Shown here: one piece after another, positions 1 through 64,000 of the stretch
How positions within the stretch are numbered: the first letter of the stretch is position 1
Layout: every line of letters begins with the position of its first letter
Assembly: GCA_022508445.1 (NCBI GenBank)
Contig: JAFLVG010000002.1
Span: forward strand, 124,001-188,000
Reading direction: 5' to 3'
Length of the DNA stretch: 64,000 bases
DNA from: Clostridiales bacterium
GTDB lineage: Bacteria > Bacillota > Clostridia > Christensenellales > Pumilibacteraceae
The notes under the pieces: generated by a model
Told to the model about the DNA's origin: nothing
Seen by the model: the letters and a program-made list of their open reading frames with translations, nothing else
The model's database searches: none
Program-made: the position numbers and the translations under genes

Positions 1-47
1 AGGACCTTCGCAGAATTATCGAGGCGTATTTCGGCGGCATGCTGTAA
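1..47 (+). CDS. C-terminal end of an unidentified upstream gene (partial)
   Basis: An open frame enters from the left edge and ends DLRRIIEAYFGGML-stop at position 47, 42 bases before the MoxR gene and in the same direction. There is no terminator in the gap, so it is probably the preceding gene of the same operon. Fourteen residues are too few to identify a family. The call rests only on the frame and the stop position. Confidence 0.4.
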   Translation, partial: DLRRIIEAYFGGML

Positions 48-89
48 ATCTTACTGATTTAGCTTATTACTTTTTTGAGGTATTTTTAA

Positions 90-1235
90 ATGGTTACGGA
101 AAAAGATGTCATGCATTTCAGCGAACAGTGCAAGAAGATATTTGCACAGGTCGAGCGCGACGTTATCGGTCAAAAAGAGGTAGTCGAAGGAACGATTATC
201 GCCATGATAGCAGGTGGTAATGTCTTGCTCGAAGGTGTTCCGGGCGTTGGCAAAACGCGTTTGGTGCGTTCCTTGGGCAGGGTATTCAACCTTCCTTTCT
301 CGCGTATTCAGTTCACTCCCGACTTGATGCCTGCGGACGTCACGGGTACCAATATCGTTGTCAAAGACGCGGCAGGCAATTCGAGCTTTCAGTTCCAGGC
401 CGGTCCCGTTTTCAGCAACATCATTTTGGCTGACGAGATTAACCGTGCAACGCCCAAAACTCAGTCTGCTTTGCTCGAAGCCATGCAAGAGCATACCGTA
501 ACCGTTATGGGTGTTTCCAGAAAACTGAACGAGCCGTTCTTTGTTCTTGCGACTCAAAACCCGATAGAGCAAGACGGTACGTATCCGTTGCCCGAAGCAC
601 AGATGGACCGCTTTATGTTCAAGCTCATCGTCAAGAATCCCAGTCTTGACGAGTTGATGGACATTGTTAATATGACGCAAAAGACAATGGCAGAGGTCGC
701 GGACTCCGTTTGTACAGGCGAAGAGCTTTTGCGCATGCGTGTGACCGCCAATGCAATACCTGTTGCAGAGCCGGTCATGCGTTACGCTATGATGCTTTGT
801 TCGGCCACGCACCCCGACAGCGAATGCGCGTCGGAGACTGCGAAGAAGTACGTGCGTCTCGGCGCCAGCCCTCGTGCCGGCCAAGCGCTCATATCTGCCG
901 CCAAAGTTAAGGCTTTGCTTCAAGGCAGATTTAATGTCGCGTACAGCGATGTCAATGAGCTTGCTTATGCAGTTTTACGCCATCGTATGAAGCTTAATTT
1001 CGAAGCGATTGCCGAGCGTGTTACTCCCGATCAAATCATTGAGCTTATCATAGGTGAGCTGGGTAAAAAATACGATATTTCCACAAGCTATAAGACGTTA
1101 ACCAAAGAACCCGTTGCGACCGACGCCGATTCTGACAGTGTTGTCGAAGACAACGCAGAGTCCGTTGTTGCGGAAGCCGATGTTCAAGAGGAAGACTCCA
1201 AGAAAAAATCCAAGCGGAGAAATGCTAAAAAATAA
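90..1235 (+). CDS. MoxR-family AAA+ ATPase
   Basis: A 381-residue AAA+ ATPase of the MoxR class, which act as chaperone-like factors for VWA-domain partner proteins. Walker A is GVPGVGKT at residues 49-56. Walker B runs through LADEINRA with D115 and E116. The family segment ATQNPIEQDGTYPLPEAQMD follows, ending in the helical lid. The last 45 residues are an acidic stretch followed by a Lys/Arg-rich tail, which is not part of the ATPase core. A weak GAGG Shine-Dalgarno lies about 12 bases before the ATG. The stop overlaps the ATG of the DUF58 gene (TAATG), and two VWA membrane proteins follow. This is the classic MoxR-DUF58-VWA order linked to envelope integrity or metal-dependent protein maturation. 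The physiological substrate cannot be read from the sequence. Confidence 0.93.
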   Translation: MVTEKDVMHFSEQCKKIFAQVERDVIGQKEVVEGTIIAMIAGGNVLLEGVPGVGKTRLVRSLGRVFNLPFSRIQFTPDLMPADVTGTNIVVKDAAGNSSFQFQAGPVFSNIILADEINRATPKTQSALLEAMQEHTVTVMGVSRKLNEPFFVLATQNPIEQDGTYPLPEAQMDRFMFKLIVKNPSLDELMDIVNMTQKTMAEVADSVCTGEELLRMRVTANAIPVAEPVMRYAMMLCSATHPDSECASETAKKYVRLGASPRAGQALISAAKVKALLQGRFNVAYSDVNELAYAVLRHRMKLNFEAIAERVTPDQIIELIIGELGKKYDISTSYKTLTKEPVATDADSDSVVEDNAESVVAEADVQEEDSKKKSKRRNAKK

Positions 1236-2134
1236 TGAAGGTCTCTTACTTAAATGACGACTTTTTCAGTCGGTTAGAGACTTTGGCTTTGAATTTGCGC
1301 ACGGATTTGTCCGGTTTTTTCGGCGGCAAACATCTTGTTCGCACTTACGGTCAAACCGTCGAATTTGCCGATTACCGAGAATACATGCTCGGTGACGATA
1401 TAAGACGTATCGATTGGAACTTATACAGTCGTTTTGAAAAGTATTTTATCAAGTTATTTACTGACGAAAGGCAAATGCATACGCATGTCTATTTGGACTG
1501 CTCTGCTTCGATGAGTAAAGCCAATCCCGAAAAGGCGGCCTATGCCGTAGGCGTTGCCGCGGCGTTGGGGTTTTTGTCCGTACACAATATGGACAAGCTT
1601 TCGTATAGAATTGTTCAAGGCGATAGAGTGCAAGATCCTTTTGGAACAATCGTCGGGAAGAATACATTTTTTAAAGCAGTACGTGACTTGGAAAATCTGG
1701 ATTTCGACGGAGATTCGGATTTACTTTCTGCTATCAAAAGCGATGTCAATATAGGTTCTAACGACGGACTCACTGTTATTATTTCGGATTTCTTTACAGA
1801 GTGCGATTGGAAAAAAGCGGTTGACTATTTACGCTTTAAAAAGCGTCAAGTGTTGTTAGTTCAAGTTCTTTCTCCCGAGGAGATCGATCCCACCTACGAA
1901 GGGCGCGTCAATATGATAGACGCCGAAGCTATGGATATCGCGGATGAGAGAAACATGAAAATGAACATCACACGCAGTATGCGTTTGGCGTATGCGGAAG
2001 CGCTAAAAGAGTTTAGAGACGATATCGGTAGCTTTTGCGCTTCACGTGAAGCGGGTTTTGTATCCGTATCGAGCGATAAGCCTATTGAAAGAGTGCTTTT
2101 CGGTGAATTGCTTAAGGTAGGTATTATGGAATGA
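1235..2134 (+). CDS. DUF58 domain protein (MoxR partner)
   Basis: A 299-residue cytosolic DUF58 protein. The family signature GDDIRRIDWN is near residues 53-62. A VWA-like fold follows with a metal-site (MIDAS) motif of the DxSxS type, LDCSASM, near residue 87. DUF58 proteins are the usual second gene of MoxR operons, and their role is inferred to be client or partner of the ATPase. The start overlaps the moxR stop by one base, and its own stop overlaps the next start as ATGA, so translation is probably coupled across three genes. No membrane segment or signal peptide is present. The function beyond family membership is unknown. Confidence 0.9.
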   Translation: MKVSYLNDDFFSRLETLALNLRTDLSGFFGGKHLVRTYGQTVEFADYREYMLGDDIRRIDWNLYSRFEKYFIKLFTDERQMHTHVYLDCSASMSKANPEKAAYAVGVAAALGFLSVHNMDKLSYRIVQGDRVQDPFGTIVGKNTFFKAVRDLENLDFDGDSDLLSAIKSDVNIGSNDGLTVIISDFFTECDWKKAVDYLRFKKRQVLLVQVLSPEEIDPTYEGRVNMIDAEAMDIADERNMKMNITRSMRLAYAEALKEFRDDIGSFCASREAGFVSVSSDKPIERVLFGELLKVGIME

Positions 2135-4104
2135 GCTTACTCGTGCCTTTGGGATTATTGGGTTTATTGGGATTAGGTCTGCTAATTCTAATTTACATTT
2201 TAAAACCCAATTACCAGCAAAAATTAGTTTCGAGCACTTTCGTTTGGAAGCTAAGCTTGAAATACAGAAAAAAGAAGGTTCCAATCAATAAGATAAGGAA
2301 TATCCTTATTTTAATTTGTCAAATTTTGATTATCCTGTTGTGCGCGTTTATTATGTCGAGTCCCATAATCCCGTCGGAAGTCGATGTGGCAACCGAAAAG
2401 GTCGTGATTATCGACGCTTCTGCGAGTATGCTTGCAAAACACAACGGGAAAACGCGTTTCGAAAGAGCAATAGAAAAAGCCAAAGAACTTTCGTCGGAAG
2501 TTTTGAGTAAAGACGACGGTGTGATTTCTGTTGTGTTGGCAGGCGCCCAGAACGAAATTTTGATTCAGCGCGCAAATGCTTCGCAACGTAACGATGTTGA
2601 CGGAATACTTGATGAGCTGCTTACTATCGATGAGAGCGGTGTTTTGGAATATTGTTCTTTCGGTGTAGGCGATGTCAACGGCGCCGTATCTACTGCTGAA
2701 AATATTGTTTTCGACAACGACAGAGCAGAAGTCGTGCTTTTTACCGGCACTACATATATCGAAAAGAGCGGCATAACAATCGTCAACGTAAGTGAGGCAG
2801 GCGAGTGGAATGCGGCGATTTTAAATTGTACATCGGAACTGATTGACGGCTATTACGTTTTTGAAGTAGAGGTCGCGTCTTACGGCGCCGATCGTGAATT
2901 GACTATAAGCGGCGTTGTGCACGGGGCAAACAGGGAAAAGATAGGCGATGAATATGTTACTCGCGAGGTTTTGCTCTCGTCACAAAGAGATACTTTTGTC
3001 GGCGATAATTCCAAAATCTTGACATTTAATACCGCCGACGAAATCGATCCCGTATATACGTTTGAAGATGTCTATTTCTCGTTGAACGGTAGCGAGGACT
3101 CGTTCTCCTACGACAACTATTTTTATCTTTACAATGGTACTGCGGAATCGCGCACGATAAATGTCGAATATTGCAGTTCGAGACCGAACTCATTTATCCC
3201 TTGGGCATTGTCTGCTGTCAGACTTACATTGTGGAATAAGCGCGATATAAATATAACTCAAATCCGCGATAAGACGCCCGAAATCGAAGGGTATGATTTG
3301 TATATTTTCGAGCATACGATGCCGGAGGATATGCCGCAAGACGGTGTTGTTGTACTCATCAATCCCGACAAAGTGCCGAGAGGTTTAGACGTTACAATGG
3401 ATTTCGCAAGACCGGTTAAAGGTGAGTTTTGGATGGCGCCCGGCGTTTCTCATCCCATAACTCAATACTTGGATTTGACCGAGATCTATGTGAGCAAATA
3501 CACGCGCGTATTGGACTATGACGATTCGTTTGTTCCAATACTCTATGGTGGCAGCGATCCTGTCATGCTGGCAAAGAACGAGGCTGATTCCAAAGTCGTA
3601 ATACTCTCGTTCAGCCTTAATTTTTCATCTTTGCCTGCAAGCATACATTTAGCAACGATGTTCAGAAATATTTTCGATTACTATATGCCTGTGACTGTCA
3701 CCGGCACAGGAAGCTCGTCGATTTTGTCGTCAAGAAACGTTTATGATGTCAATGAGGAGATCGTCCTTCGCGCGAGAGGCCCGCAACTCGACTTAATTGG
3801 CGGCGGATTGGAATTATCTTTTAAAACACCCCCTGGCGCTTCCGAAATCATCAAAATGTCGCGTAGCGGAACTTATACCGTAACGCAAGAGCTCATTTCT
3901 GGCGTGATTATTTCAGATAACTTTTTTGTACAGATTCCCAAAAATGAGAGCTATATTACGAAAGAAGTCGATATATTTGTAACGCGCGTAGAGAAAAAAT
4001 CAAAAGAAATGGCCCTTGATGATTTGATAGTTTATTTTGCGGCCGTTATGATTTTGTTGATGGTTGCGGAATGGTGGTTGCATTCCCGTGAGTTAAAGGT
4101 GTAA
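2131..4104 (+). CDS. Membrane-anchored VWA protein, BatA-like N-terminus
   Basis: A 657-residue membrane protein. A hydrophobic helix near residues 5-25 and a second near 58-78 form the N-terminal BatA-type anchor, with the basic segment KYRKKK between them. The VWA domain starts with the intact MIDAS motif IIDASASM at about residues 92-99. A long mostly beta extracytoplasmic region follows, and a C-terminal helix near 630-650 returns the chain to the membrane. This topology places the domain between the membrane anchors outside the cell. It sits between DUF58 and a second VWA protein, so it is probably part of a surface complex serviced by the MoxR ATPase. The ligand is unknown. Confidence 0.87.
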   Translation: MSLLVPLGLLGLLGLGLLILIYILKPNYQQKLVSSTFVWKLSLKYRKKKVPINKIRNILILICQILIILLCAFIMSSPIIPSEVDVATEKVVIIDASASMLAKHNGKTRFERAIEKAKELSSEVLSKDDGVISVVLAGAQNEILIQRANASQRNDVDGILDELLTIDESGVLEYCSFGVGDVNGAVSTAENIVFDNDRAEVVLFTGTTYIEKSGITIVNVSEAGEWNAAILNCTSELIDGYYVFEVEVASYGADRELTISGVVHGANREKIGDEYVTREVLLSSQRDTFVGDNSKILTFNTADEIDPVYTFEDVYFSLNGSEDSFSYDNYFYLYNGTAESRTINVEYCSSRPNSFIPWALSAVRLTLWNKRDINITQIRDKTPEIEGYDLYIFEHTMPEDMPQDGVVVLINPDKVPRGLDVTMDFARPVKGEFWMAPGVSHPITQYLDLTEIYVSKYTRVLDYDDSFVPILYGGSDPVMLAKNEADSKVVILSFSLNFSSLPASIHLATMFRNIFDYYMPVTVTGTGSSSILSSRNVYDVNEEIVLRARGPQLDLIGGGLELSFKTPPGASEIIKMSRSGTYTVTQELISGVIISDNFFVQIPKNESYITKEVDIFVTRVEKKSKEMALDDLIVYFAAVMILLMVAEWWLHSRELKV

Positions 4105-4116
4105 CGGAGTACTACG

Positions 4117-6867
4117 ATGTCAAATTTTACAATACATTATGAATATGATTGGCAGCCGTGGCTTCTGTTGCTCATAATACCTCTATTGTTCCTTGCGTTG
4201 TGGCCGCATTTCCGCGTAGCAAAGAAGTACCGCCGCACAAGAAACCGCATTGTTTCGCTTGTTTTACACTGCGTTATTTTGGTATTGTCGGTATGGGTTC
4301 TGTCCGGCCTTACGTTTGGATACGACGTAAAAAATGACGAAAACGAGATACTGTTGCTTGTAGACGTTTCTCACAGTTCGAGAGAATCCGATGCCGATAA
4401 AGACGCTTTTGTCAAGTCGGTCATAGATTTCAGCGACTCCAATTATAAGGTTGGTGTTGTTACATTCGGATACGATCAGGTGTATGCTGCGCCATTTTCT
4501 TATGACGGCGACAAGGTCTATAATCAATATTTGAACGCTAAATTACCCGACATTTCGGCAACTGATATCGAGGGCGCTCTTACATACGCGCGTTCGCTTT
4601 TGAAATATCCCGAAACATCTAAAATAGTCTTGATAAGCGACGGTATTGAAACCGACGGATCTGCTATGTCTGTAATAAGAGGTATTGCCGCCGACGGTGT
4701 GCATGTCGATACCAAATATTTCCACGAATCGCCGCGAGACGAAATCGAAATAGTAGGCGTCGATTTACCAGATTATACGATTGTTGTTAATGATACTTTC
4801 AATGTTAGCATCAATTTGAGCAGCTCCTTTGCAGGCACTGCAACCGTCAGGATGTACGATAACGGCGAATTGGCCGCTACTACTGAAGCTGTTTTCGATA
4901 TCGGCAAAAAGAATGTTGCATTGCAGTATGCGTTTACTCGTGAGGGTATGCATATTCTCAAATTTGAAATAGTAGCCGATGGCGACAACCTTACCGAGAA
5001 CAATTGTTATACGTCTTACATCTATCTCGAAACATTCGATAAAATTCTCGTGTTTGAAAGAAATGCCGGAGAATCCGATAAATTGTGTGAGATTTTAAAG
5101 GAGTCCGGATATACGATAAATGTAGTCAATATTCTTGATACGGCTACCGTGCCGTCTTCTCTTGCCGAGCTGTGTGCATACGACGAAATCATCATGATGA
5201 ATATTGCCAATGCTGATATGCCGGAAGGTTTTGACGAACTATTGCACTCATACGTCTATTATTCCGGCGGTGGTATGTTTACAGTCGGCGGTAATAAAAT
5301 AGATGTGGACGGCAAAGAAACGGCCAATGCTTATAATCGTGATGATATGATCAACACGACTTATCAGAGAATGTTGCCCGTGCAGGCTATCGACTATACG
5401 CCGCCGCTCGGTCTTGTAATTATCATAGACCGTTCCGGCAGTATGTCCTTGACTGACTCATCCGGTAAATCTCGACTCGATGCCGCTAAAGAAGGTGCTT
5501 ATGCATGCTTGGATGTTTTGAGCGAGCGCGATTACTGCGGTGTTATTTCACTCGAAACCGATTTCGAGAGCGTTATCGATATTACGCAAGCAACTCAAAA
5601 GTCGCGCATAAGGGAAGCTATCGATAAGATCACATTGGGTGGCGGAACTAAATTTTCGCAAGCTATCATTGCGGCCGGCGAAAATTTGAAAATTTTGCAG
5701 AATGTGGAAAGACGCCACATTATTCTTATCACAGACGGACAGCCCGGTGAAAACAAAGATTTATATGAACAGGCTGTTATCAATAATTTTAATGCCAATA
5801 TCACGTTGTCTATTGTCGGAATAGGTATCAATGAGGGAACTACGACCGCTATCAACATGACGCATTTGGCAACGGATCTCGGCGGCGGAGTTTTCTATCC
5901 GGTTGTCGATTTGGATACTCTCAGAAACGTTCTTCGTGACGATTTGACAATGGATTCGATTCAACAATATGTTCCGACTAAATTTTCGCCTACAATCAGA
6001 TCGCATACCGCCGCTGTTGCGGGTATCACAGAGAAGTTTCCCGAACTCGGAGGCTTTTACGGAACAAGACTTAAATCGGACGCTACACAGGTATTGATAG
6101 GTGGTTACTATCCGGAGGGAAGCGAAGTTCCTGCTTATGCTGTTCCTATTTATGCTCAATGGAAATACGGCGCAGGCAATGTAGGCAGCTTTATGTGCGA
6201 CTTAAAAGGTACCGATGATTCATGGTCGCAAGAATTTATGCAGAGCGACGTAGGTATCTTGTTTATAAATAACGTAATAAGGGTGTTGTTCCCGTCAAGA
6301 AATATTCGTCCGACAGATATTAGGTTGGAGCTAAAAGAACAAAATTACCGAACGCAAATGAGTATTTTCACAACACTCGCGAGCGATGAAAAAATCGATG
6401 TTACGCTATTTAGAGTTTCGGATGACGGAGAGGATGAGATAGTCGAGCAATCATTTACTGCCGGAGCAAAAGAGGATTACAGTCGTGTAACGCTCACTAC
6501 GACGGACGCCGGCGTATACAGAATTTTGGTACAAAAGAAGAATTCGTCGGGTGATATTATATCTTCGGCATCTTTGTATAAGACATTCTCATATTCGGCA
6601 GAGTATGACGTGTTTATTGATGAGATAGAATGTCAAGAGCTTTTAGCGGCATTGGCAACATATGGTAAGGGCAATGAGATTGATGGAGCAAGCGAGGTGT
6701 TTATCGACTTCTTTGATAAGCTTCATAAAGTTATAGATCCGCGCTTGGCGATGATTATAATAGCGTTGATATTGTTCTTAATTGATATCGCCGTTCGCAA
6801 GTTTAAGTTCAAATGGCCTCATGAGCTTATTCGTGAGTATCGAAACAAAAAGAACTCCCGTCAATAA
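4117..6867 (+). CDS. Large membrane protein with two VWA domains
   Basis: A 916-residue protein with two N-terminal hydrophobic helices (about residues 13-30 and 43-65) and a C-terminal helix near 870-893 followed by a basic tail. It carries two separate VWA domains. The first begins LLVDVSHSS near residue 80 and the second IIIDRSGSMS near residue 430; both fit the DxSxS metal-site pattern. Between them is a segment resembling the glutamine-amidotransferase-like fold seen in this family, with the sequence YYSGGGMFTVGG near residue 390. It starts 12 bases after the preceding gene, with CGGAG before the ATG. Known relatives are surface proteins of MoxR operons. Whether both VWA sites bind metal or ligand cannot be told from the sequence. 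Confidence 0.85.
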   Translation: MSNFTIHYEYDWQPWLLLLIIPLLFLALWPHFRVAKKYRRTRNRIVSLVLHCVILVLSVWVLSGLTFGYDVKNDENEILLLVDVSHSSRESDADKDAFVKSVIDFSDSNYKVGVVTFGYDQVYAAPFSYDGDKVYNQYLNAKLPDISATDIEGALTYARSLLKYPETSKIVLISDGIETDGSAMSVIRGIAADGVHVDTKYFHESPRDEIEIVGVDLPDYTIVVNDTFNVSINLSSSFAGTATVRMYDNGELAATTEAVFDIGKKNVALQYAFTREGMHILKFEIVADGDNLTENNCYTSYIYLETFDKILVFERNAGESDKLCEILKESGYTINVVNILDTATVPSSLAELCAYDEIIMMNIANADMPEGFDELLHSYVYYSGGGMFTVGGNKIDVDGKETANAYNRDDMINTTYQRMLPVQAIDYTPPLGLVIIIDRSGSMSLTDSSGKSRLDAAKEGAYACLDVLSERDYCGVISLETDFESVIDITQATQKSRIREAIDKITLGGGTKFSQAIIAAGENLKILQNVERRHIILITDGQPGENKDLYEQAVINNFNANITLSIVGIGINEGTTTAINMTHLATDLGGGVFYPVVDLDTLRNVLRDDLTMDSIQQYVPTKFSPTIRSHTAAVAGITEKFPELGGFYGTRLKSDATQVLIGGYYPEGSEVPAYAVPIYAQWKYGAGNVGSFMCDLKGTDDSWSQEFMQSDVGILFINNVIRVLFPSRNIRPTDIRLELKEQNYRTQMSIFTTLASDEKIDVTLFRVSDDGEDEIVEQSFTAGAKEDYSRVTLTTTDAGVYRILVQKKNSSGDIISSASLYKTFSYSAEYDVFIDEIECQELLAALATYGKGNEIDGASEVFIDFFDKLHKVIDPRLAMIIIALILFLIDIAVRKFKFKWPHELIREYRNKKNSRQ

Positions 6868-6904
6868 CTTCCGTGCTAAATGTTGCTGTCGTAATGGAGA
6901 TACT

Positions 6905-9622
6905 ATGAAAAAGAAACTTTGTTTATTATTAATAATTTGTTTTGTAATATTGAGCTTTGGAGTTTTTGTGGCATGCTCCGGCGCGCCGGCGCTTTCAAGA
7001 CCTACCAATCTCAGTATAAACGATAACTACACGCTCTCGTGGGATGGTGTTGCCAACTCACGCGGCTATGTAGTCAATGTCGCCGGTAAAAATAATGTTG
7101 TTCGTCGTAATTCTTTTTCGCTTTCCGATTTGGATCCTGGCGACTATACCGTCAAGGTAAAGGCGCGCGGGGACGGCGAATCATACAGCGATTCGGCGTG
7201 GAGTGTGATTAAGTTCACTAAATTTTATGAAAACGGATTACGGTACAGCCTTATTAACGGCGATACCGCTTACGAGATAACCGGTGCTGGCAGTGCGTCA
7301 GGCAACATTGTGGTTGATGAAATTTACCGCGGCAAGCCCGTTGTCAGAATAGCCGAAAGGGCATTCTACAACAATGCTACTTTGACCGGATTAACATTGC
7401 CGGCTTCTATTACGGAAATTGCCACGCGCGCATTTTATAATTGCACATATCTTGAAAACATAGTGCTCGCCGAGGGCCTTACTGTAATAGGCGATTATGC
7501 TTTCCAGAGTTGCAGGAACTTGACGACGTTAACTATTCCGAACACTGTTAAAAAAATAGGCGAAAGTGCATTCGGCTATTGCCGTAATTTAAAGACGATT
7601 GAACTTGGCAATGGCATTACAGAGATTTCAAGCAACATGTTTGCCGGTTGCAATAGCTTGGAAACCGTAGAGCTTCCCACCAGCGTTACTAATATCGCCG
7701 AAGAGGCGTTCTATAATTGCACATCTCTGAAAAAACTTGTTTTAAATGACGGCGTTGTAAACATTTCACAGCAGGCCTTTTTCGGATGCTCGGCTCTTAA
7801 TGAAATAAGTTTCGGAAGACGCCTCAAAACAATAGGAATTGGAGCCTTTCGCAACTGCGGTTTGCTTGCGAATGTTAAATTCCCGGATAGCTTGATTAAA
7901 ATTTCCGATTATGCTTACTATAATTGCCCAAATCTCGAAAATGTTGATTTCGGCAGCAATCTTTCGGAGATTGGTTACGGTGTATTTAACGGCTCTAAAC
8001 TTTGGAGCGATAGTGAATCTGATATCGTTATTGTTGACGGCTGGGTTGTCGGATCAAAGGTCAGCCAACATGACGCTTTGGTTATACCGGACGGAACGGT
8101 AGGCATAGCTAACAATGTGTTTTACAGCTATAAGGGAATTACCGGAATAGATTTACCCGAAAGTTTAAAATATATCGGAAACAGCTCGTTTGCTAACTGT
8201 GATAATGTGCTAACGGTAAATATAGGCGATAACGTGGTCTTGATAAACGACAACGCTTTCATGTATTGCGACATACTTACATCGGTGTCAATCGGTGAGT
8301 CGGTGCAAGTAATAGGCAACTTTGCTTTTCTTGGATGTCCCAGATTGAGCATAGTTAATATTCCGGAAAGCGTACAAAGGATAGGTACTTATGCGTTTAA
8401 AGATACTGCATTATGGAAAAACTCGACCAACATCGTATATGTCGACAATTGGGTAGTCGGATGCAATTCCGATAGCGCGTCGTATTATACGATTCAAGAA
8501 GGTACCGTAGGTATAAGTGATTATGCGTTCTACACATCACGCGCTCTCGGCGTCACAGTGCCTAATTCCGTTAAGCTAATGGGGCGGTGCGCGTTTTACA
8601 AATGCTCGGAGTTGTCGACGGTTACTTTTCCTGAAGACTGCGAGATTGACGCTATTGACGATTACACGTTCTTTCAATGTATAAGCCTGCAAAGTGTTAC
8701 TCTGCCGAACAAAATCAAATACATCGGCAAATATGCGTTTTATCAGTGTGAGCGGTTGACGGAGATAAGCATCCCCGATAGTGTGACTATGATTGCTCCG
8801 TACGCATTCTATAACTGTTCAAGAATGGAAAGTGCCACTATCGGTTCCGGAGTTGTTGAAATAGGCGATAAAGCTTTCTATAACTGCTCTTCGCTTCTCA
8901 ATCTCGTTATACCGAACAGCGTAAAGACAATCGGCGGCAGCGCATTCAAAAACTGTTCTTCTTTGGAAACGTTGGTGTTGGGCGAGGGATTGTCCGTAAT
9001 CAGCGACAACATGTTTGCCAATTGCTCCGCGCTTACAGAGCTCACTATTCCGAACAATATAGGCGTCATCGGCGAATATGCTTTTTACAGATGCACAAAC
9101 ATACAAAAACTGACTTTAAGTGAAACACTTTCAACAATAGGCAGGTATGCTTTTTCGGGCTGTTCAAGCTTACAAATAGTGGCTATCCCCGATAGCGTTA
9201 TGTCGGTTGGTAATTGCGCATTCAAAAGTTGTACATCCTTGAAATCCGTCGCAATCGGTAGCAGTATTACGTTTATCGGTAGCCACGCTTTTTACGGCGA
9301 TAACTATATGACGATATATTGCGAAGCACTTGAAACATTCAAGCGTTGGGAGTCACGTTGGAATTCGTCATACCGTCCCGTTGTTTGGGGTAGCGTTCTT
9401 TCCGCGGATAAGAGCTATGTAGTGTCGTTTACCAAACAAGAATCGTCGATAGGCAATCCGAACGCCAAGAACGGCATATCCGCACCGACGCGAGCAGGAT
9501 ACACGTTCATGGGCTGGTCGCGCACGAGCGGCGGAAGCAATGTGGATTTTACTGCCGAAGAAATCGTATCCGTGCCTAACGGGACTACGCTCTACGCCGT
9601 ATGGGCGGCTGGCGCCAATTGA
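6905..9622 (+). CDS. BspA-like leucine-rich-repeat lipoprotein
   Basis: A 905-residue predicted surface lipoprotein. The start was set at the ATG that begins MKKKLC, because a signal peptide follows directly with a lipobox-like FVAC at Cys24 (Phe at -3 is atypical), and because an earlier in-frame start would overlap the VWA gene. A fibronectin-III-like segment spans about residues 28-95. Dozens of LRR_5 (BspA/TpLRR) repeats of about 23 residues follow, recurring as 'AFYNCTSLKKLVL' and 'IPNSVKTIG' types. The last 65 residues form an InlB/Listeria-Bacteroides-type repeat with AGYTFMGWS and TLYAVW. BspA-type proteins bind host or neighbour-cell surfaces. The 37-base gap to the upstream VWA gene suggests the same operon. 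Confidence 0.88.
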   Translation: MKKKLCLLLIICFVILSFGVFVACSGAPALSRPTNLSINDNYTLSWDGVANSRGYVVNVAGKNNVVRRNSFSLSDLDPGDYTVKVKARGDGESYSDSAWSVIKFTKFYENGLRYSLINGDTAYEITGAGSASGNIVVDEIYRGKPVVRIAERAFYNNATLTGLTLPASITEIATRAFYNCTYLENIVLAEGLTVIGDYAFQSCRNLTTLTIPNTVKKIGESAFGYCRNLKTIELGNGITEISSNMFAGCNSLETVELPTSVTNIAEEAFYNCTSLKKLVLNDGVVNISQQAFFGCSALNEISFGRRLKTIGIGAFRNCGLLANVKFPDSLIKISDYAYYNCPNLENVDFGSNLSEIGYGVFNGSKLWSDSESDIVIVDGWVVGSKVSQHDALVIPDGTVGIANNVFYSYKGITGIDLPESLKYIGNSSFANCDNVLTVNIGDNVVLINDNAFMYCDILTSVSIGESVQVIGNFAFLGCPRLSIVNIPESVQRIGTYAFKDTALWKNSTNIVYVDNWVVGCNSDSASYYTIQEGTVGISDYAFYTSRALGVTVPNSVKLMGRCAFYKCSELSTVTFPEDCEIDAIDDYTFFQCISLQSVTLPNKIKYIGKYAFYQCERLTEISIPDSVTMIAPYAFYNCSRMESATIGSGVVEIGDKAFYNCSSLLNLVIPNSVKTIGGSAFKNCSSLETLVLGEGLSVISDNMFANCSALTELTIPNNIGVIGEYAFYRCTNIQKLTLSETLSTIGRYAFSGCSSLQIVAIPDSVMSVGNCAFKSCTSLKSVAIGSSITFIGSHAFYGDNYMTIYCEALETFKRWESRWNSSYRPVVWGSVLSADKSYVVSFTKQESSIGNPNAKNGISAPTRAGYTFMGWSRTSGGSNVDFTAEEIVSVPNGTTLYAVWAAGAN

Positions 9623-9641
9623 TTTTAAGTAAATTGGATTT

Positions 9642-10262
9642 ATGACAGAAAAAGAAAAGATGCTCAAAGGGATGATATACGATCCTAACGATAGCGAGCT
9701 TGCGGAGCTTCGCCGAAGAGCGCATATTTTAAGTAAGAAATATAACGATACTTTCGAGGACGAGACAGAAAAGCGCAAAGCGATACTTGACGAGTTAATT
9801 CCGCAAAAGAGCGACGGCGTGTATTTGCAAGGCCCTATATTCTTTGATTACGGCGTTTTTACAAAGCTCGGAAAGAACTTTTACGCAAACTTCAATCTTA
9901 CTGTCCTCGATGTGTGCGAGGTCACAATAGGCGATAATGTTTTTGTCGGTCCGAATGTGTCGCTACTCACACCCAAACATCCTTTGTGCCATGAGGATAG
10001 AAACCTATACGTTTGCGATAAGGGTTACGTAACCGACAAAGAATACGGTTGTCCGATTGTAATAGGCAATAACTGTTGGATAGCAGGTAACGTCACGGTT
10101 CTGGCCGGTGCAAAAATAGGTGACGGCTGTGTTATAGGCGCAGGCTCGGTAGTCACAGGTGAGATACCGCCGAATAGTTTGGCATACGGAAACCCGTGCC
10201 GAGTGGTGCGGCAAATCACCGAAAAAGACAGGCTGATGTATAAGAAAGAATTATTTGAATAA
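9642..10262 (+). CDS. Sugar O-acetyltransferase, maltose/galactoside acetyltransferase type
   Basis: A 206-residue left-handed beta-helix (hexapeptide-repeat) acetyltransferase. The N-terminal maltose-acetyltransferase helical region covers residues 1-60. Hexapeptide repeats follow, including IGDNVFVGPNVSL and IGNNCWIAGNVTVLAG. The loop TPKHPLCHEDR holds the histidine expected to be the general base. The C-terminus VVRQITEKDR is typical of the Maa/LacA branch. It should transfer acetyl from acetyl-CoA to a sugar hydroxyl in the cytosol; the acceptor is not determinable. It follows the BspA-like gene by 19 bases without a visible terminator between them, and a strong terminator closes the transcript after it. 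Confidence 0.88.
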   Translation: MTEKEKMLKGMIYDPNDSELAELRRRAHILSKKYNDTFEDETEKRKAILDELIPQKSDGVYLQGPIFFDYGVFTKLGKNFYANFNLTVLDVCEVTIGDNVFVGPNVSLLTPKHPLCHEDRNLYVCDKGYVTDKEYGCPIVIGNNCWIAGNVTVLAGAKIGDGCVIGAGSVVTGEIPPNSLAYGNPCRVVRQITEKDRLMYKKELFE

Positions 10263-10271
10263 ACGGCTACT

Positions 10272-10306
10272 ACAAGCGGTCAAGCAACGACCGCTTGTTT
10301 TTGTTT
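10272..10306 (+). terminator. Rho-independent terminator after the acetyltransferase gene
   Basis: Perfect 10-bp stem ACAAGCGGTC/GACCGCTTGT with a 7-base loop, followed by a T-rich tail. It closes the long MoxR-to-acetyltransferase transcription unit. Confidence 0.9.
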
Positions 10307-10352
10307 TCGGAATGGATTTTAAGCATTATTCAAGATAGTTGTTGCAATGTGC

Positions 10353-10382
10353 TTGCTTAAAAAGCGGCGCATGTGCTATACT
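10353..10382 (+). promoter_or_regulatory. Promoter of the flavodiiron gene
   Basis: -35 TTGCTT (10353-10358), 18-base spacer, -10 TATACT (10377-10382) preceded by TGC, an extended -10. The start codon at 10408 is preceded by the Shine-Dalgarno CGGAGGAG. Confidence 0.7.
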
Positions 10383-10407
10383 ACTGTCATATCACGGAGG
10401 AGTAATT

Positions 10408-11559
10408 ATGACACATATTTCGGACAACATAAAATACATTGGTGTCAACGATAAAACGATTGACTTGTTCGAGGGACAGTATGTCGTCCCCAACGGAGTA
10501 TCGTACAATTCGTATGCAATAATCGACGAACATATTGCGATTTTCGACACGGCGGATAAGCGCAAAACGGAAGAATGGCTTGATAATGTAGAGGTAGCTC
10601 TTTGCGGTCGCACTCCCGACTATCTGATAATTTCTCACATGGAGCCCGACCATTCGGCGAGTATTGCGGCGCTTATCAAAAAGTACCCGTCGATTGTCGC
10701 CGTCGGCAATGAAAAGACGTTCAACATCGCCGAGAGATTTTTCGGCAATTTGATTGCGAACAAGCTCGTAGTTAAGGAAGGCGACGAGCTGTCGCTCGGC
10801 AAGCATAAGCTCAAATTCGTGTTTGCGCCAATGGTGCATTGGCCGGAGGTCATGTTCACATACGAAACGACTGAAAAAGTGCTGTTCTCTGCGGACGCGT
10901 TCGGCAAGTTCGGCGCGCTCGACGTCGAAGAGGATTGGGCGTGCGAGGCGAGAAGATACTATATCAATATCGTCGGCAAGTACGGATCGACCGTCCAGAC
11001 AGCACTCAAAAAAGCGGCCACGCTCGATATCAAGGTCATTTGTCCGCTTCACGGTCCCGTATTGAAGGAAAACCTCGCATACTACCTTGATAAATACAAT
11101 ACGTGGAGCTCGTACACTCCCGAAGACAAGGGCGTGTTAATAGCCTATGCGTCCATTTACGGACATACGGGCGAAGCCGCGAATAAACTTGCGGAAATGC
11201 TCCGCAGTAAGGGCGAAAAAGTGGTAGTGGCCGATCTTGCCCGTTACGATATGGCGGAGGCCGTTGAGGACGCGTTCCGCTACGACCGTTTGGTCGCCGC
11301 GAGCGTCACTTACGACGGCGGCATTTTCCCCGTTATGGAACAGTTCTTGAACAGATTAAAGAGCAAGAATTATCAAAACAGAACGGTTGCAATCGTCGAG
11401 AACGGAAGCTGGGCGCCTGCGTCTGGAAGGCTTATTCGCGCGTATTTCGAGGGTATGAAAGACGTAAAGATTATCGAAAAAACAGTAACGGTCAAGTCCG
11501 CACTCAAAGCCGACACCGAGCAAGAGCTTCAAGAGCTTGCAAACGAGCTTGTTAAATAG
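10408..11559 (+). CDS. fprA: FprA-type flavodiiron protein (O2/NO reductase)
   Basis: A 383-residue A-type flavoprotein. The N-terminal metallo-beta-lactamase-like domain carries the diiron ligands in SHMEPDHSAS, with later ligands in HWPEVM, SADAFGKFG and CPLHGP. The C-terminal flavodoxin domain begins near residue 250 with the FMN-binding loop ASIYGHTGEAA. The family reduces O2 to water or NO to N2O with electrons from rubredoxin or a similar donor, protecting anaerobes. The ATG at 10408 was chosen over an upstream in-frame start because a good Shine-Dalgarno (CGGAGGAG) precedes it and the upstream start falls in the promoter. It is monocistronic, between its own promoter and a terminator. 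No rubredoxin gene is adjacent. Confidence 0.93.
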   Translation: MTHISDNIKYIGVNDKTIDLFEGQYVVPNGVSYNSYAIIDEHIAIFDTADKRKTEEWLDNVEVALCGRTPDYLIISHMEPDHSASIAALIKKYPSIVAVGNEKTFNIAERFFGNLIANKLVVKEGDELSLGKHKLKFVFAPMVHWPEVMFTYETTEKVLFSADAFGKFGALDVEEDWACEARRYYINIVGKYGSTVQTALKKAATLDIKVICPLHGPVLKENLAYYLDKYNTWSSYTPEDKGVLIAYASIYGHTGEAANKLAEMLRSKGEKVVVADLARYDMAEAVEDAFRYDRLVAASVTYDGGIFPVMEQFLNRLKSKNYQNRTVAIVENGSWAPASGRLIRAYFEGMKDVKIIEKTVTVKSALKADTEQELQELANELVK

Positions 11560-11565
11560 GGCAGT

Positions 11566-11598
11566 AAAAACCACTTCAATAGAACGAAGTGGTTTTTT
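11566..11598 (+). terminator. Terminator of the flavodiiron gene
   Basis: Stem AACCACTTC/GAAGTGGTT with an 8-base loop and a run of six T, starting 7 bases after the fprA stop. Confidence 0.9.
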
Positions 11599-11620
11599 AT
11601 TATGAATCCCGCCTACGTAT

Positions 11621-11655
11621 AAAAAACCGACATACACAATGTATGTCGGTTTTTT
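11621..11655 (-). terminator. Bidirectional terminator next to tRNA-Lys
   Basis: A perfect 15-bp inverted repeat, six A plus CCGACATAC against GTATGTCGG plus six T, with a 5-base loop. It directly abuts the encoded CCA end of the - strand tRNA-Lys gene. The A/T runs on both sides let it act in either direction, so it separates the converging fprA and tRNA-Lys transcripts. Confidence 0.85.
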
Positions 11656-11730
11656 GGTACACCCTCGGAGACTCGAACTCCGGACCCACTGATTAAGAGT
11701 CAGTTGCTCTACCAACTGAGCTAAGGATGC
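11655..11730 (-). tRNA. tRNA-Lys (anticodon CUU)
   Basis: Read on the - strand, the gene starts GCATCCTTAGCTCAG. The D-arm and T-arm GGAGTTCGAGTCTCC are intact, and the anticodon loop CTCTTAA gives anticodon CTT, which decodes AAG. The acceptor stem closes with a G-U first pair. CCA is encoded. Confidence 0.95.
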
Positions 11731-11743
11731 TCAAAGCAATGTT

Positions 11744-11772
11744 ATATTACCACATGGGAGAAAATATGTCAA
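11744..11772 (-). promoter_or_regulatory. Promoter of tRNA-Lys
   Basis: On the - strand: -35 TTGACA (complement of 11767-11772), 17-base spacer, -10 TAATAT (complement of 11744-11749), about 14 bases before the tRNA start. Confidence 0.75.
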
Positions 11773-11861
11773 GAGATTTTCGAGCAATATCGAAAATTAA
11801 TATATATTTTAAACGCATAAGAAAAAATTTAAAAATCATTCGGAAAACCGCGCAAAATTTG

Positions 11862-11890
11862 TTGACAAAACCGCAAGTATGGTGTATAGT
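11862..11890 (+). promoter_or_regulatory. Promoter of the four-gene tRNA cluster
   Basis: -35 TTGACA (11862-11867), 17-base spacer, -10 TATAGT (11885-11890). The first tRNA begins 25 bases downstream. The interval 11731-11861 holds only the tRNA-Lys promoter and AT-rich sequence. Confidence 0.8.
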
Positions 11891-11914
11891 AATTAAGCTA
11901 AATGATGTGGTCAG

Positions 11915-11991
11915 GGACCTTTAGCTCAGTTGGTTAGAGCAACCGGCTCATAACCGGTTTGTCCGGGGTTCAAGTCCCTGAAGGTCCACCA
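11915..11991 (+). tRNA. tRNA with anticodon CAU (Met elongator or Ile2)
   Basis: Acceptor GGACCTT/AAGGTCC, anticodon arm ACCGG-CTCATAA-CCGGT with anticodon CAT, and encoded CCA. It is not an initiator, because position 1 pairs with position 72. The acceptor and D-arm (GGACCTTTAGCTCAG) resemble, from memory, the Bacillus tRNA-Ile2 whose C34 is modified to lysidine. The choice between elongator Met and Ile(AUA) is open. Confidence 0.9.
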
Positions 11992-11994
11992 TGT

Positions 11995-12071
11995 GGCCCG
12001 GTAGTACAGATGGTTAGTACGCCAGCCTGTCACGCTGGAGGTCGAGGGTTCAAGTCCCTTCCGGGTCGCCA
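11995..12071 (+). tRNA. tRNA-Asp (anticodon GUC)
   Basis: Acceptor GGCCCGG/CCGGGTC (one G-U pair). Anticodon arm CCAGC-CTGTCAC-GCTGG gives GTC. Discriminator G and encoded CCA. It begins 3 bases after the preceding tRNA. Confidence 0.95.
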
Positions 12072-12078
12072 AACTTTT

Positions 12079-12154
12079 GCCTCGGTAGCTCAGTCGGTAG
12101 AGCAAGGGACTGAAAATCCCTGTGTCGGTGGTTCGATTCCGCCCCGAGGCACCA
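12079..12154 (+). tRNA. tRNA-Phe (anticodon GAA)
   Basis: Acceptor GCCTCGG/CCGAGGC. Anticodon loop CTGAAAA gives GAA. T-arm contains GGTTCGATTCC. CCA is encoded. Confidence 0.95.
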
Positions 12155-12169
12155 CAATCTACTTACTGC

Positions 12170-12245
12170 GCCGAAGTAGCTCAATCGGTAGAGCAACTGA
12201 CTTGTAATCAGTAGGTTGCGGGTTCAAGTCCCATCTTCGGCTCCA
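12170..12245 (+). tRNA. tRNA-Thr (anticodon UGU)
   Basis: Acceptor GCCGAAG/CTTCGGC. Anticodon arm ACTGA-CTTGTAA-TCAGT gives TGT. CCA is encoded. Its 3' end (from the T-arm on) is the source of the repeats found just downstream. Confidence 0.95.
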
Positions 12246-12306
12246 TTAAAGGGTGTTATAATAGCACCCTTTTTGCGTGGTGTATTGGGACTTGAACCCT
12301 TGGGCG
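12227..12306. repeat. 80-bp direct repeat, copy 1 (3' end of tRNA-Thr plus terminator)
   Basis: Begins inside tRNA-Thr at AGTCCCATCTTCGG, runs through the terminator hairpin and ends at TGGGCG. It matches 12403-12482 except at two positions. Near its end, TGGGACTTGAACCC (12284-12297) is the exact reverse complement of the tRNA-Thr T-arm at 12220-12233, so the unit also contains an inverted copy of the T-arm. Confidence 0.9.
12248..12274 (+). terminator. Terminator of the tRNA cluster
   Basis: AAAGGGTG/CACCCTTT stem with a short AT-rich loop, followed by TT, 2 bases after the CCA of tRNA-Thr. Confidence 0.85.
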
Positions 12307-12372
12307 TGAGCGTTAAGAAAAATGTCCTGTGTGACATTTTTTAGCGAGCGCACGAGCGGCTACGCCGCGAAG
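12307..12372. repeat. 66-bp palindrome-rich insert in repeat copy 1
   Basis: Present only in the first repeat unit and flanked on both sides by TGGGCG (12301-12306 and 12373-12378). The second unit has a single TGGGCG at this point. It holds hairpin AAAAATGTC-CTGTGT-GACATTTTT and hairpin GCGGC-TAC-GCCGC. No coding capacity. It could be a small non-autonomous element with a 6-bp target duplication, or the second unit could have lost it by deletion. Confidence 0.6.
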
Positions 12373-12402
12373 TGGGCGGTTTTGCGTAAGCAAAAACGCG
12401 CC

Positions 12403-12506
12403 AGTCCCATCTTCGGCTCCATTAAAGGGTGCTATAATAGCACCCTTTTTGCGTGGTGTATTGGGACTTGAACCCCTGGGCGGTTTTGCGTAAGTAAAAA
12501 CGCGCC
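12403..12506. repeat. Second repeat unit, plus a 30-bp hairpin module seen twice
   Basis: 12403-12482 repeats 12227-12306. It is followed by GCGTAAG(C/T)AAAAACGCG, part of a 30-bp module also present at 12373-12402 with one mismatch (second copy 12477-12506). A third, decayed 18-bp copy of the tRNA-Thr 3' end lies at 12507-12524. Together with the 66-bp insert this fills most of the gene-free stretch 12246-12687. Confidence 0.85.
12424..12450 (+). terminator. Duplicated terminator hairpin
   Basis: AAAGGGTGCT/AGCACCCTTT stem with a T tail, in the second repeat unit. One base change relative to the first copy lengthens the stem. Confidence 0.7.
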
Positions 12507-12524
12507 GGTCTCATCTTCGGTCCC

Positions 12525-12564
12525 AAAAACGTCGAAAGCCGCAAACAGGCGATCGACGTTTTTT
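12525..12564 (+). terminator. Terminator-like hairpin at the end of the repeat region
   Basis: Stem AAAAACGTCGA/TCGACGTTTTT with a 17-base loop and a T run. It may act in both directions. It separates the repeat array from the transporter promoter. Confidence 0.65.
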
Positions 12565-12651
12565 GATGCGTTACTTTTGACAGTTTGATATGTTCGGATA
12601 TTACAAAGCTATTGCGTCACTGCGGAAAATGTCTTGCTGTGTCGAAATCTG

Positions 12652-12681
12652 TTGACAAATGCACTATACATCATTTATAAT
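12652..12681 (+). promoter_or_regulatory. Promoter of the formate/nitrite-type channel gene
   Basis: -35 TTGACA (12652-12657), 18-base spacer, -10 TATAAT (12676-12681), both perfect consensus. The ATG begins only 6 bases after the -10, so the transcript probably starts at or next to the start codon. Confidence 0.85.
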
Positions 12682-12687
12682 CGTATT

Positions 12688-13464
12688 ATGAATCAGCCCA
12701 GAGAAATAGCTCTTAATTACATAGGCGTCGCAAAAGCCAAAACCTCTTTGGTTTGGTATAAAACTCTCATACTTGCCGTTATGGCAGGCGTATTTATTGC
12801 GCTTGCGGGCGCGCTCGCTACGATTGCGGGCTCCGGTTTTACTGGGATGCAGGCGAGCCTTATTAAAGGCGCGGTGTTTCCTTTGGGGCTTATACTCGTA
12901 GTGATTTGCGGATCGGAGCTTTTTACGGGCAATTGCTTGCTTGTCGCGCCGACGCTTAACAAAGATATCAAAGCGACGGCAATGCTCAAAAATTGGGGAA
13001 TAGTATATATCGGTAATTTTATCGGTGCGATAATCATTGCCGTATTGGTCGTGTACGGTCAGGCGTACAGCGACAGCGTTGTCATTTCCGCAGTGGATCT
13101 TGTTGCTAAAAAAAGCGTGAATTTCGGTTATGCTCTTTTAAAAGGCATACTTTGCAATATGCTCGTGTGCCTTGCGGTGTGGGCGGCGATGGCGAGCAAG
13201 AACGTAACCGGCAAAATTCTCGCCGTATATCTTCCGGTTTTTGCGTTTGTTGTTTGCGGATTCGAACACAGCATAGCGAATATGTACTACATAATGGCCG
13301 CATTCATGACTTCGGCAAGTGGGGGATTGAATTTCGGTTATGCGATTTTGAACGGTTTATTGGCACCTACAATCGGAAATATCATCGGTGGCGGTCTGAT
13401 AGCCGTGGCGTATTTCGCGACGTATTTTAAGCAAAATAAGCCCAAAGACAGTGTTGAGCAATAG
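12688..13464 (+). CDS. Formate/nitrite transporter (FNT) family channel
   Basis: A 258-residue integral membrane protein of the FocA/NirC family, pentameric channels for formate, nitrite or similar small anions. It begins MNQPREIALNYIGVAKAK, the expected FNT N-terminus, and has about six hydrophobic helices. Family-type segments include GSELFTGNC near residue 74, CNMLVCLAVWAA, and a central helix with VCGFEHSIANMYY. The re-entrant pore regions match the family. The start at 12688 was chosen because an upstream TTG frame lies inside the promoter. No Shine-Dalgarno is present and the -10 box is 6 bases upstream, so this looks like a leaderless message. Formate export would suit a fermenting anaerobe, but substrate choice is an inference. 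It is monocistronic. Confidence 0.9.
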   Translation: MNQPREIALNYIGVAKAKTSLVWYKTLILAVMAGVFIALAGALATIAGSGFTGMQASLIKGAVFPLGLILVVICGSELFTGNCLLVAPTLNKDIKATAMLKNWGIVYIGNFIGAIIIAVLVVYGQAYSDSVVISAVDLVAKKSVNFGYALLKGILCNMLVCLAVWAAMASKNVTGKILAVYLPVFAFVVCGFEHSIANMYYIMAAFMTSASGGLNFGYAILNGLLAPTIGNIIGGGLIAVAYFATYFKQNKPKDSVEQ

Positions 13465-13509
13465 GCGAGTCGCTATAAATTTCGCGTCTATATTTTTTAT
13501 ATTACAAAA

Positions 13510-13549
13510 CAAAGAAAAACACCGTTATTTGAACGGTGCTTTTCTTTGT
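13510..13549 (+). terminator. Bidirectional terminator between the FNT gene and tRNA-Gly
   Basis: Stem AAAGAAAAACACCGTT against AACGGTGCTTTTCTTT with a short ATTTG-type loop. The A- and T-rich arms suit termination of the convergent transcripts from both sides. Confidence 0.8.
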
Positions 13550-13623
13550 GGAGCGGAAGACGAGATTCGAACCCGCGACCCTCACCTTGGCAAGGTGATG
13601 CTCTACCCCTGAGCCACTTCCGC
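13549..13623 (-). tRNA. tRNA-Gly (anticodon GCC)
   Basis: On the - strand: acceptor GCGGAAG, anticodon arm TCACC-TTGCCAA-GGTGA giving GCC, T-arm CGGGTTCGAATCTCG, discriminator T and encoded CCA. Confidence 0.95.
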
Positions 13624-13658
13624 AAAATTTGCTTTTCGCTCTTCAAGAGAGCATAGTA

Positions 13659-13688
13659 AATATATCACTTACCGAACATATTTGTCAA
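13659..13688 (-). promoter_or_regulatory. Promoter of tRNA-Gly
   Basis: On the - strand: -35 TTGACA (complement of 13683-13688), 18-base spacer, -10 TATATT (complement of 13659-13664). Confidence 0.8.
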
Positions 13689-13728
13689 GCATTTTTAATT
13701 AAAAAATCGCTAATTTGCTCAAAAATGT

Positions 13729-13757
13729 TTGACAACTGCGAAGATATGCGTTATAAT
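13729..13757 (+). promoter_or_regulatory. Promoter of rpmF
   Basis: -35 TTGACA (13729-13734), 17-base spacer, -10 TATAAT (13752-13757). A strong Shine-Dalgarno AAGGAGGTGG precedes the ATG at 13784. Confidence 0.9.
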
Positions 13758-13783
13758 CGTCATGTAACATAAGGAGGTGGATT

Positions 13784-13972
13784 ATGGCTGTCCCCAAACA
13801 TAAAACATCTAAACAGCGTACACACTCGCGCGGATCGCAATGGAAGTTGTCCGCACCTACGTTGGTAGAATGCAAAAATTGTCATCAGCTCGTTCAATTA
13901 CATCGAGTATGCCCCAGTTGCGGCTACTACGATACGGAACTGAAAATCGAAAAAAATCAAGGTAACGACTAA
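13784..13972 (+). CDS. rpmF: 50S ribosomal protein L32
   Basis: A 62-residue basic protein matching bacterial L32. It begins MAVPKHKTSKQRTHSRGSQW, and its zinc-ribbon cysteines are CKNCHQ and CPSCGYY (two CxxC pairs), making this the zinc-binding form. It sits on the surface of the 50S subunit near the peptidyl-transferase centre. The strongest Shine-Dalgarno and promoter in this part of the window precede it. The usual upstream partner yceD is absent; plsX follows, which is the common order. The stop codon lies in the left edge of a terminator-like hairpin. Confidence 0.97.
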   Translation: MAVPKHKTSKQRTHSRGSQWKLSAPTLVECKNCHQLVQLHRVCPSCGYYDTELKIEKNQGND

Positions 13973-14004
13973 AAATTTACTCCGTTTGTGCGGAGTATAT
14001 TTTT
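13971..14004 (+). terminator. Terminator or attenuator between rpmF and plsX
   Basis: Stem AAAAATTTACTCCG against CGGAGTATATTTTT with loop TTTGTG. It begins at the rpmF stop codon. It probably reduces read-through from the strong rpmF promoter into plsX, since no separate plsX promoter is evident. Confidence 0.7.
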
Positions 14005-14021
14005 GCTTATAAAGAGATATT

Positions 14022-15044
14022 ATGAAAAAGATTATAATCGATATAGGCGGATGTGACAATCCCGAAAAAATGATTGTCGGCGTGGTGAACGCGGCAAAAG
14101 AGTTCACTGGCTATACAATGGTTATAGTGGGTGACGAGAAGCTCATCAAGTCGACTATCGGCGCTGACGTTCCCAAAAACCTAATCATCGAACACGCAGG
14201 CGACGTTATAACTAACGACGATACGCCCACTCGTGCCATAAGGCAAAAGCCTGACTCTTCGCTTGTAAGAGCTATCGGAATTTTGAACGAATCCGATGAC
14301 GCCGTCGGGCTTGTCAGCGGCGGCAGTACGGGCGCTGTTCTTACTGGCGCGACACTTCTCGTCGGACGCATCAAGGGTGTACACCGTCCTGTTCTTGCGT
14401 CGCTTCTTCCGACTGCGGTTGACGGCAAGCTTGTTTGTGTTGCCGACTGCGGCGCGAACGTGGATTCCAAGCCGGAGTTCTTGATGCAGTTTGCTGTTAT
14501 GGCGGATATGTATATGCGCGCGCTTTTCGGCGTCGAAAATCCGGTTATCGGACTGCTGTCTGTCGGCACGGAAGAGCATAAGGGCGACGAGCGTTCCAAA
14601 GCCACTCACGCACTGCTTAAACAATCGTCGTTGAACTTCGTGGGCAACATGGAAGCGCGCGACGTGCTTACGGGCGATTACGATGTTATAGTCAGCGACG
14701 GATTTTCTGGCAATGTGCTTATAAAGTCAGTCGAGGGAACTGCGAAAATGGTCATGAGCCAGCTCAAAAAAGCCATGCTTTCGTCCACGAAGGCAAAGAT
14801 AGGCGCGCTCATGATGAAGAAGTCGCTCAAATCACTCAAAACAAAAATGGACTATCACGCTTACGGCGGCGCGGCATTTTTGGGCGTTAAAAAAATCGTC
14901 GTCAAAACGCACGGCTCGTCCAACGAGGTTTCCACCAAAGCGTCCATTTACAACATTATCAGAATGTATGAGAATCATATTATAGAAGATATCAAAGCCG
15001 GCATGGCCGCAACAGAAAGCGCGGATGCCGCGAAAGAACAATAG
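14022..15044 (+). CDS. plsX: Phosphate acyltransferase PlsX
   Basis: A 340-residue PlsX, which converts acyl-ACP and phosphate to acyl-phosphate for phosphatidic acid synthesis at the inner face of the membrane. The opening IDIGGCDNPEKMIVG corresponds to the family's DAMGGDxAP region but is divergent. SGGSTGAVLTGA, CVADCGANVDSKP, LLSVGTEEHKGDE and VSDGFSGNVLIKS match the core family motifs. The C-terminus extends about 15 Ala/Glu/Lys-rich residues beyond the fold. The stop overlaps the GTG start of rnc by one base. The acpP gene that often sits between plsX and rnc is missing here, as are fabD and fabG. Confidence 0.94.
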   Translation: MKKIIIDIGGCDNPEKMIVGVVNAAKEFTGYTMVIVGDEKLIKSTIGADVPKNLIIEHAGDVITNDDTPTRAIRQKPDSSLVRAIGILNESDDAVGLVSGGSTGAVLTGATLLVGRIKGVHRPVLASLLPTAVDGKLVCVADCGANVDSKPEFLMQFAVMADMYMRALFGVENPVIGLLSVGTEEHKGDERSKATHALLKQSSLNFVGNMEARDVLTGDYDVIVSDGFSGNVLIKSVEGTAKMVMSQLKKAMLSSTKAKIGALMMKKSLKSLKTKMDYHAYGGAAFLGVKKIVVKTHGSSNEVSTKASIYNIIRMYENHIIEDIKAGMAATESADAAKEQ

Positions 15045-15691
15045 TGAACAGTTCGGATATAAATTCAATTCAGGCACGCATCAACTATAAATTCGAAAAC
15101 ACGAAACTGCTTGTTGCCGCATTAACTCATTCTTCGTATGTGAATGAGCATGAAGCCATAGGCAACGAACGTATCGAATTTTTGGGAGATTGCGTGCTTA
15201 ATTTTTTGGTAGGCGAAAAGCTTTTTTCGCAAGATCCTACGGCGAGCGAAGGCAAGCTGTCCGCTCGTCGCGCCGCAATCGTTTCGCGTGCGCCGCTCGC
15301 GCGTATAGTCGATTTGCTCGGGCTTGTCGAGTTTTTGCAGGTCGGCGCAGGCGTGGACAAGAACAATTTTTCGGACAAAGCGCGCTCCGATGTTTTCGAA
15401 GCTGTTGTAGGGGCGGTATATATGGACGGAGGACTCGAAGCGGCAAGGCGGCTCCTCGAAGATATCTTTTATTGCAACGTTACGCCCGAACACGACTACA
15501 AAAGCGAATTGCAGGAATTGTCATCGGCTCAAGGCTTGAAAATCGAGTATTCTCCCGCACAAGAAGTGGGCGGTAAATTTAAAGTTCATGTGTGCGTTGG
15601 GGATTCTACATTCACAGGCGAGGCTAAATCAAAGCATGCCGCAGAGGTCGATGCGGCAAAGAAAGCTGTGAAAGCGCTTTGCAGAGAATAG
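15044..15691 (+). CDS. rnc: Ribonuclease III
   Basis: A 215-residue RNase III, which cleaves double-stranded RNA in rRNA processing and mRNA turnover. The nuclease domain signature is ERIEFLGDCVLNFLV near residues 43-57, and the second acidic cluster is DVFEAVVGAVYMDGG, giving the metal-binding Asp and Glu residues. A double-stranded-RNA-binding domain covers about residues 145-215, ending SKHAAEVDAAKKAVKAL. The start is GTG, overlapping the plsX stop as TAGTG. The rnc-smc-ftsY order is conserved in Gram-positives, although an extra membrane-protein gene intervenes here before smc. Confidence 0.96.
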   Translation: MNSSDINSIQARINYKFENTKLLVAALTHSSYVNEHEAIGNERIEFLGDCVLNFLVGEKLFSQDPTASEGKLSARRAAIVSRAPLARIVDLLGLVEFLQVGAGVDKNNFSDKARSDVFEAVVGAVYMDGGLEAARRLLEDIFYCNVTPEHDYKSELQELSSAQGLKIEYSPAQEVGGKFKVHVCVGDSTFTGEAKSKHAAEVDAAKKAVKALCRE

Positions 15692-15698
15692 ATCGTAA

Positions 15699-16385
15699 AT
15701 GAGAATATTTGATAAGATTTTATTGTGCATAGCAAGCGTAATTACTACGGCGCTTATATTATATTTAGTAGTTATTCCAAAGCCGAAAGAGTTTACATCG
15801 TATTTGGCTTTGTCATTTGTTGTTTTATTAGACGGTATCTCTATTTATAATCTATTGCCTAAGCATCCACGCTTAAAGCGTCCCAAAACAGTTTCCGCCA
15901 GACTTGTTCTGTGGTTGTCGGCCGTACTGTATTGCTGTTTTGTTGGTGTCGCATTATTAACGGAAGCGTTTATGCTGTCCGAGAGCACAAAGGCTAAAAT
16001 TATAGCGATGGTGTTTGACTGTATATTCGGAGCCATTGGCTTGGCATCGCTTGTTGGGCTTATTTGGTTGTTTGTCGAATATATACTTATATTAAAATGC
16101 TTACAGCATGGTGAGGTATTCATAGCGGAATTCGTTAGCATCGGCAAATCGATTAAGTACGTATACGGAGAGCGCGTATCGGGCTATACGTCGAGTATCA
16201 CATTACATGGTGTTGTTTTTAAATTTACCGTTGACGGACGTGAAATTACAAAATGCAGTAAGCGCGTATTTACTTGGGAAGAAGTACAAAGCTTGCAAAA
16301 AAAGAAAACTTTCAATATAAGATATAACAATATTGTTGCAGTAATAGACGAAATTCCGAAAGAATTTCACGAAGATAGTAATTAA
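15699..16385 (+). CDS. Unknown membrane protein between rnc and smc
   Basis: A 228-residue protein I do not recognise with confidence. Hydrophobic helices lie near residues 7-28, 34-52, 70-92 and 104-130. A C-terminal soluble part of about 95 residues follows and is mostly beta-like (from HGEVFIAEFVSIG to the end). The layout of membrane helices plus a small beta domain resembles DUF3592-type proteins, but that is only a resemblance. It starts 7 bases after rnc with no clear Shine-Dalgarno. It appears more AT-rich than the flanking rnc and smc genes, with many TTA/ATA codons, which suggests later insertion into this conserved gene order. Confidence 0.65.
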   Translation: MRIFDKILLCIASVITTALILYLVVIPKPKEFTSYLALSFVVLLDGISIYNLLPKHPRLKRPKTVSARLVLWLSAVLYCCFVGVALLTEAFMLSESTKAKIIAMVFDCIFGAIGLASLVGLIWLFVEYILILKCLQHGEVFIAEFVSIGKSIKYVYGERVSGYTSSITLHGVVFKFTVDGREITKCSKRVFTWEEVQSLQKKKTFNIRYNNIVAVIDEIPKEFHEDSN

Positions 16386-16416
16386 GTAAAATTCGACCTC
16401 ATACTATAAAATTCGA

Positions 16417-16445
16417 TTGATTTTTTATGTATAGCATGTTATAAT
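16417..16445 (+). promoter_or_regulatory. Promoter of smc
   Basis: -35 TTGATT (16417-16422), 17-base spacer, -10 TATAAT (16440-16445) preceded by TGT (extended -10). The leader to the TTG start is about 65 bases. Confidence 0.8.
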
Positions 16446-16518
16446 ATAACCTGTGTATTTAGGCGAAAGTATTATTCGTAAGGCGCACACAGTTGTTTTG
16501 CATTAAAAGGTAAAAGCA

Positions 16519-19500
16519 TTGAAGTTTAAAAAGCTCTCCTTAATTGGATTTAAATCCTTTGCGAATAAACTCGAAGTAAAGTTCGGCGAAGGCATAACCG
16601 CGATTGTCGGTCCTAACGGATGCGGAAAGAGCAATGTTGCAGACGCTGTGCGCTGGGTGCTTGGTGAGCAGTCGGCCAAGCTTTTGCGTGGCTCGAATAT
16701 GCAGGACGTCATATTCAGCGGCACTGAAAAGCGCAAGGCGCTGTCGTATGCAGAGGTAGCATTGACGTTCGACAATCATAACCGCTCGCTTTTCCCGTCG
16801 TACGACTACGAAGAGGTCGTTATTTCGCGCAAGCTGTTCCGCTCGGGCGAAAGCGAGTATTACCGCAACGGCAGTCTTTGCAGGCTTCGGGATATTAACG
16901 AAATGCTGCGCGACGCGGGATTTGCTATCGAGGGCTATACCATTATCGGTCAAGGTAGGGTAATGGAGATAATCAATTCCAAACCCGAGGATAGGCGCTC
17001 GATATTCGAAGAAGCCGCAGGAATCAGCAAATATAAATACAAGAAGAACGAGGCCGAGCGCAAGAACGCGAGAACACGCGAAAATCTTGTGCGGCTCAAC
17101 GATATTTTGTCAAACGATACAGAGCGTTTGGCGCCGCTTGCGCGTCAGGCGGAAAAGACGCGAATATATTTCGATTTGAAAGAGCGGCTCAAACACCACG
17201 AGATAAATCTGTACATAAACCAATACGAAACGGCGTCGAGTACAAAGGACAGGCTGTCCGAAGTGATTTCCGGGATCGACGCTCAAATCGCCGAACAACA
17301 GGGATTATACAATCAAGCAACCTCCGACTACAATAATGCCATGTCGGAACTGCAATCGATAGATTCCAATCTCGAAAAGCTTCGCGCGGAGCTTTTGGAT
17401 TTGTCCGTCGATAAAGAAAAAGTCGCAGGGCAGATAGGTCTGTATAGGCAACAGCTCGACAGTTTAAGCAGTCAGAACATGTCGCTCATGGCGACCAACT
17501 CGGCGCTTAACGATAACTATAACAATCTGACCGAAACCGCTACTCAAAAGCAAAATGAGTTGAATATCAAGTCCGAGCTTCTCAAAACTACTCGTGAAGA
17601 ATACGAAAAGCTTAACGCGGAGTACACTCGAATTGCCGACAAGGTGATTGAGGAGGAATCGCGCATCAACGCCATGAGAAAGGCGCTTATCGATGCTATG
17701 GAACGCCGTGCCGCCGTCAACCGAAGCGTCGGCGAATTAACGGCGGAGCGAGCGAGCCTCGAAGAGCAATCGGCAGAATATTCGGCGCGCATCAAAAGTT
17801 TGAGCGAGCGCATCGAGACGGCTACCATAGACCTCGACAACAGATCGGCAGAGCTTGAAAAACTGCAAGCCGAGTGCGCAGGGCTTACCGAACAAAAAAC
17901 CGGCATGGCGGCGGAGAACGCCGAGTGCGTGGACAGGCTTAACGTACTAAACGCGGAGATAGGTCGCGGCAAGCAGGACTTATCGGCACTTGTTTCGCGT
18001 AAAAAGGTGTTGGAGGACGTCCAAAAAGACGCCTACACCCATTCCGTGCGCAAGCTTTTGGACGATTCCAACTCCAACATGCGTATAAGAGCCGCTATTG
18101 TCGGAGTTATCGGTCAAGTAATAACCGTCAAGGAAGGATTCGAGGCGGCGGTAGATATGGCGCTCGGCACCGCGGTCAACAATATCGTCACAAAAGACGA
18201 GGACGACGCGAAGCTACTCGTCGAGCATTTGAAAGCCAACAAGTACGGCAGAGCCACGTTTTTGCCCATTACGAGCTTTAAACCGCGCTCTATCGATCAG
18301 AGCTTAATGCCGCTCTTGGAGCGTGACGGCTGTTACGGCGTTGCGACAAACGCAGTATCTTACGACAGTATTTTCGATCCTGTTATCAAGGGCTTGCTCG
18401 GCAGTACCGTCATTGTCGACAATATGGATACCGCAGTCGCTCTCGCGCGCGACAGCAAGTATGCGTTCCGCATTGTCACGCTCGACGGAGATATAGTAAC
18501 GCCGCAGGGCGCAATTACGGGCGGCAGTAAAAAGTCGGACGCGACCAATGTGTTTGCGCACGAGCGCACTCTTAAAGAGATTACAGCGCAAGTGGACGTG
18601 CTTAAAGCCAATATCGAAAAAGGTCAGGCGGAGCGCGACGAGCTCGTTCGCCGTAGCGACGAGCTTGTAAAGCGTGTGCGCGAGCTTACCGAAGATATCA
18701 GAGAGTATGAGCTTGCTATTGCATCAAGGACCGCGGAGCTTGCGGCTATGCGCGGCGAGATGAATGTTTTAACGGACAGTAAGGCCGCGGACGAGCATGC
18801 TCTCAACCTCATGCGCGAGAGGCTTGTCAATATTGTTGCCGATCTCGACGCGGTGGAAAAAACGCAAGGCGACATCGGCGTAGACGCGCGCAACGAGGAA
18901 ACCGCGCGCATTAACAGGGAATTCGACGAGCTTCGCGCAGAGCGCGACAGATTGCACAGCAGTGTTGTCGAAGCCAACTTGCAGATTGTGACGCTTGAAA
19001 AAGATACGGAGGCGTTGCAAAACGATATTGCGCGCGTAAAGAGCGAGGCGGTTGCGACAGTTCAACGCATTGAGAACAACAACATGACGATTCTCGGCAA
19101 CAACCGCGCAATGCAGGAGTTCGACGATAAAATCAAGCGTCTTACCGAGAGCAATTCGGACGGCAACGACAAGCGCAGAGAGGAGATAAAATCGAAGCTC
19201 GACGGCTTGTCGCAGTATAAAGCCGATTTGAATGTCAAGACCGTAGAGAGCGACAAGGCTCGGCTCGAATATAACGACGCTATTGCGGCGCTTACCGAGC
19301 GCAAGCACGAGCAGGAAATTTTGCTTACGCAAGTTGACGTGAACATGGACATGATGCAGCAACGCGTAAGCGAAGAGTACGGTTTGGGATATGAGGACTG
19401 CTTGCAGTTCAAGGACGAGAGCTACGACGCGGAGAGCGGCGAGATAGAAGTGGCAAAGCTCAAACGCCGTATCGCAAGCCTCGGCAGTATAAACGAGAAC

Positions 19501-20112
19501 GCAATAGAAGAGGCGCAGGAGCTGTCGCAAAAGTGCAACAAGCTCTCGCTTCAACGCGACGATATGATGAAAAGCCTTGCCGACGAGGAGCGCATTATCA
19601 AAGAGATGTCGGCGAACATGATGCGCGACTTCGACGCGTGTTTCGAGAAAATTCGCACCAATTTCCGCGCGATCTTCTCCGAGCTTTTCAACGGCGGCAC
19701 TGCGGATTTGGAGCTTACCGAAAACGAGGATCCGCTTCTTCGCGGCGTGGAGATCAAAGCACAACCTCCGGCAAAGCATTTGCAGTCCATATCGCTCCTT
19801 TCGGGCGGAGAGAAAACCCTGACCGCGATTGCAATACTGTTTGCCATCATGAAGCTTCGCCCCATGCCGTTCTGCCTTCTCGACGAGATAGAGGCGGCGC
19901 TCGACGACGCGAACGTCGGTCGCGTTGCAAACATGCTCAAAAAGTTCTCGATAAACACCCAGCTCATCGTTATAACCCACAGAAAACCGACAATGGAGCA
20001 GGCCGACTGCCTGTACGGCGTTACCATGGAAGAAAAAGGTGTATCGTCCATCGTTTCGGTACGGCTGTCCGACGCTTTGAAGAATGCGGAAACGGTCGCC
20101 GCCGAGCAGTAG
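16519..20112 (+). CDS. smc: Chromosome segregation ATPase SMC
   Basis: A 1197-residue SMC, close to the roughly 1190 typical of Gram-positives, that condenses and segregates chromosomes. Walker A GPNGCGKS is at residues 31-38. Long coiled coils cover about 165-510 and 680-1020. The hinge spans about 525-665 and ends in TPQGAITGGS. The ABC signature LLSGGEKTL lies near 1093 and Walker B FCLLDEIEAALDD near 1120. The start is TTG, preceded by AAAGGT, and MKFKKLSLIGFKSF is the expected N-terminus. It has its own promoter, and ftsY follows after 30 bases. Its partners scpA and scpB are not in this window. Confidence 0.97.
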   Translation: MKFKKLSLIGFKSFANKLEVKFGEGITAIVGPNGCGKSNVADAVRWVLGEQSAKLLRGSNMQDVIFSGTEKRKALSYAEVALTFDNHNRSLFPSYDYEEVVISRKLFRSGESEYYRNGSLCRLRDINEMLRDAGFAIEGYTIIGQGRVMEIINSKPEDRRSIFEEAAGISKYKYKKNEAERKNARTRENLVRLNDILSNDTERLAPLARQAEKTRIYFDLKERLKHHEINLYINQYETASSTKDRLSEVISGIDAQIAEQQGLYNQATSDYNNAMSELQSIDSNLEKLRAELLDLSVDKEKVAGQIGLYRQQLDSLSSQNMSLMATNSALNDNYNNLTETATQKQNELNIKSELLKTTREEYEKLNAEYTRIADKVIEEESRINAMRKALIDAMERRAAVNRSVGELTAERASLEEQSAEYSARIKSLSERIETATIDLDNRSAELEKLQAECAGLTEQKTGMAAENAECVDRLNVLNAEIGRGKQDLSALVSRKKVLEDVQKDAYTHSVRKLLDDSNSNMRIRAAIVGVIGQVITVKEGFEAAVDMALGTAVNNIVTKDEDDAKLLVEHLKANKYGRATFLPITSFKPRSIDQSLMPLLERDGCYGVATNAVSYDSIFDPVIKGLLGSTVIVDNMDTAVALARDSKYAFRIVTLDGDIVTPQGAITGGSKKSDATNVFAHERTLKEITAQVDVLKANIEKGQAERDELVRRSDELVKRVRELTEDIREYELAIASRTAELAAMRGEMNVLTDSKAADEHALNLMRERLVNIVADLDAVEKTQGDIGVDARNEETARINREFDELRAERDRLHSSVVEANLQIVTLEKDTEALQNDIARVKSEAVATVQRIENNNMTILGNNRAMQEFDDKIKRLTESNSDGNDKRREEIKSKLDGLSQYKADLNVKTVESDKARLEYNDAIAALTERKHEQEILLTQVDVNMDMMQQRVSEEYGLGYEDCLQFKDESYDAESGEIEVAKLKRRIASLGSINENAIEEAQELSQKCNKLSLQRDDMMKSLADEERIIKEMSANMMRDFDACFEKIRTNFRAIFSELFNGGTADLELTENEDPLLRGVEIKAQPPAKHLQSISLLSGGEKTLTAIAILFAIMKLRPMPFCLLDEIEAALDDANVGRVANMLKKFSINTQLIVITHRKPTMEQADCLYGVTMEEKGVSSIVSVRLSDALKNAETVAAEQ

Positions 20113-20142
20113 CACTACGAGATAAGGAGATAAAGGCAGGTT

Positions 20143-21048
20143 ATGGGACTGTTTTCCAAAATCAAAGCGGGACTGAAACGCACGAAAGAGGCGATTGCCT
20201 ATAAGCTGAATAAGCTGTTTACGGGCGGCGTCCTTACCGACGAATTCTACGACGAACTCGAAGAAACGCTGTTGACGTCCGATATCGGCGCTGAAACAAC
20301 CGAAAATATAATGGACAGGCTAAAAGACGAGATAGACAGACAGCACATACGCGATACGGCGAAGGTGCGCGACGTGCTTAAATCAATACTCGTCGAGCTT
20401 CTCGAAGAAAACGAATTGCCCGAATATAACTATCCGCTCGTCATCATGCTGTCGGGCGTGAACGGCGTCGGCAAAACAACGGCGATAGGCAAGCTCGCAA
20501 AAAAATTCAAGTCGCAAGGCAAATCGGTGACGATCGCCGCGGCAGACACGTTCAGAGCGGCCGCCGCAGACCAGCTCACCGTGTGGGCGGAGCGTGCCGG
20601 CGTTCGCATAATCAAGCACGCAGAGGGTGCAGATCCGGCGGCAGTTGTGTACGACGCGGCGCAAAGCGTAAAGAGCAAGAACGGCGACGTGCTGCTTATA
20701 GACACGGCAGGCAGACTCCACAACAAGAAAAACCTCATGGAGGAGCTCAAAAAGATTGCGCGCGTCGTAGGTCGTGAGCTACCTAATGCAACCGTGCTTA
20801 ACTACATTGTTCTCGACGCCACAACAGGACAGAACGCGATTTCGCAGGTCGATATTTTCAACGAAGCGATAGACATCGACGGAATAATACTCACAAAGCT
20901 CGACGGCACGGCAAAGGGCGGCGTGGTGCTTGCAATAGCTGGTGAGCTGTCCGTTCCCGTCGTGTACGTCGGCGTCGGTGAGGGCATTGACGACTTGGAG
21001 GATTTCGACGCGGACGATTTTGTGAACGGAATCATGGGCGACGAGTAA
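20143..21048 (+). CDS. ftsY: Signal recognition particle receptor FtsY
   Basis: A 301-residue SRP-receptor GTPase that docks SRP-ribosome complexes at the membrane. The N domain covers about residues 1-100. The G domain has GVNGVGKTT near residue 104, DTFRAAAADQL, DTAGRLHNKK and TKLDGTAKGG. It is short because the acidic A domain found in E. coli is absent; the N-terminus MGLFSKIKAGLKRTKE is the amphipathic membrane-binding helix of Gram-positive FtsY. It follows smc closely and is followed by a gene-free stretch and terminator, so ylxM-ffh is transcribed separately. Confidence 0.97.
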   Translation: MGLFSKIKAGLKRTKEAIAYKLNKLFTGGVLTDEFYDELEETLLTSDIGAETTENIMDRLKDEIDRQHIRDTAKVRDVLKSILVELLEENELPEYNYPLVIMLSGVNGVGKTTAIGKLAKKFKSQGKSVTIAAADTFRAAAADQLTVWAERAGVRIIKHAEGADPAAVVYDAAQSVKSKNGDVLLIDTAGRLHNKKNLMEELKKIARVVGRELPNATVLNYIVLDATTGQNAISQVDIFNEAIDIDGIILTKLDGTAKGGVVLAIAGELSVPVVYVGVGEGIDDLEDFDADDFVNGIMGDE

Positions 21049-21257
21049 ATTAAGTAATAGGTAAAGTGAGTAGAGAAGATATATGCGCGTTGCGCCGTGA
21101 ATGTGCGGATTGCTCGCATCGGTCGAAATGACTGATGATTTGGATTAAGCAATAACTTTGAGAACGGTGTTCAAGCAATTATTACCGCAAAGACATTATT
21201 CTGGTGTAACGTCATACAACCAATCACCGAAAACACACGACACGTAAAAATTTCTTG

Positions 21258-21290
21258 CCTACTTCTTTTTTATAAGAAGTAGGTTTTTTT
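21258..21290 (+). terminator. Terminator of the smc-ftsY unit
   Basis: Stem CCTACTTCTT/AAGAAGTAGG with a T/A loop and seven T. It ends 45 bases before the ylxM palindrome. In the rest of the gap (21049-21257) I see no gene; a check for SRP RNA core motifs (GGAAG, AGCAGCC) found none. Confidence 0.88.
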
Positions 21291-21311
21291 AAAAGAAGTA
21301 AGCAAAAACGC

Positions 21312-21340
21312 TTGCAATTAAGATAATAATATAGTATAAT
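21312..21340 (+). promoter_or_regulatory. Promoter of ylxM-ffh
   Basis: -35 TTGCAA (21312-21317), 17-base spacer, -10 TATAAT (21335-21340). The -10 overlaps the left arm of the palindrome at 21336-21377. Confidence 0.75.
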
Positions 21341-21377
21341 CACGGTGTAAAGTAATATTGCTTTACACCGTGATTAT
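21336..21377. promoter_or_regulatory. Perfect 17-bp palindrome over the ylxM -10 box and start codon
   Basis: Left arm 21336-21352 (ATAATCACGGTGTAAAG), 8-base spacer TAATATTG, right arm 21361-21377, exact reverse complement. The left arm contains five of the six -10 bases; the right arm ends in the A and T of the ylxM ATG. There is no T run after it, so it is not a terminator. It is probably an operator, with a possible RNA-level effect on transcripts that start upstream. Confidence 0.75.
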
Positions 21378-21702
21378 GAGCAAGGATCTTAACATAAGCA
21401 GATTATGCGACGTATACGGCGAACTGTTGACCGAGCATAGGCGCGAAGTGGTACGCGACTATTACGACTGCGATTTGTCGCTCGCGGAGATTGCGGAAAA
21501 CCTCGGCATAACAAGACAGGCCGCGCTGTGCAGTATCAAACAAGCGGAAAAGCAGTTGAACGAGTACGAAAGTAAGCTCGGCATTGCGGCAAAAACGGAC
21601 GCGCTCGAACGCGAGCTTAAAGAGATCTTGCAGTCTAATGAAAGCATGTCGAACATAAAAGCGCGATTGCAAACGATTATAGACGGTTTGCGACAGCAGT
21701 GA
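21376..21702 (+). CDS. ylxM: YlxM/p13-like helix-turn-helix protein
   Basis: A 108-residue protein of the YlxM family, small sigma-70 region-4-like helix-turn-helix proteins encoded beside ffh in Gram-positives and proposed to modulate SRP. The HTH is LSLAEIAENLGITRQAA near residues 34-50, and a charged helical C-terminus follows. The ATG at 21376 fits the family N-terminus (short lead, then LCDVYGELLTEHRR). A TTG six codons earlier is in frame but lies inside the palindrome spacer. Neither start has a Shine-Dalgarno. The stop is 7 bases before ffh. The palindrome over its promoter and start codon suggests autoregulation, which is an inference. Confidence 0.88.
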   Translation: MSKDLNISRLCDVYGELLTEHRREVVRDYYDCDLSLAEIAENLGITRQAALCSIKQAEKQLNEYESKLGIAAKTDALERELKEILQSNESMSNIKARLQTIIDGLRQQ

Positions 21703-21709
21703 GGTAGTT

Positions 21710-23053
21710 ATGGGATTATTCTCTTCACTTGCCGAAAAGCTCGGCAACGTATTTTCCAAAATAACGTCGCGCGGTAAGCTCACCGAAGGCGATATAAAAC
21801 AAGCAATGCGCGAGATACGCATAGCGCTTTTGGAGGCCGACGTCAACTACGCGGTAGTCAAGGATTTTGTCGCGCGCGTATCCGAAAAAGCGGTCGGCGA
21901 GCAGGTTTTAAAATCGCTCACGCCCGGCCAGCAGGTTGTCAAGATAGTAAACGACGAGCTCATCGCACTCATGGGCTCGACCAATTCCAAGCTCGAAGTC
22001 GCGCCCAAGCCGCCTACGGTTATCATGATGTGCGGACTTCAAGGCGCAGGCAAAACGACGTTTTGCGGCAAGCTCGGCGCATATCTCACAAAGCAAGGCA
22101 AAAAACCGATGTTTGCGGCGTGCGACGTGTACCGCCCTGCGGCTATTAACCAGCTCCAAGTAGTGGGCAAGCGCGTAAACATCCCCGTATTCGAGCAAGG
22201 CACGGGCAATCCCGTCAAGATCGCGGCGCACGCCGTAGAGGAAGCCGTAAAGCTCGGTTACGACACTGTTATCATCGATACCGCAGGTCGGCTCCACATC
22301 AACGAGCAGTTGATGAACGAGCTCAAAGAAATCAAGCAAAAAACCAATCCCGCGGAAATTCTCTTGACTGTCGACGCAATGACCGGTCAGGACGCGGTCA
22401 ACGTGGCAAAGACGTTCAACGACGAGCTCGACATCACCGGAGTAATTCTCACAAAGCTCGACGGCGACACGCGCGGCGGCGCGGCGCTTTCCATACGCTC
22501 GGTCACGGGCAAGCCGATTAAGTTCTGCGGCACGGGCGAAAAGACCGGCGATATCGAGCCGTTTTATCCCGACAGAATGGCGTCGCGAATACTCGGCATG
22601 GGCGACGTGCTTACGCTGATTGAAAAGGCGCAGGAAGCTGTTTCCGAAGAAGAACTCAAAAAAATGGAAAAGCGCATGCGCGAAAACAAATTCACGCTCG
22701 AAGACTTCTTGACGCAGTTCAAATCTATCGCCAAAATGGGCGACATAAACGAGGTCGTTGCGATGATTCCCGGCATGAGCCGCGCAAACGTCGATTCCAA
22801 ACAGATAGACGAGCGCATAAGCAAGTACAAATCGATAATCCTATCGATGACACCGCACGAGCGCACACACCCCGAGATAATCAAATCTTCGCGCAGAAAA
22901 CGCATAGCCGCAGGAAGCGGAACAAGCGTTCAGGAGGTCAATGCACTGTTAAAGCAGTACGACCAGACGCGTGAAATGATGAAGGCCGCAAGTTCGGGCA
23001 AAATGCCCATGCAACCGCAGAAAATCATACGCCAAAAGCGTAGATTCAGATAA
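21710..23053 (+). CDS. ffh: Signal recognition particle protein Ffh
   Basis: A 447-residue SRP54 GTPase that binds signal sequences of nascent membrane and secreted proteins. The NG domain has [15 protein letters not shown] near residues 106-120, [24 protein letters not shown] and [14 protein letters not shown]. The methionine-rich M domain runs from about 300 to the end and includes the RNA-binding segment [18 protein letters not shown]. The Lys/Arg-rich C-terminus [10 protein letters not shown] is typical. It is translated just after ylxM, and rpsP follows after 35 bases with its own strong Shine-Dalgarno. The SRP RNA gene was not found in this window. Confidence 0.97.
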
Positions 23054-23088
23054 AACAAAAATCAACTTTCTTTAAGGAGAAAAAAATC

Positions 23089-23379
23089 ATGGTAAAAATC
23101 AGACTCACACGCCTCGGCGATCACAAATCCCCGTTCTACCGCATAATCGTTGCCGACTCGCGCTCGCCGCGTGACGGACGGTTTATCGAAGTACTCGGAA
23201 CATACGATCCGCACCTCGACGACGGGCTTAAAGTCGACGTAGAAAAGTCCAAGCAATGGATTAAGAACGGCGCACAACCCACGGACACCGTTCGCGCGCT
23301 TTTGGTCAAAGCCGGCGCTTTGGAAACCAAAAAATCCACGCAAAAGACCAAGGTCGACAAGAAGAAGAAAGCGGAGTAA
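23089..23379 (+). CDS. rpsP: 30S ribosomal protein S16
   Basis: A 96-residue S16. The N-terminus [20 protein letters not shown] matches the family, and [20 protein letters not shown] is the conserved core. A short Lys-rich tail follows. It belongs to 30S body assembly. An AAGGAG Shine-Dalgarno precedes the ATG. The stop overlaps the next gene's ATG as TAATG. The order ffh-rpsP-khpA-rimM-trmD is the standard arrangement. Confidence 0.97.
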
Positions 23380-23603
23380 TGCCCATGACGGAGCTTGTTA
23401 AATACATTGTTACTGCTCTTGTAGACGAAAAAGACCAAGTGTCGGTGACAGAGGACGGTGACGTTATTGTCGTCAAAGTCGCAAAAGACGATATGGGCAA
23501 GGTGATCGGCAAGCAAGGCAGGATAATCAAGTCGTTGCGGTCGGTCGTCAAAGCGGCGTCCGCCAAGCAAGGCAGAAACTGCACCGTCGAGATAGACGAG
23601 TAA
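23379..23603 (+). CDS. khpA: KH-domain RNA-binding protein KhpA (YlqC)
   Basis: A 74-residue single KH-domain protein. The GxxG loop is in MGKVIGKQGRIIKSLR, and the N-terminus MTELVKYIVTALVD matches the family. KhpA, with KhpB in many Gram-positives, binds RNA and affects cell division and envelope functions. The frame can start at 23379 (ATG overlapping the rpsP stop) or two codons later at 23385 (MTEL). The second matches relatives better, but coupling favours the first. It ends 5 bases before rimM. Confidence 0.93.
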   Translation: MPMTELVKYIVTALVDEKDQVSVTEDGDVIVVKVAKDDMGKVIGKQGRIIKSLRSVVKAASAKQGRNCTVEIDE

Positions 23604-23608
23604 ACGCG

Positions 23609-24127
23609 TTGCAGATTACAGTCGGACAAATCACAAAACCGCAAGGTGTGCGCGGCGAAGTCAAGGTCAAACCTATGACCGACGATTCGTCGCGCTTTCT
23701 CGTGCTTAAAACCGTCGATGTAGGCGGCAAGCCGCTCAAAATCGAAAGTGTGCGCGTAAACGGCGCCGATGTGTACATTAAGTTCGCCGGAATAAACGAT
23801 AGGAATGCCGCAGAGCTACTTCGCGGCAAGTTTATCGAGATAGACCGCGCGGCGGCAAAACCGCTCGAAAACGACGAATTTTTTATAGCCGACATCGTAG
23901 GCTCGACGCTCGTTGCGCGGATAAATGACGGAGAAACAATAATCGGAAAGATATTGTCGGTGCAATCGTTCGGTGCGGCCGACGTGTTCACGGTCGAGTG
24001 TGCGGACGGCAAGGGCATGACTTTTGCGTTCGTAAAAGCACTCTGCGCAAAGTATGATGAAGAAAAGCGGACGTTGAGCGTGGACGGCGACAGACTTTCG
24101 GAAGTGGCGGTGTACGATGAAGATTAG
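23609..24127 (+). CDS. rimM: Ribosome maturation factor RimM
   Basis: A 172-residue RimM that assists maturation of the 30S head by binding S19. The N-terminal domain begins QITVGQITKPQGVRGEVKV, where PQGVRGEVKV is the family hallmark, and a PRC-barrel-like C-terminal domain follows from about residue 90. The start is a TTG five bases after the khpA stop. The gene overlaps trmD by 11 bases, a common RimM-TrmD arrangement. No unusual features were seen. Confidence 0.93.
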   Translation: MQITVGQITKPQGVRGEVKVKPMTDDSSRFLVLKTVDVGGKPLKIESVRVNGADVYIKFAGINDRNAAELLRGKFIEIDRAAAKPLENDEFFIADIVGSTLVARINDGETIIGKILSVQSFGAADVFTVECADGKGMTFAFVKALCAKYDEEKRTLSVDGDRLSEVAVYDED

Positions 24128-24821
24128 AGCGATTACGCTTTTTCCAAAGATGTTCGACTGCCTGAACGAAAGCATTATCGGTCGGGCAATAAAGAGCGGC
24201 GTGCTTGACTTCGAGGCGGTCGATATTCGCGCTTATTCGAAGGACAAGCACCAAAAATGTGACGACACGCCGTATGGCGGCGGCGCAGGCATGGTCATGA
24301 CGCCACAGCCGATTTACGACTGCATAAACGCAGTCGATCCCAATCACGAGTATGTGCGCGTATACATGTCGCCCAAGGGTGAGCGGTTGTCGGACGGATT
24401 GTGCAGGACGCTTTCGGAGAATGAAAACATACTGCTTCTTTGCGGACATTACGAGGGAGTAGATCAGCGCGTTATCGATCTTTGTATCGACCGCGAAATT
24501 TCGATAGGCGACTACGTGCTTTCGGGCGGCGAGCTTGCCGCATTGGTAGTTATCGACGGCGTTTGTCGGTTTGTTGACGGCGTACTCGGAAGCTCCGTGT
24601 CGCACGAGGACGAGAGCTTTTCGGACGGACTGCTCGAATATCCGCATTACACGCGTCCGCCCGAGTTCATGGGAATGAAAGTCCCGGAAGTGCTGTTAAA
24701 CGGCAATCACAAAGAAATAGACAAGTTCCGTAAGGCACAGAGCGAGAAGCTCACTGCGGAGCGCCGCCCCGATCTTTTGAAAGTGACGGACGGCGAAAGC
24801 GAGGTGGACGGTGGACATTAA
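24117..24821 (+). CDS. trmD: tRNA (guanine-N1-)-methyltransferase TrmD
   Basis: A 234-residue SPOUT-class enzyme that makes m1G37 next to the anticodon of tRNAs with G36, preventing +1 frameshifts. It starts MKIRAITLFPKMFD. The knot region has YGGGAGMVM near residue 58, CGHYEGVDQRVID, and ISIGDYVLSGGELAALV, which form the S-adenosylmethionine pocket. It overlaps rimM by 11 bases and the ylqF gene by 11 bases. In many relatives rplS lies directly after trmD; here rplS has moved to about 50.9 kb and ylqF follows instead. Confidence 0.97.
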   Translation: MKIRAITLFPKMFDCLNESIIGRAIKSGVLDFEAVDIRAYSKDKHQKCDDTPYGGGAGMVMTPQPIYDCINAVDPNHEYVRVYMSPKGERLSDGLCRTLSENENILLLCGHYEGVDQRVIDLCIDREISIGDYVLSGGELAALVVIDGVCRFVDGVLGSSVSHEDESFSDGLLEYPHYTRPPEFMGMKVPEVLLNGNHKEIDKFRKAQSEKLTAERRPDLLKVTDGESEVDGGH

Positions 24822-25647
24822 CTGGTTTCCCGGACACATGGCTAAGTCCACGCGAGAGATCGAGGACAGTTTAAGATCGGCTGATTGCGCATTGTACGTT
24901 CTTGACAGCCGCGCAGTGAAGTCGTGCTTCAATCCCGCGTTCGACAAGATGATAACCGTTCCCATCGTGTACGTCTTGAACAAAACGGATACGGTCGATG
25001 CGAGTGACGTGGACGCTTGGATCAAGCGCCTCAATTCGGAAAGAAACGTAGCGGTCGCTGTCGAAGGCACAAGCTCGTCGTGCCGCAAAAAACTGCTTGC
25101 CGCAATCAAAAATGTTTGCGCGCCCACACTCGAAAGACAGCGTAAGCGCGGACTCAACGAGCATATTCGAGCCGTTGTGGTCGGCGTGCCGAACACAGGC
25201 AAATCGACGGTTATAAACAGCCTTTGCGGCAAGGCAAGACTTATTACGGGCGACAGAGCAGGCGTTACACGCGCCGCAAAATGGGCGAGAGTGGACGAAA
25301 CGCTCGACGTGCTTGACACCCCGGGTACGCTGTACCCCAAAATTACGGAAAGAACGGTAGGTGAAAATCTCGCCGTCATAGGCAGTATCAAGGACGAAGT
25401 GCTTGATGTTACAGAGCTCGCTTTTTCGCTTGTCGGCAAGCTCAATAGAATAGACAAGAGTATACTTGCTTCGCGGTACGGAAAAGAAATAGACGGCGTC
25501 GAATGTTTGGACGAGATAGCCGGAGTTCGCGGATTCAAGATGCGCGGCGGAGCATTCGATACCGAGCGCGCGGCGGCGGCTCTTATCGACGATTACAGAA
25601 AAGGTCGGTTAGGCAAGATAGCATTGGAGTATGCCGATGAAAGATAG
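24811..25647 (+). CDS. rbgA: Ribosome biogenesis GTPase YlqF/RbgA
   Basis: A 278-residue circularly permuted GTPase needed late in 50S assembly. The motif order is permuted as expected: NKTD (G4) near residue 52, then GVPNTGKSTVINSL (G1) near 128, then DTPGTLYP (G3) near 171. The N-terminus MDINWFPGHMAKSTRE is the family hallmark. The start is GTG inside trmD. The last 17 bases overlap rnhB. The YlqF-RnhB pairing is standard in Bacillota. Confidence 0.95.
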   Translation: MDINWFPGHMAKSTREIEDSLRSADCALYVLDSRAVKSCFNPAFDKMITVPIVYVLNKTDTVDASDVDAWIKRLNSERNVAVAVEGTSSSCRKKLLAAIKNVCAPTLERQRKRGLNEHIRAVVVGVPNTGKSTVINSLCGKARLITGDRAGVTRAAKWARVDETLDVLDTPGTLYPKITERTVGENLAVIGSIKDEVLDVTELAFSLVGKLNRIDKSILASRYGKEIDGVECLDEIAGVRGFKMRGGAFDTERAAAALIDDYRKGRLGKIALEYADER

Positions 25648-26320
25648 TCAAAAATCGTCAAAGCGCGAAACCGCTTTGCAAAAGTCAGAGCGTTTGATAG
25701 CGTTTGACAATACGTTCGGCGTAGATAGACTTTGCGGCGTGGACGAGGCCGGAAGAGGTCCTCTCGCAGGCCCTGTGGCGGTTTGTGCGTGCGTAATGCC
25801 GAAAGATGCCGTGATTGCCGGTATAGACGACAGCAAGAAACTCTCGGAGATAAAAAGAGAACGGCTTTTCGAGCAAATTACGGCTGTTGCCGATTATTGC
25901 GTGGTGCTTATAGACCGCGAAACGATAGACGAAATAAACATTCTCGAAGCGACAAAGCTCGGCATGAAGAAAGCTATTGCGGGATTAAAAATCAAGCCGC
26001 AACATGCCGTGATAGACGCGGTAAAAGGTTTGGATACCGACGTTGAGTACACTCCCGTTATAAAGGCGGACGCGAAAAGCTATTGCACGGCGGCGGCGTC
26101 CATAATAGCAAAGGTCACGCGTGATAGAATTATGCGAGAACTTAATGCGCAGTATCCGCAGTACGGGTTTGCGAAAAACAAGGGTTACGGCACGGCAGAG
26201 CATATAGCCGCATTGAAAACATTCGGCGCGTGTCCCGAACACCGCAGGACGTTCATTAAAAATTTCGTCGTTTACAGCGAGGTCGCCGCCGTCACGGAGG
26301 ATAGCGATGCCGGGGCATGA
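25631..26320 (+). CDS. rnhB: Ribonuclease HII
   Basis: A 229-residue RNase HII that removes misincorporated ribonucleotides and RNA-DNA hybrids. The active-site signature is CGVDEAGRGPLAGPVAVCAC (Asp and Glu near residues 38-39). Later acidic residues are in IDDSKKLS and AVIDAVKGLD, and the C-terminal motif YPQYGFAKNKGYGT is present. About 30 N-terminal residues rich in Lys and Ser precede the catalytic core. The ATG at 25631 overlaps rbgA by 17 bases; a second ATG two codons later is possible. It overlaps yraN by 14 bases. Confidence 0.95.
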   Translation: MPMKDSQKSSKRETALQKSERLIAFDNTFGVDRLCGVDEAGRGPLAGPVAVCACVMPKDAVIAGIDDSKKLSEIKRERLFEQITAVADYCVVLIDRETIDEINILEATKLGMKKAIAGLKIKPQHAVIDAVKGLDTDVEYTPVIKADAKSYCTAAASIIAKVTRDRIMRELNAQYPQYGFAKNKGYGTAEHIAALKTFGACPEHRRTFIKNFVVYSEVAAVTEDSDAGA

Positions 26321-26690
26321 TCGTAAAAAGCGCGTGAATAAGCGCGGCAAGAGCGGCGAGGACTTGGCTGTCAAGTATCTCGAAACGCACGGGTACAGAG
26401 TACTCGACCGCAACTATACGACAGATATAGGCGAGGTCGATATTTTCGTGACCGACGAGAAAACGCTCGTCGCAGTCGAGGTAAAGTCAAGGCTTTCGCT
26501 TGAATACGGTACGCCGGTCGAGGCCGTAGGGCATGAAAAGGTAAAGAAGATATCTCAAATCACATCGCAGTATATCAAAAAGTATCGGCTTTTCGGAGTG
26601 CCTGTGCGGTTTGACGTTGTGGAAGTGTATTTGCAGGATAGAACTGTCAACCACATAGTAAACGCATTCGATAGTTTTTTGCACTATTGA
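26307..26690 (+). CDS. yraN: YraN/UPF0102 family nuclease-fold protein
   Basis: A 127-residue YraN-type protein with a restriction-endonuclease-like fold. KSGEDLAVKYLETHGYRVL and GEVDIFVTDEKTLVAVEVKS carry the E, D and ExK residues of the fold, and the C-terminal helix follows. The family is widespread next to rnhB; its substrate is not well established. The start ATG lies inside the end of rnhB. It ends this operon; 147 bases separate it from atpB and contain no terminator I can support. Confidence 0.9.
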   Translation: MPGHDRKKRVNKRGKSGEDLAVKYLETHGYRVLDRNYTTDIGEVDIFVTDEKTLVAVEVKSRLSLEYGTPVEAVGHEKVKKISQITSQYIKKYRLFGVPVRFDVVEVYLQDRTVNHIVNAFDSFLHY

Positions 26691-26772
26691 TTGATATAAA
26701 TAATATAATTAACTGCGTTACACAAAATATTTAAGAGCATATTTGAAGAAAAGGCACAAACTGTATTTACAG

Positions 26773-26830
26773 TATAATGTGTATAAACTTTCACAAAACA
26801 GTTGCCTTTTTACGTTCAAAGTGATATATT
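26773..26830 (+). promoter_or_regulatory. Candidate promoter region of the ATP synthase operon
   Basis: Two candidates. One is TATAAT at 26773-26778, preceded by the palindrome CTGTATTTACAG but with no good -35. The other is TTGCCT (26802-26807), a 17-base spacer and TATATT (26825-26830). The second would place the transcript start at or next to the atpB ATG. Neither choice gives a Shine-Dalgarno. Confidence 0.5.
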
Positions 26831-26837
26831 TGCGTTA

Positions 26838-27503
26838 ATGGAATTCGAGTTGCCTACAATCGCACCGAGAGTGCTTTACAGTAAAGGCGGTTTTAATTTT
26901 ACCGCGACCATGCTGTCTGCTTGCATTGTGACGGGCGCGCTCATCATTTTTGCGGTAATAGTCAGGCTGTTCTTTTTGCCGCGTTGGGAAAAGGACTTAA
27001 AGCACGTTTCGAGATTTCGCATGTTTATCGAGTGGGCGGTCGGCATGTTTGACAGCAATTCCGAGGATATGACCGAAAACTACGCCAAGCAGGTGGGCGC
27101 GATATATTTCGGCTGTTCGGCGTTTATCATGTTCGGAATTCTCATCGAGCTGTTGGGATTGCGTTCCCCGATGTCGGACCTCAATTGCAATATAATTCTC
27201 GGATTCATTACGTTTTTTGCGATATTGTTTATCGGATTTCACAAAAAGCATACGAGGCGGCTTGTTCACTATGCCGCGGTCATACCGCTCGTTACCGATT
27301 TTGTCGTGCCGTTCTCAATGGCGCTACGGCTTTTCGGTAGCGTATTTTCGGGTTATCTCATAATGGACATCGTGTACCAAACGGGATTAAGAAATGTCTT
27401 GCCCGTAGTGCTTGAACCGCTGTTTACTTTGTTCCATGCGGTTATGCAAGCGTATATTTTTATGTTCTTGTCGATGAACTTCATCAACGAAGCCATCGAA
27501 TAG
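26838..27503 (+). CDS. atpB: ATP synthase F0 subunit a
   Basis: A 221-residue membrane subunit that forms the ion half-channels against the c ring. It has five to six hydrophobic helices. The essential arginine lies in the penultimate helix region as ALRLFGSVFSGYLIMDI, and the last helix contains YIFMFLSMNFINEAIE. The ATG at 26838 was chosen because MEFELPTIAPRV is a plausible N-terminus; a TTG 12 codons earlier also leaves the frame open. No Shine-Dalgarno is seen before either. It heads the atp operon in the order a-c-b-(delta-alpha)-gamma-beta-epsilon. No atpI was recognised upstream. Confidence 0.92.
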   Translation: MEFELPTIAPRVLYSKGGFNFTATMLSACIVTGALIIFAVIVRLFFLPRWEKDLKHVSRFRMFIEWAVGMFDSNSEDMTENYAKQVGAIYFGCSAFIMFGILIELLGLRSPMSDLNCNIILGFITFFAILFIGFHKKHTRRLVHYAAVIPLVTDFVVPFSMALRLFGSVFSGYLIMDIVYQTGLRNVLPVVLEPLFTLFHAVMQAYIFMFLSMNFINEAIE

Positions 27504-27518
27504 GTTTAGGAGGCAATT

Positions 27519-27785
27519 ATGCAAGCGTTTATCAATTCTATCATGCCCGTACTTGCGTTTTTGGGCGTTGAAGGCATGACCGCGCTTGGCGCCGGTATTG
27601 CGGCAATAGCGTGCGTCGGCGCGGCTATCGGAATGGGTATGTCCACAAGCAAGGCGGTGGAGAGCATGGCGCGCCAGCCCGAAGCGACAAAGCAGATACG
27701 CTCGTCGCTGTTTATCGGCTTGGCGTTTTGCGAAACAACGGCAATTTACGGATTGCTTATTGCGATAATGCTCATAGTTATGTAG
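27519..27785 (+). CDS. atpE: ATP synthase F0 subunit c
   Basis: An 88-residue hairpin of two membrane helices that forms the rotor ring. The loop [16 protein letters not shown] is highly conserved. The ion-binding carboxylate is the Glu in [13 protein letters not shown] in helix 2. The helix-1 ligand position, which is Gln in Na+-dependent enzymes, is Met here (AAIGMGMS), and the residue after the Glu is Thr. This argues against a textbook Na+ site, although specificity is not settled by sequence. Shine-Dalgarno TTAGGAGG precedes the ATG. Confidence 0.96.
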
Positions 27786-27801
27786 CATATAGGTCGTAAG
27801 T

Positions 27802-28320
27802 ATGGCTTTTGTATCGTCTAACATTCTTGACGTATTCGGACTCGATTGGGTATCGATGCTTTTTTATCTCGGCAACTTTATTTTGTTGCTCGCGGTCGTT
27901 ATCCCGTTGATTTACATCCCGACAAAAAAGATGCTCAAAAAGAAACGCGAAAGTCTTGACGAGGTGTACAACGAGAACGAAAGGCTTAAAAAAGAGAGCG
28001 AAGAGGCCAAGGCCGAGTACGATAAAAAGGTAGAGGAGTTTAAGCTCGAAAGCGCCCGCGCAGCCGCAAAGGTGGCCGACGCGGCGCAAGCTCGCGCGAA
28101 TGCGGTGATTGAAGAAGCGCAGGAAAAAGCGCAGGCTATGATTTCCTCCGCAAAAAAAGAGGCGGCAACGCAAATGGAGCAGTTAAAGGGCGAGTACCGC
28201 GACAGCGTAAATACGCTTGCCGTGCAAATTGCCCAAAAGCTGTTGGAGCGCGAAATCTCAGATAAAGACAACTCGGTGCTTATAGAGCAAGTGCTTTCCG
28301 ATTGGGAGGACGCCGACTGA
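27802..28320 (+). CDS. atpF: ATP synthase F0 subunit b
   Basis: A 172-residue peripheral-stalk subunit. One N-terminal membrane helix lies near residues 17-40 (FYLGNFILLLAVVIPLIYI). A long charged coiled coil rich in Glu, Lys and Ala follows to the C-terminus. The C-terminal end VNTLAVQIAQKLLEREIS is the part expected to contact delta. The length is normal, so it has not absorbed the missing delta domain (unlike the b-delta fusions of mycobacteria). The stop overlaps the ATG of the next gene as TGATG. Confidence 0.95.
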   Translation: MAFVSSNILDVFGLDWVSMLFYLGNFILLLAVVIPLIYIPTKKMLKKKRESLDEVYNENERLKKESEEAKAEYDKKVEEFKLESARAAAKVADAAQARANAVIEEAQEKAQAMISSAKKEAATQMEQLKGEYRDSVNTLAVQIAQKLLEREISDKDNSVLIEQVLSDWEDAD

Positions 28321-30189
28321 TGAACCGAATTATCGAGGTTACATCGGCGGCGGAGCTTTCGCACGCACAGATCGAAAAAATAGAAAAGGTTTTTTTGTCC
28401 AAGCACAAGAGCAAGGGCGAAAAAATCGAGTTTGTTTATAAGATAGACAAAGAGCTTATCGGCGGCATTTTGGTCGTAGACGGCGATAAGTATTATGACG
28501 GGACCTTTCGCTCGCAGATAGACAAGCTCAATAAAGTTTTCAAAACGAGCGAGCAGTACGCGGTCGCCGCTGCTTCGTCGCGCCGCAAGCGATCGAAAAA
28601 GCAACAACAGCAAGCCGACACGCTTGCGCAGGAGAGCGAAGAGCAAGCGCCGCCGCAGGCCGCGCAGCTCACTGCCGAATACATCAAGGCGCGCACGGAC
28701 AAAGAGCTTTCCAAAACCGTTTCACGCTATAAAAGGTCGTTCGATGTTCGCCACGCCGGAAGTGTAGAGTTTTGCGGTGACGGCGTTATTATGTGCAACG
28801 GCTTGTCGGATGCAGAGTACGGCGAAATGCTCGAAATAGAAAACGGCGCACAGGCAATCGTATTGAGTCTTTCCGACGGCAATGTCGGCGCGATCGTATT
28901 GGATGACGATGATAAGGTTTCGGCGCACATGCTCGTAAAAACCACGGGCATGATAGTTTCCGTGCCAGTCGGCGAAAAACTTTTGGGTAGAGTGGTAAAT
29001 CCGTTAGGCAAGCCTGTGGACGGCTTGGGTGATTTCACTCCCGATAAATACCGTCCGATAGAAGCGCCTGCGCCCGCAATCAAAGACAGAGGCAAAGTGA
29101 ATACGCCCATGCTCACAGGACTTCTTGCCGTCGATTCCATGATCCCGATTGGAAGAGGCCAGCGCGAGCTCATAATAGGCGACAGGCAGACCGGAAAAAC
29201 GTCGATAGCGGTCGATACAATTCTCAATCAGAAAGGCAAGGACGTTATTTGCGTTTACGTCGCTATCGGTCAGAAGTCATCCACGGTATCCAACATAGTC
29301 AACACATTGACCGAACACGGCGCAATGAGTTATACAGTCATAGTGAGTGCGACGGCTAGGGATAGCGCTCCGCTTCAATACATCGCGCCGTATGCCGGCT
29401 GTGCGATAGCCGAGGAATTCATGTATTCCGGCAAGGACGTGCTTATTGTCTACGACGATTTGTCAAAGCACGCCGTGGCGTACAGAGCGATGAGCCTTTT
29501 ACTTAAACGTCCTCCGGGACGAGAAGCATATCCGGGCGATATTTTCTATCTCCATTCCAGATTGTTGGAGCGCGCCGCCAAACTTTCGCCTGAGCTGGGC
29601 GGCGGATCAATGACCGCGCTACCCATAGTGGAAACGCTGGCAGGCGATATATCCGCATACATTCCTACCAATATTATTTCAATCACCGACGGTCAGATTT
29701 ATCTTGAAAGCGATCTTTTCAATTCGGGTGTGCGCCCCGCGATAAACGTAGGGCTGTCCGTTTCGCGCGTAGGCGGAAGCGCTCAAACAAGCGGTATGCG
29801 CAAAGTATCTGGTAAGCTCCGTCTCGACCTTTCGCAGTACCGCGAGCTTGCGGTGTTCGCGCAGTTCGGTGCGGAGCTCGACCAAACAACTGCGGCGCTC
29901 CTCGAACAAGGCAAGCGCACGACCGAGGTTATAAAGCAAGACGTTCACCGTCCCATGAGCGTAGAGCATCAAGTGCTCTTATTGTATCTTACTACGAAAG
30001 AGCTGTTGAAAAACATTCCCGTAAACAGAATTACCGAATTCAAAGAGAAGTTTGTTAAGTTTTTCGACATCGAATGCTCGGACATTATGAAAGAGTTGTG
30101 CAAAACGGGCGATATATCCATGGATATGGGTATAGAGATTGAGGACGCGGTCAACGAATTTTCGCTGTATTTTTTGAAGGAAAACGGCG

Positions 30190-30197
<8 letters not shown>
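28320..30197 (+). CDS. atpA: ATP synthase delta (C-terminal domain)-alpha fusion
   Basis: A 625-residue protein, about 120 longer than a normal alpha subunit. Residues about 4-75 match the C-terminal domain of the delta/OSCP subunit: EVTSAAELSHAQIEKIEKVF, then IDKELIGGILVVDGDKYYDG, then SQIDKL. Residues about 84-110 are a basic, Gln- and Glu-rich linker (SRRKRSKKQQQQ). The rest, from about 112, is a full alpha subunit with Walker A GDRQTGKT at 287-294 and the usual C-terminal half. No ATG, GTG or TTG occurs in frame between the linker and residue 158, so alpha cannot be started separately. The N-terminal helical domain of delta is absent, and no other atpH is in the operon. GGGAGG lies about 10 bases before the ATG. 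Confidence 0.93.
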
Positions 30198-32839
<2,642 letters not shown>

Positions 32840-33012
32840 TTCGAGAAAAAATTTGCTTGCAATGGCAAATTTATGACGAGAACAAAATAGATGTGTTCAG
32901 TAGCTCTGCTCGAAACTGCGTGCTTTGCGCATGTCATGAGCTTGCTCCGAGTCATAACAGCTAATTTGATTTTTGTGTAACGCCCAAGCCGACTTGCGCA
33001 TAAACAAATGCC

Positions 33013-34008
33013 ATGCAGACTATTGTCGATTTGTCGCGTATGCGGCACAATGTCAGGATGTTTCGGGCAAGAACGCGCAACGGGTTTTGCGCGGTTGTCA
33101 AGTCTAATGCTTACGGTCACGGCATTATGGCGGCATGCGGCATAGAGACGCTTGCCGATTGCTTTATGGTCGCAACTGCGGACGAAGCATTGGAGCTTCT
33201 TTCGGTCATTAATAAGCCTGTATTGGTGCTTGGCGGCGATATTTCGCCGTATATGCGCTTTTACGAATCGCAAATAGTTCCTACGGTGTACAACTGCTCG
33301 CAGTTAAACTGGGTACTAAACGCCGGATATAAAAGATTTTCGGTCGAGATAGATACCGGCATGCACAGGCTGGGTGCGGACGAAAATGAACTCAATGCCA
33401 TAGTCGCTCGTTGCAAAGAGCTTGATGTAAAGCCGTGGTCTGTTTACTCGCATCTGTACGGCGGAATCTCGTCGGCAGCAGAGCAAGCCGCGGAGTTCGG
33501 GCGCTTAACTGCCGAGCCGATCTTGAAAGGCAAGCGGCATTTGTATTGCTCGTGCGCTCTCGACCTTGACGGTTTCGATCTTTTCGATATGTCGCGGTGC
33601 GGGATTGCAATGTACGGCTATCATAGCGGAATGAATATCTGCATGAAGGTGCGTGCGAAGATAGTCGCTCTAAACCTAGTTCACCGCGGCGAACATGTGG
33701 GGTACGGAGATTACACGCTCGACCGCGACGCGCTCATAGCCACCGTAAGGTGCGGATATGCAGACGGGCTTCGGCGGTGCGACAAGCAGTTGTATCTCAA
33801 AGTTCGCGGCGTTAAATGCAAGGTCGTCGGCGTTCCGTGCATGGATCTTTGCATGATAGACGTTACGGGCTTGCAGTGCAGAGTGGGCGAATATGCCTAT
33901 CTTATTTCGGAAAAAGAAGATGCCGAGTATCTTGCAAAATGCTACGGCACAATAGTTTACGAGGTGTTGACGGGGTTTAACGGACGTGCGGAACGAATAT
34001 ACATTTGA
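33013..34008 (+). CDS. alr: Alanine racemase
   Basis: A 331-residue PLP enzyme that makes D-alanine for peptidoglycan. The PLP lysine is K30 in AVVKSNAYGHG. EIDTGMHRLG, SRCGIAMYGYHSG and the second-base region GYGDYTLDRDALIATVRCGY are present. It is about 40-50 residues shorter than the typical 370-390; the N-terminal lead and several loops are reduced. The 173-base gap from atpC shows no strong promoter. It overlaps the next gene by 23 bases. All catalytic elements seem present, so it is probably functional. Confidence 0.92.
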   Translation: MQTIVDLSRMRHNVRMFRARTRNGFCAVVKSNAYGHGIMAACGIETLADCFMVATADEALELLSVINKPVLVLGGDISPYMRFYESQIVPTVYNCSQLNWVLNAGYKRFSVEIDTGMHRLGADENELNAIVARCKELDVKPWSVYSHLYGGISSAAEQAAEFGRLTAEPILKGKRHLYCSCALDLDGFDLFDMSRCGIAMYGYHSGMNICMKVRAKIVALNLVHRGEHVGYGDYTLDRDALIATVRCGYADGLRRCDKQLYLKVRGVKCKVVGVPCMDLCMIDVTGLQCRVGEYAYLISEKEDAEYLAKCYGTIVYEVLTGFNGRAERIYI

Positions 34009-34579
34009 CGATAAAGCCGAAAAGCGAAGAACGCTTATAGAACTTCGCAAGACGGTTGCGGACAAGCCTGCGCTTGCGAATATAGCGGCACATAAAGCAG
34101 CGGATATTGTCAGCGGTAACGTTATGGTCTATATAGCGATTGGTGCTGAAATGCCCACCGACTCGCTCATTAAACTGCTTCTTTCAAAAAGCGGCGTCAC
34201 TCTCTATGCGCCGTATACAAAATACGGAATAATAACGCCGCGAAAGCTCGCGTTATCTTATTTATCCGATTTATCACTTGCGCCCGACATAAACGGCAAC
34301 CTGCCCGAAAACTGTTACGCGCAGGCAGAAACGGACGAGCGAGTAAAACTCGATTACTGCATAACTCCGCTTGTCGGTTTTAATAACAATGGTTACCGCA
34401 TAGGATACGGTAAGGGCTGTTACGACAGGTTTTTCGAGCGTAACTCGGTGTATAAGATAGGTTTTGCGTTCGACGTTCAGCGCATAAATTTTGAACCGAG
34501 TCCAAATGATGTACCGCTCGATTGTTGCGTTACCGAGAAAAAAGTGATATACTTTCGGTATGCGGGTAATTGCGGGTAA
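33986..34579 (+). CDS. 5-formyltetrahydrofolate cyclo-ligase family protein
   Basis: A 197-residue protein of the MTHFS family, which converts 5-formyl-THF to 5,10-methenyl-THF with ATP. The C-terminal signature RIGYGKGCYDRFF and the segment LDYCITPLVGFNNNGYRI are diagnostic. The N-terminal KRRTLIELRKTV matches the family's Lys/Arg-rich ATP-binding start. The start is GTG inside alr, and its end overlaps rsmD by 20 bases. It probably supports one-carbon recycling. Confidence 0.88.
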   Translation: MRNEYTFDDKAEKRRTLIELRKTVADKPALANIAAHKAADIVSGNVMVYIAIGAEMPTDSLIKLLLSKSGVTLYAPYTKYGIITPRKLALSYLSDLSLAPDINGNLPENCYAQAETDERVKLDYCITPLVGFNNNGYRIGYGKGCYDRFFERNSVYKIGFAFDVQRINFEPSPNDVPLDCCVTEKKVIYFRYAGNCG

Positions 34580-35117
34580 GTTTAAGGGAACAAAGCTTGT
34601 TTCGCCGCGCGGCGAGGTTAGACCTACGACAGATATTGTCAAGGGTAGCTTGTTTTCAATGCTCGACGCAAAGGGCGCATTGCGAGGCGCTACGTGCTTG
34701 GATTTGTTCTGCGGAAGCGGCGCGCTCGGCATTGAGGCGCTGTCGAGAGGAGCGGAAAGCTGCGTGTTTGCGGATTTGAACACGTCCAACGTATTAGTTA
34801 ATCTGGACAAGCTTAAACTGACGTGCAGAGTGATTAAGGCCGATTTCAAAAAGACTTTGCGCATGCTCCGCGATGTTAAATTCGATTTGGTGTTTTGCGA
34901 TCCGCCGTACAAAAGTGGGTTTGCCGAGCAAGCGCTGACTCTTATAATAAAGTACGGCATGCTTGGCGATAGCGGTATCGCCGTTATGGAACACGCAAGC
35001 GATAACGATATGACAATTCCATCGAATGCCCGAGTAATAGATAGCAGAGTTTTCGGAGTTTCGGCATTTGAGTTTGTGAGAGGTGAAAGTGAAAGCGATA
35101 TTAGCAGGGACGTTTGA
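34560..35117 (+). CDS. rsmD: 16S rRNA (guanine966-N2)-methyltransferase RsmD
   Basis: A 185-residue Rossmann-fold methyltransferase acting on G966 of 16S rRNA. It begins MRVIAGKFKGTKLVSPRG. The SAM motif LDLFCGSGALGIEALSRGA lies near residues 47-65, and the catalytic motif FCDPPYKSGF near 117. It overlaps the upstream gene by 20 bases and coaD by 35. The rsmD-coaD pair is conserved across Bacillota. Confidence 0.95.
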   Translation: MRVIAGKFKGTKLVSPRGEVRPTTDIVKGSLFSMLDAKGALRGATCLDLFCGSGALGIEALSRGAESCVFADLNTSNVLVNLDKLKLTCRVIKADFKKTLRMLRDVKFDLVFCDPPYKSGFAEQALTLIIKYGMLGDSGIAVMEHASDNDMTIPSNARVIDSRVFGVSAFEFVRGESESDISRDV

Positions 35118-35583
35118 TCCGTTCACGATAGGACACCGCGATTTGGTTTTACGCACGCTAGGAGTTTTCGGTGGCGTAACAATCGCAGTTGCGGCGGATA
35201 CCGAAAAGAATCCTGCGCCCGTAGACGTGCGCGTAGACATTGCAAAAGCGGCGACCGCAGATTTGAGTGGAGTCACGGTAGAGCGGTTTGACGGACTTTT
35301 GTCGGATTACATTAAAACAAAAGGCGATTGCGTGCTTGTTCGCGGCATAAGAAATTCGCGCGACTCGGAATACGAGCGCGACCATGCGCGTATCTATAAA
35401 TCGCTTTGCGGCGTCGATATGGTGTGTTTTATGACGTCGGCCGAATATGAACACATCTCGTCCACTGTGGTGCGAACGCTCGCATCGCTCGGCTGTGAGC
35501 TTGACGGGTATATAGTACCGCAAACTACCGATATCATCAAAGACTATTACGGAAAAAAAATGGGCAATAAGGAGGTTTTATGA
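35083..35583 (+). CDS. coaD: Phosphopantetheine adenylyltransferase
   Basis: A 166-residue nucleotidyltransferase for the fourth step of CoA synthesis. The ATP-binding motif is LAGTFDPFTIGHRDLV (T-x-G-H form), and the conserved late segment SAEYEHISSTVVRTLASLG is present. Two GTG codons (35083 and 35089) can start it; a Shine-Dalgarno-like GAGAGG lies better placed for 35089, so the protein may be two residues shorter. CoaBC, the preceding step, is encoded at 43.6 kb. The stop overlaps the next gene by 4 bases. Confidence 0.95.
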   Translation: MKVKAILAGTFDPFTIGHRDLVLRTLGVFGGVTIAVAADTEKNPAPVDVRVDIAKAATADLSGVTVERFDGLLSDYIKTKGDCVLVRGIRNSRDSEYERDHARIYKSLCGVDMVCFMTSAEYEHISSTVVRTLASLGCELDGYIVPQTTDIIKDYYGKKMGNKEVL

Positions 35584-36044
35584 AAGAACAAGCCGACGCG
35601 TTAGAGCTTTTGGAAAGACTGCGCAACGAACTCGAAAACGGTCATGGATTTTTTTCAAAAAAGCCCGACATCGATTTGTGCATTGAGTTGTGTGATAAGC
35701 TTACGCGAGTATTGCCCGATTCAATGGACGAGGCCGATTACGTCAAGCAAAAGCGCAAGGAAATTTTGGCGAATGCGGACGTGGTTGCCAAAAACACTAT
35801 TCGTGCCGCCGAGGAGCAAGCGAACAAGCTCGTGTCCGAGTCGGAGATAGTCAAGTCCGCACAGACAGCTTCCAAGCAGATAATCGAAAACGCGTACGCG
35901 CAGTGCGACAATCTGATTTTGCGCACAAAAGCGCATCTCGACAATCTTTTTAAAGAAACCGAAAATTTTTTGTGTTCTACGCTGTCGGTAGTGAGAACAA
36001 ATCGCGAGGAACTGCGTGCCGCTCTTACCGACGGAAACAAATAA
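35580..36044 (+). CDS. Coiled-coil protein of unknown function downstream of coaD
   Basis: A 154-residue acidic, mostly helical protein with no signal or membrane segment. Residues about 55-150 form a long charged helix with AEEQANKLVSESEIVKSAQT, suggestive of a coiled coil like the stalk subunits of V/A-type ATPases or DivIVA-like proteins. Small coiled-coil proteins follow coaD in several Clostridia, so this is probably a conserved neighbour. I do not recognise a functional motif. It starts 4 bases inside coaD (ATGA), with AAGGAGG just before. Confidence 0.7.
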   Translation: MKEQADALELLERLRNELENGHGFFSKKPDIDLCIELCDKLTRVLPDSMDEADYVKQKRKEILANADVVAKNTIRAAEEQANKLVSESEIVKSAQTASKQIIENAYAQCDNLILRTKAHLDNLFKETENFLCSTLSVVRTNREELRAALTDGNK

Positions 36045-36057
36045 TTACGGAGCAAAA

Positions 36058-37092
36058 ATGTTCAATAAGATAAAACCCGTTATTTCTGCGGCGGATGCAA
36101 AAGCTCTTGTTCCGCTTCCGAACGGGCTGACACAAGAACGCGAAAAAGTCGTTCGAACAATCGAGAATATTATTTGCGGCAAAGACAAGCGAAAGCTGTT
36201 TATCGTAGGACCTTGTTCTGCCGACAACGAGAACGCCGCCGTAGATTATGCGGTCAGGCTCGCGCGAGTCGCGGAGGCGGTTGCCGATAAAATTTACATT
36301 GTCATGCGTGTCTTTACGAGTAAGCCGAGGACGCGCGGTGAGGGGTATATGGGAATGATCCATACTCCGAATCCGACGTCGTGCGAAACTGACATCAATG
36401 CAGGCATTGTCGCCGCACGGCGAACACACATTCGCGTTGTACAGATGAGCGGACTGTTTACCGCCGACGAGTTATTATACCCGGACGCCGTAGAATATAC
36501 CGACGATATATTAGCTTATATGACCGTTGGCGCACGGTCGGCGGAAGACCAGACGCACAGATTCGTAGCGAGCGGCGTTGACGTTCCCGTAGGGATTAAA
36601 AATCCTATTAACGGGAATCTACAAGAGCTTGCAAGCAGCATACACGCGGTGCGGCTTAATAACGAGTTCATGTTCGGCGGTATGCAAGTTAAGACCGACG
36701 GAAACGAGTTTGCTCACGCTATACTCCGCGGCGCGGTCAACGATAGAGGCGAAAATATACCCAATTACGAATATGACAATGTCATGTCGCTCAACAGTCT
36801 GTGCGAAAATTACGGGATACATTGCCCTGCGGTTATCATAGACACGGGGCATTCGAACAGCGGTAAGCGCACGTCGGAGGTTGGCAATATACTTTCGGCG
36901 GCGGTGGAAATTTCGCGCAAATACCCGGATTATAACAGGCTGTTTAAGGGCGCTATGATAGAAAGCTACATCGAAGAAGGCAGTCAACCACCCGGCGGCG
37001 GTGTGTACGGCAAATCGATTACTGATCCGTGCTTGGGCTTTGAGCAAACAAAGGATATGATATTTCGCGCGGCAGAGCGCATAGTGTTATAG
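36058..37092 (+). CDS. DAHP synthase, class I alpha (AroFGH type)
   Basis: A 344-residue 3-deoxy-7-phosphoheptulonate synthase, the first step of the shikimate pathway. The sequence FIVGPCSADNENAAVDYAVR and VMRVFTSKPRTRGE match the PEP/metal region of the E. coli AroG-like branch. IDTGHSNSGK and GAMIESYIEEGSQ follow. The N-terminal extension of about 40 residues is the segment that carries feedback regulation in relatives. The ATG at 36058 is preceded by ACGGAGC; a longer in-frame start would overlap the previous gene. No other aromatic-synthesis gene is adjacent. Confidence 0.93.
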   Translation: MFNKIKPVISAADAKALVPLPNGLTQEREKVVRTIENIICGKDKRKLFIVGPCSADNENAAVDYAVRLARVAEAVADKIYIVMRVFTSKPRTRGEGYMGMIHTPNPTSCETDINAGIVAARRTHIRVVQMSGLFTADELLYPDAVEYTDDILAYMTVGARSAEDQTHRFVASGVDVPVGIKNPINGNLQELASSIHAVRLNNEFMFGGMQVKTDGNEFAHAILRGAVNDRGENIPNYEYDNVMSLNSLCENYGIHCPAVIIDTGHSNSGKRTSEVGNILSAAVEISRKYPDYNRLFKGAMIESYIEEGSQPPGGGVYGKSITDPCLGFEQTKDMIFRAAERIVL

Positions 37093-37198
37093 GTAGGTAC
37101 GAAAATGTTTCGTGTCACCCGATAATGCCGAAGTGTGTCGTAATCGGTCGGGATTGGTCGATAATGATAAATGCCGTTATCCTTCACTTCTTGTATGC

Positions 37199-37204
37199 TA
37201 TACT
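37199..37204 (+). promoter_or_regulatory. Candidate -10 of the gene at 37231
   Basis: TATACT preceded by TGC (extended -10), the same 9-base core TGCTATACT as in the flavodiiron promoter. The -35 region is weak (GTTATC at 17 bases). Confidence 0.45.
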
Positions 37205-37230
37205 ACATGTACGTCAAGGAGGCGGCTATC

Positions 37231-37629
37231 ATGGCTCGGAAATCAAGCGAATTGAAAAAACGGTGCTGGTTGGCAAAACAGCGACTGAAAATGGGGTATT
37301 GGGAATCGCTTAAACTCGAAAAACAACAATCGTCCGCAGTAGGCGTACGCGCAAGTGCTATGGCGGTTGGAATGTCCCACACAAGGTTTTTGAGAGAATC
37401 CGATATGTCGGTCGGAGTCGCGGCGGCGGCAGCGGACGAAAAAATGTATAAAAAAGTGTGCGACATACTCGACAGCAGTGAGGTCGCGCTCAATCCGATC
37501 GGTCAGCTTATCGACCGCGATGTATACGACGGATTGGATTCGACGGGCAAACAACGGTATATTCTTGAACTTTCGGACAAGTTCAGGGAGCTGAAAGAAC
37601 GGTATTACAAGGAGCGTGCCGAAGCATAA
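37231..37629 (+). CDS. Unknown small cytosolic protein
   Basis: A 132-residue protein with no recognised family. The ATG at 37231 was chosen because a strong Shine-Dalgarno AAGGAGGCGG precedes it and a candidate promoter lies 27 bases upstream. Residues 1-35 are rich in Lys, Arg, Gln and Trp. Residues about 40-75 are Ala/Val/Met-rich with no true membrane segment. The C-terminal third is charged and helical (KFRELKERYYKERAEA). It lies between DAHP synthase and the pcrA-type helicase, 10 bases before the latter. Confidence 0.7.
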   Translation: MARKSSELKKRCWLAKQRLKMGYWESLKLEKQQSSAVGVRASAMAVGMSHTRFLRESDMSVGVAAAAADEKMYKKVCDILDSSEVALNPIGQLIDRDVYDGLDSTGKQRYILELSDKFRELKERYYKERAEA

Positions 37630-37639
37630 GAGGAAATAT

Positions 37640-39931
37640 ATGTACAACCTGGAAGAACTTAACGATATACAAAGAAGAGCGGTGCTCGATACTGAGGGCG
37701 CGGTGCTTGTTACGGCAGGTGCCGGTAGCGGAAAAACCAAATTACTCACGCACCGCATAGCGCACCTTATAAAAGAGCTTAACGTGCCGCCGTACAATAT
37801 TCTCGCCATCACGTTTACAAACAAAGCCGCCGAAGAAATGCGCACTCGGCTCCAAAGTATGCTCGGGAATATTGACGGGATTTGGGTGTTTACATTTCAT
37901 GCGGCTTGCGTGCGCATTTTAAGGCAGTTTATTGACAAAATCGGGTACGACCGCAAATTCACCATTTACGGTGAAGCCGAAACAAAGACTGTTATTAAAC
38001 GTATTTGCAAGGAAAACGACCTCAATGACGAGATGTGCAAGCGCATCCTTTCCGAAATTTCAAACGCAAAAAACAAGGGCATTTCGCCGGACGATTACGA
38101 AGCGGCGCATAAGTTTTCGATAGACGCCGAAGAAATAGCAAGTGCGTACGCGCAGTATCAGTCTGTACTGTACAAGAACAACGCTCTCGACTACGACGAC
38201 TTGCTTTTGAAAGCGCACTATCTTTTATTGACAAATCAAGAGGCGCGCGATTATTTTCAAAATAAATTCAGATACATACACATCGACGAGTTTCAAGACA
38301 CCAACACGGTGCAGTATGAAATCGCAAAAATTTTGGCAGGCAAGCATGGGAATATTTTTGCAGTGGGCGACGAGGATCAGTGTATATACACTTGGCGCGG
38401 CGCGGCGATAAGAAATATTTTCGATTTTCAAAAAGATTTTAATTGCAAGGTTTACAAGCTCGAACAAAATTACCGTTCGACTTCAAACATACTCGAAGTC
38501 GCAAACCATATTATCAAGGGCAATGTAAATCGGCTAGATAAGCGTTTGTGGACGAATAGCGGCAAGGGCGAAAAGGTTGTATGCTTCGGCGCCGCGACAG
38601 ACGGCTTCGAGGCAGATTACGTCGTGCGAACTATTTACGAGCTTATACACGACGGCGAATACAACTATTCCGATTGTGCCGTGCTTATGCGCTTGAACGC
38701 GCTTACGAGGCCTTACGAAGAGCGGTTTTTGCAGTACGGCATTCCGCACAGGGTTTACGGCGGTTTTAAATTTTACGACCGCAAGGAAATAAAAGACGTT
38801 CTCGCATACGCAAGGCTTGCGGTAAATCCGTCGGACGACGAGGCGTTGTATCGAATAATCAATTTTCCGCGCCGCGGCATAGGCGAATCGTCGATAGAAA
38901 AAATGCGTTCATACTCGCAGGAAATCGGAAAAAGCGCGTACTATGTTGTGACTCATGCAAATGACGCACCGTTCCCGACAGCGCTTAAATCCAAACTGTC
39001 GGAGTTTTCGTCCGTTTTAGTCGAGCTTCACGAGGCGGCAGACGGCGAAGTGACCGAGTTTTTCAAGCACTTGCTGTTTAATGTTTTAAACGTAGCGAAT
39101 TTGTTTTCAGATGACGATGACGATTCGTTCAGGTTGGAAAACATTAACGAGCTTGTCAATTCCGTTCGCGAGTTCGTCAAAAACAATGAGGGTGCGTCGG
39201 TAGCCGACTATTTGCAGACTGTATCGCTGTACAGCGACACCGACGATATGAATGATGACAACGCCGTTACGATAGCGACAGTACACAGCGCCAAAGGATT
39301 GGAATTTAAAGTGGTGTTTGTCGTTGGATTGGAGGACGGAACTTTTCCGTCGCTACGCATGAACGAGAACGTTTCGGAGCATATCGAGGAGGAGCGGCGG
39401 CTGATGTACGTGGCGGTAACGCGAGCGAGAAAACGTCTTTTCTTGACGTATGCTCAATCGCGGTTTTTGTACGGAGAAACGCGGTACGGAATGCCGTCGA
39501 GATTTCTCACCGAATGCGGACTTGTCGAGCGCAAATATAACAGCGCAGACAGTTATACGAATTCTCCGTCGTACCGCGGCGTAAATAATTTTGCAAAAAG
39601 TGCAGAAAACTTGCAATATAAGTCAAGCTATAATTCGTATGAAAAAGATTACGCAGGCAGCGGCAATGCAACCTTTTCCACGGAAAAATTCAGCGGCACG
39701 TATAAGAGCGATTTCGGAAAGAGCGTACAAGCAAAACCTACGCCGAGCGAGCACAGCGATAAAGGCGAGTTTGTAGTCGGCGCTTCGGTCATGCACAAAC
39801 GGCTCGGAAAGGGTAAGATTGTTGGGCTTGAAAGTATGGGCGACAGCCTTTACGCTAAAATAGATTTCGAGCGCGGCGGAGTGATGATGCTTGCGGTAGA
39901 TTTTGCGCCGCTCACGGTTGCGAAGGAGTGA
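37640..39931 (+). CDS. pcrA: UvrD/PcrA-type superfamily 1 DNA helicase
   Basis: A 763-residue SF1A helicase. The Q motif is LNDIQRRAVLDTEGAVL, motif I TAGAGSGKT, motif II HIDEFQDTN, motif III AVGDEDQCIYTWRGA, motif V TVHSAKGLEFKVVFVVGLE and motif VI EEERRLMYVAVTRARKRL. A variable linker (residues about 640-715) precedes a conserved C-terminal RNA-polymerase/DNA-binding tail (VGASVMHKRLGKGKIVGLE). The ATG at 37640 has AGAGGAAA before it. The pcrA-ligA pair is conserved in Gram-positives, and ligA follows after 2 bases. Confidence 0.96.
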   Translation: MYNLEELNDIQRRAVLDTEGAVLVTAGAGSGKTKLLTHRIAHLIKELNVPPYNILAITFTNKAAEEMRTRLQSMLGNIDGIWVFTFHAACVRILRQFIDKIGYDRKFTIYGEAETKTVIKRICKENDLNDEMCKRILSEISNAKNKGISPDDYEAAHKFSIDAEEIASAYAQYQSVLYKNNALDYDDLLLKAHYLLLTNQEARDYFQNKFRYIHIDEFQDTNTVQYEIAKILAGKHGNIFAVGDEDQCIYTWRGAAIRNIFDFQKDFNCKVYKLEQNYRSTSNILEVANHIIKGNVNRLDKRLWTNSGKGEKVVCFGAATDGFEADYVVRTIYELIHDGEYNYSDCAVLMRLNALTRPYEERFLQYGIPHRVYGGFKFYDRKEIKDVLAYARLAVNPSDDEALYRIINFPRRGIGESSIEKMRSYSQEIGKSAYYVVTHANDAPFPTALKSKLSEFSSVLVELHEAADGEVTEFFKHLLFNVLNVANLFSDDDDDSFRLENINELVNSVREFVKNNEGASVADYLQTVSLYSDTDDMNDDNAVTIATVHSAKGLEFKVVFVVGLEDGTFPSLRMNENVSEHIEEERRLMYVAVTRARKRLFLTYAQSRFLYGETRYGMPSRFLTECGLVERKYNSADSYTNSPSYRGVNNFAKSAENLQYKSSYNSYEKDYAGSGNATFSTEKFSGTYKSDFGKSVQAKPTPSEHSDKGEFVVGASVMHKRLGKGKIVGLESMGDSLYAKIDFERGGVMMLAVDFAPLTVAKE

Positions 39932-39933
39932 TT

Positions 39934-41871
39934 ATGAACGAAAAGATGACAATGCGAGAGCTCGTGGACAGACTGAACGAGCTTGCGTACAGATATTACG
40001 TTCTCGACGAGCCGGTTGTGTCCGACAAGGAATACGACGAGCTTTACGACAGGCTGGTTGCAATGGAACGCGAAACGGGCGAAGTGCTTGCAGATTCGCC
40101 CACAAAGCGCGTGGGCGGCGAGCCGCTCAAAGAATTTGTGCCGCACACGCACATCAATAGACTTTACAGCCTCGATAAATGCAACAGCTTTGACGCGTTG
40201 CGCGCTTGGTTTGACAAACTGAAAACGGCGCTCGGTTATGCGCCCAAATGCACGCTCGAATATAAGCTCGACGGGCTTACGATATGTTTGACGTACCGCG
40301 GCGGCAAGCTTGTTACGGGTGCGACTCGCGGCAACGGTGAGGTGGGTGAAACGGTCACAGAACAAGTAAAAACGATAAGAACGGTTCCGCTCTCAATTCC
40401 GTACAACGGCGAGGTCGAGGTGCAGGGTGAAGGAATCATGCGAATAAGCGCGCTCGAAAAATACAATGCTATCGCCGTAGTGCCGCTTAAAAATCCGCGC
40501 AATGCGGTAGCCGGAGCTATACGCAATCTGGACGCAAAAGAAACCGCAAAGCGCAACCTCGACATGTTCTTTTACAACGTCAATTATATGGACGGAAACG
40601 TCAAGCTGTCGCAGACCGAGCAAATCGATTTTATTAAATCAAACAGATTCAAAACCGACATGTGCTTTGTCTCCGACGATATCGAAAAAATAATAGAAAG
40701 AATACAAGTCGTGGATAGGAAATCGCTCGATTTCGCAATCGACGGCATGGTTATAAAGGTGGACGACTGGGCGGCGAGATCCGCTCTCGGATACACCGAC
40801 AAATTCCCCAGATGGGCCATTGCGTATAAATTCGAGGCGGAAGAAACAACTACCGTGCTTAACGATGTGGTTTGGCAGGTGGGGAGAACGGGCAAGCTCA
40901 CGCCGCTCGCAATGCTCGAACCGGTCGAGCTGTGTGGCGCGACAGTCAAAAGAGCTACGCTAAACAACTACGGCGACATTTTGAGAAAAGACGTGACGAT
41001 AGGCTCGCGCGTATTCATAAGGCGCAGTAACGACGTCATACCAGAGATACTCGGCGTTGCGGAAAAAAGCGAAGACGCCATGCCAATAAAACAGCCCGAC
41101 AAATGTCCGTGTTGCGGTCACGATGTGATTGAGGAGGGCGCGAATTTGTTTTGCCCCAATTTCTACGGCTGTCGCGCGCAGGTTGTAGCGCGTATTGAAC
41201 ATTTCTGCGCAAAAGAGTGTATGGACATAGACGGCGTGAGCGTTAAGACCGCAGAGCAACTATATGATATCCTGGGAGTGCGCTCGGCGGCGACCTTGTA
41301 CGATCTTACAGCGGACGATCTTTCAAAGATAGACGGATTCAAGGACAAGAAGATTGCAAATTTCCTCGTCGCAGTAAAAAACTCCAAAAGCGTAGACTTG
41401 CCGCATTTTATCAACGCGCTTTGTATAGACAACGTGGGACGCGTAACGGCGCGCGCTCTCGCGTCGCATTTCGGATCGGTGGACGCGATCGCGTCGGCGA
41501 GCAAAGAAGAGCTTACTTCCATTCAAGACGTAGGCGAGATTGTAGCAGAATCGATATGCGAGTATTTTGCGAGGCATTCCGACGTGGTCGAGCGCTACAA
41601 ACAGCTCGGAATAAATCCGATTTTCAATAAGCGGTCGGGTGGAAAGTTTGACGGTGTCAAATTCGTGCTTACCGGATCTTTGACCGAGTTTACTCGCGAC
41701 GAAGCGCGCTCTATTATAGAGAGTAACGGCGGAATCGTTCAGTCGGGTGTGTCAAAGCTCACGGACATTGTAATCGCAGGCGAAAACGCAGGCTCAAAGC
41801 TGGAAAAAGCGAGATCGCTTGGCAAAAAAATAATCGACGAAACGCAATTTAAAAACATGTTAAACAGTTGA
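39934..41871 (+). CDS. ligA: NAD+-dependent DNA ligase LigA
   Basis: A 645-residue ligase. The adenylated lysine is K111 in EYKLDGLTI. The oligonucleotide-binding fold follows, then a zinc finger CPCCGHDVIEEGANLFCPN with a later Cys in YGCRAQ. Helix-hairpin-helix motifs are near residues 470-560 (FINALCIDNVGRVTARALAS, SIQDVGEIVAESICEYF). A C-terminal BRCT domain begins GGKFDGVKFVLTGSL. Length and order are standard. The ATG has GAAGGAGTG upstream. The -35 of the next promoter overlaps its stop. Confidence 0.97.
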   Translation: MNEKMTMRELVDRLNELAYRYYVLDEPVVSDKEYDELYDRLVAMERETGEVLADSPTKRVGGEPLKEFVPHTHINRLYSLDKCNSFDALRAWFDKLKTALGYAPKCTLEYKLDGLTICLTYRGGKLVTGATRGNGEVGETVTEQVKTIRTVPLSIPYNGEVEVQGEGIMRISALEKYNAIAVVPLKNPRNAVAGAIRNLDAKETAKRNLDMFFYNVNYMDGNVKLSQTEQIDFIKSNRFKTDMCFVSDDIEKIIERIQVVDRKSLDFAIDGMVIKVDDWAARSALGYTDKFPRWAIAYKFEAEETTTVLNDVVWQVGRTGKLTPLAMLEPVELCGATVKRATLNNYGDILRKDVTIGSRVFIRRSNDVIPEILGVAEKSEDAMPIKQPDKCPCCGHDVIEEGANLFCPNFYGCRAQVVARIEHFCAKECMDIDGVSVKTAEQLYDILGVRSAATLYDLTADDLSKIDGFKDKKIANFLVAVKNSKSVDLPHFINALCIDNVGRVTARALASHFGSVDAIASASKEELTSIQDVGEIVAESICEYFARHSDVVERYKQLGINPIFNKRSGGKFDGVKFVLTGSLTEFTRDEARSIIESNGGIVQSGVSKLTDIVIAGENAGSKLEKARSLGKKIIDETQFKNMLNS

Positions 41872-41896
41872 AAAATTGCAGAAACTATGTTACAAT
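41868..41896 (+). promoter_or_regulatory. Promoter of the yicC-to-rlmN operon
   Basis: -35 TTGAAA (41868-41873, overlapping the ligA stop), 17-base spacer, -10 TACAAT (41891-41896). The Shine-Dalgarno TGAGGTGA precedes the ATG at 41922. Confidence 0.8.
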
Positions 41897-41921
41897 ATAT
41901 GAGCCAAAGTTTGAGGTGACG

Positions 41922-42797
41922 ATGAAAAGCATGACAGGCTACGGCAAGGGCGTTGCGTCAAAGGACAAACGCACCGTGTCGGTGGAAATCAAATCGGTAA
42001 ATAACAGGTTTTTGGAGGTTGCGTGCAAGCTCCCGAAATCTCTTATGTACATCGACGACGTGATTCAAAAATGTATCAAGTCCAAGGTGTCGCGCGGCAG
42101 CTTTGACGTGTATTTTTCATATGAAAATCTTTCGGACACGGCTAAAAAAGTTAATATCGATCACGCACTCGCTTCGGAATACGTCGCGGCGGCTAAAACG
42201 CTTCGCGCCGAGTTCCGTTTGGAGGACGACTACAATGTGACTGCGCTTTTGCGCACACCGGACGTTGTTTCGGTCACGGTGCCGGAGGACGATCGTGAGC
42301 TTGTCTGCGAGCTTACGAGGCTCGCCGCAAACGAGGCGCTCGAAAAGCTCGAAGCAATGCGCTCCACCGAGGGTGACGGCGTGCATAAGGATTTGTTGTC
42401 GCTTATCGGCAATCTCGAAGAGTATCTCAATAAGGCGAAGGAACGTGCGCCACGCGTAGTTGCCGACTACAAAAAGGGGCTTTACGCAAGAGTCAAGGAG
42501 CTTCTCGACGGGTATGAACCTGATGAAGCAAAGCTGTTGAACGAAGTCGCGTTCTTTGCCGATAAAGCGGACATAAACGAGGAGCTTTCGCGCTTGACTT
42601 CGCATATCGGTCAGTTCAAATCCATATGTGCGGAAAATGCGCCGCAAGGCCGCAGATTGGACTTTTTGTCGCAGGAAATGGTGCGCGAGGTCAACACCAT
42701 GGGCAGTAAGTCAAACGACATCACGCTCACGGGATACGTCATAGCAATGAAAAACGAAGTCGAAAAAATCAAAGAGCAGATAAGGAACGTCGAATAA
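41922..42797 (+). CDS. yicC: YicC family endoribonuclease-like protein
   Basis: A 291-residue YicC family protein. The N-terminus MKSMTGYGKG and the segment EIKSVNNRFLEVACKLP are diagnostic, as is the C-terminal LDFLSQEMVREVNTMGSKSN. Some members have endoribonuclease activity and others suppress sRNA or stress phenotypes; the role here is open. It begins a ten-gene unit in Bacillus-like order. The remA gene often found between yicC and gmk is absent; the yicC stop overlaps the gmk ATG by one base. Confidence 0.95.
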   Translation: MKSMTGYGKGVASKDKRTVSVEIKSVNNRFLEVACKLPKSLMYIDDVIQKCIKSKVSRGSFDVYFSYENLSDTAKKVNIDHALASEYVAAAKTLRAEFRLEDDYNVTALLRTPDVVSVTVPEDDRELVCELTRLAANEALEKLEAMRSTEGDGVHKDLLSLIGNLEEYLNKAKERAPRVVADYKKGLYARVKELLDGYEPDEAKLLNEVAFFADKADINEELSRLTSHIGQFKSICAENAPQGRRLDFLSQEMVREVNTMGSKSNDITLTGYVIAMKNEVEKIKEQIRNVE

Positions 42798-43408
42798 TGG
42801 ACAAAGGATTGCTTGTGGTCATTTCCGGGCCGTCGGGCGCGGGCAAGGGCACTATCTATCAGCAAGTGATAGAGCGTACCGGCATGAAGCGCTCGGTGTC
42901 GGTCACTACGCGAAAACCCCGTCCCGGAGAGGTCGAGGGCGTCAGTTATTATTTTCGCACAGAGGAAGAGTATCAGCAAATGATAGCCGCCGGCGAGTTC
43001 TTGGAAACGGCGGAGGTGTACAATAACTATTACGGCACGCCCAAAGCGCCCGTGTTTGAAAATCTCGAAAGAGGATACGACGTACTTTTCGAGGTGGACG
43101 TTCACGGCGCAAAATCCATTAAAAAGAAATACGTTGACGCCATAACCATATTTGTTATGACGCCCGATTTCGAAGTTCTGGAAGAGCGGCTCAAAGGACG
43201 CGGAACCGAGACCGAGTCGAGTCTCAAAACACGGCTTGGCGCAGCGAAGCGCGAGCTTGGCAAATACGAGATGTTTGATTACATAGTATTCAACGAATCG
43301 ATCGACCAAGCGGTTAAAGACGTTCTCGATATCATAAACGCCGAAAAGCGCAAGGTTAAAAACAATCTTTCGGTTATAACCGCATTGCTCGGCAATAATC
43401 AACAGTAA
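42797..43408 (+). CDS. gmk: Guanylate kinase
   Basis: A 203-residue kinase that phosphorylates GMP to GDP. The P-loop is ISGPSGAGKGTIYQQV near residues 9-24. The GMP-binding segment SVSVTTRKPRPGEVEGVSYY and the lid with ERLKGRGTETESSLKTRL are typical. It overlaps yicC by one base and is followed by rpoZ after 25 bases, the conserved gmk-rpoZ pair, whose products both connect to GTP and (p)ppGpp physiology. Confidence 0.97.
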   Translation: MDKGLLVVISGPSGAGKGTIYQQVIERTGMKRSVSVTTRKPRPGEVEGVSYYFRTEEEYQQMIAAGEFLETAEVYNNYYGTPKAPVFENLERGYDVLFEVDVHGAKSIKKKYVDAITIFVMTPDFEVLEERLKGRGTETESSLKTRLGAAKRELGKYEMFDYIVFNESIDQAVKDVLDIINAEKRKVKNNLSVITALLGNNQQ

Positions 43409-43433
43409 AATAAATCTTTAAGAGGTATTCAAT

Positions 43434-43631
43434 ATGTTAGTAGATCCGCCTATCGATAAACTTGTGGAAACGGTTGGCAACAAGTACGCGCTCGTCGGGC
43501 TTTTGGGCAAGCGTGCGCGTGTACTCATGGATAAGCGTCACGACTATTTGGAGCAAGAGGGAGTTAACCCGATTTCGCTCGCCGCAAAAGAAGTTTGTGA
43601 AGGCAAGGTCGAGGGCGTCGAGGAAGGCTGA
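43434..43631 (+). CDS. rpoZ: DNA-directed RNA polymerase subunit omega
   Basis: A 65-residue omega subunit. It begins MLVDPPIDKLVETVGNKYAL and contains GKRARVLMDK and NPISLAAKEVCEGKV, the family pattern. It stabilises the beta' subunit. The Shine-Dalgarno AGAGGT precedes the ATG. The gene ends 5 bases before the coaBC start. Confidence 0.93.
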   Translation: MLVDPPIDKLVETVGNKYALVGLLGKRARVLMDKRHDYLEQEGVNPISLAAKEVCEGKVEGVEEG

Positions 43632-43636
43632 TTGGC

Positions 43637-44818
43637 TTGGACGCTTTACGGAACAAGACGGTTGTTGTCGGAGTAAGCGGCGGAATAGCGGCGTACAAAA
43701 CGTGTAGCTTGGTATCAAAGCTCACTCAATGCGGCGCCGATGTTCACGTTGTCATGACGCGGAACGCGACGGAATTTGTCGCGCCGCTTTCATTTGAAAC
43801 ATTATCGCACAACCGTGTAACCGTAGACACGTTCGACCGTGATTTTACGTGGGAGGTTGGACATGTCGCTCTCGCAAAGAAAGCCGATATTGCCGTCATA
43901 GCTCCTGCGACGGCAAACATTATTGCAAAGCTTGCGTGCGGAATAGCCGACGATTTTCTTTCTACTACAATTCTCGCATGCAAATGCCCGATTATATTCG
44001 CTCCTGCCATGAATACGGCAATGCTCGAAAATCAAGCTACTGTTCAAAACATTTCCGCGCTCGAAAAACGCGGATATATTTGTGTTTACGGCGAAGGCGG
44101 ATACTTGGCGTGCGGCGATAAGGGAAGCGGACGGATGGCAGAGCCCGAAGTTCTTTTAGATAAAATTGTAGACGTGCTTGACGTAAAATCCGATTATTCG
44201 GGCAAGACCGTGCTTGTGACCGCAGGCGCTACGCGATGTGAAATCGATCCCGTTCGGTTTTTGTCAAACCGTTCCAGCGGAAAAATGGGTTACTGTATTG
44301 CTCGTGCGGCTTATGAGCGCGGCGCAAAAATTATTTTCATTAAGGGCTTTACCGATTCATTCGAGCTTCCCGAAGATTGGATTGCAGAGCAAACAAACAG
44401 CACTGCGGAAATGCTTGATGCGGTAAAAAAACACGCGCAATCTATCGATGTTTTTGTTATGGCGGCCGCGCCGTGCGACTACGAAATCGAGCCTGCGCTT
44501 CAAAAAATCAAATCCGACAGCTTGCAGCTTAACTTTAAAAAAGCGTCGGATATCGCTGCGTGGATAGGGCAAAACAAGCACGGGAAGCTCGTCGTGTTTG
44601 CCGCGGAAACAGAGAACGCGGAAGCTAATGCAAAAGTCAAGCTGAAAAATAAGAATGCCGATATGGTCGTTTTAAACGACGTCACAAAGGCAGGCGCAGG
44701 ATTTGATGTTGACACTAATATTGTTACATTGATTACAAATAAGGACGTTACTAAGCTTCCGCTTATGCAAAAGCGCGAGGTGGCGGAAGCTATACTTGAT
44801 AAAACAGCCGAGTTATGA
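43637..44818 (+). CDS. coaBC: Bifunctional phosphopantothenoylcysteine synthetase/decarboxylase
   Basis: A 393-residue bifunctional CoA enzyme. The N-terminal flavin-dependent decarboxylase half has GVSGGIAAYKTCSL, the segment IAPATANIIAKLACGIAD and the PAMNTAML motif. The C-terminal synthetase half begins KTVLVTAGATRCEIDPVRFL with NRSSGKMGY near residue 214. It begins with TTG. The stop overlaps the priA ATG as ATGA. CoaD is encoded 8 kb away in the same direction. Confidence 0.96.
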   Translation: MDALRNKTVVVGVSGGIAAYKTCSLVSKLTQCGADVHVVMTRNATEFVAPLSFETLSHNRVTVDTFDRDFTWEVGHVALAKKADIAVIAPATANIIAKLACGIADDFLSTTILACKCPIIFAPAMNTAMLENQATVQNISALEKRGYICVYGEGGYLACGDKGSGRMAEPEVLLDKIVDVLDVKSDYSGKTVLVTAGATRCEIDPVRFLSNRSSGKMGYCIARAAYERGAKIIFIKGFTDSFELPEDWIAEQTNSTAEMLDAVKKHAQSIDVFVMAAAPCDYEIEPALQKIKSDSLQLNFKKASDIAAWIGQNKHGKLVVFAAETENAEANAKVKLKNKNADMVVLNDVTKAGAGFDVDTNIVTLITNKDVTKLPLMQKREVAEAILDKTAEL

Positions 44819-47013
44819 TAGCGCGAGTGATAGTTGATATTTCGGCAAGCGATGTCGATAAAGTTTTCGACTACGTTGCAATAGACGGCGCAACTCGCGG
44901 ATCGAGGGTGAGCGTGCCGTTTGGCAACCGCGATATCGAAGGTTACGTCATAGCTCTTACCGATACTACCGACGTGCCTCGGGACAAGCTCAAAACTATT
45001 ACGAGCCTGCTTGATGACCGTCCTATTGTTTCGGAAGAGTTTTTACAGCTGTGTGATTTTATGACGGAGCGATTTCACCTGCGTAAAATCGATGTGTTCA
45101 GGCTGTTCTTGCCGTCAAAGATGCGCGGCGGAAGAATCAAAGCGCTTGAAAAAACGTTTGTGTATGTAAATCCCGATTATGCCGAAACCGATCCGGCGCT
45201 GTTCATAAAAAAGTCCGCGCATGCGCAAATGGAGGTTTTCGAATACGTTTCGGACGTAGGGTGTGCTGATCAGAGCTATCTCAATGCAAACTTCTCGGCC
45301 GCCGCAGTAAGAAATTTGATTGCGCACGGCGTGTTTTTGACTCGGCAAGAAAACGTATTCAGAACACCGTACAAGAACATCGTGCAAAGGGATAGCGGCG
45401 TTATGCTTACCGAAGAGCAAGAGTCTGCCGCAAAGACGATAATGGACAGCGACCGTCCGACACTTCTTTTCGGGGTGACGGGAAGCGGAAAAACCGAAGT
45501 GTATCTCAACTGTATCGAAAAAACGCTTCAAGCCGGCAAGACTGCGATTATGCTCGTTCCCGAAATTTCATTGACGCCGCAGGTTATGCGAATATTCCGT
45601 TCGCGCTTCGGCGATGATGTCGCACTTTTGCATTCGGGGCTTGGCGACGGCGAACGGTTTGACGAATGGCGAAGACTCCTCACAGGCAGGGCGAGAGTGG
45701 CAGTCGGCGCTCGGTCCGCAATCTTTGCGCCGCTGACGGACGTCGGGCTTATAGTGATAGACGAGGAACACGACACCTCGTACATTTCGGAATCCAACCC
45801 AAGATACATAACTCGCGAGGTCGCTTTCTTCCGCGCAAACTACAATAACGCGAAGCTTGTTATGGGATCTGCGACGCCGTCTATCGAAAGCTACCATGCG
45901 GCTTGTTGCGGCAAATATACGCTTTCGAGGCTGCCTAACAGAATTAACAAGCGTGAAATGCCCGATATCAAAATAGTCAATATGTGTAAAGAGACCACAT
46001 ACGGGAACTCTGGCATGTTTTCTGCGCCGCTTATAGAAGCGCTCGACGAGTGTATGAAAGCAGGCAATCAGGCTATACTCTTTTTGAATCGTCGTGGATA
46101 CAGCTCGTTCGTAATGTGTAAGAAGTGCGGGTATGTCGCAAAATGCGATGACTGCGACGTGTCGCTTGTGTACCATAAAGACGAGGACATTTTAAAGTGT
46201 CATTACTGTCAGCGCAGATATGCGATGCTCGATCTTTGTCCAAATTGCAAGAGTCCGCATATAAAGCAGGGCTTTATGGGTACGGAGCGCATTGTCGAGC
46301 AGGTGAACAAAATGTTCCCGAAAGCGCGCGTCATACGCATGGATAACGACACTACAAGAACAAAGGATGCACACTTAAAGCTCCTCGGCGACTTTGCGAG
46401 CGGTAATGCGGATATACTCGTCGGCACGCAAATGGTCGCAAAAGGACATGACTTTCCCAATGTTACGCTTGTCGGGATAATCGACGCGGACATGAGCTTG
46501 CACTTTTCGGATTTCCGCGCGGTGGAGCGAACATTTCAGCTAATTACGCAGGTTGCCGGGCGCGCCGGGCGCGAACAAAAAGCCGGCAGTGTAATATTGC
46601 AAACCTACACACCCAATCATTACGTTTACCGCTTTGCTACCGCTTACGATTATGAAGGCTTTTACCAAAAGGAAATCAACCTTTTGCAAGCGACGGCGTT
46701 TCCTCCGTTTTCGGAAATTTTGCGAGTGCTTATATCTTGCGAAAACGAAAATTTCGCACTCGAAGCGACAAAGCAGGCGTTCGATGAGGTTCGCGAAATA
46801 GCCGACAAATCGCCCGAAACATTCATATATCTGAACGCAATGCGAGCGCCCAAAAATCGCATACAGTCAAAGTACCGCATGCAAATACTCATGCGCATAA
46901 AGCCCGAATCGGACGCTATTCGCACCGCAGTATACAAGGTCGCGGACAAAGTAATAGAGAATTTTCCGCAAGTAACGTGCTTTACGGAAATCAATCCCAA
47001 CGATTTGAGTTAA
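44815..47013 (+). CDS. priA: Primosomal helicase PriA
   Basis: A 732-residue replication-restart helicase. The N-terminal 3'-DNA-binding domain covers about residues 1-105. Motif I is GVTGSGKTEVYL near 222 and motif II IDEEHDTSY near 319. The zinc cluster is CKKCGYVAKCDDCDVSL plus CHYCQRR and CPNCKS (eight cysteines). GTQMVAKGHDFPNVTL and QVAGRAGREQKAG are the later helicase motifs. Length and order are standard. It overlaps coaBC by 4 bases, and def follows after 20 bases. Confidence 0.97.
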   Translation: MIARVIVDISASDVDKVFDYVAIDGATRGSRVSVPFGNRDIEGYVIALTDTTDVPRDKLKTITSLLDDRPIVSEEFLQLCDFMTERFHLRKIDVFRLFLPSKMRGGRIKALEKTFVYVNPDYAETDPALFIKKSAHAQMEVFEYVSDVGCADQSYLNANFSAAAVRNLIAHGVFLTRQENVFRTPYKNIVQRDSGVMLTEEQESAAKTIMDSDRPTLLFGVTGSGKTEVYLNCIEKTLQAGKTAIMLVPEISLTPQVMRIFRSRFGDDVALLHSGLGDGERFDEWRRLLTGRARVAVGARSAIFAPLTDVGLIVIDEEHDTSYISESNPRYITREVAFFRANYNNAKLVMGSATPSIESYHAACCGKYTLSRLPNRINKREMPDIKIVNMCKETTYGNSGMFSAPLIEALDECMKAGNQAILFLNRRGYSSFVMCKKCGYVAKCDDCDVSLVYHKDEDILKCHYCQRRYAMLDLCPNCKSPHIKQGFMGTERIVEQVNKMFPKARVIRMDNDTTRTKDAHLKLLGDFASGNADILVGTQMVAKGHDFPNVTLVGIIDADMSLHFSDFRAVERTFQLITQVAGRAGREQKAGSVILQTYTPNHYVYRFATAYDYEGFYQKEINLLQATAFPPFSEILRVLISCENENFALEATKQAFDEVREIADKSPETFIYLNAMRAPKNRIQSKYRMQILMRIKPESDAIRTAVYKVADKVIENFPQVTCFTEINPNDLS

Positions 47014-47033
47014 AATTATAGGAGTGAATTATC

Positions 47034-47486
47034 ATGGCAAGACGAAAGATTTACAAAGTGGGAGACGATACGCTCCGCCAAGTCAGCAAGCCTGTCACCG
47101 AGTTCGACGACAAGCTGTCGGCGCTTATCGACGATATGATCGACACGCTTATTTATGAGGATGGCGCAGGACTTGCCGCGCCGCAAGTGGGCGTGCTTAA
47201 ACGCATATTTGTTGCGACTTTTGACGGCGGCAGCACAATCATAGAGGCGGTAAATCCCGTAATTGTGAAAGCAAAGGGAAAGCGCGTCGCCGCAGAGGGG
47301 TGCCTTTCCATTCCTGAAATACGAGAAAAGGTTGAACGGCCTCGACACGTCGTGGTCCATGCGTTCGACCGTCACGGCAATCCGATAGAGCTCAAAGCCG
47401 ACGGGTTCGAAGCGTCGTGCTTTTGCCATGAGATAGATCACCTCGACGGCATACTGTTTACAGACAGGTCGATAAAGAAGAAGTAA
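47034..47486 (+). CDS. def: Peptide deformylase
   Basis: A 150-residue metalloenzyme that removes the N-formyl group from new proteins. Motif 1 is GAGLAAPQVG, motif 2 EGCLSIP, and motif 3 CHEIDHLDG with metal ligands H132 and H136 and catalytic E133. TAGGAGTG precedes the ATG. It is followed by fmt, the enzyme that adds the formyl group to initiator tRNA, the usual pairing. Confidence 0.97.
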   Translation: MARRKIYKVGDDTLRQVSKPVTEFDDKLSALIDDMIDTLIYEDGAGLAAPQVGVLKRIFVATFDGGSTIIEAVNPVIVKAKGKRVAAEGCLSIPEIREKVERPRHVVVHAFDRHGNPIELKADGFEASCFCHEIDHLDGILFTDRSIKKK

Positions 47487-47502
47487 CAAGGATAAAACAA
47501 GC

Positions 47503-48429
47503 ATGAAAGTTTTGTTTATGGGAACGCCCGAGTTTGCGGCGGAAAGCCTAAATGCCTTGCTTTTGTCAAATCATACCGTCGTAGGCGTGATATCACAACC
47601 CGACAGGGCGTTAAAACACGGAAAGTCTGAGCTGAGCGCAGTGAAAAAGCTCGCTATCGAAAAAGGCTTACCGATTTTTCAGCCCAAAAGAATACGCGAC
47701 GAGGTGGAGCGGCTCAAAGAGTTCGGCGCAGACATCGCCGTTACTGCGGCTTACGGTCAGCTTTTGTCCGAGGACGTATTGCGCGCGTTTTCACGCGGTG
47801 TTTTAAACGTCCACGCGTCGCTGCTTCCCAAATATCGCGGCGCGTCGCCCATACAGGCGGCGATTGCAAACGGTGAGCGAAAAACCGGCGTAACAATTAT
47901 GCGCACCGAGCTCGGGCTTGATACGGGCGACATGCTTTCCACCGTAGAGACCGATATTGGGGACATGGAAACGGCAGGCGAGCTAACCGAAAGACTTGCA
48001 AGGCTTGGCGCGGAGCTGCTTGTCAAAACGCTTGACGAACTAGACTGCATTACTCCCGTAAAGCAAGACGACGAAAAGGCGACGCACTGCCGCACTATTA
48101 CAAAGGCCGAGCAGCACATAGATTTTACTGCGGAAGCAAGCGCTGTTGTAAACCGCATACGTTCGCTTTCGCCGTCGCCTTGTGCAAAGACGGTTATTGG
48201 CGGCGAAATATACAAGATATACCGTGCAAGAGCGGTGGGAAGGCCAGAAAGCGACAAAAGCGCGGCTGTCGGCGAAATATTGCAGTCCGACGACAAGCTC
48301 GTTATAGCGTGCGGCAAGGGTGCAATAGAGGTACTGACGATTCAAGCGCCGTCAAAGCGCATGCTCGACATATCAGATTTTTTGCGCGGAAAAAAGTTTG
48401 AAATAGGAGATGTCTGTGCAAAACCGTAA
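47503..48429 (+). CDS. fmt: Methionyl-tRNA formyltransferase
   Basis: A 308-residue formyltransferase. It begins MKVLFMGTPEFAAESLNALL. The catalytic region has NVHASLLPKYRGASPIQAAI with the Asn-His pair, and TELGLDTGDM follows. The C-terminal tRNA-binding domain extends from about residue 205. Its end overlaps rsmB by 20 bases. Nothing unusual in length or motifs. Confidence 0.96.
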   Translation: MKVLFMGTPEFAAESLNALLLSNHTVVGVISQPDRALKHGKSELSAVKKLAIEKGLPIFQPKRIRDEVERLKEFGADIAVTAAYGQLLSEDVLRAFSRGVLNVHASLLPKYRGASPIQAAIANGERKTGVTIMRTELGLDTGDMLSTVETDIGDMETAGELTERLARLGAELLVKTLDELDCITPVKQDDEKATHCRTITKAEQHIDFTAEASAVVNRIRSLSPSPCAKTVIGGEIYKIYRARAVGRPESDKSAAVGEILQSDDKLVIACGKGAIEVLTIQAPSKRMLDISDFLRGKKFEIGDVCAKP

Positions 48430-49684
48430 TACTTCCGACAAAGCCAAAGCCGGCGCGTCATTTGCGATTGAGCAAGTTGACAGAACGCTGTACAATGCAC
48501 TGCGAGCGGTGTTCATTGACGGCGCATACTGCGCGCAGGCGCTTACAAAGGCGCTCAAAGGGCTTACTAACATGCGCGCGCACCCGTTTGTGACGAGTGC
48601 GTTCTACGGCGTTCTCGACAACAACGTGCGCCTCGAACATGTCATAGGCGGACTGTGCGACAGAGAACCCGATAAAAACTCGGCGGTTGTGCTTAAAATA
48701 GGCATTTACTATTGCAATTATGCCGATATGCCGCCGTATGCGGCTGTCAATCGTGCGGTTGATCTTGCAAAGCGCGTCGGCGTGTTCAGCGGTTTTGTCA
48801 ATGCCGTGCTTAAAAAATCGATAGGCTATGAGCCTAAATTCAAAAGCGCTATCCAAAAATTTTCTTACGATTGCAATACGCCCGAGTGGCTGTGTAAAGA
48901 GGTTATAAGCGACTACGGCGAGGACGAAGCGGCGGAGATATTAAAAGCCGTACTGCCGCAGAAAACGCATATTCGCCCCGTCGCAAAGAGAATTACAACA
49001 GAGCAGTTCAAGTCGGCGGCAAAGGGCGGACAGTTCACGGAGTACGGATGCTATGTAGACCGCGCGGCACTCGATAATTTTGCGCAAGGTACTGTCGCCG
49101 TGCAGTCGGTTTCGTCAATTCGCGCGGTAAACACGTACATACACGGCATAGCAAGCGGCAGAGTTCTCGACCTTTGCGCCGCTCCCGGCGGAAAATCCGT
49201 GTATTTGAGCGAACTCGGCGAATACAATATCACTGCCTGCGATATTTATCCGCACAAGCTCGACCTTATGCGCGGTTATGCGAAAAAGCTGGGTGCAAAG
49301 TTTGACGTTGCGCTAAACGACGCCACGAAAGAAAATGCCGATTTTGTTTCGGCGTTTGATTTGGTAATTGCGGACTGTCCGTGCAGTGGAACCGGCACTC
49401 TCAAAACCAAGCCGGATATTATGATAAAGCGCACAGCAGAAGATATTGCGGAGCTTTGTGATGTTCAATTGCGCATACTCGATAATGTGGCAAAATATTG
49501 TAAAAACGGCGGAACTCTTTGTTATTCCACTTGCTCGATTCTCAAAAAAGAGAACGAAGAGATTGCCGATAAATTTATAAAATCGCATCCCGAATATACC
49601 GAACTCGACAGAACGAAATTTTTGCCGAATATCGATAAGTGCGATGGGTTCTTTATCGCGCGATTTAAAAGGACTACCGAATGA
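48410..49684 (+). CDS. rsmB: 16S rRNA (cytosine967-C5)-methyltransferase RsmB
   Basis: A 424-residue protein with an N-terminal NusB-like RNA-binding domain (about residues 15-150) and a C-terminal SAM-dependent methyltransferase. The SAM motif is LDLCAAPGGKSVYLSELG near residue 255, the catalytic Cys in ADCPCSGTGTL and the second Cys in CYSTCSIL, the two-cysteine mechanism of m5C enzymes. The ATG lies within fmt. It overlaps rlmN by 4 bases (ATGA). Confidence 0.95.
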   Translation: MSVQNRNTSDKAKAGASFAIEQVDRTLYNALRAVFIDGAYCAQALTKALKGLTNMRAHPFVTSAFYGVLDNNVRLEHVIGGLCDREPDKNSAVVLKIGIYYCNYADMPPYAAVNRAVDLAKRVGVFSGFVNAVLKKSIGYEPKFKSAIQKFSYDCNTPEWLCKEVISDYGEDEAAEILKAVLPQKTHIRPVAKRITTEQFKSAAKGGQFTEYGCYVDRAALDNFAQGTVAVQSVSSIRAVNTYIHGIASGRVLDLCAAPGGKSVYLSELGEYNITACDIYPHKLDLMRGYAKKLGAKFDVALNDATKENADFVSAFDLVIADCPCSGTGTLKTKPDIMIKRTAEDIAELCDVQLRILDNVAKYCKNGGTLCYSTCSILKKENEEIADKFIKSHPEYTELDRTKFLPNIDKCDGFFIARFKRTTE

Positions 49685-50730
49685 AAACTCCGCTTTGCGA
49701 TTTCGATATGGACGAGCTTACGACGCTCGTGGAAAATCTTGGCGAACAAAAATACCGCGCTAAACAGCTCATGCGGCATATCGTGGCGTTCGACTGTTTT
49801 GACGAATACACCGACTTACCAAAAACGTTCATATCGAAACTCAAAGAAAGTTATATCGATAGGGCCGTTACGGAAAAAACGCGAGTGACGGCAAGCGACG
49901 GTGCGATACGCTATTTGTTTGAAACACAATGCGGCGATCTCATCGAATCGGTGTACTTGCCGCACGACTACGGGAACAGCGTGTGCGTGTCATGTCAAGT
50001 CGGATGCGGCATGGGCTGTGTTTTTTGCGCGTCCGGTCGGTACGGCATAAAGCGCAATCTGTCGGCAGGCGAGATATTGTCGCAGGTGCTTTACATTGCG
50101 CGCGACAAAAAAGCGTGCGGCGGCATAAACAAAATAGTCATGATGGGAAGCGGAGAGCCGCTTGCCAACTACGACAACACGCTGAAATTTATTCGGCTTG
50201 TAAATTCGCCGAACGGTCTTAATATAGGTATGCGCTCGATATCTGTTTCCACTTGCGGTCTGCCGAGTGCCATCGAAAAGCTCGCAAGCGACGGGGCAAG
50301 CTGTACGCTGTCGCTTTCGTTGCATGCGGCGCAGGACGAAAAGCGCAAGTGCATAATGAGAGTTGCCGAAAAGTATACTGTCGAAAGCTTGATAGACGCG
50401 CTACGGACGTACTTCGACAAAACGGGAAGAAGGGTAGTTATCGAGTATATTTTGATAGACGGCTTTAACGATACGGACTCTGACGTACAAGCGCTAAAAG
50501 ACCGACTTAAAGGTTTGTGCTGTCATATCAATTTGATTCCGCTAAATCCAACCGACGGTTGCGATATGAAACCGCCGCCGCGCAAAAAAGCATACGCGTT
50601 TTGCGAGAAGCTGAAATCCGTCGGTCTGTCTGCGACGGTCAGGCGGTCTATGGGTTCGGACGTTGCTGGCGCGTGCGGTCAGCTTAAAAACCGTACGGCA
50701 GAATCCAAAATTATTAAAAAAATACCGTAA
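49681..50730 (+). CDS. rlmN: 23S rRNA/tRNA (adenine-C2)-methyltransferase RlmN
   Basis: A 349-residue radical-SAM enzyme that methylates A2503 of 23S rRNA and A37 of some tRNAs. The CxxxCxxC cluster is C109, C113, C116 in VGCGMGCVFCASG. The SAM-binding GSGEPLANYDNTL and the second half ISVSTCGLPSAIEKLA are present, and the C-terminal catalytic Cys is in GSDVAGACGQL. It closes the yicC operon; the stp-prkC-rsgA genes that usually come next are missing, and a separate promoter for rplS follows. Confidence 0.96.
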   Translation: MKTPLCDFDMDELTTLVENLGEQKYRAKQLMRHIVAFDCFDEYTDLPKTFISKLKESYIDRAVTEKTRVTASDGAIRYLFETQCGDLIESVYLPHDYGNSVCVSCQVGCGMGCVFCASGRYGIKRNLSAGEILSQVLYIARDKKACGGINKIVMMGSGEPLANYDNTLKFIRLVNSPNGLNIGMRSISVSTCGLPSAIEKLASDGASCTLSLSLHAAQDEKRKCIMRVAEKYTVESLIDALRTYFDKTGRRVVIEYILIDGFNDTDSDVQALKDRLKGLCCHINLIPLNPTDGCDMKPPPRKKAYAFCEKLKSVGLSATVRRSMGSDVAGACGQLKNRTAESKIIKKIP

Positions 50731-50746
50731 AACGGGTTTAATTTAC

Positions 50747-50775
50747 TTGATTAAATCTTTATTGTGTGTTATAAT
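50747..50775 (+). promoter_or_regulatory. Promoter of rplS
   Basis: -35 TTGATT (50747-50752), 17-base spacer, -10 TATAAT (50770-50775) preceded by TGT. Confidence 0.85.
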
Positions 50776-50781
50776 CTATCA

Positions 50782-50853
50782 GCAATTATGTAATGTCGCT
50801 TCGCTATCGCGTTAATTACGGATGCGGAGTTTTTTAACGGCATAGGAGGTATC
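50782..50853 (+). promoter_or_regulatory. Possible structured 5' leader of rplS
   Basis: About 70 bases lie between the expected transcript start and the ATG. They contain a GTAAT...ATTAC stem with an inner CGC/GCG pairing, then SD AGGAGG. L19 autoregulatory leaders are known in Bacillota; whether this one fits that family cannot be judged by eye. Confidence 0.3.
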
Positions 50854-51195
50854 ATGAGCAACATCATCGCCGAAATCGAAAAAGAATATATGAAAGCAGA
50901 CGTTCCCCAATTCAACGTGGGCGATACAGTTCGTGTTTCGGTTAAAGTTAAGGAAGGTAATCGCGAGCGTATTCAGGCTTTCGAAGGCATTGTCATCGCC
51001 AAAAAGAACGGCTCTGTTCGCGAGTCGTTTACCGTTCGCCGCGTTTCTTTCGGCGTAGGCATAGAGCGCACGTTCCCGCTTCATTCGCCGCGTATCACGG
51101 CTATCGATGTTATCAAACACGGCAAGGTGCGTAGAGCAAAGCTTTACTACTTGCGCAATCTCTCGGGCAAGGCGGCCAAGATCAGAGAAAAATAA
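50854..51195 (+). CDS. rplS: 50S ribosomal protein L19
   Basis: A 113-residue L19 located at the 30S-50S interface. [35 protein letters not shown] and [20 protein letters not shown] are the family motifs. It has its own promoter, a 5' leader and terminator. In most Bacillota rplS follows trmD; here it stands alone 26 kb away from trmD, after rlmN. Confidence 0.97.
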
Positions 51196-51217
51196 TCATT
51201 CATTACTTTTAAGTCTG

Positions 51218-51246
51218 AAATCGACGCACAGTGCGTCGATTTTTTT
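51218..51246 (+). terminator. Terminator of rplS
   Basis: Perfect 9-bp stem ATCGACGCA/TGCGTCGAT with loop CAG and six T directly after it. Confidence 0.92.
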
Positions 51247-51305
51247 GTGCTAAAATCACAATGGGTAGTCGCGGTATGCGAACATGCCGATTAGGAAATA
51301 ATCGC

Positions 51306-54300
51306 ATGGATATGACCACGTTATTTATAGTTGTCGCCATAATCACGGCAATAGCGTTGCTGTTTAAACACGCCATGCCGCCGCGAAAAGTTCGATTCGA
51401 GAGCGGAGAACGCATGTCCGACGCGGCGTTTTATACAAGGCTCGCCGCGCTCGGCAAGCGCTTGTCCGTGACCGAGAACGGATTCGGTATATCAAGTAAA
51501 GGCGTAGATATCAAAAACATAACGACGGCAATCGAAAAGAAGCTGACGTGCAATCTATTCGTCGGCGAGTGGGCGATAAACTTTATAAGGTCGAAAAAAA
51601 AGATTTTAGTCGCGTTTCAAAGCTCGAAGCGCGCGGTGCGAAAAAGTTACACGCTCGGGCATGTCGGCGGCTACCCACGATTGTTTTTACTTTGCAAGGA
51701 ATTAGTAGAATGCATGCAAGGCGATTTAACGGTCGATAAGCTCAAAACGGCTGTCGGTTCATTTGAAAGGCATGCTCCGTTAAATGCGGTAGAGCGCAAG
51801 TTTTTTTCGGATATGCTGACATTTTGTCTTTTGGGGTATTTGAGCAATACGATTAGCCTCGCCCTTAAACGCTCCGATTCCTACGATCAAGGCGTGATCG
51901 ACGGGCAAAACGGTAAGGCAGATTTAGACCGAATAATGCACGGCGACTATGTGTGCGGAATGTTTTCTGTCGCGCCAAAAAACGAAGTGGCGGCACTCGA
52001 AAGACTACTCGAAGCAAACGGCATTTCGCACACATTCGAATACAATGAAAGAAACAAGCGCCTTGCAAAGACTTTTGCGATTGTTGCGGGTGTTTTGCGT
52101 TCGCTCGATATTGCATGCGATATAAGGCAGTATGAAAGTGAATCTGTCGGTTTGCCGCTTGACCTACGGAAAAGGCGAGCGGTAAATATTTTCAATGCCG
52201 CGGCGATAGCGACAGCCGTTATATCTGTGATTGCGGTCGGAATTTTTATGCCGACCGAATATTTCGGTGTGTCGTTTGTCATTTGCGTTATCGCATACGC
52301 TTGCTTTCGTCTGCCTGTGCTTGTTGTTGCGCCGACGAGCGAACTGCCGATTTTGTCTCGACTGACCGAGTTGATATATTCGAAGTTTAAGCCAATTCGC
52401 AAACGCGGTAAAGATATTGCATTGCCGGAGCAATATGTGCCGCAAGTGCATTTTTGCGGCTATTCCGAACGCAATGAAAATTCGCCGAGCGGCGGTTATA
52501 TGCGCGTGCGTGCGGATAATGGAGGGCGCGTATTTATTTCGCCTCGCGGCGACGGTTACAAGGACTGTGGATTGTATCTGTTTTTTAATGACGGGCAAGG
52601 CGTAGTAGACTTGTCTTCATGCAACGGAATTTACGAAAACCACAAGACCGTTTACCGCAGTTCTACCGCTTGCACGGAATTTTCGGCAGAATTCATATCG
52701 CCCATAGACAGCAAAACATGCTGTTGTAAAATTACGGCAGTCAACAGAACAGACAGCGAAGAGCGAATCGAAATAACCGCGCTATACGCAATGCCAAGCA
52801 AGCATGCGGAGTATATCGGTTTTAACGGCGCACGTGAAGCGATAGCTTCAATTGACGGCAAAACGGTGTCGCTTGCCTTTGATAAGCAAGCGGATTTCAG
52901 TCGCACTGCTTACGAGGCCGCGTCTAAAAACGGAGCTGTTTTGAGCGGACGGAATTATAAAACGCTTTCGGGAGTATGCGGTTTTTCTGTAAATCCATTT
53001 TCAAAGAACACCGCTTTACTCGTTATAGCGCAGGGAGAGTGTGAACGTGAAGCTATGCTTTCGACCGAGTACGCCACTTCACAAGGATATTTCGAATACG
53101 CCGAAGAGTGTCTAAAAATATACTGTTCCGACGAACAACGCAATGCATCTTTGAGCGGCGAGCATGAGGAAAATTACGGAGAAATATTAAATGCCCAATG
53201 CGAACTTGACGACGAAAAGAATGCTACGGTGCTTATTCCGAAACAAGAATATGCGCTGAAATTCGGTTGCGGCGGATTTACGGAGGACGGCGCGTACTTA
53301 ATGAACGGGGTGCGAAAAGAAAGCGCAATCGGTGCGTTGACGGATATTTTGTTCGACGGTTGTATGGGCGCCGAACTCGCTACTTGCGGCGTGCGTGGAT
53401 TGTTTTTGCGAGAGGCGGCAAACATAATAACGGGTACCGACGAGTGCGGCTTGATTGAAAATCCGAGCGTGTTTGCTGTTTTGCGCGATGGCGGCGTGCT
53501 GTGGTCGCCGACCGTTCTGCCGCTCGGCAAAGGCGAAATGTCTGTCGAATACGCATATTCGCACGCCGAATACCGTTGCGCTTATAACGGAATTATAAGC
53601 TCGTTTAAATGCTATCTCGCGCGCGAAAAGAAAGCTGTGATTTTCGATCTCAACATACAAAACACCGAGAATAAGCGCCGTGAAATAGAAATCATGTTTT
53701 CTGCTCTTGCGCATGAGAATCGAAAATTGACGACAGAGCGAACAGAAAATGGAATAGCCGCGCTCGGCGAGGACGGAAACGGATTTATGCTGTTTTCTTC
53801 CTTGACGCCCACAGACTATACGCTTTTTCGGGAAGGATACTTCGTTCGCGGAAAAATCCGAAAAACGAGCAGCTTTTTCCGCGGCGGCAACACCGTAGCT
53901 CCGACGATGTCCGTTCGAGTAAATATCGGTGTGAACGGAAGCGCACGCGCCGTGTTTTGCATTGCCGCGTGTGAGGGCGGCGTGTCGGAGATTGACGGTA
54001 TTGACGAATATAATGCCGACGAATATTTTGCGCGCGAGCAAAAGTACTTTTCGGAGTTTTGGAAAATCGATTTGAGTTCAAGTGACAAGCTTATGAATTT
54101 TATGTACAAACGTTCTTTGTATCAAGCATATGTTTACGGCTTCTTGCAGGACAAAAAACGATGTATAGAAGAAATTTGCACAATTCTGTGCGCGGCAAAA
54201 TATGTGTCGCCGAGGGCAGTTAAAAGCAGGATATCCGAGCTTCTTTCGAGACAGTCGGAGAACGGAAAATTCGAGGGCGGAAAGCTCTACGGATTGTTGG

Positions 54301-55115
54301 TAGCGCATGCGGCAGTCGATTACATCGAGTATACGCAAGATCATTCCTTTAAAAACGAGTGCATACCGTTTAAGAATGGGCGAGCGCACGGCCGCAAAAA
54401 ACAGACCGTGTATGCGAGCGCCGCGGAACACTGCCTTCGCGTGTTGGATTGTGCGGACGAAATGCTCTGCGATAGACCGTGCGATGTTTTGCACGGCATT
54501 ATTTACGATAAACTTCTGATTGAACTGTTGCATTATTTTTCCGGAATAAACAATATAAGCGTAGAGCGTAAAGAAAAATATATGCGCACTCTTTGCAGGG
54601 TGGTCGCGCGTTACACAGATAACGTAAAAGAATTGAAATCGCATGTCATTCGCGTCCGTCCCGATCTCGCGCTTGCGACTGCGCTATACTGCGCGGGGGA
54701 ATTCGATAAGGCGTTCGAGTGCCTGAAACTCGTTGCATCTCACGATAGCGAAGAAATAACAATGTGCGCATGTAATAGTGCGCCGTATCTATTTCGCAAT
54801 ATAAGGACGGAGAGCGACGACGGAGCTATTACTGCCGCATTGTACTTTTCGATGATCACCGAATATGTTTTGGGCATCAAGATTAAGGGACGCAGTCTAA
54901 AAATAAATCCTCGCATTTCGGCAAATACTCCGCACCTCGAATTTGACATTGCGGGAAATTCGGGAAAGACGCATTTCATTATAGACGATACCGAAAAACA
55001 CGGTGAATGGCACATGCGAAAGGATAAGATATGCTATTCGGCGGTAGACGCGTTAAGCGTAGATGTTAAATCCGACGAAAAAATCATTTTTTACAGAAGC
55101 GGCAGAACACATTAA
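51306..55115 (+). CDS. Reduced NdvB/GH94-like membrane protein, catalytic motifs lost
   Basis: A 1269-residue protein that resembles cyclic beta-1,2-glucan synthases (NdvB) but lacks much of them. Residues 5-22 are a membrane helix. Residues about 70-190 match the NdvB N-terminal region (GEWAINF, GGYPRLFLLCKELV). Two helices lie near 298-342. The GH94 beta-sandwich is seen as VRADNGGRVFISPRGDGY (about 395) and again as CGGFTEDGAYL (653) with GGVLWSPTVLP (728). The helical barrel runs from about 920, with AAEHCLRVLD near 1040 and MITEYVLGIKIKGRSLKINP near 1180. The GT84 glycosyltransferase domain is absent. Where GH94 enzymes have GDWNDGM and RDQLQD, this protein has unrelated sequence, so it is probably not catalytic. 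It stands alone between rplS and rarA. Confidence 0.7.
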   Translation: MDMTTLFIVVAIITAIALLFKHAMPPRKVRFESGERMSDAAFYTRLAALGKRLSVTENGFGISSKGVDIKNITTAIEKKLTCNLFVGEWAINFIRSKKKILVAFQSSKRAVRKSYTLGHVGGYPRLFLLCKELVECMQGDLTVDKLKTAVGSFERHAPLNAVERKFFSDMLTFCLLGYLSNTISLALKRSDSYDQGVIDGQNGKADLDRIMHGDYVCGMFSVAPKNEVAALERLLEANGISHTFEYNERNKRLAKTFAIVAGVLRSLDIACDIRQYESESVGLPLDLRKRRAVNIFNAAAIATAVISVIAVGIFMPTEYFGVSFVICVIAYACFRLPVLVVAPTSELPILSRLTELIYSKFKPIRKRGKDIALPEQYVPQVHFCGYSERNENSPSGGYMRVRADNGGRVFISPRGDGYKDCGLYLFFNDGQGVVDLSSCNGIYENHKTVYRSSTACTEFSAEFISPIDSKTCCCKITAVNRTDSEERIEITALYAMPSKHAEYIGFNGAREAIASIDGKTVSLAFDKQADFSRTAYEAASKNGAVLSGRNYKTLSGVCGFSVNPFSKNTALLVIAQGECEREAMLSTEYATSQGYFEYAEECLKIYCSDEQRNASLSGEHEENYGEILNAQCELDDEKNATVLIPKQEYALKFGCGGFTEDGAYLMNGVRKESAIGALTDILFDGCMGAELATCGVRGLFLREAANIITGTDECGLIENPSVFAVLRDGGVLWSPTVLPLGKGEMSVEYAYSHAEYRCAYNGIISSFKCYLAREKKAVIFDLNIQNTENKRREIEIMFSALAHENRKLTTERTENGIAALGEDGNGFMLFSSLTPTDYTLFREGYFVRGKIRKTSSFFRGGNTVAPTMSVRVNIGVNGSARAVFCIAACEGGVSEIDGIDEYNADEYFAREQKYFSEFWKIDLSSSDKLMNFMYKRSLYQAYVYGFLQDKKRCIEEICTILCAAKYVSPRAVKSRISELLSRQSENGKFEGGKLYGLLVAHAAVDYIEYTQDHSFKNECIPFKNGRAHGRKKQTVYASAAEHCLRVLDCADEMLCDRPCDVLHGIIYDKLLIELLHYFSGINNISVERKEKYMRTLCRVVARYTDNVKELKSHVIRVRPDLALATALYCAGEFDKAFECLKLVASHDSEEITMCACNSAPYLFRNIRTESDDGAITAALYFSMITEYVLGIKIKGRSLKINPRISANTPHLEFDIAGNSGKTHFIIDDTEKHGEWHMRKDKICYSAVDALSVDVKSDEKIIFYRSGRTH

Positions 55116-55151
55116 AAAATAATTAGATTTCGTTCGAGGCGCTTAAAACTA

Positions 55152-55180
55152 TTGTATGTTGCCGTAAATTATGATACAAT
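55152..55180 (+). promoter_or_regulatory. Promoter of rarA
   Basis: -35 TTGTAT (55152-55157), 17-base spacer, -10 TACAAT (55175-55180) preceded by TGA. The ATG is only 8 bases after the -10, so a leaderless transcript is likely. Confidence 0.75.
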
Positions 55181-55188
55181 CATAGCGT

Positions 55189-56493
55189 ATGGATTTATTC
55201 GACTTGACCGATAACAAAAAGAATGCCGCGCCGCTTGCCGAACGCATGCGCCCGACCGATTTGACGGGTTTTATAGGGCAAAAGCATTTGTTGCACCCCG
55301 GTTCGCTGCTTTTGCGTGCTATAAAGGCCGATAAGCTGGGCAGTTGTATATTTTTCGGTCCGCCGGGAACCGGTAAAACGACGCTCGCAGGCATTATCGC
55401 AAGCTCTACGAAAAGCGCGTTCGTAAAACTGAACGCCGTTTCGTCCGGCGTTGCGGACGCGAAAAAGGTAATAGATGACGCTCACGAGCGTTTGAGAGTG
55501 ACGGGACAACGCACGTATTTGCTCCTCGACGAGTGCCACCGTTGGAACAAGGCGCAGTCAGATTGCGTGCTTTCGGCGATTGAAACGGGCAGTATAATCT
55601 TTATCGGATCGACAACAGAAAATCCGTTTGTGTCCATGACGCGAGCAATTGTTTCAAGGTGCCGAGTTTTTGAGCTAAAATCTCTCACCGAGGAAGAGAT
55701 TATAGGCGGACTTAAATATGCGGTCGAGTGTCCGCAAGGACTCGGCGACTTCGACTTACAAATCGACGATGACGCATATAGGCATATCGCTTGGTCGGCA
55801 AACGGCGATCTTCGTAACGCATATAACGCACTCGAACTTGCCGTCATCACTACGCCGCCGTCCGATAACGGTAAAATAGTCATCGATAAATCTGTCGCGC
55901 AGGAATCCACACAGCACAGGTTGCTATCCATTGACGATAGCATGTATTACGATATGCTGTCTGCGTTTTGCAAGTCGCTTCGCGGTTGCGATCCGGACGC
56001 GGCTCTTTACTGGGCGTTCAGGCTGATTGAAGCTGGTTGCGATCCGTTGCTTTTGTTCCGCCGCATGTTGGCGCATTCGAGCGAGGACATCGGCATGGCT
56101 GATTCGTCCGCGCTTACGGTTGTTGTGTCGGCACTTACGGCTTACGAGCATATCGGAGTACCCGAAGGGTATCTGTCACTCGCGCATGCGATAATAAAGG
56201 TCACTACCGCTCCGAAATCCAACGCTGTCTATCTTGCGAAAGCGGCGGCACAATCGGCGGTAAGAGAGCATGCCGACGACGTCGTTCCAGACTATCTCCG
56301 TGACAGGACGTATAAAACGCCCAACGACAGCGGCGCAGAATACATATATCCGCACGATACTCCGGCTTATATCACGCAACAGTATTTGCCCAAAGGATTG
56401 CAAGGCGAGAGGTTTTACGAGCCGCAGGACAATCCCAACGAGCAAAAAATAAAAATGTTTTTGGACGCTATACGCCGCAATAAAAAGAAATAG
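55189..56493 (+). CDS. rarA: Replication-associated recombination protein RarA (MgsA)
   Basis: A 434-residue AAA+ ATPase of the RarA/MgsA/WRNIP1 family that acts at stalled replication forks. Walker A is GPPGTGKTTLAGII near residue 61, Walker B LLDECHRWNK near 109, sensor 1 FIGSTTENPFVSM, and the arginine-finger region is AIVSRCRVFEL. The C-terminal tetramerisation part includes RRMLAHSSEDIGMADSSAL and AKAAAQSAVREH. There is no Shine-Dalgarno, and the -10 of its promoter lies 8 bases upstream. It ends 14 bases before the ABC transporter genes. Confidence 0.95.
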   Translation: MDLFDLTDNKKNAAPLAERMRPTDLTGFIGQKHLLHPGSLLLRAIKADKLGSCIFFGPPGTGKTTLAGIIASSTKSAFVKLNAVSSGVADAKKVIDDAHERLRVTGQRTYLLLDECHRWNKAQSDCVLSAIETGSIIFIGSTTENPFVSMTRAIVSRCRVFELKSLTEEEIIGGLKYAVECPQGLGDFDLQIDDDAYRHIAWSANGDLRNAYNALELAVITTPPSDNGKIVIDKSVAQESTQHRLLSIDDSMYYDMLSAFCKSLRGCDPDAALYWAFRLIEAGCDPLLLFRRMLAHSSEDIGMADSSALTVVVSALTAYEHIGVPEGYLSLAHAIIKVTTAPKSNAVYLAKAAAQSAVREHADDVVPDYLRDRTYKTPNDSGAEYIYPHDTPAYITQQYLPKGLQGERFYEPQDNPNEQKIKMFLDAIRRNKKK

Positions 56494-56507
56494 AATAAGG
56501 AGTAGCT

Positions 56508-57242
56508 ATGCTTGAAATCAGTCATGTATCGATGGCCTACGCAAACGGCAATGTCAAAGCCGTTGACGATTTGTCTTTGTCGCTCAAACCCGGAGAAATT
56601 TTCGGATTTTTGGGAGCGAACGGCGCGGGCAAGACTACGACGTTAAAAATGGTGACGGGCATTCTCCCCATAAAATCGGGGAACATTTCCATTTGCGGTC
56701 ACGACATTACTAGCGATCCGATAGAAGCAAAGCGCAATTTCGGGTACGTACCCGATTCGCCGATAATTTTCGATAAGTACACAGGTCGTGAATATATCGA
56801 TTTTTTGGGCGATATATACGGCGTGGACAAAGAGCAACGCGCGCGTGTTTCTGCCGAGCTTCTCAAACGCTTTTCGCTCGAAGACGCGTTCGATAAGCGC
56901 ATCAGCGGATACTCGCACGGCATGAAGCAAAAGATCGCCATAATCGGCGCGCTCATTCACAGCCCGTCTTTGTGGATATTGGACGAGCCGATGATGGGAC
57001 TTGATCCTCCGTCAGCGCTTGCCTTAAAAGAGCTTATGAAACATCACCGCGACGAAGGGAAAACTGTTTTCTTTTCCACGCATGTTCTCGACGTCGCGGA
57101 AAAAATTTGCGACAGAGTCGCCATAATTAGCAAGGGCAAGCTCGTGCTTTGCGGCGATATGGACGAAATCAAAAAAGCACAAGGCGACGAGAGCTTGGAA
57201 GAGATATTCATGTCGGTAGCGGGCGGAGATAGTCATGAATAG
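56508..57242 (+). CDS. ABC transporter ATP-binding protein
   Basis: A 244-residue ABC ATPase of the CcmA/BcrA-like exporter type. Walker A is GANGAGKTTTLKM near residue 35, the signature SGYSHGMKQKIAI near 133, Walker B LWILDEPMMGLDPPS near 156 and the H-loop FFSTHVLD. AAGGAG precedes the ATG. It overlaps the permease gene by 8 bases, so the two form one transporter. The substrate cannot be told. Confidence 0.94.
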   Translation: MLEISHVSMAYANGNVKAVDDLSLSLKPGEIFGFLGANGAGKTTTLKMVTGILPIKSGNISICGHDITSDPIEAKRNFGYVPDSPIIFDKYTGREYIDFLGDIYGVDKEQRARVSAELLKRFSLEDAFDKRISGYSHGMKQKIAIIGALIHSPSLWILDEPMMGLDPPSALALKELMKHHRDEGKTVFFSTHVLDVAEKICDRVAIISKGKLVLCGDMDEIKKAQGDESLEEIFMSVAGGDSHE

Positions 57243-58887
57243 CTATTTTACCGTTCTTAAAGCTATGTTTAAAAACAAACTGCGCATTTCTTCCGAAAAG
57301 TCCAAGCGCAGTGTATTTGCGTTTTTCATATTTATCGGGATAATGTATTTTGCTGTCATGTTTGCGCTGATATCGATAATAGTCGAACTTAAACAGCTTT
57401 TTGCCGTTCCCGAGGCTACGATGATTCTGTTCTTTTTCATGCTGATGACGGCAGGGCTTATAGTTCTTATTTTCGGCATAGTAAGCCTTGTCACAACATT
57501 GTTTTTGGCAAAGGATACGGACTTTTATTCGATATTACCTGTTAAGTCGTCGGTCGTGTTCGCCGCAAAGCTGTCGTATGTTTATATATCGGAAGCTGTT
57601 ATCGTCACTGCTGTTTTGTTGCCGCTCATTATAACTTTGGGCGTAGTCGCAAAGGCGTGGGCGTGGTTTTACGTGATATCGATAGCAATGCTTGCGGTTA
57701 TTCCGGCGTTTCCGCTTTTGGTTGCGGCGATTGTCGCAATTCCCGTGATGTTCATTGCATCAAAGCTCAAAAACCGCGGAGTGGTTGCGCTGATTTTTTA
57801 TTTGGTGTTGTTCGGCGGATTTTTCGGACTGTATATTGCGTTTGTATATGTTACTACCGATATAAACATTTCGGACGAAACATTATATAACATCGTAAAC
57901 GGCATAACCGCCGTAACTTATGTGATGTTCCCTTATAGAGCGCTTGCAAGCGCGGTTGCGGGGCTGCCGACTTACGGTCTGGGCGTTGGAGCGTCGACGG
58001 CTGTCAATACGGTCATATTTTTCGGAAGCTCGGCGGCGCTTTTTGTCATACTGCTCGTTCTCGGCAAGTTCATGTACGCGCAATCGGCAAAGGCGAACAA
58101 TCAGACGGATAATTCCAAAGCCAAAAACGGAAAGTTCAAGTCTGGCAGCGGACTCAAAGCGCTCATGAAGCGCGAATACATCAGTTCGTTGCGCACGACG
58201 CAGGTTGCGTTTCAATGCTATGCAGTCTTTATTTTGCCTATAATCATGGTGTTTGTTCTTTTCATACCGTTTAGAAATCTATCGCATGCGTTGGGGGACG
58301 GTGTGGGGTTTCTCGACAAAAGAGGAAACCTTATGGTCGGATTTTCGACGCTTGCGGCAATGTTGGCCACGCTCGGAAATGCCGCTTCGACAACATTTTC
58401 GCGCGAGGGCGGTGCGATGGCGTCGTTAAAGATATTGCCCGTAAGTATTAAGCAGATTTTAAAAGCAAAAATTATCGCTTGGCTAGTAATAGCTTTGCCT
58501 GTCGCGGCAGTGTCGGTTATGGTCGCAAATATCTTGGTGTTCGACCTCCAATTTATGTTCCTTTCGGTGTTTTCGCTTATCCCACTTGCGGCGATGTTCG
58601 TTATATTCGGTGCGCTGTGGGATTTGAAATCACCCAAGCTGAAATGGACCGATCCCATGCAGGCGGTAAAGCATAACGGTCACACTACGATAGGACAGTT
58701 GCTGTGCATGGTCGGCGGACTACTGTCCATTGTACTGTATTTTTCGCTTTTGATTGATATGACCGACATTAACACCATTATTACCGTTTGTTGGTCTGTA
58801 ATTTACGGTACGCTTGTTATATTCGCTGCCGCAAACATATATTTATACAAGAAGGTTGAAGCATACTACAAAAGAATAGAAATATGA
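57235..58887 (+). CDS. ABC-2 type transporter permease
   Basis: A 550-residue polytopic membrane protein with about ten to twelve hydrophobic helices. A hydrophilic cytosolic loop lies near residues 285-310 (NNQTDNSKAKNGKFKSGSG). The N-terminal 25 residues, ending NKLRISSEKSKRS, are a basic cytosolic lead. It is encoded directly with the ABC ATPase, so the pair should export a lipid, peptide or drug-like compound; no specific family motif was recognised. Its size suggests both membrane halves in one chain. Confidence 0.85.
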   Translation: MNSYFTVLKAMFKNKLRISSEKSKRSVFAFFIFIGIMYFAVMFALISIIVELKQLFAVPEATMILFFFMLMTAGLIVLIFGIVSLVTTLFLAKDTDFYSILPVKSSVVFAAKLSYVYISEAVIVTAVLLPLIITLGVVAKAWAWFYVISIAMLAVIPAFPLLVAAIVAIPVMFIASKLKNRGVVALIFYLVLFGGFFGLYIAFVYVTTDINISDETLYNIVNGITAVTYVMFPYRALASAVAGLPTYGLGVGASTAVNTVIFFGSSAALFVILLVLGKFMYAQSAKANNQTDNSKAKNGKFKSGSGLKALMKREYISSLRTTQVAFQCYAVFILPIIMVFVLFIPFRNLSHALGDGVGFLDKRGNLMVGFSTLAAMLATLGNAASTTFSREGGAMASLKILPVSIKQILKAKIIAWLVIALPVAAVSVMVANILVFDLQFMFLSVFSLIPLAAMFVIFGALWDLKSPKLKWTDPMQAVKHNGHTTIGQLLCMVGGLLSIVLYFSLLIDMTDINTIITVCWSVIYGTLVIFAAANIYLYKKVEAYYKRIEI

Positions 58888-58904
58888 TTTTTTAGGAGCT
58901 CATC

Positions 58905-61592
58905 TTGGACTATTGTAATAAAACCGTTGACGAGGTTTTCGGCGAGCTTGAAACGACCGAACGCGGACTTACCGACGGCGAAGCGGCTATGCGGCTTATT
59001 GCAAGCGGCGAAAACAGGCTTGCCGAATCGAAAAGAGAAAGCGTCGTTATCAAGTTTTTCAAGCAGTTTACCGATGTCATGGTCATAGTATTGTTAGCGG
59101 CGGCAATCATTTCCGCCGTTGTCGGCGTGGTCGAAAAACAGTACGAGGATTTTATCGATGTCGGCATAATCATGTTTATCGTTATTTTAAACGCCGTTAT
59201 CGGGACAGTTCAGGAATGCAAAGCCGAACAAGCAATGGCGTCGCTCAAAAACATGAGCGCACCGTTTTGCAAGGTGCGGCGCGGCGGAGAGATAAAGAAG
59301 ATTGCCGCCTCATCGCTCGTAAAAGGCGACGTCGTTTTGTTGGAAGCGGGCGACGTAGTGCCTGCCGACATGCGGATTGTTAAGTGCGCGTCGCTCAAAG
59401 CCGAAACGTCCGCGCTTACGGGCGAATCGGTAGCAGAGGACAAGTTCGTTCGCCCGATTGAGGGTGAGAACGTGCAAACGGCCGATAAGCATAACATGCT
59501 TTTCGCATTGAGCACGGTCACTTACGGACGGGGTGAGGGCGTCGTTACGGCAACCGGCATGAACGCCGAAATAGGCAAGATAGCGTCGCTTTTGGATGAC
59601 GGTGAAAAGAGTATTACACCGCTTCAAAAGAAACTGAATGCGGTTGGAAAATTCATATCGATAGCGGTGCTTGCAATCGCCGCCGCCGTGTTTGTCATGG
59701 GTGTTTTGAGCGCCGCAGGCACGGGAAATGTGACCGTAGACAGCGTGATAGATTCGTTCATGACGGCGGTCGCGCTCGCCGTTGCCGCAATCCCCGAAAG
59801 TCTTACTGCCGTAATTACGATCATTCTTGCGCTCGGTGTACAGCGGCTATCCAAAAAGCACGCCATTATAAAGAAATTGCCGGCGGTGGAAACTCTCGGC
59901 AGTACAAACGTGATTTGCTCGGACAAAACGGGCACGCTGACATTGAACAAAATGACGGTTACGGAAGTTTACGCGGACGGCACGTTTTCGCCGTCGGCGG
60001 ACGGGGCTTCTATGTCGCGATTGCTCAAATGCATGTGCTTTTGCAACGACACTACCGCAGGAAGCGAGAGCGGAAAGTTTATTACGATCGGCGATCCGAC
60101 CGAAACCGCGCTTGTCAGCTATGCGCATGAGCGCGGCGTAGAAAAGTCCGAACTTGAAAAACAACATCCGCGCGTCGATGAAATTCCGTTCGACTCCGAA
60201 CGCAAGCTGATGACAACAGTCAACCGAGAAAAGGACGGCGATACAGTATATACAAAGGGCGCGCCCGACGAGCTTATTAAGTGTTGCTCGCACATTCTTT
60301 CGGGCGGAAGTGTGCGCAAAATAACCGAGAGCGACCGCGCGGAAATCGGGGCGGCTGTCAAGACTATGTCGGATAAAGCGCTCCGCGTACTCGCTTATGC
60401 GTATAAAAAGCGCGACGGTAGTTTTGACACATACGAGAGCGAGCTTGTGTTTATCGGGTTATCCGGCATGATAGATCCGCCGCGCGAAGAGGTGAAGGAC
60501 TCGGTCGCGCTGTGCCGCAATGCGGGAATAGAGGTTGTTATGATAACGGGCGACAATCCCGATACGGCGTTTGCGATAGCCTCGGCGCTTGGCATTTGCA
60601 CGGATAAACGACAAACGGTCACGGGCGCACAGCTTCAAAAGATGTCCGACGAAGAGCTCGTTCGAAAAGTAAAGAAACTGCGCGTTTACGCACGGGTTTC
60701 GCCCGAGCACAAGGTGCGCATTGTCAAAGCTTGGAAAAAATGCGGCATGATCGTCGCTATGACGGGCGACGGAGTGAACGACGCACCGAGCATTAAAATA
60801 GCCGATATCGGCGTTGGCATGGGAATAACGGGGACAGAGGTCACAAAGGACGCAGCCGACATGGTGCTCAGCGACGATAATTTCGCAACAATCGTAACGG
60901 CAGTCAAAGAAGGACGCACGATATTTTCGAATATGCAAAAGACCATTCAGTATCTTCTGGCGGCAAACCTGTCGGAAGTGTTGTCGCTGTTCTTTGCTAC
61001 GATAATCTTCGCATTCACCAAAGATGCGTATGTGTTCTTGTTGCCCATACAGATATTGTGGGTTAACTTGGTAACAGACAGTCTGCCTGCGCTCGCGCTC
61101 GGGGTAGAGCCGCCCGAAACGGACGTAATGTCTTCTCCGCCGCGCTCGGCAAACGAAAGCTTGTTTGCAGGCAAAGTGGGCGTCAATATAATCTACCAAG
61201 GCATATTCCAAACTATAATCGTTCTCGGCATTTTCCTAGGCTGTGCGTTTTCCGGCTGGGGACACGAAGTGGGGACGACCATGGCGTTTTTAACGCTGTG
61301 TCTCACTCAGCTATTCCACAGCTTCAACGCAAGGAGCTTGACGGGCAGTATCTTCTCGGCGAATTTCTTTAAAAACAAACTGCTGTTCATATCGTTTGCG
61401 GTCGGCGGCGCGCTGACGGTCGGGCTTGCATGCATTCCGGCAACGCACAACATCTTCGCACTTCAATGGTTAAGCGGCATGCAGTGGCTTACGGTCATTT
61501 TATGTTCTGCGTCAATTATTCCGGCAGTCGAAATCGTAAAACTGTTTATGCGCAGGTTTGCCAATAAACCTCGCGTAAAAATAGACGAATAA
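58905..61592 (+). CDS. Cation-transporting P-type ATPase, Ca2+ (SERCA/PMCA-like) type
   Basis: An 895-residue P2-type ATPase. The actuator loop has ALTGESVAED. The phosphorylated aspartate is in CSDKTGTLTLNK near residue 340, the ATP-binding motif KGAPDELI is present and the hinge is MTGDGVNDAP. Ion-site residues in M4 read VAAIPESLT (usual PEGLP), in M5 NLSEVLS and in M6 NLVTDSLPALALG, which keep the Glu, Asn, Glu, Asn, Thr and Asp positions of Ca2+ pumps. It should export Ca2+ (or Mn2+) from the cytosol. The start is TTG with TAGGAGC upstream, 17 bases after the ABC permease. Confidence 0.93.
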   Translation: MDYCNKTVDEVFGELETTERGLTDGEAAMRLIASGENRLAESKRESVVIKFFKQFTDVMVIVLLAAAIISAVVGVVEKQYEDFIDVGIIMFIVILNAVIGTVQECKAEQAMASLKNMSAPFCKVRRGGEIKKIAASSLVKGDVVLLEAGDVVPADMRIVKCASLKAETSALTGESVAEDKFVRPIEGENVQTADKHNMLFALSTVTYGRGEGVVTATGMNAEIGKIASLLDDGEKSITPLQKKLNAVGKFISIAVLAIAAAVFVMGVLSAAGTGNVTVDSVIDSFMTAVALAVAAIPESLTAVITIILALGVQRLSKKHAIIKKLPAVETLGSTNVICSDKTGTLTLNKMTVTEVYADGTFSPSADGASMSRLLKCMCFCNDTTAGSESGKFITIGDPTETALVSYAHERGVEKSELEKQHPRVDEIPFDSERKLMTTVNREKDGDTVYTKGAPDELIKCCSHILSGGSVRKITESDRAEIGAAVKTMSDKALRVLAYAYKKRDGSFDTYESELVFIGLSGMIDPPREEVKDSVALCRNAGIEVVMITGDNPDTAFAIASALGICTDKRQTVTGAQLQKMSDEELVRKVKKLRVYARVSPEHKVRIVKAWKKCGMIVAMTGDGVNDAPSIKIADIGVGMGITGTEVTKDAADMVLSDDNFATIVTAVKEGRTIFSNMQKTIQYLLAANLSEVLSLFFATIIFAFTKDAYVFLLPIQILWVNLVTDSLPALALGVEPPETDVMSSPPRSANESLFAGKVGVNIIYQGIFQTIIVLGIFLGCAFSGWGHEVGTTMAFLTLCLTQLFHSFNARSLTGSIFSANFFKNKLLFISFAVGGALTVGLACIPATHNIFALQWLSGMQWLTVILCSASIIPAVEIVKLFMRRFANKPRVKIDE

Positions 61593-61615
61593 GCTGAAAA
61601 AATATACGAAATGCC

Positions 61616-61644
61616 TTGATTTGAGTAAAAATATGTGTTATAAT
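61616..61644 (+). promoter_or_regulatory. Promoter of the dCMP deaminase gene
   Basis: -35 TTGATT (61616-61621), 17-base spacer, -10 TATAAT (61639-61644) preceded by TGT. The layout equals the smc and rplS promoters. Confidence 0.85.
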
Positions 61645-61672
61645 GATTGCACTAACTAACGGAAGAGGATGA

Positions 61673-62125
61673 ATGATGGATAAATGGGACGCTCGCTTTA
61701 TGGAAATTGCGCATAACGTCGCATCCTGGTCGAGTTGCTTTCAAGAAAACCGTCAGATCGGTGCTGTAATCGCAAAGAACAAGCGTATCATGACGACGGG
61801 TTACAACGGCGCAAGCTCCGGAATTAAGAGTTGTAAAGAAAAGGGCGTTTGCTTGCGCAGACAGCTAAACATTCCGTCCGGAACGCGTCACGAGCTGTGC
61901 TACGCAACCCATGCCGAGCAAAACGCAATCATACAAGCGGCGCGCATGGGCATCTGCATAGACGGCGCGACGCTTTATTGCACGCATCAGCCTTGCGCTA
62001 TCTGCACTAAAATGATTATAAACAGCGGCATCACGCGAGTAGTGTACGAGAACGGATATCCCGATGATTTTTCATTGGAGCTCTTTAAAGAAGCGGGCGT
62101 CACAATAGAAAAATTCGAGAAATAA
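61673..62125 (+). CDS. Deoxycytidylate (dCMP) deaminase family protein
   Basis: A 150-residue zinc deaminase that converts dCMP to dUMP for dTTP synthesis. The zinc site is HAEQNAIIQAA (His ligand and catalytic Glu) with CTHQPCAICTKMI supplying the two Cys ligands. The N-terminal AHNVASWSSCFQENRQIGAV and the TGYNGASSG loop match the family. Two adjacent ATG codons (61673 and 61676) can start it; AAGAGGA precedes them. It might alternatively be a ComE-type late competence deaminase, which shares the fold. Confidence 0.9.
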   Translation: MMDKWDARFMEIAHNVASWSSCFQENRQIGAVIAKNKRIMTTGYNGASSGIKSCKEKGVCLRRQLNIPSGTRHELCYATHAEQNAIIQAARMGICIDGATLYCTHQPCAICTKMIINSGITRVVYENGYPDDFSLELFKEAGVTIEKFEK

Positions 62126-62184
62126 CAGGTTAAATTACGTCGGTTTGACGGGTTTATAAAATTTTATATCCAAGGAGAAATGAT

Positions 62185-62748
62185 ATGGCATATTGCAAAC
62201 ATTGCGGAACCGAAATTCCCGATTTCGCAAAATTCTGCCCGAAATGCGGTACGGCAGATCCAATTCAAGTGCAAGAGGTCAAAGAGCCTCCCAAAGCACC
62301 CGAACAACCTGTTGCTGTGAAAGAAGAACAGCCGCAGCCTGTGCAACCTACGCCTCAACCGACACAACCTGCGCAACAACAATCGACGAAAGATTCCAAT
62401 CCCGACGTGAAAGGGTGGTTTACGCGGAACTTCATGATTCTATACGTTCTCACCGGCATTTTGGCGTATGCTTTGACCGAACTTTCCGCTTCGTATATGT
62501 CCGTTTCGAAAGGGTTTAGCATCACGCTCGGCGTGTTCGCGATCTTGATAGCTCTTGTTTTTGCATTAATCGGAATTTTCAATTTCATTACTTCGCTCTC
62601 CGCAAGCCCCGAGCTGCGCGAAAAGAACCGCACGAAAAACATAATAATATTTATCATTGGCTTAGTGGTTTTCGTATATGTCTTGCTCATGTGCATCGTG
62701 GTATTCGATACGTTAAACACGTTGAATTTGTTCGGCTTTTTCGGCTAA
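62185..62748 (+). CDS. Zinc-ribbon membrane protein
   Basis: A 187-residue protein. The first 25 residues form a zinc ribbon (YCKHCGTEIP and FCPKCGTAD). A Pro/Gln-rich linker spans about 32-68. Three hydrophobic helices follow near 76-96, 102-130 and 150-178. Such proteins are common in Bacillota and of unknown role. AAGGAGAAATG supports the start. A terminator follows. It is transcribed before the ctsR promoter and is probably independent of that operon. Confidence 0.8.
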   Translation: MAYCKHCGTEIPDFAKFCPKCGTADPIQVQEVKEPPKAPEQPVAVKEEQPQPVQPTPQPTQPAQQQSTKDSNPDVKGWFTRNFMILYVLTGILAYALTELSASYMSVSKGFSITLGVFAILIALVFALIGIFNFITSLSASPELREKNRTKNIIIFIIGLVVFVYVLLMCIVVFDTLNTLNLFGFFG

Positions 62749-62773
62749 TAAATTAAACAACGAGTATTTATTC

Positions 62774-62799
62774 AAAAGGGCGCATAATGCGCTCTTTTT
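62774..62799 (+). terminator. Terminator upstream of the ctsR promoter
   Basis: Stem AAAAGGGCGCA/TGCGCTCTTTT (one G-U pair) with loop TAA and a T tail. Confidence 0.85.
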
Positions 62800-62835
62800 G
62801 CTTGAAAAAATTTTGCAAATTATCGTTAAAAATAC

Positions 62836-62864
62836 TTGACAAGCCGATAATAGAGGTATATACT
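62836..62864 (+). promoter_or_regulatory. Promoter of the ctsR operon
   Basis: -35 TTGACA (62836-62841), 17-base spacer, -10 TATACT (62859-62864). The expected transcript start is about 62871, just before the CtsR box. Confidence 0.88.
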
Positions 62865-62876
62865 TCAATCAAATAG

Positions 62877-62909
62877 TTTGACTTTCTTTGACCATTGACC
62901 AAAGTCAAA
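62877..62909 (+). promoter_or_regulatory. CtsR operator with an additional half-site
   Basis: On the - strand 62877-62893 reads GGTCAAA-GAA-AGTCAAA, an exact match to the CtsR heptad direct repeat. A further TTGACC (62895-62900, inverted) and AGTCAAA (62903-62909) follow. Position right after the expected start is the classic place for autorepression. Confidence 0.92.
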
Positions 62910-62932
62910 TCAAAATTACCAAGGAGGTCGGC

Positions 62933-63400
62933 ATGACTGTAAGTGATATTATAGAGCGGTTTCTGCTCGATACGCTCGGCGACGAGCTTTCGGTCAACTT
63001 CAATCGAAACGAGCTCGCCACTTATTTTTCGGTTGCGCCGAGTCAAATCAACTATGTTCTCGCAACACGTTTTACGCCTGAAAGGGGATACATCACCGAA
63101 AGCAGACGCGGCGGAGGCGGATCGATTACGCTAATACGAATGAGCGAGAATGCCGACGACGTTCTGCTGCGGTACATCGATGAAACGCTGTCGGACGGCA
63201 TCGAATACGTCAAGGCTTGCCAGATAATCGAGCGGTTAACAGCCGACGGCGTCTTTACGAAATCGGAGGCCTTGCTTATCAAGGCGGCGATTTCGGATAA
63301 GGCGCTAATCGCGCCGACGATTGCAAAGAGCAAGCTGCGCGGATCTATCCTCAAAAGCGTGCTTCTTGAAACGCTTAAAAATCACAACGAAGAAGAATGA
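62933..63400 (+). CDS. ctsR: Heat-shock transcriptional repressor CtsR
   Basis: A 155-residue class III stress repressor. The winged helix-turn-helix spans about residues 1-75 with ATYFSVAPSQINYVLATRF and the DNA-contact wing ESRRGGGGSI. A C-terminal helical domain follows. It is the target of the McsB kinase and Clp proteases. The ATG at 62933 follows the Shine-Dalgarno AAGGAGGTCG; an upstream in-frame start would lie in the operator. It is the first gene of ctsR-mcsA-mcsB. Confidence 0.96.
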   Translation: MTVSDIIERFLLDTLGDELSVNFNRNELATYFSVAPSQINYVLATRFTPERGYITESRRGGGGSITLIRMSENADDVLLRYIDETLSDGIEYVKACQIIERLTADGVFTKSEALLIKAAISDKALIAPTIAKSKLRGSILKSVLLETLKNHNEEE

Positions 63401-63427
63401 TTTTGTTTACTTGCTACGGAGGTCATT

Positions 63428-63943
63428 ATGAAATGTACAAAATGCGGTTTGCGTGACGCAACTACGGAAGTGCTTGTGCGGCATAACAATCATGTGGAAA
63501 AGATGTATTTATGCGGCGAGTGTGCCAAAGATTACAGACCTGAAATGAATTTCGAGAGCTTCGATATGCTCAACAAGCTGATAAACGGCTCGCCGATGGG
63601 GCTTTTGTCCAATTTGAATAATATATTCGACGCGCCGACCACGCGCGCACTTATTTGTCCGGACTGCAAAACGACGAGCGAGGATTTTCTTAAAACGGGA
63701 TTTGTCGGCTGTCCGCGTTGCTACGAGGTTTTTGAGCCTTTGATAGTTCAAGCTGTAAAAAAACTTCAACAGTCCGATCGGCACGTCGGCAAAACTCCTG
63801 TCGGCATGCTTGATACTGCGAGCGAAGAGGCTAGGCTCAAAACCGAGTTGCAGACCGCAATCGACAACGGCGATTACTATAAAATCGGCGAGCTAGGCGA
63901 TAAGCTGAAAAGGCTTGTCGGCAATAAACGGGAGGAAAATTAG
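63428..63943 (+). CDS. mcsA: Zinc-finger adaptor McsA
   Basis: A 171-residue McsA, activator of the McsB arginine kinase. It has CxxC pairs MKCTKCG and YLCGECA, then LICPDCK and CPRCYEVF. A C-terminal UvrB/UvrC-type motif covers about residues 130-165 (EEARLKTELQTAIDNGDY). A CGGAGG Shine-Dalgarno is present. Its stop is 2 bases before mcsB. Confidence 0.94.
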   Translation: MKCTKCGLRDATTEVLVRHNNHVEKMYLCGECAKDYRPEMNFESFDMLNKLINGSPMGLLSNLNNIFDAPTTRALICPDCKTTSEDFLKTGFVGCPRCYEVFEPLIVQAVKKLQQSDRHVGKTPVGMLDTASEEARLKTELQTAIDNGDYYKIGELGDKLKRLVGNKREEN

Positions 63944-63945
63944 CT

Positions 63946-64000
63946 ATGGACGCCATAAATTCGACCATCGTTTCGACAAGGCTTCGGCTGGCGCGCAATC
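63946..64000 (+). CDS. mcsB: Protein arginine kinase McsB (5' end only)
   Basis: The window ends 18 codons into this gene. The start MDAINSTIVSTRLRLARN fits the family opening, where SxRxRLARN contains conserved substrate-phosphate Arg residues. GGGAGG lies before the ATG. Identity is supported by the ctsR-mcsA context; clpC would be expected next. Partial only because of the window edge. Confidence 0.88.
   Translation, partial: MDAINSTIVSTRLRLARN

Follow-up and report, generated by a model that had tools for sequence, protein, structure and literature searches.

The palindrome that spans the start of ylxM is, judging from sequence, very probably the operator of a local autorepressor, to which a dimer of YlxM would bind and repress the ylxM-ffh operon. 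It lies at positions 21336-21377 of the window, by which we mean the whole 64,000-nucleotide stretch of Clostridiales DNA that was analyzed. An earlier note on this DNA had described a perfect 17-bp palindrome, and this was confirmed. The two arms, at 21336-21352 (ATAATCACGGTGTAAAG) and 21361-21377 (CTTTACACCGTGATTAT), match at 17 of 17 positions across an 8-base spacer, and with the spacer included the palindrome pairs at 20 of 21 positions. As single-stranded RNA, its predicted folding energy was -28.2 kcal/mol (z = -8.2 compared to dinucleotide shuffles). The left arm does hold most of the TATAAT box, as stated in the note, with five of the six bases covered. The right arm, said to end in the ATG, does reach the start codon (21376-21378) but covers two of its three bases and ends on T. 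However, by counting the -10 box and the start codon among the elements of the palindrome, the note put its emphasis in the wrong place. What is conserved is a 7-8-7 core, TGTAAAG-N8-CTTTACA, a 22-bp unit at 21346-21367, which lies inside the 17-bp arms just past the -10 box; the full palindrome is this core plus symmetric flanks that are specific to the lineage or the species and vary in length within the genus. The core, a 12/12 match to the operator pattern, consists of the left half-site TGTAAAG on the plus strand (21346-21352; CTTTACA on the minus strand), an AT-rich 8-bp spacer (TAATATTG, 21353-21360) whose sequence is hardly conserved, and the right half-site CTTTACA on the plus strand (21361-21367), i.e., a C followed by the -35-like hexamer TTTACA. 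Compared to what the window alone shows, this unit is narrower and occurs far more widely.

A consensus scan placed the ylxM promoter on the plus strand, with a -35 box, TTGCAA, at 21312-21317 and, at 17-bp spacing, a -10 box, TATAAT, at 21335-21340; most upstream regions of the genus have (C/G)TTGCAA, or a sequence close to it, at the corresponding place. The core is separated from the -10 box by 5 nt, the modal gap in 174 promoters, so that the predicted (unmapped) transcription start, at about 21346-21348, falls within the left half-site. The ylxM gene (21376-21702, plus strand) encodes a 108-amino-acid helix-turn-helix (HTH) protein that matches the Pfam families UPF0122 and Sigma70_r4 and has its recognition helix starting at residue 47 (TRQAALCSIKQAE). 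The next gene is ffh (21710-23053, plus strand; TIGR00959, 622 bits), which lies directly 3′ of ylxM here as in 113 of the 119 loci tested and is presumably co-transcribed and co-repressed with it. No recognizable Shine-Dalgarno sequence was seen before the ylxM ATG, either in the window (21345-21378) or in the genus relatives (L010 to L027), and the short leader is mostly operator. On the other side, ftsY ends at 21048, leaving a 327-bp gap to ylxM, and an intrinsic terminator on the plus strand at 21257-21291 (11-bp stem and T-rich tail; -15.3 kcal/mol, z = -7.2) is predicted to isolate ylxM from upstream transcription. Two other features of this gap were apparent. First, in several genus relatives (e.g., L010, L011, and L019), ftsY ends within ∼100 bp of ylxM, the extra DNA of the window being that at 21049-21250. 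Second, 3′ of the terminator hairpin (21258-21283) there is a third copy of its arm, partly complementary, at 21291-21308; either copy could pair with the left arm (21252-21269), possibly reflecting an alternative fold or a decayed duplication.

Among the ways in which, according to the earlier note, the idea of an operator might fail were many copies of the palindrome as an ordinary repeat and no conservation in relatives, and neither was found. A search of the 1.78-Mb genome returned no second place with two facing arms at up to 3 mismatches, and the strict core pattern occurred at a single place, the ylxM site. With one full copy of the palindrome in the genome, a dispersed genomic repeat was rejected. 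As for relatives, all 19 of the 19 upstream regions from the genus carry the core. Order-wide, the strict pattern TGTAAAG-N6-10-CTTTACA was present in 135 of 297 genomes, mostly at one place each and nearly always with a spacer of 8, and the reversed pattern was rare. When the strict sites of 60 genomes were located, 37 were just 5′ of ylxM and 15 were elsewhere, and of 6 of the latter that were inspected, 4 were inside open reading frames. Strict cores were also noted in apparently noncoding DNA away from ylxM at two loci, L460 (G334) and L456 (G355), one of which adjoins an IclR-like gene; these may be extra targets or chance occurrences.

Conservation was scored in ∼300 distinct ylxM upstream regions using the pattern TGTNAAG-N8(or 7)-CTTNACA (12 positions, cutoff of at least 10), with lineages stated as their level of kinship to the window. 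The operator reached the cutoff in 287 of 299 regions, from genus to phylum, and was intact (12/12) in 208, while 12 regions were without it. The frequencies outside the genus were 115/120, 83/90, and 70/70 for the rest of the order, the class, and the phylum, respectively, and the spacer was 8 bp except in 21 regions, where it was 7 bp. The background was low: 4.65 of 299 regions reached the cutoff after dinucleotide shuffling, as did 13 of 1,767 real flanking segments of the same loci, none of which reached 11. In a second class (around G448), the operator was found in 22 of 30 loci, often as TGTAAAG-N8-CTTAACA. The gene itself was present in 284 of 297 genomes searched in the order, 111 of 118 in the class, 113 of 119 in the phylum, and 61 of 61 in the second class. 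In Streptococcus, none of 80 named loci (L374 to L453, gathered by a two-sequence YlxM query) had the operator, although ylxM was retained with a standard recognition helix. Because streptococci keep YlxM without the operator, DNA binding cannot be its sole role. Beyond the core, the palindrome is much less constant. Its arms in 18 genus relatives were 7 to 14 bp, mostly 11 bp, which means that the outermost bases reaching the -10 box and the ATG, i.e., the outer 6 bp of the arms, are peculiar to the species of the window.

The position of the operator relative to promoters followed two main patterns. In 224 regions, the site was over +1, behind another complete promoter, and in 88 regions it was over the -35, with its right half-site serving as the -35 box and a -10 box ∼17 nt further on; both kinds were present in 42 regions. 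Such positions, over +1 or -35, are typical of repressor operators. In 48 of the 299 regions (L123, L130, L134, L138, and L159, among others), there were two separate operators on one promoter, often one at the -35 and the other at +1, with centers mostly 44 to 55 bp apart, which suggests cooperative or looped repression.

The flanks raise the question of whether, in some lineages, the operator is also an intrinsic terminator that stops transcription coming from upstream (ftsY), which we consider a tentative possibility. A T run followed 52 of 107 extended stems compared to 9 of 180 others (not corrected for kinship), and in most relatives within the genus, a T-rich stretch separates the arm from the ATG. 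In the window, however, the palindrome has the stem of such a terminator and no T run, as the earlier note had observed, the bases after the right arm being GAGCAAGG, and a separate terminator stands at 21257-21291. Termination would in any case be an addition to the operator and not a replacement for it.

That the palindrome acts as RNA, either as a 5′ hairpin of the ylxM mRNA affecting stability and translation or as a read-through switch, appears improbable. Besides the stable fold and the T runs described above, what speaks for it is that four base pairs of the flank on each side were complementary above the expectation from column composition (110 of 190 for the first pair compared to 59 expected); such symmetry without sequence conservation hints at an added hairpin role in some lineages. 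However, in the 88 regions with the site over the -35, the site is upstream of the transcript, and where the predicted start lies within the left arm, a local mRNA would retain part of the stem only. The core is nearly invariant rather than compensated, and the commonest noncomplementary combinations of positions 4 and 19 at sites over +1 were C/T (20), A/G (18), and A/A (11), with 6 possible G-U pairs. No Rfam match reached its gathering score, the best ones in 20900-21800 of the window being far under it, and pairing in RNA would leave the covariation with the YlxM helix, described below, unexplained. The switch had been proposed in the earlier note, in which a read-through transcript hides the ATG and a local one leaves it open. 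The long form does fold in this way, but a good terminator lies upstream, and even within the genus there is no conservation of the arm bases needed to mask the ATG. A transcript starting at ∼21347 would indeed leave the ATG open, but with 8 bp of stem kept, not the ∼6 bp given there.

Returning to the operator as a target of YlxM, its occurrence follows ylxM. The operator was absent from all five ffh loci that lack a standard ylxM, four of which have no ylxM and one of which has a diverged one (P = 3e-7, not corrected for kinship). The operator tracks ylxM, not ffh. In the diverged locus, L242 (G493), the open reading frame before ffh is a strongly diverged YlxM-like protein (RPSRQAVHDTLQRAQAALEELESRLGFL) that was missed by the PF04297 search, and no operator was seen.

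The bases of the operator also vary together with residues of YlxM. In the first 190 sites, the fourth core base and its mirror base were analyzed separately, and for each the strongest association in YlxM was with residue 51, though for the fourth base it was tied by z with one C-terminal column. Predictions for residues 51, 52, and 56 were fixed beforehand and then tested on 100 new regions. In this held-out set, residue 51 ranked first for one half-site base and third for the mirror base, and the predictions linking residues 52 and 56 to flank bases (two of the three) were not confirmed, both residues hardly varying there. In the pooled set, R51 went with A/A half-sites in 63 of 70 cases and S51 with C/C in 16 of 17, and H51 and Y51 were mixed. 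Pagel tests were then run on a tree of YlxM from which column 51 had been excluded; the correction for kinship is imperfect because the tree rests on a short protein. First, for A/A at the third hexamer base, R51 ranked first of 269 residue traits, with a likelihood ratio of 49 compared to 27 for the next, and for C/C, the top four traits were R51, S51, K47, and R47. Second, when only sites over +1 were used, the half-site being free of constraint by sigma there, R51 was still first of 251 (likelihood ratio, 32). Third, for the outermost core base pair, i.e., the last hexamer base, K47 and R47 were first and second of 400 traits. Good examples of this are the many K47 proteins with CGTCAAG..CTTGACG or GGTCAAG..CTTGACC sites. 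P47 proteins had no intact 12/12 site, and in one family (f6: L033, L124, L128, L133, L142, L154, and L168), YlxM with P47 was seen together with a changed, overlapping tandem operator, e.g., AAAGGCAAAATACTTTAACAAGTAAAAATACTTTA. Because K47 and S51 often co-occur, the couplings of residues 47 and 51 are not fully independent.

These data make it very improbable that another transcription factor binds the operator and controls ylxM-ffh. The ∼15 strict sites away from ylxM in 60 genomes would fit such a factor, and the placing of YlxM on operator DNA is itself drawn from sequence comparison. However, the top residue traits for the operator bases lay in the recognition helix of YlxM in all three scans, the operator follows ylxM and not ffh, and there is practically one site per genome.

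The protein itself points to how YlxM may read the operator. YlxM of the window scored 76.2 bits against Pfam PF04297 (UPF0122; curated cutoff, 22.7) and 31.6 bits against Sigma70_r4 (cutoff, 24.1), and at 79.7 bits it was 0.3 short of the cutoff of 80 for NCBIfam NF045758, "YlxM family DNA-binding protein." Its AlphaFold2 model (pLDDT, 95.7) matched two UPF0122 crystal structures with a Z score of 13, sigma-A region 4 on -35 DNA (1ku7) with 9.2, and many sigma region 4 chains with 8 to 10 over 57 to 69 residues (VIA-align), i.e., the fold is shared. The half-site CTT(T/G)ACA resembles the -35 hexamer TTGACA, and GITRQAALCSI of YlxM aligns without gaps to GVTRERIRQIE of sigma-A from its own genome, which would put R47 and L51 of YlxM at the positions of R584 and R588 of sigma-70. 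In sigma-70, R588H and E585Q relax specificity at -33 and R584C at -31, whereas base contacts in the crystal structure are made by R584 and E585, not R588 (PMC2613000). The coupling of residue 51 to hexamer base 3 (-33) agrees with these genetics. That of residue 47 was strongest at hexamer base 6 (-30), one base off the sigma-70 contact at -31; this is because base 5 (-31) is nearly constant, leaving the coupling to be seen at base 6. The register and orientation appear to be those of sigma region 4 on two -35 elements that face each other. Compared to sigma-70 region 4 on -35 DNA (1ku7, 2h27, and 6jhe), YlxM shares the HTH fold and appears to share the positions in the recognition helix and the hexamer TT(G/T)ACA, but it is a stand-alone protein of 108 residues with two inverted hexamers at 7- or 8-bp spacing, apparently placed to block rather than start transcription.

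The resemblance does not make the half-sites -35 elements for RNA polymerase, as divergent or alternative promoters with no repressor site, which is hardly credible: CTTGACA half-sites do double as the -35 in most of the 88 regions with the site over that box, but the 224 sites over +1 stand behind another complete promoter, the left half varies with residue 51 of YlxM whereas the sigma-A region 4 helix of the genome is standard (VTRERIRQIEAKAL), and sigma would have no use for a fixed spacing of 7 or 8 bp between inverted hexamers. Proteins with R51, the residue that goes with TTTACA, were found at 4 of the 88 sites doubling as a -35 for sigma compared to 65 of the 224 over +1. An ordinary repeat, an RNA-only role, and a sigma-only role were all rejected as main explanations.

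The conservation at the promoter, the absence without a standard ylxM, the placement, and the coevolution together lend strong support to autorepression by YlxM, the simple hypothesis of the earlier note. They argue strongly that YlxM would bind the operator, and it probably does so as a dimer. The geometry of the operator and its overlap with +1 and -35 point to repression rather than activation. In the mechanism we propose, a YlxM dimer would set one sigma-70-region-4-like HTH on each half-site, TGT(A/C)AAG and CTT(T/G)ACA, which form an inverted pair of -35-like hexamers. Bound YlxM would cover the predicted transcription start in the window, or the -35 box in other lineages, and block RNA polymerase, so that the ylxM-ffh operon would be held at a level set by free YlxM. 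Systems in which a small HTH protein represses its own synthesis are already known, and as in small local autorepressors generally, an HTH protein is encoded here just 3′ of a conserved palindrome over its own promoter. Unlike in the usual cases, the operon here encodes a component of the protein-targeting machine, and its operator persists over an unusually wide bacterial range. A Foldseek search found a weak similarity to KorA of plasmid RP4 (2w7n and 5clv; TM score of ∼0.4 to 0.5, E value of 0.06 to 0.4). KorA is, like YlxM, a small regulator, of about 95 to 100 residues. It represses its own promoter at a palindrome, but it is plasmid borne, its operator differs, and it has many targets, whereas YlxM seems to have one site per genome.

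To our knowledge, YlxM is annotated only as a putative DNA-binding or signal recognition particle (SRP) accessory protein. In Bacillus subtilis, a ylxM promoter, P1, has been reported (PMC10100781). The literature searched, which covered YlxM, UPF0122, ffh autoregulation, and the core sequence, contained no operator or DNA target of YlxM and no description of an SRP accessory protein of the sigma-region-4 type that acts at inverted -35-like half-sites across a deep range of bacteria. The YlxM of Streptococcus mutans, an SRP accessory protein of the same family (UPF0122, PF04297) with the same gene order, ylxM-ffh, as the window, binds Ffh and SRP RNA and modulates GTP hydrolysis, according to a passage in PMC8546722, which cites Williams 2014. 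Binding to Ffh and SRP RNA is known there only, and the 80 streptococcal loci are without the operator. Because the operator result can be combined with this binding, YlxM may be two faced, although this is a speculative proposal: bound to Ffh and SRP RNA it would serve targeting, and free it would repress ylxM-ffh, such that the cell would gauge its stock of SRP by titration. The weakest step is that binding of YlxM to SRP would change the pool of free YlxM.

Several consequences would follow. First, a defined operator and named residue-base pairs make the putative DNA binding of YlxM directly addressable. Second, the proposed circuit would be the first candidate for regulation of ylxM-ffh found in the literature searched, and a case in which a sigma-factor-like domain acts by itself as a repressor, with copies of a -35-like sequence as its target. 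Third, the couplings of residues 51 and 47 may provide a natural specificity series for region-4-type helices. Finally, if the titration proposal is true, YlxM would be an SRP sensor derived from sigma region 4, whose DNA binding was lost in streptococci.
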